A stretch of 29,352 nt of DNA, taken from positions 1-29,352 of IMG/VR virus record IMGVR_UViG_3300020595_000140. One strand, written 5' to 3'. A model generated the notes under the pieces. The model saw only the letters and a list, made by a program, of their open reading frames with translations. It was not told where the DNA came from and did no database searches. The position numbers and the translations under genes were made by a program. Origin of the DNA: a virus. Below, one piece after another: positions 1 to 29,352 of the stretch (position 1 is the stretch's first letter; every line of letters starts with the position of its first letter).

Positions 1-63
1 GAGGCTATTGGAAGAGTTGATAAAAAGTTAGGTGAGTTATTGTTAAACCATGTAGATGTATAA
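1..63 (+). CDS. 3' end of an unidentified early gene (partial)
   Basis: The first 20 codons of the window are open in frame 1 and end at TAA (61-63). The peptide finishes LLLNHVDV. The stop lies one base before the ATG at 65, the tight packing seen throughout this arm, so it is probably the C-terminus of an upstream early gene. Its function cannot be told from this fragment. Confidence 0.55.
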   Translation, partial: EAIGRVDKKLGELLLNHVDV

Positions 64-64
64 T

Positions 65-388
65 ATGAAAACATTAGGGGAATTTTTTAACCATGATTTT
101 GAAAAGGGTTGTTTTAGATTATGTGATTCAAGAGGTCATGTAGTTTACTCTGAAAATTCAGATAAGAATTGGTATAGATACGAGCGTGATTCAGAAGGTC
201 GTGTAGTTTACTATGAAGATTCAAATGAGTATTGGTATAGATACGAGTATGATTCAGAAGGAAATGAAACTTACTATGAAAGTTCATACGGAACTATTGG
301 AGGTGTTTCAAGAGAAGTTGTTGAAATGACAATGGAAGAGGTAGAAAAGTTAGCAGGTAAGAAAGTAAAAATAGTTAAAACTAAATAA
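65..388 (+). CDS. YD/RHS-like tandem-repeat phage protein, paralogue A
   Basis: A 107-aa protein. I chose the ATG at 65, not the in-frame ATG at 56, because it sits one base after the upstream stop. The N-terminus (FFNHDFEKGCFRLCDSRGH) is followed by about two copies of a 21-residue unit of the form VVYYEDSNEYWYRYEYDSEG plus a partial third. The C-terminal segment (EVVEMTMEEVEKLAGKKVKIV) resembles the conserved tail of repeat proteins found in many unrelated phages, whose function is unknown. Paralogue B (922-1326) shares the first 35 or so residues nearly identically, at DNA level too, but has three full units. The repeats are rich in Tyr, Trp, Asp and Glu and resemble YD-type beta repeats, so a binding role is possible but unproven. 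Confidence 0.85.
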   Translation: MKTLGEFFNHDFEKGCFRLCDSRGHVVYSENSDKNWYRYERDSEGRVVYYEDSNEYWYRYEYDSEGNETYYESSYGTIGGVSREVVEMTMEEVEKLAGKKVKIVKTK

Positions 389-389
389 T

Positions 390-920
390 ATGGGAATTGT
401 TGAAAAATTAGCCAAGGTGCAAGCTAAATTAAAAGCACCAAAAAACCAAAGAAATCACTTTGGTAAGTACAATTACAGGAGTTGTGAGGACATCTTAGAA
501 GCGGTTAAACCGTTAGTAAATGAATTAGGTTGTGTGGTAACACTTTCTGACGACGTTGTAGTTGTTTCTGATAGGATTTATGTTAAAGCAACAGCTTACT
601 TTCAAGACGAGAAAGAAACAGCTTCTTCAACAGCTTTAGCAAGAGAGCCTTTAATTCAAAAAGGAATGAATGAAGCACAGATAACAGGGTCTGCAAGTAG
701 CTACGCTAGAAAGTACGCTCTTAATGGTTTGTTTGCTATTGACGACACAAAGGATGCTGATGCGACCGAAACACATGGAAAGAAATCTACTCTAAAAGAG
801 GATTCTGATGAGTTCAACAAGGTAAAGTTAGCGATAGAGAAAGGATATACTATTGAGCAAGTCAAGACTAAGTATAATGTATCAAAAGAGGTTGAAGAAT
901 TACTAACAAAAAACAAGTAA
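390..920 (+). CDS. erf: ERF-family single-strand annealing protein
   Basis: A 176-aa single-strand annealing recombinase of the ERF superfamily (P22 Erf type), which anneals complementary ssDNA during phage recombination and end repair. Hallmarks are the N-terminal FGKYNYRSCEDILEAVKPL segment (residues 24-42) and the signature ITGSASSYARKYALNGLFAI followed by DDTKDADA (about 98-125). The charged C-terminal 45 residues look like the variable tail of the family. It starts two bases after the paralogue A stop and is followed at once by paralogue B, so all three are probably co-transcribed. The partner nuclease is likely the PD-(D/E)XK protein at 6483-7274, in a separate promoter unit. The family is confident; activity is inferred. 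Confidence 0.93.
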   Translation: MGIVEKLAKVQAKLKAPKNQRNHFGKYNYRSCEDILEAVKPLVNELGCVVTLSDDVVVVSDRIYVKATAYFQDEKETASSTALAREPLIQKGMNEAQITGSASSYARKYALNGLFAIDDTKDADATETHGKKSTLKEDSDEFNKVKLAIEKGYTIEQVKTKYNVSKEVEELLTKNK

Positions 921-921
921 A

Positions 922-1326
922 ATGGGGATAAAAGGAAAAACATTAGCAGAGTTCTTTAACCATGATTTTGAAAAGGGTTGTTTTAGATTATGTGATTCAA
1001 GAGGTCATGTAGTTTACCATGAAGATTCAGATGAGTATTGGTATAGATACGACCGTGATTCAGAAGGAAATGTAACTTACTGTGAAGATTCAAGTAAGTT
1101 TTGGAGTAGACACGAGTATGATTCAGAAGGAAATGAAACTTACTATGAAAGTTCAAATGAGTATTGGCGTAGATACGAGTATGATTCAGGAGGTCGTGTA
1201 ACTTACTATGAAAGTTCACACGGAAATACTAGAGGTGTTTCGAGAGAAGTTGTTGAAATGACAATGGAAGAAATTAATAAGTTAGCAGGTAAGAAAGTAA
1301 AAATAATTAATAACAAAAACAAGTAA
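922..1326 (+). CDS. YD/RHS-like tandem-repeat phage protein, paralogue B
   Basis: A 134-aa paralogue of 65-388. The N-terminal segment (FFNHDFEKGCFRLCDSRGHVV) matches paralogue A, followed by three full 21-residue units (DSEGN-x-TYYE-S-x-W-R-YEYD pattern) plus a partial fourth. The same C-terminal motif follows (EVVEMTMEEINKLAGKKVKI). The extra unit makes it 27 aa longer overall than paralogue A. The DNA of the shared region is almost identical (about 70 bp around 73-150 and 953-1020), so the two genes are a recent duplication flanking erf and could recombine with each other. Function unknown. Confidence 0.85.
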   Translation: MGIKGKTLAEFFNHDFEKGCFRLCDSRGHVVYHEDSDEYWYRYDRDSEGNVTYCEDSSKFWSRHEYDSEGNETYYESSNEYWRRYEYDSGGRVTYYESSHGNTRGVSREVVEMTMEEINKLAGKKVKIINNKNK

Positions 1327-1327
1327 G

Positions 1328-1657
1328 ATGGAAGTAAAAGGAAAAATTAAGTTAATTGGAAACACAGAAGTATTTGGAGAGAAAGAATTTAAGAAAAGAA
1401 ACCTTGTTGTCACAACAGACGAGCAATATCCACAAGATATTTTAATTGAATTTGTACAGGACAAATGCGACGTTTTAAACGCATACAAAGCAGGTGAGGA
1501 TGTTACTGTCGGCATAAATCTAAGAGGTAGAGAATGGGTGAATCCCGAAGGTGTTTCAAAGTACTTCAACAGTATTCAGGGATGGAGGATATCAAAAGGA
1601 ACAGAGGAAGCGGTAAAAGAAGAAGCGAGAGCAAAGGTTGATGATTTGCCGTTCTAA
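1328..1657 (+). CDS. DUF3127-type single-stranded DNA-binding protein
   Basis: A 109-aa protein with the pattern of DUF3127: MEVKGKIKLIG at the start, an LVVTTDEQYPQDILIEF strand pair, then DVTVGINLRGREW and GWRI. This is an OB-fold-like family common in Bacteroidota and their phages. The extreme C-terminus is acidic and ends DDLPF, the hallmark tip by which bacterial SSBs recruit partner proteins. It directly follows erf and paralogue B, as expected for an ssDNA-binding partner of an annealase. The family resemblance and the tip are visible; the SSB function is inferred from both. A hairpin (1673-1693) follows the stop. Confidence 0.85.
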   Translation: MEVKGKIKLIGNTEVFGEKEFKKRNLVVTTDEQYPQDILIEFVQDKCDVLNAYKAGEDVTVGINLRGREWVNPEGVSKYFNSIQGWRISKGTEEAVKEEARAKVDDLPF

Positions 1658-1672
1658 TATAAATATGTTAAC

Positions 1673-1697
1673 AGGGGAGTGAACTGCTCCCCTTTAC
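1673..1697 (+). terminator. Hairpin after the SSB-like gene, possible weak terminator
   Basis: AGGGGAG (1673-1679) and CTCCCCT (1687-1693) form a perfect 7-bp stem with a 7-nt loop, in the gap between the SSB-like gene and the next small gene. Only TTT follows directly, so termination may be partial, or the hairpin may protect or process the mRNA. Confidence 0.45.
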
Positions 1698-1709
1698 AAA
1701 AAAGAAGCA

Positions 1710-1874
1710 ATGGAATGCACGCAAGCAGAAATACAGAGTAAAATAAATCAACTTCAAGACGAGGTTGATTTTAAATCAAAAGAAAGAAGTTCCTTGTCAA
1801 AAAGAATAAATGAATTAAAGAAACAAGTAGAATATTGGCGAGAGCTCGACGAAAGTCAATTAAAAGCATTTTAA
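1710..1874 (+). CDS. Small coiled-coil protein (54 aa)
   Basis: ATG at 1710 opens a 54-aa frame ending at TAA 1872-1874, one base before the next ATG. The peptide begins MECTQAEIQSKINQLQDEV and continues with heptad-like spacing of Ile, Leu and Val among Lys, Glu and Gln, so it is probably one continuous coiled coil. It is highly charged, with a single Cys. Such small coiled-coil proteins are frequent in early phage operons. No family recognised. Confidence 0.7.
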   Translation: MECTQAEIQSKINQLQDEVDFKSKERSSLSKRINELKKQVEYWRELDESQLKAF

Positions 1875-1875
1875 G

Positions 1876-2094
1876 ATGAATAAAAACGAAGAACTATTAT
1901 ATGATTACCTACATGACTTTAGAGCAGAAACAGGTAAGTGCAATCCTTCAAATAAAGACATTTTAGAGGTTGTAAACATGAATGAAAGAACTTTATACAG
2001 AACCCTTAAATCCCTTGAAGAAAAGGGTCTTATAAAGCGTGAAACAATAAGCGTAGGGAACTTTGGAAAGACTAGAGTTATACACGTAATATGA
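1876..2094 (+). CDS. Winged helix-turn-helix DNA-binding protein
   Basis: A 72-aa protein that is essentially one winged-helix domain. An N-terminal helix (NEELLYDYLHDF) leads to a helix-turn-helix (PSNKDILEVVNMNERTLYRTLKSLEEKGLI) and a beta wing (KRETISVGNFGKTRVIHVI). The layout resembles HTH_36/MarR-like or LexA N-terminal folds. It has no effector or dimerisation domain. It overlaps the next gene by ATGA (2091-2094), implying translational coupling. It could be a transcriptional regulator of the early arm or a replication initiation accessory; the sequence does not decide. Confidence 0.8.
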   Translation: MNKNEELLYDYLHDFRAETGKCNPSNKDILEVVNMNERTLYRTLKSLEEKGLIKRETISVGNFGKTRVIHVI

Positions 2095-2426
2095 CAGAAA
2101 CCGAGTTAAAATTAGCTCTTTATATTATTAGGAATATCGTCGAATCTCATGTGTTGTCAGATGATTTTAGCGGAGTTTCTGAGTTCTTTCTAAGGGAGTT
2201 TGTGTCAAAGAAACTGAGCAGAATACTTGACGAACCTCTTAAAGATTCTCTTGTTAGTTTAAGGACTACGATAACAGCAGACAACCTTATTAGAGGTGTT
2301 AAAAACCAATCAAAAGACGATTTTCTAAAAACCTTAAATACTATAATTAAAAACAATCTAGTTGATGGCGACAGAAGCAAACATATCCTTGAGAATAGAC
2401 AAGATTCCGAAACACAAGATAGTTAA
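2091..2426 (+). CDS. Early protein of unknown function (111 aa)
   Basis: A 111-aa, mostly helical protein coupled to the winged-helix gene by an ATGA overlap. Seen in it: an amphipathic N-terminal helix (ETELKLALYIIRNIVESHVL), a central KKLSRILDEPLKDSLVSL stretch and a polar C-terminus. It overlaps the next gene by 62 bp in another frame, so its last 20 residues are constrained by two proteins. I do not recognise a family. Its place between a DNA-binding protein and the helicase-like ATPase suggests a replication accessory role, by context only. Confidence 0.7.
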   Translation: MTETELKLALYIIRNIVESHVLSDDFSGVSEFFLREFVSKKLSRILDEPLKDSLVSLRTTITADNLIRGVKNQSKDDFLKTLNTIIKNNLVDGDRSKHILENRQDSETQDS

Positions 2427-2667
2427 AGGTAAGCCGATTCTTGAAGATGGGGAATGGGTAACACCTTACTATTACAGAATGACTATCGGTATAAGTGATG
2501 AATGCGAGTTCAGGGAATGGTCTGATTGGGGGTATAATATAAAATGTTGGGGATGGCAGAACAGAGAAGAGAGAATAGCTAAGAAACCTAGAAATTGGCT
2601 TGGCGGAGGTGGCGTTCATTGGACTGATGGAATAATAAAGAAAGTACTAAAAAAACTAAACAAATGA
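2365..2667 (+). CDS. Conserved phage protein of unknown function (100 aa)
   Basis: ATG at 2365 is preferred to the in-frame TTG at 2362. The N-terminus reads MATEANISLRIDKIPKHKI followed by VKGK, a pattern I associate with small hypothetical proteins in early regions of flavobacterial phages. The middle is Trp-rich (EFREWSDWGYNIKCWGW), then comes a Gly-rich turn (WLGGGGVHW) and a basic C-terminus. It overlaps the preceding gene by 62 bp and the helicase-like gene by ATGA (2664-2667). The latter suggests coupled translation and a possible link to the helicase. No function can be assigned. Confidence 0.75.
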   Translation: MATEANISLRIDKIPKHKIVKGKPILEDGEWVTPYYYRMTIGISDECEFREWSDWGYNIKCWGWQNREERIAKKPRNWLGGGGVHWTDGIIKKVLKKLNK

Positions 2668-3512
2668 CAGACGAAGATATAGATAAAAGAGAAACAGATA
2701 GAATGTATTTTGAGCAACTTCTAAACGATTCTTATATAGACCCTAGTGAAGAAGTTGAGTACCCACCTGTTGCGATAAGCATGGGAACTTACAGTTATGA
2801 AACAAGAAACGGAAAGAAAACCTACCCAATACCTCTAGGAACGTATGGAAACTTTAGCTTTATTCAAGCACCTCCAAAAGTAGGAAAGAGTTTCTTTGTT
2901 AGTTTATTAACAACTGTTTACTTAAAGGAGAACATTGGCTCAAGAGGAGGAGATATGAGAGGACACAGAAACAAAAGAGAAGTTGTTCACTTTGATACAG
3001 AGCAAGGGAGATTCCACGCAAGTAAGATGTTTAAAAGACCTCTTGAGATTGCAGGGCATGGGTTCGACGGTTATCATTGTCACGCTCTAAGAAGTATGTC
3101 ACCAACAACAAGGCTGAATTATATTGACTGGTATCTTGAAACTCAAGTGGAAGACGCTGGTCTTGTTATTATTGATGGTATAGCTGACCTATGTAACAAC
3201 GTAAACTGTGTTGAAGAGTCAAACAGAGTCGTTCAGAAGGTTATGGAGTGGACTGAGAAATACGATTGCCATATGGTTCTTGTGATACATTCTAATTTCG
3301 GTAGCGACAAACCAACAGGGCATCTTGGTTCTTTCTTAGAAAAGAAAACTGAAAATCAGATTCAGCTAGAAAAGAACGCAACAAACAAGAACCTTGTTGA
3401 TGTGATTTGCAAGAGAACAAGAAACAAAGCATTCGACCAATTTAGCTTTTCTATAAACAAGGGGCTTCCCGAAATACCACACTTGCCAAGTTTTAATGAG
3501 ATTTTATCATAA
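2664..3512 (+). CDS. RecA-fold (RepA/DnaB-like) ATPase, probable replicative helicase
   Basis: A 282-aa P-loop ATPase of the RecA/DnaB superfamily (AAA_25, RepA-like). Walker A is APPKVGKS (residues 69-76). A HFDTEQ segment (109-114) occupies the usual place of the catalytic Glu. Walker B is LVIID (167-171), and VLVIHSNFG (205-213) matches the sensor strand. The Leu-Gly-Ser-Phe stretch near 221 and the C-terminal KRTRN segment fit the DNA-facing loops of hexameric helicases. It lacks the N-terminal DnaG-binding domain of full DnaB, as in RepA-type phage and plasmid helicases. It is coupled to the preceding gene by ATGA and is the last gene before a new promoter (3517-3547). The fold is confident; helicase rather than another RecA-like role is inferred. 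Confidence 0.85.
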   Translation: MTDEDIDKRETDRMYFEQLLNDSYIDPSEEVEYPPVAISMGTYSYETRNGKKTYPIPLGTYGNFSFIQAPPKVGKSFFVSLLTTVYLKENIGSRGGDMRGHRNKREVVHFDTEQGRFHASKMFKRPLEIAGHGFDGYHCHALRSMSPTTRLNYIDWYLETQVEDAGLVIIDGIADLCNNVNCVEESNRVVQKVMEWTEKYDCHMVLVIHSNFGSDKPTGHLGSFLEKKTENQIQLEKNATNKNLVDVICKRTRNKAFDQFSFSINKGLPEIPHLPSFNEILS

Positions 3513-3516
3513 AAAC

Positions 3517-3547
3517 TTGCATTGTACATTGAAAACAACTATATTTG
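3517..3547 (+). promoter_or_regulatory. Bacteroidota-type promoter for the metallophosphoesterase/sigma unit
   Basis: The -33 element TTG (3517-3519) and -7 element TATATTTG (3540-3547) are separated by 20 bp, matching the Bacteroidota consensus TTG-N(19-21)-TAnnTTTG. It lies just after the helicase stop and 19 bp before the ATG at 3567. Spacing and elements match the second + promoter at 6283-6313 exactly. Confidence 0.75.
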
Positions 3548-3566
3548 TAAAATAAACAAAAACAAC

Positions 3567-4292
3567 ATGACAAAAAAGAAAGATTTTAGACCAAGACTAA
3601 AAGGGAAAAAAAGAAAAGCCTATGAGAATATGGTGAAAGCAGAGTCAAGGGTTCTTGTGATTGGAGACTTGCATGAGCCTTTCTGTCTTGAAGGTTACTT
3701 AGAGTTTTGCAAGGAACAATACGCTATACACAACTGCAATAGGGTTGTTTTTATAGGGGATATCATTGATAACCACTATTCTTCTTATCACGAAACAGAT
3801 AGCGATGGTTTAGGCGGTAAGAAAGAGTTAGAGTTTGCTATCAAAAAACTAAGTAAATGGTACAAAGCCTTTCCTAACGCAGATATAACTCTTGGCAACC
3901 ATGACAGGATAATCATACGCAAGGCTCAAACCTCAAATATCCCTAGTAAATGGATAAGAGAGTTTGGAGAGGTTCTCGAAACACCTAATTGGAACTTTGT
4001 GACAGAGGTTTATATTGACGGAGTTAGGTATGTTCATGGAGACAAAAGCAATAAGCCAAGAACAGCAGCAAAAAGAGACATGGTTTCAACTGTTTCAGGT
4101 CACTACCACACAGATATGTATGTAGAGTGGTTCTTTGGAAAGACAAGAAGTATTTTTGCAATGGCTGTTGGTTGTGGTATAGATAGTAAATCTTATGCTA
4201 TGGCATATATGCAGGGAGGTAAAAAGGAAGCTATTGGAGCAGGTGTCGTTGTTGGTGGTCACACCGCTTTTAATGTAAAAATGAATTTATAA
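3567..4292 (+). CDS. Calcineurin-like metallophosphoesterase
   Basis: A 241-aa protein starting at ATG 3567. The in-frame TTG at 3522 lies inside the promoter and is rejected. All metal-binding motifs of the calcineurin-like superfamily are present: GDLH (residues 33-36), GDIID (64-68), GNHD (110-113), VHGD (156-159) and GHYH (178-181). The N-terminus is very basic (KKKDFRPRLKGKKRK), consistent with nucleic-acid binding. Phages often encode such enzymes near replication genes, as nucleases or nucleotide phosphatases, but the substrate cannot be read from the sequence. It is first in a promoter unit with the sigma-like gene, 3 bp apart. Confidence 0.9.
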   Translation: MTKKKDFRPRLKGKKRKAYENMVKAESRVLVIGDLHEPFCLEGYLEFCKEQYAIHNCNRVVFIGDIIDNHYSSYHETDSDGLGGKKELEFAIKKLSKWYKAFPNADITLGNHDRIIIRKAQTSNIPSKWIREFGEVLETPNWNFVTEVYIDGVRYVHGDKSNKPRTAAKRDMVSTVSGHYHTDMYVEWFFGKTRSIFAMAVGCGIDSKSYAMAYMQGGKKEAIGAGVVVGGHTAFNVKMNL

Positions 4293-4295
4293 GAT

Positions 4296-4988
4296 ATGAG
4301 TAAACGTAGAGTATTAGATGTGTTAGCTGAGAAGCATGAGGATTGGATGAATATGGCACGTTCATTTGGACTTAGCAATGATGATGCAGGTGAGATAGTT
4401 CAGGGAATGTACCTAAAGATGAATGAGTACATAAAAGATGTTGATAAGATTATGTATAACGAGGATAAGGTTAACACATTCTACGTTTATAAGACCATGA
4501 ATAACTTGTTTCTGTCAGGCTACCACTTAAACGGTAATCTAGGTAAGTTTAAAGCAAGCAAGATTAGCTATGTTTCTAACTTGTTTGACTTAGACGATGA
4601 TAGACCTGATAACTACAACTCAGAAGAGGTTGAAGGTAAGTTATCGACAGAAATCCAAGTAAAGACGTTAAAAGCTATTAGAAGAGCTGAGATAGAGGGC
4701 TCTGTCAACTTCCTTAAAGAGGAAAAAGAGTTAGAGGATATGAGAATGTTTGAAGCCTTGTATTCTAACTTAAAAGACGATGTTGACTGTTTTATAGATT
4801 CATGGTATTGGTATGAATCAAAGATGTTTAGGCTATATTTTTATAAAGACATGTCAATGAGAGAGATATCAAGAGAAACTAAAATAAGTCTAACGTCTAT
4901 TTGTTTGACTATAAAGCATTGCAAGAAGATGATTATAGACGAGTTTGGAGAAGATTACGAGAGATATTTAAAAAACAAAGAGTATTAA
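4296..4988 (+). CDS. Sigma-70-like phage transcription factor
   Basis: A 230-aa protein with divergent sigma-factor architecture. An N-terminal helical segment, about residues 1-75 (DWMNMARSFGLSNDDAGEIVQ then MYLKMNEYI), resembles sigma region 2. An acidic linker follows. The C-terminal region-4 helix-turn-helix is FYKDMSMREISRETKISLTS then ICLTIKHCKKMI (about 186-218). Similar proteins are annotated as phage sigma factors in flavobacterial phages. Lying in an early unit, it is the best candidate for redirecting host RNA polymerase to late genes, possibly at the repeated 17-bp motif found at 16109, 18261 and 27613. That link is inference. The C-terminus is rich in Tyr, Glu and Lys and the following gene starts 3 bp after the stop. 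Confidence 0.75.
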   Translation: MSKRRVLDVLAEKHEDWMNMARSFGLSNDDAGEIVQGMYLKMNEYIKDVDKIMYNEDKVNTFYVYKTMNNLFLSGYHLNGNLGKFKASKISYVSNLFDLDDDRPDNYNSEEVEGKLSTEIQVKTLKAIRRAEIEGSVNFLKEEKELEDMRMFEALYSNLKDDVDCFIDSWYWYESKMFRLYFYKDMSMREISRETKISLTSICLTIKHCKKMIIDEFGEDYERYLKNKEY

Positions 4989-4991
4989 ATT

Positions 4992-5156
4992 ATGAAAAAA
5001 AAGAAGTACACACAAAAAGAGCAGATAAACCAACTAGAGGTTGTGTTTGCAAAGTTATTTCTTGCTTTATCAGAGCAAGCAAAAGAGATTAGAAAGATAC
5101 AAGGTAAACTTGAGATGGAATTTAAAAAAGTAGAAGATGTTTCAGAAGAAGATTAA
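4992..5156 (+). CDS. Small charged helical protein (54 aa)
   Basis: ATG at 4992 begins 3 bp after the sigma-like stop. It is a 54-aa frame starting MKKKKYTQKEQINQLEVVFA, with a hydrophobic helix in the middle (VVFAKLFLALSEQA) and an acidic end (KKVEDVSEED). It overlaps the next gene's start (5137) by 20 bp, in keeping with local packing. Probably a single long amphipathic or coiled-coil helix. No family recognised. The longer alternative frame here (4901-5092) overlaps the sigma region-4 coding sequence and looks like a shadow. Confidence 0.65.
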   Translation: MKKKKYTQKEQINQLEVVFAKLFLALSEQAKEIRKIQGKLEMEFKKVEDVSEED

Positions 5157-5466
5157 AGAGTTAAGGGGTTTAGTTGACACGTTAAAGATAGATAATGACC
5201 TCCTTTATAAATATGTAGACGCACTAACTACAAAAGTTTTTGAACTAGAAAACCCTTATAGATTAAAAACAGGTGACGTGGTTTATGGTTTTCAGGCTTG
5301 TGGTGAAACATACTCAGGTAAAGCCGAGGTGTTAGATGTTTACAGGGGTTACTATAACGAACCCTTATACGACATTTACTTTAAAGGCTTTCGTGTAGTA
5401 AAGGGTTTGAGCTACGAAAATATAATAACAAAAAAACGAAGAAATAATGGCAAAGGAAAAAAGTAA
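5137..5466 (+). CDS. Small protein with coiled coil plus SH3/KOW-like domain, paralogue 1
   Basis: A 109-aa protein. An N-terminal coiled coil (about residues 1-38, KKIKELRGLVDTLKIDNDL onward) precedes a beta domain beginning ENPYRLKTGDVVYGF and continuing with AEVLDVYRGYYNEPLYDIYF and a final NIITKK strand. The GD-x-VYG opening and the YD-x-Y/F-F strand recur in paralogue 2 (5805-6107), identifying a duplicated gene pair around 5447-5827. The beta part looks like a small SH3, KOW or Tudor-like barrel. It overlaps its neighbours at both ends by about 20 bp. Function unknown. Confidence 0.8.
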   Translation: MFQKKIKELRGLVDTLKIDNDLLYKYVDALTTKVFELENPYRLKTGDVVYGFQACGETYSGKAEVLDVYRGYYNEPLYDIYFKGFRVVKGLSYENIITKKRRNNGKGKK

Positions 5467-5827
5467 GGGTCTAGGGGATGATGTGGAAGAAGTGCTAGAA
5501 AAAACAGGTGCTAAGAAAGTTGCGCAGTTTTTATTTGGCAAAGACTGTAATTGTGAGCAACGCAAAGAGTGGCTAAACAAGAAGTTTCCAAGAAGAAGTA
5601 CAGAGTGTTTAACACAGAAAGAATATAAGTTCCTTGATGAACTATATCAGTCAAAGCCAAGAACCATAAAAGCAGATAAATCAAAAGAAGTGTACGCTAT
5701 CTATAATAGAGTATTTAACATGAAGAAGAAGTTTTCAAACTGCAATTCATGTGTCAAAGGAGTTTTATCAGAGTTGAATATTATTTACACTAAATACAAA
5801 GAAGATGTTTTACAGAAAAAAAATTAA
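5447..5827 (+). CDS. Conserved Cys-containing phage protein (GLGD...CxCEQRKEWLN type)
   Basis: A 126-aa protein with the order GLGDDVEEVLEKTGAKKVAQ, then FLFGKDCNCEQRKEWLNKKF, then ECLTQKEYKFLDELY, and a later CNSCV. I recognise this arrangement from hypothetical proteins widespread in Bacteroidota phages and prophages. The CxC and CxxC pairs (about residues 42-44 and 102-105) could bind one zinc ion. It is nested between the two SH3-like paralogues, overlapping each by about 20 bp, so all three are translated together. Function unknown; it is not an enzyme of any family I can name. Confidence 0.85.
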   Translation: MAKEKSKGLGDDVEEVLEKTGAKKVAQFLFGKDCNCEQRKEWLNKKFPRRSTECLTQKEYKFLDELYQSKPRTIKADKSKEVYAIYNRVFNMKKKFSNCNSCVKGVLSELNIIYTKYKEDVLQKKN

Positions 5828-6107
5828 AAAACTAGAGGAGCAAAACAGGTGGTTGTCTATAAGGCTCACGTATTTAGAAAACCCACTCAAGTTAAGAATA
5901 GGCGATAAAGTTTATGGGTATGTACATTTGCGTTCTAATATTTTTCGTGAAATAAACTCCACAGGACGGGTTGTTCGGGTTCATAGGAATAGTCAAGGAC
6001 GCCCTAGGTACGATGTTTTCTTTGAAGACTCTCACTTAGAGAAAGACTTACCTTATCACAGGATAATAACAGAAAAACCAAATAAAGATGAAGATACCAA
6101 AGCCTAG
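5805..6107 (+). CDS. Small protein with coiled coil plus SH3/KOW-like domain, paralogue 2
   Basis: A 100-aa paralogue of 5137-5466. The N-terminal charged coiled coil (KKIKKLEEQNRWLSIRL) leads into LENPLKLRIGDKVYGYV, a variable region, then a TGRVVRVHR strand, a YDVFFEDS strand and a C-terminal HRIITEK strand. The match to paralogue 1 is clearest at ENP-x-(R/K)L(K/R)-x-GD-x-VYG, YD(I/V)-(Y/F)F and IIT(K/E)K. The middle has diverged and gained basic residues. It overlaps 5447-5827 by 23 bp and the next small gene by 20 bp. Function unknown. Confidence 0.8.
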   Translation: MFYRKKIKKLEEQNRWLSIRLTYLENPLKLRIGDKVYGYVHLRSNIFREINSTGRVVRVHRNSQGRPRYDVFFEDSHLEKDLPYHRIITEKPNKDEDTKA

Positions 6108-6243
6108 GAAGTACGAAACCGAAACAGAGTATATCTTAAAGTGGGCGAATAACGCTGCTGTCATGCAAGCTATACCTGACAAGCAGAAACGTATAGACAC
6201 AGTAAGAGCAGCGTTTAAGAATAACTTTATGCCAAACCAATAA
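6088..6243 (+). CDS. Small conserved-looking phage protein (51 aa)
   Basis: ATG at 6088 opens a 51-aa frame ending at TAA 6241-6243, just before the terminator at 6251. The peptide starts MKIPKPRKYETETEYILKWA and later has IPDKQKRIDTV. It distantly recalls the short phage motif PxKGES-x-x-x-(F/Y)I-x-x-C-x-x-x-(F/Y)PDxxQR, but without the cysteines. That similarity is weak and may be fortuitous. It is probably the last gene of this early unit. Confidence 0.65.
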   Translation: MKIPKPRKYETETEYILKWANNAAVMQAIPDKQKRIDTVRAAFKNNFMPNQ

Positions 6244-6250
6244 CCGCAAG

Positions 6251-6281
6251 AAACCGATAGATGAAAATTTATCGGTTTTTT
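6251..6281 (+). terminator. Rho-independent terminator inside the early arm
   Basis: AAACCGATA (6251-6259) pairs with TATCGGTTT (6270-6278) around a 10-nt loop, and the descending arm runs into TTTTTT (6276-6281). It closes the unit started at 3517-3547. The next promoter's -33 TTG (6283-6285) begins immediately after. Confidence 0.85.
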
Positions 6282-6282
6282 C

Positions 6283-6313
6283 TTGACTTATATGTTGTAA
6301 ACTATTATATTTG
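6283..6313 (+). promoter_or_regulatory. Bacteroidota-type promoter for the nuclease unit
   Basis: TTG (6283-6285), a 20-bp spacer and TATATTTG (6306-6313) match the Bacteroidota promoter consensus with the same spacing as the promoter at 3517. It lies directly behind a terminator and 29 bp before the ATG at 6343, so terminator plus promoter form a clean unit boundary. Confidence 0.8.
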
Positions 6314-6342
6314 CAATATACATAATCAAAAAGACAAGTAAA

Positions 6343-6486
6343 ATGAAAAAAACTAAAGAATTAAAACAAGAATTATCCGATTCGGAAAAGGTAGATTACT
6401 TGCAACAGTACTACCATGAATTAGTTAGTAACGAAGTTCCTAGTATAATAAAGGAGGATATTTTAAAAACAGCACTTGGTATATGA
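6343..6486 (+). CDS. Small protein preceding the nuclease (47 aa)
   Basis: ATG at 6343 begins a 47-aa frame ending in a TGA (6484-6486) that overlaps the ATG of the nuclease gene (ATGA at 6483-6486). The peptide starts MKKTKELKQELSDSEKVDYL and has a QQYYHELVSNEV segment, so it is charged and probably helical. It is the first gene after the promoter at 6283. Its coupling to the nuclease raises the possibility of an inhibitor or cofactor of that enzyme, which is speculation. Confidence 0.7.
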   Translation: MKKTKELKQELSDSEKVDYLQQYYHELVSNEVPSIIKEDILKTALGI

Positions 6487-7274
6487 GTACGATAACAATG
6501 TTAAACGGAGATGAGTGGGATATAGAAGAGCTGCTTCACAAGATGAGAGATAACGACTTTTACTACGGCTACATGGGGAAGAACTCTCTATCGTCAAGTT
6601 CTGTTAAAGAGATTCTTAAATCACCTAGTCACTATCTTAAATCACTTGAAGAGTCAAACGAGACGAACGACGCTTTTACGCAGGGTAGACTCATTCACGA
6701 AAAGATATTAGAGCCTCAAAAGGAGTATGAATGGAATGTAATAGAAGCTAAAGACAAACGCTCTAAGGCGTGGAAAGATGCTGTTGCAGAAGATAAGCCC
6801 AATACCATCTTGAAACGTGATTACAACGCTTGTATGTGGGTTGTAGACGCTTTTTGGAGCAACAAAAACCTGTCAAGCGAACTATCAAGCTCTTATATGG
6901 CAGAAGTTCCTGAGATTGGTTTGATCGAAGGCTTGCCTTTTAGAGTTAAAGCAGATGCACTACATTTTCTAGGTGATAAGATAATTGACCTTAAAACCAC
7001 ATCAGATATAAGCAGTTTCAATAAGTGGACTTGCATGAAATACGGCTACGACATTCAAGTGTATATTTACTGCACCATATTTGATATTCATTACAGCTGC
7101 TTTGAATTTCGTGTTATAGATAAAGTTTCAAAGACTGGTGGTGTATTTAGTGTTTCAGAAGAGTTCTATGAGGGCGGTAGGTTAAAAACACTCGAAGCAA
7201 TAGATACTTATAAGAAGTATTTTATTGACAACACACTTAGTGTAAGTAACTATATTATAGAGGGTGAATTATGA
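6483..7274 (+). CDS. PD-(D/E)XK exonuclease, RecB/ExoVIII-like
   Basis: A 263-aa nuclease of the RecB/exodeoxyribonuclease VIII-like (DUF3799, PDDEXK_1) family. The motifs appear in order: SSSSVKEILKSPSHYL near the N-terminus (37-52), QGRLIHEKILEP (67-78, with the conserved His72), FRVKADAL (153-160, metal-binding Asp158), IIDLKTT (167-173, Asp169-x-Lys171) and YDIQVYIY (189-196, the Gln-x-x-x-Tyr motif). These supply the expected active-site residues. In phages this enzyme resects dsDNA 5' ends for an annealase, here probably Erf at 390-920. It is coupled by ATGA to genes on both sides. The length is normal for a stand-alone phage nuclease of this type. Confidence 0.9.
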   Translation: MSTITMLNGDEWDIEELLHKMRDNDFYYGYMGKNSLSSSSVKEILKSPSHYLKSLEESNETNDAFTQGRLIHEKILEPQKEYEWNVIEAKDKRSKAWKDAVAEDKPNTILKRDYNACMWVVDAFWSNKNLSSELSSSYMAEVPEIGLIEGLPFRVKADALHFLGDKIIDLKTTSDISSFNKWTCMKYGYDIQVYIYCTIFDIHYSCFEFRVIDKVSKTGGVFSVSEEFYEGGRLKTLEAIDTYKKYFIDNTLSVSNYIIEGEL

Positions 7275-7359
7275 GCAATAGATATGCCAAGGTAACCAAT
7301 GGTGAATTATGAGCAATAGATATGCTAAGGTAACCAATAGATATGCTAAGGTAACCATT
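7263..7359 (+). repeat. 38-bp tandem duplication at a gene junction, plus a 21-bp third partial unit
   Basis: Copies at 7263-7300 and 7301-7338 differ at one base (GCC/GCT). The last 21 bp (7318-7338) are repeated again at 7339-7359 with one mismatch. The unit contains the ATGA stop/start overlap of the nuclease gene and its follower, so the junction now exists twice. The first copy encodes a 13-codon mini-ORF (7271-7312) whose stop overlaps the second ATG at 7309. Confidence 0.9.
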
Positions 7360-7497
7360 AGCAAGGTGGCTAAGTCAAGCACGATGTGGTACGAAGACCT
7401 TATAGGTCATACCTTTTATGTAACAAAAAACCCTAGTCTTGAATATTACGGACTAGCCTCTCAAAAGAAGATAATTTTTAAAACAGATACAATATGA
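7309..7497 (+). CDS. Small protein of unknown function (62 aa)
   Basis: A 62-aa protein with the N-terminal repeat NRYAKVTNRYAKVT followed by ISKVAKSSTMWYEDLIGHTF and YVTKNPSLEYYG. The core (MWYEDLIGHTFYV) looks like a small beta domain of a type seen in phage hypothetical proteins. The start at 7309 is the second copy of a duplicated ATGA junction. The first copy (ATG 7271) reaches a stop after 13 codons, so ribosomes leaving the nuclease would need to terminate and restart twice. It overlaps the lipoprotein gene by ATGA. Function unknown. Confidence 0.65.
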   Translation: MSNRYAKVTNRYAKVTISKVAKSSTMWYEDLIGHTFYVTKNPSLEYYGLASQKKIIFKTDTI

Positions 7498-7712
7498 AAG
7501 CAATACAATACTTAGTAGTCCTGATATTAGGGATTATGTTAATGATTTTAACAGGGTGTGAACAAGACGAGGTATGTTACAAACCTGTCGATTTAAGTCT
7601 TCACCATTGTGGAGAAGCTACTTTCTCTGCAAATGCACCTTGTTATCTTCAAGTCGGAGACGCTTGGGGGAAAGGTTATATAGTAGCAGAGAGAGATGTA
7701 CCTGCTGAATAA
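7494..7712 (+). CDS. Small phage lipoprotein
   Basis: A 72-aa protein with a type II signal peptide: a lysine at position 2, hydrophobic core LVVLILGIMLMI (7-18) and lipobox LTGC with Cys22 as the lipidation site. The mature part (about 50 aa) has three more Cys and no recognised domain. It is the last early gene and ends before the shared terminator. Small phage-encoded lipoproteins can act in superinfection exclusion or cell-surface modification, but nothing in the sequence proves that here. Start fixed by the ATGA overlap at 7494-7497. Confidence 0.8.
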   Translation: MKAIQYLVVLILGIMLMILTGCEQDEVCYKPVDLSLHHCGEATFSANAPCYLQVGDAWGKGYIVAERDVPAE

Positions 7713-7743
7713 TTTAAAGCAACCATACTTACAAAGGTTAAAT

Positions 7744-7772
7744 AAACCCACTAAATCAATAGTGGGTTTTTT
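7744..7772 (+). terminator. Terminator between convergent early and late arms
   Basis: AAACCCACTA (7744-7753) pairs with TAGTGGGTTT (7760-7769) around a 6-nt loop, followed by T's to 7772. It sits between the last + gene (stop 7712) and the last - gene (stop at 7774). On the - strand the same hairpin is followed by TTTATT, so it probably works in both directions, more weakly for the late arm. Confidence 0.85.
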
Positions 7773-7773
7773 G

Positions 7774-8145
7774 TTACTTCTTTTTTAGATTCTTTACAGT
7801 TCCTTCAAGAACACCTCCTGCAAAGTAGAATCCAACTATAATCATTACAAGCGTTCCTAAGCTATCGTTATTGTAGTCGTAAAGGGATATTACCTTTTCT
7901 GTACTAGAACCCTTTAAAACGTATATAAAGTGGCTTATTGCGGTCAATAAGTGAACAAGCAAGAACGCTCCGCTAAACATTATAGATAATATTCTTTGCG
8001 CTAACTTGTATGGCTCGTACAAGACTAGCATTTTCTGCATATAGTCTAATTTCTCTTCATTTGTTAACACAGCTTTATCGATACCGCTAATAAGCGACTC
8101 TCCTAGCTTTTTTGGACTGAATATTCTTCCTAGTATTTTAAACAT
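7774..8145 (-). CDS. Holin-like membrane protein (3TM holin type)
   Basis: A 123-aa protein with an amphipathic N-terminal part (KLGESLISGIDKAVLTNEEK then LDYMQKMLVLYEPYKLAQR) and hydrophobic segments at about 53-77 and 97-112, ending in a basic tail KNLKKK. The EKLDYMQKML...YEPYKLAQR pattern followed by membrane helices resembles the GTA/3TM phage holin family. It lies at the distal end of the late arm, with the M15 endolysin and other membrane proteins. Pore formation for lysis is the likely role; the exact holin class is uncertain. Confidence 0.7.
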   Translation of the reverse strand: MFKILGRIFSPKKLGESLISGIDKAVLTNEEKLDYMQKMLVLYEPYKLAQRILSIMFSGAFLLVHLLTAISHFIYVLKGSSTEKVISLYDYNNDSLGTLVMIIVGFYFAGGVLEGTVKNLKKK

Positions 8146-8166
8146 AATCTATATTTATTTTTACAC

Positions 8167-8400
8167 CTATTGAATTGAATGGAGGATAAAGTATATCGGT
8201 ATCGGTAGACATCCGTATATCCAATCCAACAATTCAGGGTTTCCTTTTTTCATTAACCAATCCCACACCACCTCTTTCAAAGCACCTATTAAACTCAACA
8301 GAACACATCCACGAACATCTCCAAACACATATATGAGTGGGATAATAAGAATCATGTTCCAAAAGAAGTGTAGTAATTTATCCTTGTCTATTGAATTCAT
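8167..8400 (-). CDS. Small multi-pass membrane protein of the lysis region
   Basis: A 77-aa protein. I chose the ATG at 8400 (MNSIDKDKLLHFFW) because it starts 4 bp after the upstream stop at 8405; a longer frame from 8442 would overlap the preceding gene by 38 bp. It has a DKLLHFFWN opening and about three hydrophobic segments (MILIIPLIYVFG; VLLSLIGALKEVVWDW; YGCLPIPIYFIL). DKLxHF at the start of a small membrane protein recalls VanZ/DUF2279-like proteins. Lying beside the holin-like gene, it may be a second holin, antiholin or other envelope protein. Confidence 0.65.
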   Translation of the reverse strand: MNSIDKDKLLHFFWNMILIIPLIYVFGDVRGCVLLSLIGALKEVVWDWLMKKGNPELLDWIYGCLPIPIYFILHSIQ

Positions 8401-8404
8401 TTTT

Positions 8405-9880
8405 CTATCTTTCTTGTATTCTAAAATAAGAACCTGTTTCACATATTATATCATTGTTCCCATTGTCATTTCTTACTTGCAATTGCAGATAGTCGTTTTG
8501 GTCTAGAACAACACCCACAACTATTGTAAAGAAGGCTACATCACGAGGACCCACTTGGCTATTCACTTGCCTTACTTGTTGCGTATAGTCCAAGTCGACA
8601 AAAGCACTTGCTGAATCATCCCATCTCCTAAACCTAGTTCTTAACACGTTGCCAGGGTTTGAATCCAATGTTAATGAACCTGTAACCTCAAACTCTCGTG
8701 GCGAGTTCCCTAAATGCGTTAGTTTACCGTCCGCACTATCTGAAAAGTGTTGCAGTCCTGTACCTGCAAATATGCCTTCCATAGTGTACCAAGTAGAACC
8801 TGCCGAAACAACGGTAGTTTCTTCGCTAACAACTGATGTAGTACCCCCTACAAAAGTATTAGGCAATCCGTTGTTTTGCTTCCAATAACAAGGTAAATCC
8901 CCTCTATCAAGGTTAGGCGTTAGATTTGAATCATCTGCATTATAAACCCCATCTCTTGTCATTTCAACACCTCTGAACTGCACAGTTCCAGGGTTTGGAA
9001 AATTACTTGGTGAGAAATCTGTAAAAGGTTGCAAAGAACCTAGCTCACAGTTCATGTCTGTTAAAAATCGGCTATTCATCTGAAACAAACCACCTGTTTT
9101 AAATAAAGGCTCTGTGGTTGTGTCGCTCATGTTTCTTGTTATTGATGTGGTGATTCTGAAACCACCAAGCCAAAGACCATGTAATGTAAGAGAAGGACTG
9201 CCGCCAAATCTACCTGTTCCAGATTCTAATCCCTGGCGATAATCATATAAGTCACCCAAGCTAGTACAGTCAATGTAGTTTACTCTTTGGTACTCAACCG
9301 CATTAAAGCCTGTTGCATCATATAGTTCGTGTATCTTGCTGTTTGCCCCTGTTACTGACATATAAAAGTCAAATCCCAGTACGTTACCCGAGCCGATAGC
9401 TATGCTTTCAGAAACAAGCATAGTGAAATTATCTTCGCTTGAAATAAGTCCGCTATTGTCAAAAGAATATCCTTTTATTTCTATTCCTGTTGTCGGTACT
9501 GTAATTGAATTTGAGCCTATGTCGATAATACCGTCAAGAAAATACTCCTTTGTACTATCAATAGTTCCGCAAATAGTTGTCAGGAAGTTTGATTGATTTA
9601 CAACAACCCTGTTTTCTAATCCTAGCGAAGGGTCGGAGCTTCCGCTAGCCCACTCTGTTCCGTTGTAGAACTTAGTTGTTTTGTTCGCTGTGTCGTAAAC
9701 CACCCTGCCTTCTTGAGGTTCTAAAGCGTTTAAATCAGACTCTCTGTCAGGTCTAACCTCGTAAGATGAATGTCTATTTGTTTTCTCTGTTGACTGATTT
9801 GTCGAAGTTCCTTGAGAGCCATTCGACTCAAACACATCACCGCTATCTCTTGATTCGTTTATGTTTCTTGTTATAGCCAT
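8405..9880 (-). CDS. Tail fibre / appendage protein with probable C-terminal jelly-roll domain
   Basis: A 491-aa protein. The first 60 or so residues are polar and Ser/Thr-rich. A short trimer-like motif (GRVVYDTANKTTKFYNGTEW, about 58-77) is typical of phage structural appendages. A long beta-rich middle follows (repeating short strands and asparagines, as in solenoids). The last 100 or so residues (LTHLGNSPREFEVTGSLTLD onward, ending in DQNDYLQLQVRNDNGNNDII) look like a C1q/TNF-type jelly roll, a common receptor-binding tip. It sits between endolysin and holin-like genes. Appendage identity is inferred from composition and context, and the receptor is unknown. Confidence 0.65.
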   Translation of the reverse strand: MAITRNINESRDSGDVFESNGSQGTSTNQSTEKTNRHSSYEVRPDRESDLNALEPQEGRVVYDTANKTTKFYNGTEWASGSSDPSLGLENRVVVNQSNFLTTICGTIDSTKEYFLDGIIDIGSNSITVPTTGIEIKGYSFDNSGLISSEDNFTMLVSESIAIGSGNVLGFDFYMSVTGANSKIHELYDATGFNAVEYQRVNYIDCTSLGDLYDYRQGLESGTGRFGGSPSLTLHGLWLGGFRITTSITRNMSDTTTEPLFKTGGLFQMNSRFLTDMNCELGSLQPFTDFSPSNFPNPGTVQFRGVEMTRDGVYNADDSNLTPNLDRGDLPCYWKQNNGLPNTFVGGTTSVVSEETTVVSAGSTWYTMEGIFAGTGLQHFSDSADGKLTHLGNSPREFEVTGSLTLDSNPGNVLRTRFRRWDDSASAFVDLDYTQQVRQVNSQVGPRDVAFFTIVVGVVLDQNDYLQLQVRNDNGNNDIICETGSYFRIQER

Positions 9881-9883
9881 TTT

Positions 9884-10273
9884 TTATGTTTTAGTTTCTT
9901 TATTCCATCTTGCTTTCGTTCCTCTTATGTCATAGTGAACAAATGTATTGTATAGACCAAGACCACCTTCTGACATTACACCATCCTCTATTAGTATCTC
10001 TATTATATTATAAACCTCAAAAGGTGTTAGTCCTTTTACCTGTATATCAGCAGCGTTCCCTTTTACGTGTTGAGAAGTGTCTTTACTGCCAATCATCCTG
10101 TTGTGTTTTAAAGACCTGTAAGAGCTTGTAATCGTTATTGGTAGTCCAATATACCCTCTTATCTTTTGAAGCTCCTTAGAAAGGCTCTTAATACGCTTAA
10201 AAACGCTCTCAGGCATTGCTGAACCGTCTTTACACTCGAATTCTGATAAACTAAAGTTCTTTGTTAGTTTCAT
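9884..10273 (-). CDS. Peptidase M15 endolysin (D-Ala-D-Ala / L-Ala-D-Glu peptidase type)
   Basis: A 129-aa zinc peptidase of family M15 (VanY/Peptidase_M15_3 type). Visible motifs are FSLSEFECKDG at the start, TSSYRS (49-54), SQHVKGNAADI (67-77) providing His69 and Asp76 as zinc ligands, and VHYDIRG (112-118) with the third His113 and Asp115. It cleaves peptide crosslinks in peptidoglycan, so it is the probable lysin of this phage. There is no signal peptide, consistent with release through a holin. Coupled by ATGA to the upstream gene (10270-10584). Confidence 0.92.
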   Translation of the reverse strand: MKLTKNFSLSEFECKDGSAMPESVFKRIKSLSKELQKIRGYIGLPITITSSYRSLKHNRMIGSKDTSQHVKGNAADIQVKGLTPFEVYNIIEILIEDGVMSEGGLGLYNTFVHYDIRGTKARWNKETKT

Positions 10274-10584
10274 ATCATTAATTTAGAGATGAGCCATTTC
10301 CCTGCGGTTATAACAACAAAACCTGCTCCTGTAAAGTAAGCTATCTTCTTGTCTATGCTGTTTTTCATTTCTACAACAGTCCCTTCTAGTCTCTCTAATT
10401 TAGATATAGCACCCTCTGACGTTGCGTTAGTTTCTAGGTACAAGCTCCATTTTGTGTTTAGGGATTCTTGTCTGTTTATAAAGTTCGAAACTATCTGAGC
10501 GTTCTTGAACATAATATCAGCATTCACTCTTTGCTCTGCTCGTATCTCTTCTAAAAGCTGCTTATTCGTTAGTGTTTCAGGCAT
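10270..10584 (-). CDS. Coiled-coil protein with C-terminal membrane helix (XhlA-like layout)
   Basis: A 104-aa protein starting at ATG 10584 (MPETLTNKQLLEEI); the in-frame extension to 10617 would overlap the upstream gene further. The body is helical and charged (EEIRAEQRVNADIMFKNAQI; ISKLERLEGTVVEMKNSIDK) and a single membrane segment lies near the C-terminus (AYFTGAGFVVITAGKWLI). Coil plus C-terminal TM is the layout of XhlA-type lysis accessory proteins. It directly precedes the endolysin (ATGA overlap), supporting a lysis role. The family assignment is tentative. Confidence 0.65.
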   Translation of the reverse strand: MPETLTNKQLLEEIRAEQRVNADIMFKNAQIVSNFINRQESLNTKWSLYLETNATSEGAISKLERLEGTVVEMKNSIDKKIAYFTGAGFVVITAGKWLISKLMI

Positions 10585-10759
10585 TTTCTTCTTTTTTATA
10601 ATCAAGAACAGCGACAAGTACTGTTGCCACTATCATTAAAAGGTTTTCTTTGTTGGATTCCTCTGATAGTTCAGGGTACATGAACTCACATATACTATAA
10701 TTAGAACAGAAAAGACCTATTGCTAATAAATACAAAAATAACTGTACCCTTTTTCTCAC
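10577..10759 (-). CDS. Small membrane protein (60 aa, GTG start)
   Basis: A 60-aa protein initiating at GTG (10757-10759), which shares its first G with the TAG stop of the upstream gene. Hydrophobic segments are LFLYLLAIGLFC (7-18) and LLMIVATVLVAVL (40-52), with an acidic linker between (ELSEESNKE). A hairpin of two membrane helices is likely. It belongs to the lysis/membrane cluster; an antiholin or spanin-like role is conceivable but unsupported. It overlaps the next gene by 8 bp. Confidence 0.65.
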   Translation of the reverse strand: MRKRVQLFLYLLAIGLFCSNYSICEFMYPELSEESNKENLLMIVATVLVAVLDYKKEENA

Positions 10760-10902
10760 TATCCTTTTGTTTTCGTTGTCTCTTCCTTATCGGGGTCAAT
10801 TGCTCTTGATACAGAAGCCTCTTTTACTTTCTTTGATGTTTTTTTAATAGGTTCTGTAACTTCCTTGTTTGTTCCTCTTTTACTGTTGATTACTCTTTTC
10901 AT
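10759..10902 (-). CDS. Small basic protein (47 aa)
   Basis: ATG at 10902 opens a 47-aa frame ending in TAG (10759-10761), whose G begins the next gene's GTG. The peptide starts MKRVINSKRGTNKEVTEPIK and continues KKTSKKVKEASV; it is very Lys-, Thr- and Glu-rich and probably disordered. The exact fit between the stop of the 115-aa gene (10915) and the next start supports it as real. No function recognised. Confidence 0.6.
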   Translation of the reverse strand: MKRVINSKRGTNKEVTEPIKKTSKKVKEASVSRAIDPDKEETTKTKG

Positions 10903-10914
10903 TGTTTATCTATT

Positions 10915-11262
10915 TTAATTATTATCGTAAGACTCTTCCAGTCCTCTTAACGCATACGTTGGGTTGCTTGGCACTACTCTATAAGTAGCCCAGCCATAAG
11001 GGCATTTATATACATTGTCTTCAAATTCTAGTTCTTTTTGAATCCAAGCCACATCTGCGAGGTATTTATCTGACAAAACCGCTTCTTTTGTAATTTCTCC
11101 GTTTTCGTCTGTTTCCTGTGGTTCTAACACTTCGTGACCTCTCGATACAAAGAAGTGGCTATTCGGTGTATAGCCTTCAAATTCTGAATCCTTGAACTCT
11201 CTTATTTTATCTTGATACTGTTCTTTTGAATTGAATACGTATCGTCTGCAAATTCTTTTCAT
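10915..11262 (-). CDS. Conserved-looking phage protein of unknown function (115 aa)
   Basis: A 115-aa protein beginning MKRICRRYVFNSKEQYQDKI with an acidic middle (LEPQETDENGEITKEAVLSD) and a C-terminal stretch YKCPYGWATYRVVPSNPTYA. Starting 10 bp after the preceding lectin-like gene, it could be a tail-fibre assembly factor or small virion protein. The YxCPYGWxxYRVxPxxPxxxLxGL pattern looks conserved but I cannot name the family. Confidence 0.65.
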   Translation of the reverse strand: MKRICRRYVFNSKEQYQDKIREFKDSEFEGYTPNSHFFVSRGHEVLEPQETDENGEITKEAVLSDKYLADVAWIQKELEFEDNVYKCPYGWATYRVVPSNPTYALRGLEESYDNN

Positions 11263-11272
11263 AATGTGTATT

Positions 11273-12505
11273 TTAATAATCGTTTGCGCTGTCGTATATT
11301 TTTACGCATGAAGTTCTTCCGAAAAACTGACTGCTTCCATTTTCCCTGCTTAATTCAAAGGTGTTTAGGCTATCTATAAATGTAAAAGTATCACTACTAG
11401 TGTCTACTTCAATTCCGTTAATTTTCACACCAACATCTCCACTCTTATACTTGAATGCGTACTCTTCGGGTTCTAAGTAATTAGCCGATGTAAAAAACGA
11501 ATAAACAGCTACACCCCCAACTCTTATTTCAAAAGCAACATTTCCGCTGGAAGTGTATCTAAAGTAAACCCTAGAATTAACACCTCCATTAAGTGATACG
11601 TACATCGTGGAGGGTGTTTTTGGCTTTATTTTAACTTTCAAAACCCCTTCTTGCGAGTTTATCAAATGCGATATATCGCCTGTTGTTATACCTGTGTCGG
11701 CTGCTCGTGTTTCTGTACTTCCTTCTGTTTTGATGTATGAAGAAAACTCATCCTTAACCTCTCTGCCCCACGTGTAAACACCACTAACTCCATCACCATT
11801 AAAAGAACGAGTTACACCATCCTTGCTTAAATAAATTCTAAAAACAGATGTTGTAATTCCTGCACCTAGATTAGACTTAACCCCTACACGATACCAATCA
11901 CTATCACCTACTTGCTTTATGTAGGAATCAACTACTACACCATTACCTCCTGTATCATTAGCTAAAGCAATTCCGTTCTTTATATCGAAGTATTTGAGTC
12001 CAAAATGTGATACATTCACATCTGTCACCCCTAAAGCTATATAATCAAGTTCAGCAGCATTAAAAAACGCTTCCGCACATACATCTTGACCGTCAGTCAT
12101 AGTTGTATTAGAACCTTTGAGAATGTGTGAACTTGAACCTGTGTTGTCTGCAAATATTTTATCTGCGCTTTGTGTTCCGTCTGGCGAAATCACAACATTA
12201 GAAGATACATTCAATCTTGTTTTTGTCCAATATGCGTTATTAGCGGATTCACTCCATAGAGATCTGTTAGTCGCTTCGGGTTCTGTTAAAATATCGCCAT
12301 TTGGATTTTCTGAATAATCAAATCTCAATACATCAACCCCAACTTCTTGAATTAATCCGTCTTTGTTTATTTCCGTTGCTAAAGATGCCCGTAAGTTGTC
12401 TACGGGTACGCCTTCGTAGTTACCGTTAGTATCTTGGTATGACCCAATTGTCCTTCCCACTATCCTTGCATTATCTCCGTCAGCTAAATTAAATACTAAT
12501 CCCAT
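11273..12505 (-). CDS. Phage appendage protein with lectin/CBM-like domains, paralogue 1
   Basis: A 410-aa beta-rich protein. Around residues 70-130 it carries a pattern common in phage head-spike and tail appendages: LTEPEATN, then WSESANNAYWTKTRLNVSSN and SPDGTQSADKI. This resembles a carbohydrate-binding jelly-roll module. The C-terminal third looks like a second concanavalin-like beta sandwich (LKVKIKPKTPSTMYVSLNG onward, ending FFGRTSCVKIYD). Paralogue 2 (12505-13722) shares RIDY/RFDY, LTEP-x-A-T/E, the RxADxI and the C-terminal GRT-x-x-(L/V)-x-(V/I)YD motif. It starts within the TAATG overlap at 12503-12507. Probable receptor- or glycan-binding virion protein. Confidence 0.7.
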   Translation of the reverse strand: MGLVFNLADGDNARIVGRTIGSYQDTNGNYEGVPVDNLRASLATEINKDGLIQEVGVDVLRFDYSENPNGDILTEPEATNRSLWSESANNAYWTKTRLNVSSNVVISPDGTQSADKIFADNTGSSSHILKGSNTTMTDGQDVCAEAFFNAAELDYIALGVTDVNVSHFGLKYFDIKNGIALANDTGGNGVVVDSYIKQVGDSDWYRVGVKSNLGAGITTSVFRIYLSKDGVTRSFNGDGVSGVYTWGREVKDEFSSYIKTEGSTETRAADTGITTGDISHLINSQEGVLKVKIKPKTPSTMYVSLNGGVNSRVYFRYTSSGNVAFEIRVGGVAVYSFFTSANYLEPEEYAFKYKSGDVGVKINGIEVDTSSDTFTFIDSLNTFELSRENGSSQFFGRTSCVKIYDSANDY

Positions 12506-13722
12506 TATACTAAATTATATTTTGCGAATGTCGCCATTGCGTTAAACGTTGTGAATGTACTTGCAAACGAATCTGTGTTGTCATATACATTCAATTCCTT
12601 TGTGCGTCCGTAAAAAGATAAACCGCCAATATTATCTATGTTAAAACTACACGTGTTTAGCCCTGTTGGTATTTCCCTTGAATCTAATCTACCTACCTCT
12701 ATGCCGTTCACTTTTAGAGCTGCGAAACTGTTATCCCAGACCACACGCACGTCGTTAAGAATCGTTACGTCGATTAGTTCGTGAGTGATAGACGTAACGT
12801 TGGGGTTAACAACAAAAAATGCCGAAACGTTGTTTTCGCTTATTCGTATCTCTATACGCTCGTTTGACGTTCCGTTATTTATACTGATAGACTTGTTTGT
12901 ATTATCGATACTTAGTGCAGCAACATTTACTTGAAACACTCCTTGCGTGTCGTTGAATGCCGATAATGCTGCCGATATTTCGTCGGCATCTCTCGTGAAT
13001 GTTGCCCCAACTGGTGACAACATAAAAGAACTCCTTACCTCTCCAAGTTCAACTTGCGGAATACTCAAAGAAATGTCTCCCGATACAATTCCACCCGTCC
13101 CGCTACCAAAACGTATAGAAGTACTTTCTGTTACTGAGGAATCTAAAACCACAGCATAGTAATTACCTTCTGAGATATTCAAACTTCCGTTTACTTCTAT
13201 GCCGTTTTCAAAATACGTAAACGTGCCTGAATGTAAAAATGTAATGACACTACCTATGCTTTGAGGGCTGTCTGCTTTCTCACAATACACAGAAGCTATA
13301 TATTTGTTTCCGCTTGTCACAGATAAAGACCTTTCAAAAACAACTCTTTGAGAGCCTGTTGTTTTTAGGTTGGCTGCAAATACACTAGGGAATTTTAAAG
13401 AGGGTGTAAAAGTAAAAGAACCCGTAGAAAAGGATAGACTCCAATCAGTTGGCGAAGAAACATTGTCAACACCTCCAATCCATCCACTATTAAACACTAA
13501 TGTTTCCGCTTGTGGCTCTGTAAGTAAAACAGGACAACCGCCAAGACTATAATCAATTCTAGGGACATTGTCTGCCATTACCTCTATAAAGTTCTCTGAG
13601 TCTATCCTCGCACCCTCACTAGCTCTAACAGAGTCAAATGCAGCATCTAGGGTTAACGGTATTGCAGTATAAGCTTTTCCTGCTTTATACGCACTTGGTA
13701 TGTATGAAAATATCTTTGCCAT
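12505..13722 (-). CDS. Phage appendage protein with lectin/CBM-like domains, paralogue 2
   Basis: A 405-aa paralogue of 11273-12505 with the same order. A short N-terminal part (AFDSVRASEGARIDSENFIE) is followed by VPRIDYSLGGCPVLLTEPQA and a first beta sandwich (SLSVTSGNKYIASVYCEKAD). The junction VGATFTRDADEIS, conserved in phage structural proteins, leads to a second sandwich ending LSFYGRTKELNVYDNTD. The two paralogues overlap by one base (TAATG). Tandem duplication followed by divergence would let the virion display two binding specificities. The fold is inferred from sequence pattern and the ligand is unknown. Confidence 0.7.
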   Translation of the reverse strand: MAKIFSYIPSAYKAGKAYTAIPLTLDAAFDSVRASEGARIDSENFIEVMADNVPRIDYSLGGCPVLLTEPQAETLVFNSGWIGGVDNVSSPTDWSLSFSTGSFTFTPSLKFPSVFAANLKTTGSQRVVFERSLSVTSGNKYIASVYCEKADSPQSIGSVITFLHSGTFTYFENGIEVNGSLNISEGNYYAVVLDSSVTESTSIRFGSGTGGIVSGDISLSIPQVELGEVRSSFMLSPVGATFTRDADEISAALSAFNDTQGVFQVNVAALSIDNTNKSISINNGTSNERIEIRISENNVSAFFVVNPNVTSITHELIDVTILNDVRVVWDNSFAALKVNGIEVGRLDSREIPTGLNTCSFNIDNIGGLSFYGRTKELNVYDNTDSFASTFTTFNAMATFAKYNLV

Positions 13723-13727
13723 AATTA

Positions 13728-13955
13728 TTATTTTATTCCTTGACTAACACAAAATAGAGCTTCAACAGTACCTCCGTCATTTTCTACGAAATCCTTGAAA
13801 TCTATTGCTTCTTGACTAATACCTACAAGGTTAGTGTCTCCACTCCAAGACAGGTAGTATATAGAACCCCAACCAATGCTGTTGTTTGTAGCACCTTGAC
13901 CGAAGCCTATGTCGTTATTTACGTGGGCTTGACCCCATTCTTTCGGATTTGCCAT
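13728..13955 (-). CDS. Small virion-associated protein (NNxIGxGxGxxNNxIGWGSIY type)
   Basis: A 75-aa protein with the striking motif NNDIGFGQGATNNSIGWGSI followed by YYLSWSGDTNLVG. This short Gly/Asn/Trp-rich pattern recurs in small structural-region proteins of Bacteroidota phages. It begins MANPKEWGQAHVNN. Located between the connector-type gene and the lectin-like pair, it is probably a minor structural or assembly protein. No enzymatic motif. Confidence 0.75.
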   Translation of the reverse strand: MANPKEWGQAHVNNDIGFGQGATNNSIGWGSIYYLSWSGDTNLVGISQEAIDFKDFVENDGGTVEALFCVSQGIK

Positions 13956-14034
13956 TCTCTATTTTTTTTAAGAAAACACGTAGCTTTCTTTCGTTTGTAC
14001 TTTTTGGTCTGTATCTCTTTACCTTAGGTTCCAT
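13915..14034 (-). CDS. Possible small basic protein (39 aa)
   Basis: ATG at 14034 overlaps the end of the DUF6712-like gene and opens a 39-aa frame (MEPKVKRYRPKSTNERKLRV at the start, very Arg/Lys-rich) ending at 13915-13917, inside the start of the 75-aa gene. It would fill the otherwise empty 63-bp gap and fits the overlapping style of this genome. Its short length and double overlap keep confidence moderate. Confidence 0.4.
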   Translation of the reverse strand: MEPKVKRYRPKSTNERKLRVFLKKIENGKSERMGSSPRK

Positions 14035-14537
14035 GGGCTATAACTTACATCTTTATCGGGTCTTACATCGTCTTCTGTGTTTGTGTAATACTCAGGAAAC
14101 CTTTGTTTTGTTCCGTTTGTACACAAATATTCTATTAACCTGTTTGAGTAGTAATCAGCATAGTTCTTGTGTTTTGAAGCAATGTAATCAACATCCTCTT
14201 TTGAAGCTGTTTCGGACGTTTCTATTGAGTGCTTATACACACCTGCGTTACTAATACTGTAAGGAGCAAAAGCAAGATACTCAACCATTCCATAATGAAT
14301 AAGTATAGGTCTAATATAGTCCTTTACCAAATTCTTGTAGTCGCTATCAGGCATATTACCTCCGTTATCTATAATTATAGAACTAATCTTTTCATACAAG
14401 TCAGTTCCGAGAAGGTTTTGTATATGTATCTCTTGAGCCAACTGAACGTATTGAAGAAACTTGTTTGAATCAACACTTCCGCTAATAGAGGTGTTTTTTA
14501 CAATATCTTCTTTTGTTATGAAAAGTGCTGTTGCCAT
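14019..14537 (-). CDS. Head-tail connector-like protein (DUF6712 type)
   Basis: A 172-aa helical protein beginning MATALFITKEDIVKNTSISG, with a QLAQEIHIQNLLGTDLYEKI helix pair and YIRPILIHYGMVEYL in the middle. This layout matches DUF6712-like proteins that follow the portal gene in Bacteroidota phages and are thought to be head-completion/connector subunits. Here too it directly follows the portal (1 bp gap). The C-terminus ends YSPWNLR. Role inferred from family and position. Confidence 0.8.
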   Translation of the reverse strand: MATALFITKEDIVKNTSISGSVDSNKFLQYVQLAQEIHIQNLLGTDLYEKISSIIIDNGGNMPDSDYKNLVKDYIRPILIHYGMVEYLAFAPYSISNAGVYKHSIETSETASKEDVDYIASKHKNYADYYSNRLIEYLCTNGTKQRFPEYYTNTEDDVRPDKDVSYSPWNLR

Positions 14538-14538
14538 A

Positions 14539-15771
14539 TTATATGTCTTGTTCTGTTACGTTGCTTGTGTCTATATTCTCGTTTGTTTTCTGACCCGTCT
14601 GTTCCTCTACCTCTTGTTCTGTGATAGCATTCGTCAAGTCTGTAAATTCTAAAGGCTGTAACGTCTTAAAATAAAGCTCTATATCTTCTGTTCCGTTGTA
14701 GTCTAAAACCTTTTCTAGTGCATCAAGAACAACAGTCTGATAAGGTCTAATAACAATGTTATCCATTAACGTTGATGCTGTCTGTAATTCCTCTGCGTTA
14801 TTCCCAAGACCTGTCTGTTCCTTTATGCCGACAATCATCCCTGATACTATTCTATGAGATACCATTAACTTGTTTCTTGATTCGTCTGCTAGGAATTGAT
14901 ACTGTTCAGCAGCGTCACTAAGAACAACAGGCTCTATGCTTGCAGAAAGTTCTTTACTGTCGTTAAATGCCAATATAAATCTACCGCTATTTGAACTACC
15001 TGCAAACTTGTCGTGTATCTGCTTTTCTATATTTAACCTATCTTCCTCAGAAGGAACTCCGTTATTGAAGTTTATAAGCATGCTTGGAGACAGTCCGTTC
15101 TGTATGTTGCTAATATGATAGTTAGCTATTTCTTCTTCTAATTCAGCATATGGCAAACCTCCCTGATACGCAGGTGGTGAATAATAGAAATAACCTGCCT
15201 TGTATGGTTTCACGAAAAGAATCTCTACTTCTTTCTTGCTTCCGTGACCAAATGCAGCGTATCTCTTTGGTTTGTTTTTTCCGACCTTTGACGCTTCTTT
15301 CCAATTAGGGTGATAATAATAACCTTTCACAACTCCATTTACAGCTTCCTCAGTTCTTAACGTTTCAACAGGCATATGTACAAGTGGCATAATCTGCTTA
15401 CCACTCTTTGAGTATATAACCTGAAAAGCACAACCACCAAGCATATAAAAGTCATAGCAAGCTCTCCTTACATCTTCTTTCGGGAACAACTCCTTTATCT
15501 TTTTGTCTAATTCAGAGTTCTTTTCGCTATCAGCAACCTCAAGACCTTTTCCGTAAATCATCTCAACGATACCGTTTATAGAAGCGTTGTTTGTAGGGCT
15601 ACCGTTATATCTGTCGATAAGATACGTATAGTAATCGTTGTCTTCTCCGTAAGAAATCCACTTTTCCCCATAAACCTCAGTTACCTCAGGTCTAACGTGA
15701 GAGTTCATCTGAACAACATGAATCTTACCACTGTCTTTAACCTCTAATTTATCTTCCATTAATTTAGTCAT
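14539..15771 (-). CDS. Portal protein
   Basis: A 410-aa portal protein, which forms the dodecameric ring at the capsid vertex through which DNA is packaged. Evidence: the N-terminal region with WISYGEDNDYYTYLIDRYNG and SPTNNASINGIVEMIYGKG; a central wing-like region containing a PLVHMPVETLRTE loop; and the stem/clip-like region with LMVSHRIVSGMIVGIKEQTG and LQTASTLMDNIVIRPYQTVV, typical of phage_portal proteins. The acidic C-terminus (ITEQEVEEQTGQKTNENID) is probably disordered. It starts at ATG 15771, overlapping the preceding stop by 8 bp. Terminase, its usual neighbour, is not nearby. Confidence 0.88.
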   Translation of the reverse strand: MTKLMEDKLEVKDSGKIHVVQMNSHVRPEVTEVYGEKWISYGEDNDYYTYLIDRYNGSPTNNASINGIVEMIYGKGLEVADSEKNSELDKKIKELFPKEDVRRACYDFYMLGGCAFQVIYSKSGKQIMPLVHMPVETLRTEEAVNGVVKGYYYHPNWKEASKVGKNKPKRYAAFGHGSKKEVEILFVKPYKAGYFYYSPPAYQGGLPYAELEEEIANYHISNIQNGLSPSMLINFNNGVPSEEDRLNIEKQIHDKFAGSSNSGRFILAFNDSKELSASIEPVVLSDAAEQYQFLADESRNKLMVSHRIVSGMIVGIKEQTGLGNNAEELQTASTLMDNIVIRPYQTVVLDALEKVLDYNGTEDIELYFKTLQPLEFTDLTNAITEQEVEEQTGQKTNENIDTSNVTEQDI

Positions 15772-16108
15772 TTATAACAACGTAAGAGTTATCGCTAGTT
15801 TCTGCTTGTATATACTCTCCTTGCTGTATGTTGTACCTGTCGTGAGCTGATTGGTCTGTGCAAATAATAGTATCTCTGTATATCACATCATCAAAATCAG
15901 AAACAATCTCCAATGAATATCTACCACCCTCTATTAAATTAAAAGAAGCGGTAGTAGAGTTGTAGTTCCCATCAACAGAAAAAGAAACAATAATCTCTGT
16001 GCTTGTCCTTGTGTTTTTATCTGTCACAATAATCTTTCCACTCAATACGTCTTGTCTTGGAACGAACCTTATTTCTTGTGGCGATGTAGATGTCGTTAAT
16101 ACTATCAT
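15764..16108 (-). CDS. Small beta-rich structural-region protein (114 aa)
   Basis: A 114-aa protein with alternating strands (MIVLTTSTSPQEIRFVPRQD; TSTEIIVSFSVDG; GGRYSLEIVSDFDDVIYRDT) and a Gln-rich end (IQQGEYIQAETSDNSYVVIND). Similar short beta proteins occur beside portal genes in flavobacterial phages and may decorate or complete the head. It is the first gene after a strong terminator (16149-16173) and its ATG directly abuts the repeated 17-bp late motif (16109-16124), so it heads the portal-to-lysis block. Confidence 0.7.
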   Translation of the reverse strand: MIVLTTSTSPQEIRFVPRQDVLSGKIIVTDKNTRTSTEIIVSFSVDGNYNSTTASFNLIEGGRYSLEIVSDFDDVIYRDTIICTDQSAHDRYNIQQGEYIQAETSDNSYVVIND

Positions 16109-16124
16109 ATACTAAATTAACTAA
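16109..16124 (-). promoter_or_regulatory. Repeated late motif, copy at the head of the portal block
   Basis: Read on the - strand, TTAGTTAATTTAGTAT runs directly into the ATG at 16108. It is preceded by ACAAAAAACA and, about 25 bp further upstream, the terminator hairpin at 16154-16173. The same 16-17 bp occur at 18261-18277 and 27613-27628. It contains TAATTTAG, one mismatch from the Bacteroidota -7 box. It could be a late promoter with a leaderless or near-leaderless transcript, or a translation or boundary element. Confidence 0.5.
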
Positions 16125-16148
16125 GGTTATGTTTTTTGTTTTTAAGCT

Positions 16149-16173
16149 AAAAAAGGGCAGCATAAGCCACCCT
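16149..16173 (-). terminator. Rho-independent terminator after the tail-tube-like gene
   Basis: On the - strand AGGGTGGC, loop TTAT, GCTGCCCT form an 8-bp stem (6 Watson-Crick and 2 G-U pairs; + strand 16154-16173) followed by TTTTTT (16149-16154). It closes the scaffold-capsid-tube block before the portal block. Confidence 0.85.
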
Positions 16174-16200
16174 CTTTCGTTATCCAAAAATCAACACCCA

Positions 16201-16749
16201 TTAAGGTTCTCTTTGTGTTCCTCCTGTTGCAGCACCTGCAATAGTATCTAAGAATCCAGCAACACTTAAAGAAGGGTCAACGAAGTTAGCGTAAGCAATC
16301 TCGTTACCTGTCAACGTCAAAGTATATCCGTTAAGGTCGTTCATTGCTGTTCCTGTCACCGCTGTTCCTCCTGTTACATCAGTACCATTCTCTAGTCCAA
16401 CACACATAACGTTACCCATATAGTCCTCTACAAAGACATGAGGTTGACCGTAAGCCATTAACTTCAATTCTTTATTATCTTCTTTTGTTAACTTTGTAAA
16501 AGTCAAGTTCAACACTTGCTCATAGAAAGTTGTTCCATTCTCAACAGATGAATTTACGTTCTGTGTCAGCTCAGAAGAACCTTTAATATCGTACTCGTAA
16601 TATGTAAACGTTCCTGAGATGCCAGATATTTCGTCATCTGTTAGAGTTACGTCCCCGAGGTCACCGAAGTCAACGAAATAAGCCTTTCTTAGTCCACCAA
16701 CTGCGTCTTTACAGGCTTTTTTTCTACCTGAACTTAAAATACAACTCAT
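16201..16749 (-). CDS. Probable tail tube / major tail protein
   Basis: A 182-aa beta-rich protein starting MSCILSSGRKKACKDAVGGL then RKAYFVDFGDL. It has a TFTYYEYDIKGSSELTQNVN segment, ENGTTFYEQVLNLTF and a Gly/Thr-rich C-terminal part (GTDVTGGTAVTGTAMNDLNG). An MSC-x-L-x-SGR-x-x-x-CKD start is shared by structural proteins of Bacteroidota phages usually interpreted as tail tube subunits. Its place after the major capsid gene, flanked by two hairpin terminators, fits an abundant virion protein with its own transcript level. A head decoration role is the main alternative. Confidence 0.65.
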   Translation of the reverse strand: MSCILSSGRKKACKDAVGGLRKAYFVDFGDLGDVTLTDDEISGISGTFTYYEYDIKGSSELTQNVNSSVENGTTFYEQVLNLTFTKLTKEDNKELKLMAYGQPHVFVEDYMGNVMCVGLENGTDVTGGTAVTGTAMNDLNGYTLTLTGNEIAYANFVDPSLSVAGFLDTIAGAATGGTQREP

Positions 16750-16772
16750 ATTATTATTTTTTTATAGTTATT

Positions 16773-16799
16773 AAAAAAGGGCAGGCAGAACCCACCCTT
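16773..16799 (-). terminator. Hairpin terminator after the major capsid gene
   Basis: On the - strand AAGGG (16799-16795) pairs with CCCTT (16781-16777), with an inner GG/CC pairing, followed by TTTTTT (16778-16773). It lies between the capsid stop (16825) and the next start (16749). It is probably a partial terminator that sets the capsid to tail-tube ratio. Confidence 0.65.
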
Positions 16800-16824
16800 C
16801 TATCTTTAATCAAATACTAGACTA

Positions 16825-17787
16825 CTAGTTTACTCCATTTACAATACCGTAAGTTATGATTTCCTCAGGAATACCATAATTTACTGTTGCAGTCCATCTC
16901 ATTGCGATACGAACGTTTTGAGACAAGTCAGTATCTTCCATGTCTTTCACTTTCAAAGAAGTTTGGTCAGACATAAGACCTGTTCCGAACCACAAGTTAG
17001 AACTTCTTGCTGCGATACACACGTTTGAAGGCAATCCGTTTGCTACGAATAATCTAAACCCTTCAAATACAACAGGTGCAATTGTTTGGTTTGAACCTTT
17101 ATCCATGAAACCTGCTGCTCCTTGACCGTTTGCTGCAAATCCACCCAAAGAACGGATATAAGCTCTGTAAACATTCTCAGGAATATAGATAGCAAAATCT
17201 TCTTTTCCTATGATTGCTTGGTTTGTTGAAACAGCAGCGTCAACAATCTTACCTAGCTCGGCAACAACGTTTGTTGCGTCAATAGTCGTACCTGTAACTT
17301 CGTTTGCAGCAGGAAGGTTAGCGTCGTTCTCTAAGAGTTTCTTGAATCCGTCGTACTCACCGCTGTTTGCGCTGTCTCCTTGCCAAAGGATTCTCTCATT
17401 TTCTTCTGCTACCTGCGAGATAACACGAGCAACAAGGTAAGACTCGAAGTCAGGTGGTAAGTTGTCCCAAGCAGACATACCCATTGAGATAGCTTCCCAA
17501 TCGCTTCTAAAGTCTTGCTTACATAATTCCATGTTTACTTGGAACTCATCAGGCTCTAAGTAACGCTCCGTAAGAGTCACAGAAGATGTAGGGTCGAAAT
17601 CACAAGTTCCTGCCTTGATAAGGTCAGAACCAACAGCCATCTGTTTGATAACCTCTTTGTATTTTACATTTGAATGAACCGAAACACCTCCGTTGCGAAT
17701 GGTATTTGCGCTCAATAACGCAGTAGAGATGTACCCTCTTAGTTTTTCACCTGCGTAAGTAGTTGTAATGCTAGTTGTAGTTGCCAT
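16825..17787 (-). CDS. Major capsid protein (HK97 fold)
   Basis: A 320-aa major capsid protein. The N-terminus (MATTTSITTTYAGEKLRGYI then STALLSANTIRNGGVSVHSN) and the E-loop/A-domain pattern KQMAVGSDLIKAGTCDFDPT, AELGKIVDAAVSTNQAIIGK, DFAIYIPENVYRAYIRSLGG, VVFEGFRLFVANGLPSN and NVRIAMRWTATVNYGIPEEI are typical of capsid proteins in Bacteroidota phages. It follows the scaffold gene and lies downstream of the XkdF-like protease. There is no long N-terminal delta domain, consistent with the separate scaffold. Codon choice and lack of overlaps suit a highly expressed gene. Confidence 0.88.
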   Translation of the reverse strand: MATTTSITTTYAGEKLRGYISTALLSANTIRNGGVSVHSNVKYKEVIKQMAVGSDLIKAGTCDFDPTSSVTLTERYLEPDEFQVNMELCKQDFRSDWEAISMGMSAWDNLPPDFESYLVARVISQVAEENERILWQGDSANSGEYDGFKKLLENDANLPAANEVTGTTIDATNVVAELGKIVDAAVSTNQAIIGKEDFAIYIPENVYRAYIRSLGGFAANGQGAAGFMDKGSNQTIAPVVFEGFRLFVANGLPSNVCIAARSSNLWFGTGLMSDQTSLKVKDMEDTDLSQNVRIAMRWTATVNYGIPEEIITYGIVNGVN

Positions 17788-17798
17788 ATTTTATAATC

Positions 17799-18239
17799 TT
17801 AATTAAATTTATTTAGTGATTCCATAACGAAGTCAGCAGTCACTCTTGGTCTGTTTTTTCCGTATTGAAATGATTTTTGTTTTTCTTCCTTTACCTCAGG
17901 CGAGTGAACGATAGCATCTGCCGAAGGTTGCGCTGATAACTCAACAACTTTCTCAGAAATCTCTTCTCTCTCTTTTTCAACATCTTGAACAAAGCCCTTC
18001 ATAATTTCAGAAAGCTCGGTCTTGTAAGACTCAAAATCCTCTTTTGTAATGTAGTCAACTTCTTTTGAAAGCTCTACCTTTTCCTCTGCTTCAACCTCAA
18101 CAGCCTCAGCTTCTGTTTCAACTTGAGAAAGCTCCACTTCGGCTATCTCTTCTTTTACAGTATCTTCCTTTTTGCCAATAGATGACAATTTAGTCAAGAT
18201 CTCTTGCAAAATACTTTTTTCTTCTTGCTTATTATCCAT
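17799..18239 (-). CDS. Probable head scaffold protein
   Basis: A 146-aa, highly acidic, helical protein. Predicted coiled coil covers much of residues 1-100 (EEEIAEVELSQVETEAEAV-like segments), followed by a Pro/Ser-rich stretch and a basic end (SFQYGKNRPRVTADFVMESL). Position between protease and capsid, size and composition all fit a scaffold. It carries four copies of the tetrapeptide x-ELS (VELS 35-38, 55-58 and 99-102; TELS 74-77), which also occurs in the protease and may be a cleavage signal. Its start lies 21 bp after a copy of the 17-bp late motif. Confidence 0.75.
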   Translation of the reverse strand: MDNKQEEKSILQEILTKLSSIGKKEDTVKEEIAEVELSQVETEAEAVEVEAEEKVELSKEVDYITKEDFESYKTELSEIMKGFVQDVEKEREEISEKVVELSAQPSADAIVHSPEVKEEKQKSFQYGKNRPRVTADFVMESLNKFN

Positions 18240-18260
18240 AAAAAATATTTGATTATTCGC

Positions 18261-18277
18261 TATACTAAATTAACTAA
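18261..18277 (-). promoter_or_regulatory. Repeated late motif, copy at the head of the scaffold-capsid block
   Basis: On the - strand TTAGTTAATTTAGTATA lies 21 bp upstream of the scaffold ATG, in a 60-bp gap after the 59-aa gene. It is preceded by ACAAAAAACAAACA, closely matching ACAAAAAACATAACC in the copy at 16109. Of the three copies this is the only one with room for a normal 5' leader, so it is the best place to map a transcript start. Confidence 0.55.
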
Positions 18278-18299
18278 TGTTTGTTTTTTGTCGTGTTTT

Positions 18300-18479
18300 C
18301 TAGTTTCTAACTATCGTTCTAACCTCGTTTTCATTGGTCTTAACGGATTCTGAACCATCTTCTAAGCTACCTATACCTTGAGCGTAAATCTCTCCGTTGC
18401 AGCACTCCTGAGAGTAGCTTCCGTCTTTACACATACAGACCTTTCCTGTTTTACTTGGTTGACTTTTCTTTTTTCTCAT
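18300..18479 (-). CDS. Small Cys-rich phage protein (CxCxDGxYS...CC type)
   Basis: A 59-aa protein with KVCMCKDGSYSQECCNGEIY, then AQGIGSLED, then a polar C-terminus (EVRTIVRN). This CxCKDGxYSxxCC-x-G-(x)n-QGIG pattern is common in the structural regions of Bacteroidota phages and prophages. The four cysteines could bind zinc or form disulfides. Coupled to the protease gene by ATGA (18476-18479). A minor head or tail component is likely; function unknown. Confidence 0.8.
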   Translation of the reverse strand: MRKKKSQPSKTGKVCMCKDGSYSQECCNGEIYAQGIGSLEDGSESVKTNENEVRTIVRN

Positions 18480-19075
18480 AGCTCTTTTATTTTGTCTTCG
18501 ATTGCTTTTCTTAAAACATCTATGATGCTCTCTTCTTCTTTTACCTCGGATAATTCAGTTCTTCCGCTAAATAAAGCTTCTATGCTAAATCCTTTTACCT
18601 TTCCTGTTTTTACATAGTCATTCCATATCTCGTCGTTATCAACTTTCATTGAAACCATCCAACTTCCAACAGGTGCTTTTATGCCGAAAGCTCTTGATTT
18701 GTCATGCACATCGTTCTCAATTAACCAAGACTCAACAACTGTCTGTCCTGACAACTTTATTTCATGCTCAAGAGTTGAGTTTCCTTGATTGCTCTTTTCT
18801 AAGAATAACTGAGAAGCTCTTGCAATGGTTTCTTTTGAGAATTTTATCTGATAATAACCATCTTCGTTCTTTCTAAGAATCTTTTTCTCGGGAACAAGCA
18901 CGGCACCCATAAGAATTCTTCTTTCCTCGTCTATACTTGATAACTCAACTTCTTGTGGTTCTTCCGACAAAGCAACAAACTCTTCTTCTATTGCTGGTGT
19001 GTCCGTAAGAGACAACGCTTCCACAACTCCTGACCAATCTTTGCTTTCATCAATAATCATTTCTACTACTTTCAT
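18476..19075 (-). CDS. XkdF-like prohead serine protease
   Basis: A 199-aa protein matching the XkdF-like putative phage serine protease family. The core runs ILMGAVLVPEKKILRKNEDG, YYQIKFSKETIARA, STLEHEIKLSG (candidate catalytic His104), VVESWLIENDVHDKSRAFGI, APVGSWMVSMKVDNDEIWND (Ser138 or Ser142) and VKGFSIEALFSG (Ser164). Short acidic extensions at both ends contain LS-type motifs (EALS 19-22, VALS 34-37, VELS 43-46, TELS 172-175) like those in the scaffold, suggesting self-processing. It precedes scaffold and capsid, as expected for the head maturation protease. Which serine is catalytic cannot be settled here. Confidence 0.85.
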   Translation of the reverse strand: MKVVEMIIDESKDWSGVVEALSLTDTPAIEEEFVALSEEPQEVELSSIDEERRILMGAVLVPEKKILRKNEDGYYQIKFSKETIARASQLFLEKSNQGNSTLEHEIKLSGQTVVESWLIENDVHDKSRAFGIKAPVGSWMVSMKVDNDEIWNDYVKTGKVKGFSIEALFSGRTELSEVKEEESIIDVLRKAIEDKIKEL

Positions 19076-19087
19076 AATTTTCTATTT

Positions 19088-21448
19088 TTATAATTCTGCA
19101 CTACTTCTTATGTTTCTATCTAACGCTTGTTTTGTTGTTATATCTGAACTAACTACATACGCTCGTAATGGTTCTTTTTCAGTACTTCCAATGGCTTCTG
19201 CTAACTGATTAACGCCCGTACTTCCGATGATGTTGAAGTCGGGTGGTTGGACTGTTGTAGCTCCTGCTCCACCTCCCGAAGCTCCGCCTCCACCTCCGCC
19301 TATACTTGACGCTTGACCTATGCCTGCTGCTGTTATATTTGCAATAGCTACACCTGCGCTAACCTTCGTTCTTCCGACGTCTTTTGCCATTAATAAGTTG
19401 TCAGTCAACTTTGCAGGGTTTGGTTTTGGCACACCTAACGCTGCTGCAAAAGGAGAAAGAGACGGTATTGCTTTATTTGCAGCTATCCTTTTAGCTATCG
19501 AAGCATTTGCTTCAACAACAACTTTTGCAACAGCAGCTCCTTTATCGATTGCTAGAGCAGCTTTTTGTATTCCTTCGTTTTCACCAGCAATAGAAGATAA
19601 TATACCACTAAGACCGCTTACCCAGCTAATATATTCTCTGTTTATTCTTTGTTTTTCATCTACTACATATTGCTCGTAAGCAAGTTCAAAATCTCTTTTC
19701 TGCATTGTAGAGTCGTAATACGCTTGTTCAGCTTCAAACCTTTCTCTACTACCCTCTTCTGTTGTTTCAAGCAGTCTTTTTTGGTAATCTATCTCGTTCT
19801 GTATTCTTGCTTGTTGAGCTGTCATTAACTCGTCTGACAGAAAAGCACCTTCCGAACCAAGACCTATATCCCTACCTAACTCGTCTCTTTCTAGCTGCTC
19901 TTTTTCGGCTCTAGCTCTCTCGGCTCTTCTCCTTGTTAAAAGAGTGTTTTCCGCATCTGCAACAGCTTCTATTTGCTTTATGACGTATTTAGACTCCTTT
20001 CTTTTAGCTTTTATAGTTTCGCTTGACTGTCTCTTGGCTTCTGTTATTGATTTATCAATTGCATCTACGTCAACCCCCTTTTCTTTTTTTCTTAGCTTTT
20101 GCTTCTCTATAAAATCATTTAACCTGATACGCTCTTTCTCTTCAAAGTTCTTTAAGGTTAGTTCAAGGTCTCTTTTTGCGAACTCTGCTTTTTGAGCTAT
20201 AAGCTCTTCCTCTGTCTTCACTTCAGATTTTTTAGATTCTTGCTCGTACCTCTCTCTTATTTTGGTTAAGTCTAGTAGCCCCTCTTTAAAGGTTTTTCTT
20301 GATTGTTTTCTCTTACTTTCTTCGTCTACTTTATCGCTTTCTAGTAAAAGGCCTTTCCTAAGCTCTCCAATTCTTTCAAGTATAGGGTCTGCTCTTTTAT
20401 CCACCTCCTTAGAGTAATTATCAAAAACACCTAACAACTCCTTTGTTCCTAGTTCATACTCTTTTACACTAACGCCTATGCCGACAGCTACACCTGTTGC
20501 ACCTGTTCTAGTTGTTCTTTCTCCTTGCTCTTTTAGGAATTTTCTTGCAGCTTCCGACCTTTTTTCTAGGTCATCTATCTCTGCTATCGACTGTAACTCT
20601 GATTGCTTTAGCAGTAGTTTAGAGTTTTCTTGAACTAACTTATCTATCTCTATCCTTGATACTTGAGATAAAACATACTCGTCAACCTTCTTCCTTACTT
20701 CATCTAGGTTGTTTCCGTACTCTAAATCCTCTTCTTTCAGAGAAGGTACTAAATTTATTAACTCCTGAACAGCAACAGCTCTTTCTTCTTCGGAAGCAGA
20801 AACATCTTCAATAACATTAATGTACTCTCTTGCGACTATTGCGCTCGCCTCTGTCTCCGAGGTCAATTCTTTTAATTCTTCTCTGAATTCCCTGAGTTTA
20901 CTATTAACACTCCCTAATCCTTCAATCCAATTCTGAAACCACTCAGACTGTATTGCGGCTAAAACAATCTGAAAAGCTGTCATTATACCAATAACACCTT
21001 TCATTTGACCGAACAACTCCTTGAATCCGTCTGACATTGTTCTTCCGCTATTCTTTACGTTTGTAGCAAAAATACCAAATAAAGTACCTAGCTGAGATAA
21101 GTTGTTTCCAACCCCACGAATACCGTACGGTAAATCCGAAACAGTACGACCAAATTCCGTAACAATAGCACCTGAAAGACCTGCTGTTGTTTTCATCTGG
21201 TTTAAACTCTCTGTAACCTCTTCTGTTGAGTTTGCTAGCTTTATATTTTCAACAGCAAGTTTTCTGTTTATCTTTCTTTGAAGCTCTGTCTGAACATTTA
21301 TCTCTGCAACCTTTTTAGCCTCGTCAGATAGCTCGTAGTTGAGTTTTTTTGTTGCAGCAGTTAACTTGTCAACTTCCCTCGTGACTCTTGGAACAGCATC
21401 TCCTGTCTGTTTTACTTCTAGTTCTACTAAAACCTTTTTAGTTGCCAT
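19088..21448 (-). CDS. Tape measure protein
   Basis: A 786-aa tape measure protein. The N-terminus (KVLVELEVKQTGDAVPRVTR) and the region to about residue 180 are helical with hydrophobic segments (MKGVIGIMTAFQIVLAAIQS). A long, highly charged coiled-coil centre follows (about 250-600, many KEE/RAE runs). The C-terminus is Ala/Gly-rich (ASSIGGGGGGASGGGAGATT) and ends with PPDFNIIGSTGVNQLAEAIG and AYVVSSDITTKQALDRNIRS, a tail I recognise from Bacteroidota phage tape measures. By the rule of thumb of about 0.15 nm per residue, the tail would be roughly 120 nm, typical of a siphovirus. No sheath gene is visible, which agrees. Confidence 0.9.
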   Translation of the reverse strand: MATKKVLVELEVKQTGDAVPRVTREVDKLTAATKKLNYELSDEAKKVAEINVQTELQRKINRKLAVENIKLANSTEEVTESLNQMKTTAGLSGAIVTEFGRTVSDLPYGIRGVGNNLSQLGTLFGIFATNVKNSGRTMSDGFKELFGQMKGVIGIMTAFQIVLAAIQSEWFQNWIEGLGSVNSKLREFREELKELTSETEASAIVAREYINVIEDVSASEEERAVAVQELINLVPSLKEEDLEYGNNLDEVRKKVDEYVLSQVSRIEIDKLVQENSKLLLKQSELQSIAEIDDLEKRSEAARKFLKEQGERTTRTGATGVAVGIGVSVKEYELGTKELLGVFDNYSKEVDKRADPILERIGELRKGLLLESDKVDEESKRKQSRKTFKEGLLDLTKIRERYEQESKKSEVKTEEELIAQKAEFAKRDLELTLKNFEEKERIRLNDFIEKQKLRKKEKGVDVDAIDKSITEAKRQSSETIKAKRKESKYVIKQIEAVADAENTLLTRRRAERARAEKEQLERDELGRDIGLGSEGAFLSDELMTAQQARIQNEIDYQKRLLETTEEGSRERFEAEQAYYDSTMQKRDFELAYEQYVVDEKQRINREYISWVSGLSGILSSIAGENEGIQKAALAIDKGAAVAKVVVEANASIAKRIAANKAIPSLSPFAAALGVPKPNPAKLTDNLLMAKDVGRTKVSAGVAIANITAAGIGQASSIGGGGGGASGGGAGATTVQPPDFNIIGSTGVNQLAEAIGSTEKEPLRAYVVSSDITTKQALDRNIRSSAEL

Positions 21449-21584
21449 GTCCTAATCTTTTTCCTTGTTCGTATGCTTGTTTAAAACTCTTTGGTATAGC
21501 GTATTTGCCCTTTGCTATCTCTATGTTTTCAGAGACACCGTAGAACTCGCTTATTTTCAATATTTCTAATACTTCTTTTATCAT
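21438..21584 (-). CDS. Small protein between hub and tape measure genes (48 aa)
   Basis: ATG at 21584 is coupled to the hub gene stop by ATGA (21581-21584) and the 48-aa frame ends inside the tape measure start (overlap 21438-21448). The peptide opens MIKEVLEILKISEFYGVSEN and has AKGKYAIPKSFKQAYEQGKR. Both ends fit the neighbouring genes exactly, supporting a real gene that links translation of hub and tape measure. Function unknown. Confidence 0.7.
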   Translation of the reverse strand: MIKEVLEILKISEFYGVSENIEIAKGKYAIPKSFKQAYEQGKRLGHGN

Positions 21585-24500
21585 GGACAGTTTGTTTTAC
21601 TTACTATTAACCCCGATGGCGATACCTCTATTATATCATGCGTATATCCTTTTAGCTTGTAAAAGAACGTTGAGATAGATGTGTTTGCGCTCAAGATATT
21701 TGTTTTTTGGTTGTAGTAATAAGTGTAACCATCCTCATCTATCATAATTGAATTTGAGGGTTGTGATTCACTAGCACAAGCTCCTGCTTGCGAAGTACTA
21801 ATGCTTAACTGCTCGTAAGATTTTAGAATCTTTGTAACTCCGTTTTCTGTGTAATAAAGCTCATTTTCGTTAAGTAAAAAAGAGGTGTAGTTATCTGTTA
21901 TTAACTCCATTTTAACCAATCCACTCTGTAAGTTAGGTGTTTTCTTGTTTATTATGTAAATATTATCATTTATTATTATATTGTCGTTTAACTTTATGTT
22001 TAAGATGTCTTTATGCTTTAAGTAAGCACTTGTCGACAACATTCTTGATTGACTGTTATACGTGTTTAGTATATTGTTTACATGAAACTCTGAGAATAAA
22101 GAAAAATCAACTTGAAACGGTGGACCAGAACTTGTTCCTCTAGGTGCGTAACCTAGCTCAGAGCCAAAGTTTAAAGAAGATGTCCTACCTCCTTTTTTAA
22201 AGTCTTGATACTCGTTTCTTGGTCTGTATATTTCCTCTATATCTACGTAAGAAGAGCCATCGTCAAACTTTATAAACCCACCCGAATATTCTTTATCCGA
22301 TGTAAAAACTAGAGCTTGTTCATTTATTGAAGAGAACGACTCGTTAACAGAATAGCCCCATGTATAAGAAGTGTAAGGATTTGGAGAACCTACCCTTACG
22401 GCTTCTAAATCCACTAGCCCCTCAAATAGCATATGAGAGAAGTTTAAACCAACCTTATACTCTCCACCGTCAAAAGAAGTGGTTTCATCGCTAGAAAACT
22501 TCTCGCTACCGTACGAATCACCTGTAAGCTGGTTGCTCTTTACTGCTAAAACAGACTTAGGTTCTTTGTATTCATAAGAAATCTCACTATATATATCTGT
22601 TCTCGCTATTTTAAATGATTCAGAATCTACATATTGTGTTATGTCGTGACTACCTCCTTTCTTATAAAACGAGTCAGATGTTTCTACTACAAATACATCG
22701 TTTTCTTTGTAAATCACTAAATTAAACATCTTTATGAGGCTCTTTAAGAAGTCTATACATTTTATTTTAGGTACAAAGTTTTTTCTGAACCCAATACCCT
22801 CGCTTATAGATTGACTACTTATAGAGTAATTACCTATGTTTATTTCGGTAGGGTAAGCCAATGCGTCTGTTTGAGTTATAACTAAATTAGATACAGAATA
22901 ATCTGATATACCTCCTACTGTTGAAACCTCAAAAGACACTTGATTGTCAACATACCCAACTCCAAAAGTGGTGTTATTGGATATGTCTAAATCAAAGTCT
23001 AAAGCACCTGTATTCGACGAAGATTCTAGGTAGACCTTTTCAGTCTCTTTATTAAAAATCTTTAACGTAAAAGCTCCGCTACCAATAGGTGTTATGGTTC
23101 CTGTTAAGTTATAATATACGTAATTAAATCTACCGCTATTACCGCCTGCTTTATAAGTTTTTAAATACCCTAACCCAGGACCGCTTCTAACTTCATCTCC
23201 TGAGTCTAAAGAGAACTCAGAAATGGAATTTGTAACTGATGACACAGATACCTTACCTTCTATGCTTCCCGAATCACTCGACATAGCCATATACGTCCTT
23301 CTAAGGCACGATGTTTCCCTATTTAAGAAGTCATCCGAAAACTCTATGTTGTATTTCCTAGAGATAGACTCCACTATATTCATTACCAATATAGCAGGTT
23401 TTAAGTCAGTCCATAATAGTCCGTGGTAATCGTCATAAGAAGAGCCTGAAGTGTATAAATTCCTTGTCTTATCTATGTCTGGCTGATTATCAGCTGTATC
23501 TATATAATATCTTGAATCGTAACTTATAAACGGATATATCATATCAGGTATATCATCTGATACCGTGTCTGTAATCCCTGTTGGCACACCATCTACATCG
23601 TAAACCAAGTTAGCACCTGCTTCTGAGTATTTTTTAGTGTTTACGAACGACAGAGAATGGTTGAAAGCATCTAAGTCCTCAAGTACATCTAGTTTATCCT
23701 CGCTTAACAGTGTTTTTAACGACACGGTATTACCGAAAAAAGTAATATTATAAGAGTCTGCAACTCCATTTTTCATGTCTACACTTGTCAGCCTTATTTG
23801 TCCTTCTTTCCAATCAATTCCGTTTAGTTTTATAATAGCGTCAACTCTAAACCTAGCGTCAAAACCACTAACTACATCTTGATTGTAGTAGTGTTTAAAT
23901 ACTTTGTTATTTATAGTAGAAGCAGGTACACTAAACTGTTGAGTGTGGTCGGTAAGAACCTTTGAAATATCTTTAAAGTCTTTTATGTTTTCGGTTAACT
24001 CTATTACCTCGTCATCGTAAAGGTCTAGTTTAGTATGTCCTTCGTTTCTTACTAGTCTTATAGCTCCACCCTCGCTATTAGAAAATGTTGTGAAAAATAT
24101 ATCATCATATCCTTCGTCGTAACTAACAGCGTTTGCATCAGACGAATCATGGCTTGTTGAAGTCCAATAAGAACCATTCGTGCCGTCAAGGTTTCCGAAA
24201 CCACCTCCAGGACCCCTATAAGCACTAGGAAGTATAGCTAATCCGTAAGAGTCGTCTCCTGCTGTGTCCCAAAGACTCGCTGACTTAGTTTTTAAAGCCG
24301 CAATAGACTCCGAAGCGAAAGAAGCTAAACTATTCCAATCGTCCAATGTAGAAACCCTCCATCCTTTAGGAGCGATACCTCTAGGGTCTGATACGGCGTA
24401 AAAATTATACAACTTGCCGTAAACGTCTCCGTTAGCTGAATCATTGTCTACATAACACCAAGCAGGAGTAGTTAAAGCATCCCAACCTGCATCAGAACCA

Positions 24501-24640
24501 ACGTACTCAGGTATCGAGTCTCCGTTTCTAAAAGTTGTTCCGTCGAAGTTTTTACCAGACCAAACAGCGTTACCCAAAGTAACAAAGGGCACATCAAGTG
24601 ATTCTGTGTTTGATTTTACGTATATTTCTACTTTCTGCAT
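21581..24640 (-). CDS. Tail hub/baseplate protein with an inserted FISUMP (Fib_succ_major) domain
   Basis: A 1019-aa protein. Residues 1-14 (MQKVEIYVKSNTES) look like the first strand of a Bacteroidota phage tail hub protein, and that protein continues from about 203 (TKLDLYDDEVIELTENIKDF then KDISKVLTDHTQQFSVPAST, FKHYYNQDVVSGFDARFRVD, ITFFGNTVSLKTLLSEDKLD). Between them, residues about 20-199 form a complete FISUMP domain of C-type-lectin-like type: WSGKNFDGTTFRNGD, YGKLYNFYAVSDPRGIAPKG followed by WRVSTLDDWNSL, LPSAYRGPGGGF, GSYWTSTSHDSS and GAIRLVRN. The rest is beta-rich. The protein probably forms the tail tip or baseplate hub, with the FISUMP domain displayed for surface binding. It ends with an ATGA overlap to the 48-aa gene. 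Confidence 0.82.
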   Translation of the reverse strand: MQKVEIYVKSNTESLDVPFVTLGNAVWSGKNFDGTTFRNGDSIPEYVGSDAGWDALTTPAWCYVDNDSANGDVYGKLYNFYAVSDPRGIAPKGWRVSTLDDWNSLASFASESIAALKTKSASLWDTAGDDSYGLAILPSAYRGPGGGFGNLDGTNGSYWTSTSHDSSDANAVSYDEGYDDIFFTTFSNSEGGAIRLVRNEGHTKLDLYDDEVIELTENIKDFKDISKVLTDHTQQFSVPASTINNKVFKHYYNQDVVSGFDARFRVDAIIKLNGIDWKEGQIRLTSVDMKNGVADSYNITFFGNTVSLKTLLSEDKLDVLEDLDAFNHSLSFVNTKKYSEAGANLVYDVDGVPTGITDTVSDDIPDMIYPFISYDSRYYIDTADNQPDIDKTRNLYTSGSSYDDYHGLLWTDLKPAILVMNIVESISRKYNIEFSDDFLNRETSCLRRTYMAMSSDSGSIEGKVSVSSVTNSISEFSLDSGDEVRSGPGLGYLKTYKAGGNSGRFNYVYYNLTGTITPIGSGAFTLKIFNKETEKVYLESSSNTGALDFDLDISNNTTFGVGYVDNQVSFEVSTVGGISDYSVSNLVITQTDALAYPTEINIGNYSISSQSISEGIGFRKNFVPKIKCIDFLKSLIKMFNLVIYKENDVFVVETSDSFYKKGGSHDITQYVDSESFKIARTDIYSEISYEYKEPKSVLAVKSNQLTGDSYGSEKFSSDETTSFDGGEYKVGLNFSHMLFEGLVDLEAVRVGSPNPYTSYTWGYSVNESFSSINEQALVFTSDKEYSGGFIKFDDGSSYVDIEEIYRPRNEYQDFKKGGRTSSLNFGSELGYAPRGTSSGPPFQVDFSLFSEFHVNNILNTYNSQSRMLSTSAYLKHKDILNIKLNDNIIINDNIYIINKKTPNLQSGLVKMELITDNYTSFLLNENELYYTENGVTKILKSYEQLSISTSQAGACASESQPSNSIMIDEDGYTYYYNQKTNILSANTSISTFFYKLKGYTHDIIEVSPSGLIVSKTNCP

Positions 24641-25776
24641 TATCGTATATTGTTTATCTTGTTAAATGCAAAGTCTACTGTGATATTGTAGTTTATTAGC
24701 TTGTCGTTTATTTGCTGTTTAAAGGTAAAACCTTCTCCTTTCAAGTTTACAGGCAATGTTTGGTCTTTGTATTCGATATAAACCTGTTCTGACAAAGAAA
24801 GCTGTCTAAAAACCTCATTATAAGACTCAGGATAATACCCTGAACTCATTTTAAGCGTTTCTAAGCCATTTTTATTGTGAACCGTATACTGATGTCTAAA
24901 AGTGTCATAAGAGCCGTTAGAAACGAGATTAGACATGTACTCGCTTGATTCTGTCTTTAAACTAAGGTCTGAACGTTTGAAAAACCATAAATCTTGCCAT
25001 GCTCCGTATTTATTCTTGAATGTCAGCTTGTAAGTATCGTATTTACACTCTTCAATCTCTTTTACTGTAAACGTTTCTCTTGAAGGGTCGCCTGAACCTG
25101 TTGTAACAACCTCTATGTAATCAACATCAACATCTTCGTAGTAGTCGTCATAGGTTTCTTCTACACATTCAGCAGCTTCCATTACACCTCCGTCAAGAGC
25201 AACAAGACTTTCAAACATTTTTAGACTCCCGACAGAGTTTGTTGAGTACTGAATAATGTCAGATGAGTCTGATATGTATGACTTGGTTTCTGTAAAGGTT
25301 GCTTCTCCGTCTTTATAGAAGTTTATTGTTGCTGTATCTCCTGATTCCAATGTCACAGGAAACGTGATAAATGATTTATCGTTTGCTATTATTATATCGT
25401 TTGATAAAAGAACAGTCTTGTTGATTTGAGGGTTTGCACCATCTTCAAAGTAGCCATACCCCTCGTAAGAGGTCAAAGTAACAGCGGAGTCGGCTGATTG
25501 AGGAACATTGTCAACAATTCTTGTTGATACATATCTTACCCATGAGTTTTCCGAAGAGTAATCTCCGTTAAAGTTATCTTCCGTATACCCTTTTACAAGT
25601 TCAGCTATTTCAAAAGTGACCTCTTCGTTTATTGCTGTTGAAGATAAGGTATAGGTCGGAGATACGGGTACAGAAGATACGTCTCCTGTGTATATGTATA
25701 TATCTAAATTAACAGATGTTAATAAAGACCCTGAGAAATGTAAGAAGTAAGGACTTCTTGTTTTTATCTTTGTCAT
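24640..25776 (-). CDS. Tail protein upstream of the hub (distal tail-like)
   Basis: A 378-aa beta-rich protein that starts MTKIKTRSPYFLHFSGSLLT and has SVNLDIYIYTGD, an EIAELVKGY segment, paired cysteines (Cys205, Cys235), YDTYKLTFKNKYGAWQDLWF and a C-terminal sandwich (VYIEYKDQTLPVNLKGEGFT). A start of the type K-TRSPY-(F/Y) and the LTF-N-YGA-QDLWFFK stretch are typical of a tail protein placed just before the hub in Bacteroidota phages, likely the distal tail component. It shares a TAATG junction with the hub (24638-24642). Upstream lies the broken remainder of the preceding gene (25773-25885). Confidence 0.75.
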   Translation of the reverse strand: MTKIKTRSPYFLHFSGSLLTSVNLDIYIYTGDVSSVPVSPTYTLSSTAINEEVTFEIAELVKGYTEDNFNGDYSSENSWVRYVSTRIVDNVPQSADSAVTLTSYEGYGYFEDGANPQINKTVLLSNDIIIANDKSFITFPVTLESGDTATINFYKDGEATFTETKSYISDSSDIIQYSTNSVGSLKMFESLVALDGGVMEAAECVEETYDDYYEDVDVDYIEVVTTGSGDPSRETFTVKEIEECKYDTYKLTFKNKYGAWQDLWFFKRSDLSLKTESSEYMSNLVSNGSYDTFRHQYTVHNKNGLETLKMSSGYYPESYNEVFRQLSLSEQVYIEYKDQTLPVNLKGEGFTFKQQINDKLINYNITVDFAFNKINNIR

Positions 25777-25885
25777 ATTTCTTTTTTTAATTTCATCACA
25801 TCTCCTTTTTCAATGAATCCAAAGTGCTCTAATAAATCTTCTATTCCTTCTATCACATCCTCAACAACATCATCTTCTATTCCGT
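25773..25885 (-). pseudogene. Detached C-terminal remnant of the tail gene at 25886-26362
   Basis: If one copy of the 23-bp duplication is removed, the upstream protein continues through this stretch as VVEDVIEGIEDLLEHFGFIE plus KGDVMKLKKEI and stops at TGA 25773-25775. That stop overlaps the ATG of the next gene as ATGA, the normal junction style here. In the present sequence the frame has no good start codon, so this piece is probably not translated on its own. Confidence 0.7.
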
Positions 25886-25914
25886 TTAACTATCATCTTC
25901 TATTCCGTTTAACT
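25869..25914 (-). repeat. Perfect 23-bp tandem duplication causing a frameshift
   Basis: Copies at 25869-25891 and 25892-25914 are identical. On the - strand the unit is GTTAAACGGAATAGAAGATG plus ATA. The second copy brings a TAA into frame and ends the 158-aa gene. Removing one copy restores an open frame from 26362 down to a TGA at 25773-25775, which overlaps the next gene's ATG. Confidence 0.95.
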
Positions 25915-26362
25915 TGTCTGTACTCTCTTTTACAAGGTCTGTTAAGAAGTAGGTTGGTTTTATCCCTTTTGCATTTAACTTGTCTACTATCAAATTAGCG
26001 AGATTCCTTCTCCTGTACTCTGTCATTGTTAACAGCCTTCCTTTTGCATTCCGAATACGGACAGGTTTGTCTTTTATCCATTGATAGATACTCTCAGGTG
26101 TTGCGTCGGTTGTTTCTGCTCCTTCGTCAACGTCCTCAAGGTAGTCGTTACCTTCTATATAGAATCCTTTCTTTTGTTTACTATAAGAAACACTCTCTCT
26201 ACCTTTTCCTGTTGCGTCAATAGGAGAGTTTATAGTTCTTTCGTTATAAACCCTTCTTCTCTTTCTTCCTATCTCTATCTTTGTGAGGTCAACCATTTTT
26301 TCGGTATAACTCTCAAGGAACTTCATAGTGTTCTTTAGTTGTATTTCTTTTATACTTGCCAT
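25886..26362 (-). CDS. Tail completion protein (HK97 gp10-like region), C-terminally truncated
   Basis: A 158-aa protein from ATG 26362 (MASIKEIQLKNTMKFLESYT), sharing a TAATG junction with the upstream gene. The Arg/Lys-rich segment EIGRKRRRVYNERTINSPID and the later TPESIYQWIKDKPVRIRN and RRRNLANLIVDKLN resemble small minor tail or head-tail joining proteins in the gp10 position of siphoviruses. The current end (TDKLNGIEDDS) results from a perfect 23-bp tandem duplication. The ancestral product was 188 aa and ended at 25773. Whether the shortened protein works is unknown. The N-terminal 155 residues are intact. Confidence 0.7.
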   Translation of the reverse strand: MASIKEIQLKNTMKFLESYTEKMVDLTKIEIGRKRRRVYNERTINSPIDATGKGRESVSYSKQKKGFYIEGNDYLEDVDEGAETTDATPESIYQWIKDKPVRIRNAKGRLLTMTEYRRRNLANLIVDKLNAKGIKPTYFLTDLVKESTDKLNGIEDDS

Positions 26363-26835
26363 TAACAAACGCTTACATCAGTATTCGGAACTTCTATCTT
26401 TACATTCAATACCCATCCTGCAAGTAAGTTGTCGAAACGTTGTTCAAAAGCCCTTGCAGATGGTGTTTCATCTTCTAAAAGCTCATAATCCTCGTCCATT
26501 AACTCACCTCTTCTAAGATAGCTCTGCAACACATTAAGAACACTTAGCTGTGTATTGTATATGTCTTGTAGGTTATTTGCGCCATGAAACACATTGTTTT
26601 CGTCTTTTTCGTTCTCTTTTGTCTCGTCAAGTATGTCTGCAACAAGAATGGTTACGTTAAATCGTAACGAGCGACTTGCAAACTCAACAGACTGAATGTC
26701 TATGTTTGAAAGAGGAAATATTGTTTCTTTAGAGAGGTCAACCTTGTCAAACCCTCCTTCATGAACCGTATTTATGTTTGGGTTGCTTTCAAGGTGGTTT
26801 TTTAAAGCGTCTAATATGTTGTAATATCCTTTCAT
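26362..26835 (-). CDS. Tail terminator/completion-like protein
   Basis: A 157-aa protein with an N-terminal MKGYYNILDALKNHLESNPN helix, an EGGFDKVDLSKETIFPLSNI turn-strand region, FNVTILVADILDETKENEKD and ALQ-type helices (LQDIYNTQLSVLNVLQSYLR), ending WVLNVKIEVPNTDVSVC. This matches the layout of small tail-terminator or tail-completion proteins in Bacteroidota phages, which lie between head-tail joining and tail genes. It overlaps the -1 frame end of the chaperone by ATGA (26832-26835). Role inferred from layout and context. Confidence 0.7.
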   Translation of the reverse strand: MKGYYNILDALKNHLESNPNINTVHEGGFDKVDLSKETIFPLSNIDIQSVEFASRSLRFNVTILVADILDETKENEKDENNVFHGANNLQDIYNTQLSVLNVLQSYLRRGELMDEDYELLEDETPSARAFEQRFDNLLAGWVLNVKIEVPNTDVSVC

Positions 26836-27095
26836 TTGAAACTATTTTTAATCTTCTTTGCTTCTATTCTATTCAAGTCTGTTTTAAAACTTATGTAATT
26901 AAGTGCCGAGAATAATGTTCCTCGGGTAACCTCATCGAAGTCTTTATAGATTCCGTCAGCGAGAGTATATATTGTTTGATACCATCCCCACTTTGCTCCA
27001 AAAGCACCTTCTTCTGTATATTCAGTTCCTTGTCGTTCGTCTTCTGGCTTAAAGAAGTTAGGATAATCATCCACAACTCCCTTCTTAAAGTGTAA
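26832..27095 (-). CDS. -1 frame extension of the tail assembly chaperone (gpGT-like)
   Basis: From the T9 slippery run this frame reads LHFKKGV, then VDDYPNFFKPEDERQGTEY and FGAKWGWYQTIYTLADGIYK, DFDEVTRGTLFSALNYISF and IEAKKIKNSFK. The FGKKWGWYxSIYxLA...FDEVT...LxYxSFxK pattern is familiar from Bacteroidota phage proteins just downstream of the chaperone, so this frame is real coding. It lacks an ATG; the possibilities are a -1 frameshift after codon 173 of 26891-27613 (fusion of 260 aa) or an internal GTG at 27074. Its last bases overlap the next gene's ATG. About 205 bp (26891-27095) are then coding in two frames. Confidence 0.75.
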   Translation of the reverse strand, partial: LHFKKGVVDDYPNFFKPEDERQGTEYTEEGAFGAKWGWYQTIYTLADGIYKDFDEVTRGTLFSALNYISFKTDLNRIEAKKIKNSFK

Positions 27096-27613
27096 AAAAA
27101 AACCCGTGCTCCAAGCACAACATCTATGGGGGCATCAAGCATTGTACTTGCCTTATGAATCTTTGAGTTGTACTCTTCTGTCTCGTACTGTTCAATCTTA
27201 CCTGCTTTTCTTGAATGTGTTATCGGTCGGTAAAGAGCAGCTATTGACTGATGAGCCTTATCCCACTCTGAGAACCCTGACTCTGCATCTATATAGACCG
27301 CTGTTGATATCTGCTCCATGTCGGGTTCAAATCCGTACTCTACATCGTTCAAAGTGAATCTAAGGACAATACCATCAGATTCGTCTGATAAAGCCTTTGA
27401 AAGCACCTCAAGTATCTTGTCGAACTCGCTATATTTTATTGCATTTACCTGCTCCATTGTTAAGTCGCAAAAACACTCAACGAGCTTCCTGTCAAGAAAC
27501 TCGCTATCTTTACCGTCTTTATTCGCTTCAACTACCTTCACCCACTTCATATACTGTCTTAGGGTGATATCTGATAATGACGAAGGGACTTCTATCTCTA
27601 AATTCTCTACCAT
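26891..27613 (-). CDS. Tail assembly chaperone (gpG-like), zero frame
   Basis: A 240-aa protein (MVENLEIEVPSSLSDITLRQ at the start; FTLNDVEYGFEPDMEQISTA; HQSIAALYRPITHSRKAGKI; APIDVVLGARVFFYTLRREL at 161-180). It fits the tail assembly chaperones of Bacteroidota phages, which coat the tape measure before tube polymerisation. The zero frame continues past the slippery run to WMIILTSLSQ, NIQKKVLLEQSGDGIKQYIL and SLTESIKTSMRL. The helix-NxQKK...NGDGI-x-x-x-x-SL pattern is also reminiscent of genuine chaperone C-termini, so both ends may be made. Its ATG directly follows a copy of the 17-bp late motif. Confidence 0.78.
   Translation of the reverse strand: MVENLEIEVPSSLSDITLRQYMKWVKVVEANKDGKDSEFLDRKLVECFCDLTMEQVNAIKYSEFDKILEVLSKALSDESDGIVLRFTLNDVEYGFEPDMEQISTAVYIDAESGFSEWDKAHQSIAALYRPITHSRKAGKIEQYETEEYNSKIHKASTMLDAPIDVVLGARVFFYTLRRELWMIILTSLSQKTNDKELNIQKKVLLEQSGDGIKQYILSLTESIKTSMRLPEEHYSRHLIT
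27048..27102 (-). promoter_or_regulatory. Candidate programmed -1 ribosomal frameshift signal
   Basis: Nine T's (+ strand A's, 27094-27102) follow a G, giving zero-frame codons GTT TTT TTT TAC, so a T TTT TTT slip re-pairs perfectly. Four nt after the heptamer, CTTTAAGAAG (27090-27081) can pair with CTTCTTTAAG (27057-27048) with one T-T mismatch. The inner loop holds a further 4-bp GGAT/ATCC stem. A slip of -1 leads directly into the frame ending at 26832. Confidence 0.65.
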
Positions 27614-27628
27614 ATACTAAATTAACTA
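27613..27628 (-). promoter_or_regulatory. Repeated late motif, copy at the head of the tail block
   Basis: On the - strand TAGTTAATTTAGTATA runs into the chaperone ATG (its last A is the A of ATG). It matches the copies at 16109 and 18261 over 16 bp and falls in the 24-bp gap after the 52-aa gene. The upstream sequence differs from the other two copies (no ACAAAAAACA). Confidence 0.5.
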
Positions 27629-27637
27629 TTAAGAATT

Positions 27638-27796
27638 TTATTGTATCCCACGCTCTCTTAGATAGAGATTAAAGTCTTGATTTATGTCGTAAAGCTCCGC
27701 TAATTCAATCTTATTTGTTCTAAAACCTAACTTGTCAAGATACTTTGCTAGTGCGAAAATCTCTTTTAATTCAATTGCTTCCATTAATTCTTCCAT
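27638..27796 (-). CDS. Small helical protein at the start of the late arm (52 aa)
   Basis: ATG at 27796 opens a 52-aa frame (MEELMEAIELKEIFALAKYL, then DKLGFRTNKIELAELYDINQ) ending at TAA 27638-27640. It is acidic and helical, with a possible helix-turn-helix-like second half (RTNKIELAELYDINQDFNLY), though too short to call DNA-binding. It lies between the 69-aa gene and the tail chaperone. No family recognised. Confidence 0.65.
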   Translation of the reverse strand: MEELMEAIELKEIFALAKYLDKLGFRTNKIELAELYDINQDFNLYLRERGIQ

Positions 27797-27808
27797 AATT
27801 CTATTATT

Positions 27809-28018
27809 TTATTTTGCATTCATTTCCTTGTTATAAAAGTATTCGTATAATTCCCATATCTTTTTTGTCAGTTGGGCTTCGGTATAGGTTTCGGTTGAAG
27901 GTATCTTCTTGTGCCTGTAATCTATTTCTATACTCCATGATTTTTTGTTTATCGGTATCGGATATATTAGTATTCCGTTCTTTAGACAGAAACTCTGTGC
28001 TTCGTAATTTAGTGTCAT
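27809..28018 (-). CDS. Small protein of unknown function (69 aa)
   Basis: A 69-aa protein: MTLNYEAQSFCLKNGILIYP, then IPINKKSWSIEIDYRHKKIP and a C-terminal helix TEAQLTKKIWELYEYFYNKE. The strand-strand-helix order suggests a small alpha/beta domain. Other frames across the same DNA are longer or similar (27831-28049 on this strand), but this one has 11-12 bp gaps on both sides and protein-like composition, so I prefer it. Function unknown. Confidence 0.6.
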   Translation of the reverse strand: MTLNYEAQSFCLKNGILIYPIPINKKSWSIEIDYRHKKIPSTETYTEAQLTKKIWELYEYFYNKEMNAK

Positions 28019-28029
28019 AGTTGTTGTTT

Positions 28030-28224
28030 TTAATAATAATATTCTTCAAGTCCTAATGACACACTGCGCTCATCTCTGCTAAATTCTGTTTCGGATTGTT
28101 TTTTTACAAACGTAACTATTCTTCGTTCTTGAAACAAGTATGTTTCTTCATTTCCTTTAATTGCCCTCCTAAACCTTCCTGACGGGTTTTTTAGCTCTTT
28201 TTCTAAATCAAGCTCAACCCTCAT
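28030..28224 (-). CDS. Surviving 3' part of a tandem-duplication-broken late gene (64 aa)
   Basis: A 64-aa frame starting at ATG 28224 (MRVELDLEKELKNPSGRFRR, then ETYLFQERRIVTFVKKQSET and ending LGLEEYYY). It is in the frame of the small ORF starting at 28351 once one copy of a 28-bp duplication is removed. The ancestral protein would be 97 aa with 33 more N-terminal residues. It may still be translated from the internal ATG. Strongly charged; no family recognised. Confidence 0.6.
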   Translation of the reverse strand: MRVELDLEKELKNPSGRFRRAIKGNEETYLFQERRIVTFVKKQSETEFSRDERSVSLGLEEYYY

Positions 28225-28256
28225 CTCTTTTAACCTATCAATGATTATCTTCTCTT

Positions 28257-28312
28257 TTTTCCTGTTGTGGGTGTTAGCTAACTCATTTCCTGTTGTGGGT
28301 GTTAGCTAACTC
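28257..28312 (-). repeat. 28-bp tandem duplication breaking a late gene
   Basis: Copies at 28257-28284 and 28285-28312 are identical over 27 of 28 bp (unit on the - strand GAGTTAGCTAACACCCACAA plus CAGGAAAT or CAGGAAAA). The duplication shifts the frame and introduces a TGA at the copy junction (28283-28285) after 22 codons. Deleting one copy rejoins 28351 to 28030 as a 97-aa frame. Confidence 0.93.
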
Positions 28313-28351
28313 ACGCAAAACATCTTCTTGATAGGTTCTAAAATAATTCAT
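28283..28351 (-). pseudogene. Detached 5' end of the duplication-broken late gene
   Basis: ATG at 28351 starts MNYFRTYQEDVLRELANTHN plus RK and meets TGA at 28283-28285, created by the 28-bp duplication. Without the duplication it continues KEKIIIDRLKEMRVELDLE, joining the frame at 28030-28224. The intact gene spanned 28030-28351 and encoded 97 aa. It overlaps the preceding 37-aa frame by 14 bp. Confidence 0.75.
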
Positions 28352-28451
28352 AATTATTGATGATTTTTATTATATTAGTTACTATTTTATATGTAGTATA
28401 TATTATAGAGTATGTAAAATATAGTACAACTATTAGTAGTTTAACATTCAT
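28338..28451 (-). CDS. Small single-TM leader protein of the late operon (37 aa)
   Basis: ATG at 28451 is the first start after the promoter at 28474-28504, 22 bp beyond the -7 box. The 37-aa peptide begins MNVKLLIVVLYFTYSIIYTT and is mostly hydrophobic with basic residues toward the C-terminus (YKIVTNIIKIINNYELF), so it could be a single-pass membrane peptide. It overlaps the next (broken) gene by 14 bp. The extreme AT content of this stretch makes a chance ORF possible. Confidence 0.45.
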   Translation of the reverse strand: MNVKLLIVVLYFTYSIIYTTYKIVTNIIKIINNYELF

Positions 28452-28473
28452 GTGTTGTTTTTTATATCTAAGG

Positions 28474-28504
28474 CAAAGTTAGTGAAAATTTCGACACGAA
28501 GCAA
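28474..28504 (-). promoter_or_regulatory. Bacteroidota-type promoter for the late arm
   Basis: On the - strand TTG (28504-28502), a 20-bp spacer and TAACTTTG (28481-28474) match the Bacteroidota consensus with the same 20-bp spacing as both + strand promoters. Transcription would run into 28451 and the whole late arm. This is probably the host-sigma-dependent entry to that arm. Confidence 0.8.
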
Positions 28505-28657
28505 GTGTTTTTTACCGTAGACTGTAATTGTTAACATATGTCTATTAAATTGATAGATATGATGTAGTTAGTCGGAATATTTCCGATTATGTGTTTGTCA
28601 GTTGGAGATTGAGATGTATGTGTTGAGGTGGTTAATAAGAGACCCACACGTTTTAAA

Positions 28658-28687
28658 CCCCCAGAGTCCCCTATCTCCCTCCCTCCC
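28658..28687 (-). other. Putative G-quadruplex with five G-tracts
   Basis: The - strand reads GGGAGGGAGGG, then AGATA, GGGG, ACTCT and GGGGG. That is five runs of three or more G with loops of 1, 1, 5 and 5 nt, which satisfies the G3+N1-7 rule with a spare tract. It is conspicuous in an AT-rich genome and lies in the non-coding region between the 37-aa gene and the late promoter. Confidence 0.75.
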
Positions 28688-28703
28688 TACCTCACATACC
28701 AAA

Positions 28704-28801
28704 CAGAAATGAACCCCCTATTAAAACGCCTTATTTCTATTCCTCTATGAGACAGAAATTAACCCCCTATTAAAACGCTTTATCTCTCCTCCTCTGTAAT
28801 A
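28704..28801 (-). repeat. Diverged 49-bp tandem repeat
   Basis: Two adjacent 49-bp units (28704-28752 and 28753-28801) agree at about 40 of 49 positions, with the core AACCCCCTATTAAAACGC conserved perfectly. The second unit includes the last codons and stop of the 37-aa gene at 28780; the first is a decayed copy downstream of it. It looks like an older version of the short tandem duplications seen elsewhere in the window. Confidence 0.8.
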
Positions 28802-28893
28802 ATCAACTCAACGTCGTTACTATTAAATTGCATTAGCTCGGCTATATCATGAGTATCTAAATTCTCGATTCTTTTCTTTAGTTCCAAATCCAT
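28780..28893 (-). CDS. Small acidic protein (37 aa)
   Basis: ATG at 28893 opens a 37-aa frame (MDLELKKRIENLDTHDIAEL, then MQFNSNDVELIITEEER) ending at TAA 28780-28782. The composition is protein-like (helical, acidic). It stands alone between two non-coding stretches, and no promoter with the TTG-N20-TAnnTTTG pattern is visible in front of it. The 3' end is duplicated as part of the 49-bp repeat. Function unknown. Confidence 0.5.
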   Translation of the reverse strand: MDLELKKRIENLDTHDIAELMQFNSNDVELIITEEER

Positions 28894-29031
28894 ACCCACA
28901 ACAAAAAAAGCAACTACTTTCCAACTGACCACCGAAATACGCCGAGAATTAACATATGTTTACGATATTGAAAAAACTACATTACACATTATCAATGCTT
29001 TAAACGTTTTCAAACAGTCAAAAAAAAATAG
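28894..29031 (+). other. Short non-coding gap with operator-like elements
   Basis: No gene is seen. It contains TTAACATATGT (28949-28959, within the palindrome AACATATGTT), the same 11-mer as at 28531-28541, and TCCAACTGAC (28920-28929), the inverse of 28597-28606. A run of nine A's (about 29021-29029) reads as T9 on the - strand just after the relic gene and may aid termination there. Confidence 0.5.
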
Positions 29032-29237
29032 TTACTTTAATATAGGTGAAGCCCAAGCGTAACAAGGTAGTGAAGCCCCACTATATTCTTTTTTTAACAC
29101 ACTTCTTAGCGTACTATACACGGGTTCTATGATACTACTGTCTTCTTTGTAAGTAATATCACTATCATTGTTTAGTTCGTTAACTCTAATTTAAAAGGTT
29201 CAAACACTTCTTTTAACTCTTTTTTTACAACTTTCAT
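29032..29237 (-). pseudogene. Frameshifted small gene (about 68 aa ancestral)
   Basis: ATG at 29237 starts MKVVKKELKEVFEPFKLELT plus N and stops at 29172. The -1 frame takes over without a start as NELNNDSDITYKEDSSIIEP, then VYSTLRSVLKKEYSGASLPC and YAWASPILK, stopping at 29032-29034. The total of 206 bp is one short of 69 codons, so a one-base deletion near ACGAACTAA (about 29172-29180) would explain it. The composition of both halves is protein-like and they join smoothly. It could be a true relic, a sequencing error or an unusual frameshift; the sequence TTTTAAA nearby is not a good slippery heptamer. Confidence 0.55.
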
Positions 29238-29352
29238 AATTTATTAAATTTATTTGTACTGGTTTTCAATGCGTTACATATTCTTACTTTTAATATAATA
29301 GTACTATAATTATATCTTATAATTAATAAAACGGCTATAAACATTACTTATT
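29238..29352 (+). other. Very AT-rich end of the window
   Basis: These 115 bp contain no supported gene. The sequence is extremely AT-rich with short inverted stretches around TATAATAGTACTATAATTATA (about 29296-29316). It is probably the upstream region of the relic gene; a clear TTG-N20-TAnnTTTG promoter is not visible. Confidence 0.4.

Follow-up and report, generated by a model that had tools for sequence, protein, structure and literature searches.

A FISUMP domain inserted into the first beta-hairpin of a phage tail hub protein

Background

The 1019-aa protein encoded at 21581-24640 on the minus strand of the viral record IMGVR_UViG_3300020595_000140, of which the whole 29,352-nucleotide stretch is here called the window, raises the question of how a FISUMP domain came to lie near the N-terminus of a tail hub protein and what it might do there. 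It is already known that FISUMP serves as a phage adhesin and DGR-target domain, and that extra domains serve phages as host-binding parts. FISUMP/DUF1566 proteins of the Bacuni phages (Bacteroides uniformis) are DGR targets proposed to set tropism (PMC8143477), and FISUMP/DUF1566 is among the listed DGR variable proteins (PMC4159848). In siphophages of Gram-positive bacteria, CBMs are found in the gp27-like N-terminal domain of the so-called evolved Tals (PMC7291167).

Results and discussion

The FISUMP domain and its predicted fold

A profile search of the 1019-aa protein matched PF09603 (FISUMP / Fib_succ_major) over the full length of the profile (positions 1-187 of 187) to residues 20-198, corresponding to DNA 24047-24583, with an E-value of 5.5e-27 and 95.7 bits against a cut-off of 33.9. 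TIGR02145 matched residues 58-199 (E 1.8e-17; 64.6 bits, cut-off 41.65). These matches are far beyond chance and confirm that the domain is real. The original prediction had placed a full FISUMP domain at 24030-24590, which proved right to within about 30 bases, and the motifs and flanking strands that it named are present as written. The features of the protein, and of related proteins discussed below, are collected in Table 1.

When the domain was compared with the PDB by sequence, only chance-level matches were obtained (E about 0.07 and worse). An AF2 model of the domain (pLDDT 84.8) likewise gave no match under 0.001 in a plain Foldseek search, but a second look with VIA-align did better. 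The best structural matches were the Bdellovibrio adhesin tip Bd2740 (8oks), at Z 8.6, and Lcl of Legionella (8q4e), at Z 8.4, followed by C-type lectins at Z of about 6-7 and the Bacteroides fimbrial tip BACOVA_04982 (4eps; Z 6.0). The scores against many C-type lectins, Bd2740 and Lcl, at Z 5-8.6, are modest yet consistent, and the model thus shows the C-type-lectin-like fold that had been foreseen.

Table 1. Positions of the hub features, of the adjoining genes and of comparable domains in related records (window coordinates unless a record is named)
Feature	Coordinates	Strand	Basis or remark
Tail-module gene, 378 aa, adjoining the hub	24640..25776	(-)	phrog_35281; position kept in L089 and L269
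Hub strand beta-1, residues 1-8 (MQKVEIYV), before the insert	24617..24640	(-)	equivalent to the MQxIQLYI strand of relatives; predicted strand 4-9
Inserted segment, residues ~9-203	24032..24616	(-)	stands in place of the 3-4 residue beta-1/beta-2 turn seen in relatives
FISUMP (Fib_succ_major) domain, residues 16-200	24041..24595	(-)	PF09603, TIGR02145, AF2, C-type-lectin-like matches
gp27/VgrG/Tal-like hub core (predicted), residues 204-920	21881..24031	(-)	phrog_38559; VIA-align to 36 hub/VgrG entries
Jelly-roll (TNF/CBM-like) domain inside the hub (predicted), residues ~467-594	22859..23242	(-)	separate structural matches, Z 7.5-8.2
Hub C-terminal tail, residues 921-1019	21584..21880	(-)	phrog match ends at 920; pLDDT ~30-43
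Probable tape measure protein, 786 aa, following the hub	19088..21448	(-)	synteny with L089 (746 aa) and P12024S gp49; phrog_30292
Hubs with C-terminal FISUMP	L269:5006-7549; L288 ORF from 146; L431 ORF from 970; L466 ORF from 1601		
Small turn domain (~68-75 aa)	L126:3874-4131; L135:4334-4573; also L327-L345 hubs		

The carrier protein

The remainder of the protein matched phrog_38559, a family with no named function, from residue 201 (E 4.7e-45). As this match starts at profile position 12, the uninterrupted family has only about 11 residues ahead of the insertion point. For structure prediction, the hub and FISUMP were folded separately, the hub from an alignment of 50 hubs alone, since joint AF2 alignments put FISUMP-only rows on the hub or hub rows on FISUMP. 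The hub model covers the strand before the insert and the core, there being no aligned rows over the insert (residues 14-199) and the last 99 residues. Most of the core (residues ~204-920) was predicted at pLDDT 80-92; the weaker patches lie mainly around 460-510, 550-575 and 600-620. The strand ahead of the insert, at residues 4-9, was well predicted, the first ten residues having a mean pLDDT of 87.

All of the 36 best VIA-align rows for this model were hub, VgrG or Tal proteins (Z 8.2-12.9; 229-317 residues aligned), headed by that of cyanophage A-1(L) (8kea, Z 12.9). Among the leading matches were the monocin tip, Haloferax virus HFTV1, phages 80alpha and T5, Mu gp44, T4 gp27, the pyocin R2 hub and VgrG. 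The model thereby shows a gp27/VgrG/Tal-like tail hub. In these matches the alignment begins at model residue 1-6 and runs to about 920, so that the eight residues before the insert are part of the predicted hub fold. Both flanks of the insert thus join one predicted fold, in line with the earlier view of them as neighbouring strands of an uninterrupted hub. The jelly-roll domain within the core matched TNF-like and fibre-CBD structures, including the fibre CBD of cyanophage A-1(L) (8ke9). For residues 921-1019 no homology was found, and nothing matched within the family.

Genomic neighbourhood

The hub gene lies between the 378-aa gene and the gene for the 786-aa product, probably a tape measure protein judging by synteny, and this order is common to the window, L089 and L269. 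Nonlabens phage P12024S has a similar order, with small genes in between. The hub gene stands upstream of the probable tape measure gene here, whereas in classical Tal phages it stands downstream. A portal gene, a virion-structural gene and an XkdF-like protease gene follow at 14539-19075, downstream of the hub and probable tape measure genes, so tail genes come before head genes in the transcribed direction. The cultured hub relatives are the Nonlabens phages P12024S and P12024L, from which we infer that the host of the virus is probably a member of the Bacteroidota.

Several other features of the window were recorded. Two adjoining genes (11273-12505 and 12505-13722) both match the GTA/phage head spike fibre domain NF048003, at E 6.9e-28 and at E 4.1e-6, respectively, the latter under its cut-off. 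Related small ORFs at 56-388 and 922-1326 consist of imperfect 63-nt (21-aa) tandem repeats and are 65-83% alike in DNA over 263 nt. Short tandem duplications were seen at 7263-7338 (38 nt, 97%), 28258-28313 (28 nt, exact) and 28703-28800 (49 nt, 84%).

Insertion at the first hairpin turn

The hub of relatives starts with the strand MQxIQLYI, a turn of about four residues and then RVDLFKDES, while in the window MQKVEIYV is followed by about 195 residues before KLDLYDDEV, the insert proper (residues ~9-203) being delimited by this comparison. An alignment of 63 rows included 38 plain hubs; 33 of these had no residue opposite residues 14-202, and no more than 14 residues were aligned there in any of the remaining five. 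The N-terminus could be read in 179 distinct relatives, including the two cultured Nonlabens phages: the first turn was plain in 152 (one of them read by eye), held a longer loop in 12 and another domain of about 75 aa in 15; in none did it hold FISUMP. The nearest hub, that of L089, which is 39-40% identical over the core, has a plain turn. A search for FISUMP anywhere in 50 related records, many of which are fragments, found none. Together, the comparisons show that FISUMP is an insertion in the first beta-hairpin of the hub and not an ancestral part of it, as had been proposed. A four-residue indel in the beta-1/beta-2 turn distinguishes P12024S from P12024L, which are near-identical over the hub protein, and indicates that the turn tolerates changes in length.

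No second record with the same hub/FISUMP junction was met in the searches, which could raise the suspicion of an assembly chimera or an annotation artefact. This is scarcely credible, given that the frame of 1019 codons runs uninterrupted through both junctions, that third-position GC is uniform and that the insert ends exactly at the hairpin turn used by other insertions.

Re-use of the turn in related hubs

The domain of about 75 aa found at the first turn of L126, L135 and a clade within L327-L345 is unlike FISUMP. It is beta-rich, carries the motif TNKLVDSxxxFxxxVxVGDxVxNTTDxxxAxVxxVDSDTxLTLSxDIF and gave no match in Pfam. The same small domain also occupies a second hub loop (L111, L157) and occurs in one to three copies in the gene preceding the hub (L072, L158, L360, L368, L372, L403), the identity of which was read from its length and opening sequence. 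On a hub tree of 85 rows, built from the columns shared by most rows as a quick tree with SH-aLRT only and with L135 left out, at least three changes in the state of the first turn are seen, one each in the window, in L126 and in a clade of 14. The first turn has therefore been filled on at least three separate occasions.

The small domain also bears on a structural role for FISUMP, in which it would clamp the hub to the tail proteins or side fibres next to it, without binding any host molecule. The same turn takes a non-lectin domain, and the presence of up to three copies of that domain in proteins of the upstream-gene type would suit contacts internal to the tail. We nevertheless regard such a role as rather unlikely, because the FISUMP/DUF1566 domains of other proteins are surface adhesins or DGR tropism targets and most relatives have no domain at the turn at all.

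FISUMP in other viral proteins

Pattern scans found FISUMP in many viral contigs. Four further hub-type proteins carry it at the C-terminus: those of L269 and L288 have hub E-values below 1e-140, while those of L431 and L466 are more divergent. The BFVD entry A0A6J5LVS1 is a hub-like 878-aa phage protein named for its FISUMP domain. A hub with FISUMP is thus not unique to the window, but among the hubs compared the position at the N-terminal turn is. In the 190-kb Microcystis phage Mel-JY01, a stand-alone FISUMP protein (L008:7992-8633) is encoded upstream of putative chitinase and tail lysozyme genes, at a distance of a few genes.

Origin of the domain

In a 153-row FISUMP tree, the domain of the window grouped with four viral FISUMPs (99/96), and in a tree of 85 rows, richer in close rows, it fell into an all-viral group of 12 (92/95); in both trees the bootstraps are not settled and many inner branches are weak. 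Viral and bacterial FISUMPs are otherwise interleaved, which makes repeated exchange likely. A survey of the FISUMP domains of L168-L326 and L406-L489 showed that both cysteines of a WC...RC pair are present in 83 of 99 bacterial domains as against 18 of 125 viral ones (Fisher p 6e-27, kinship ignored), and the second cysteine in 92 of 99 and 22 of 125, respectively. The pair, a common though not defining feature of the bacterial domains, is absent from the FISUMP of the window, which lacks the second cysteine and reads WC...RL like most viral copies. A possible explanation is that the two cysteines form a disulfide that would be useful in exported proteins and not in virions assembled in the cytoplasm. 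The GC3 of the insert (0.314) is that of the hub core (0.310). High overall GC of the insert (0.434 vs 0.35) was considered as a sign of recent transfer and rejected; without a raised GC3, it points to amino-acid make-up.

The original prediction held that the phage had captured the domain from a host surface protein. FISUMP abounds in Bacteroidota genomes, and one bacterial copy (L169, Chitinophagaceae) is 43-44% identical to that of the window, equal to the best viral ones. A direct and recent capture from a secreted host protein is all the same quite unlikely in the light of the all-viral grouping in both trees, the missing second cysteine and the matching GC3, and the idea is further weakened by FISUMP being common in phage proteins and a known phage DGR target (PMC8143477). 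The same tree grouping, cysteine pattern and GC3 favour phage-to-phage transfer, and the immediate donor was most likely another phage, although the ultimate source of the domain may be bacterial.

A possible role at the tail tip

The reading that we consider probable is that of a tail-tip gp27/Tal-like hub, presumably a trimer, which bears FISUMP in its first beta-hairpin as a host-contact module likely acquired from a phage. The N- and C-terminal strands of a C-type-lectin-like domain adjoin each other, so that FISUMP can occupy a short turn without breaking the hub. With a hub trimer at the tail tip, three copies per tail would project outward and might add a contact with the host, to a glycan or a surface protein, beside the jelly-roll module already present in the hub. 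The first turn is a permissive site, in which related phages have placed other modules. By analogy with the CBM-bearing evolved Tals, the protein is best read as an evolved hub with a putative adhesion module of C-type-lectin fold on the tail tip. This is suggested by the lectin-like structural matches, the precedent of FISUMP/DUF1566 in DGR-driven tropism and the evolved Tals themselves.

Since FISUMP is a known DGR target (PMC8143477, PMC4159848), the domain could also be a diversified receptor-binding domain as in the Bacuni phages. The chance of this appears very slim: the Bacuni variable repeats lie at the 3' end of the gene and not within it (PMC8143477), and the 29352-base record, which is possibly a fragment, held no reverse transcriptase and no adenine-specific template repeat above control level.

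Beyond the adhesion module, we tentatively put forward a wider proposal, which we see as possible though not quite probable as a whole. It holds both that the first turn of this hub family serves Bacteroidota phages as a lasting socket for exchangeable accessory domains and that FISUMPs circulate between tail proteins as phage lineages without the second cysteine, rather than being freshly taken from hosts.

Comparison with known systems

The hub family, with hundreds of members, is hereby provided with an exact and recurrent insertion site, and the missing second cysteine offers a simple sequence mark that largely separates phage from bacterial FISUMPs. The hubs of L269, L288, L431, L466 and probably A0A6J5LVS1 are of the same or a related type and are likewise fused to FISUMP, but in the first four the domain is C-terminal and only in the window is it at the N-terminal turn. 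Bd2740, a C-type lectin free of calcium, forms a trimer that resembles the one of phage Mtd (PMC10769870). It forms the tip of Bdellovibrio adhesive fibres and, like the C-terminal domain of Legionella Lcl, is a C-terminal tip and not a hub insertion; the two share 12-16% sequence identity with the FISUMP of the window. The Bacuni DGR targets (PMC8143477) have the same C-type-lectin-type FISUMP/DUF1566 domain, but there the DGR-diversified variable repeat belongs to separate adhesin genes, whereas the window has FISUMP within the hub, and a search of the record turned up no DGR.

The closest parallel in architecture is with evolved Dit and Tal proteins, in which carbohydrate-binding or other modules decorate tail-tip proteins (PMC7291167). 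As in evolved Tals, the hub of the window has an extra module in its gp27-like domain that is absent from relatives. The module is in this case FISUMP, a C-type-lectin-like domain and predicted adhesin, its site is the very first beta hairpin, and the cultured members of the hub family infect Bacteroidota (Nonlabens phages) and not Gram-positive bacteria. The idea of the evolved Tal, which concerns CBMs in phages of Gram-positive bacteria, may in this way be extended to Bacteroidota phages and to the C-type-lectin-like FISUMP domains of their hubs.
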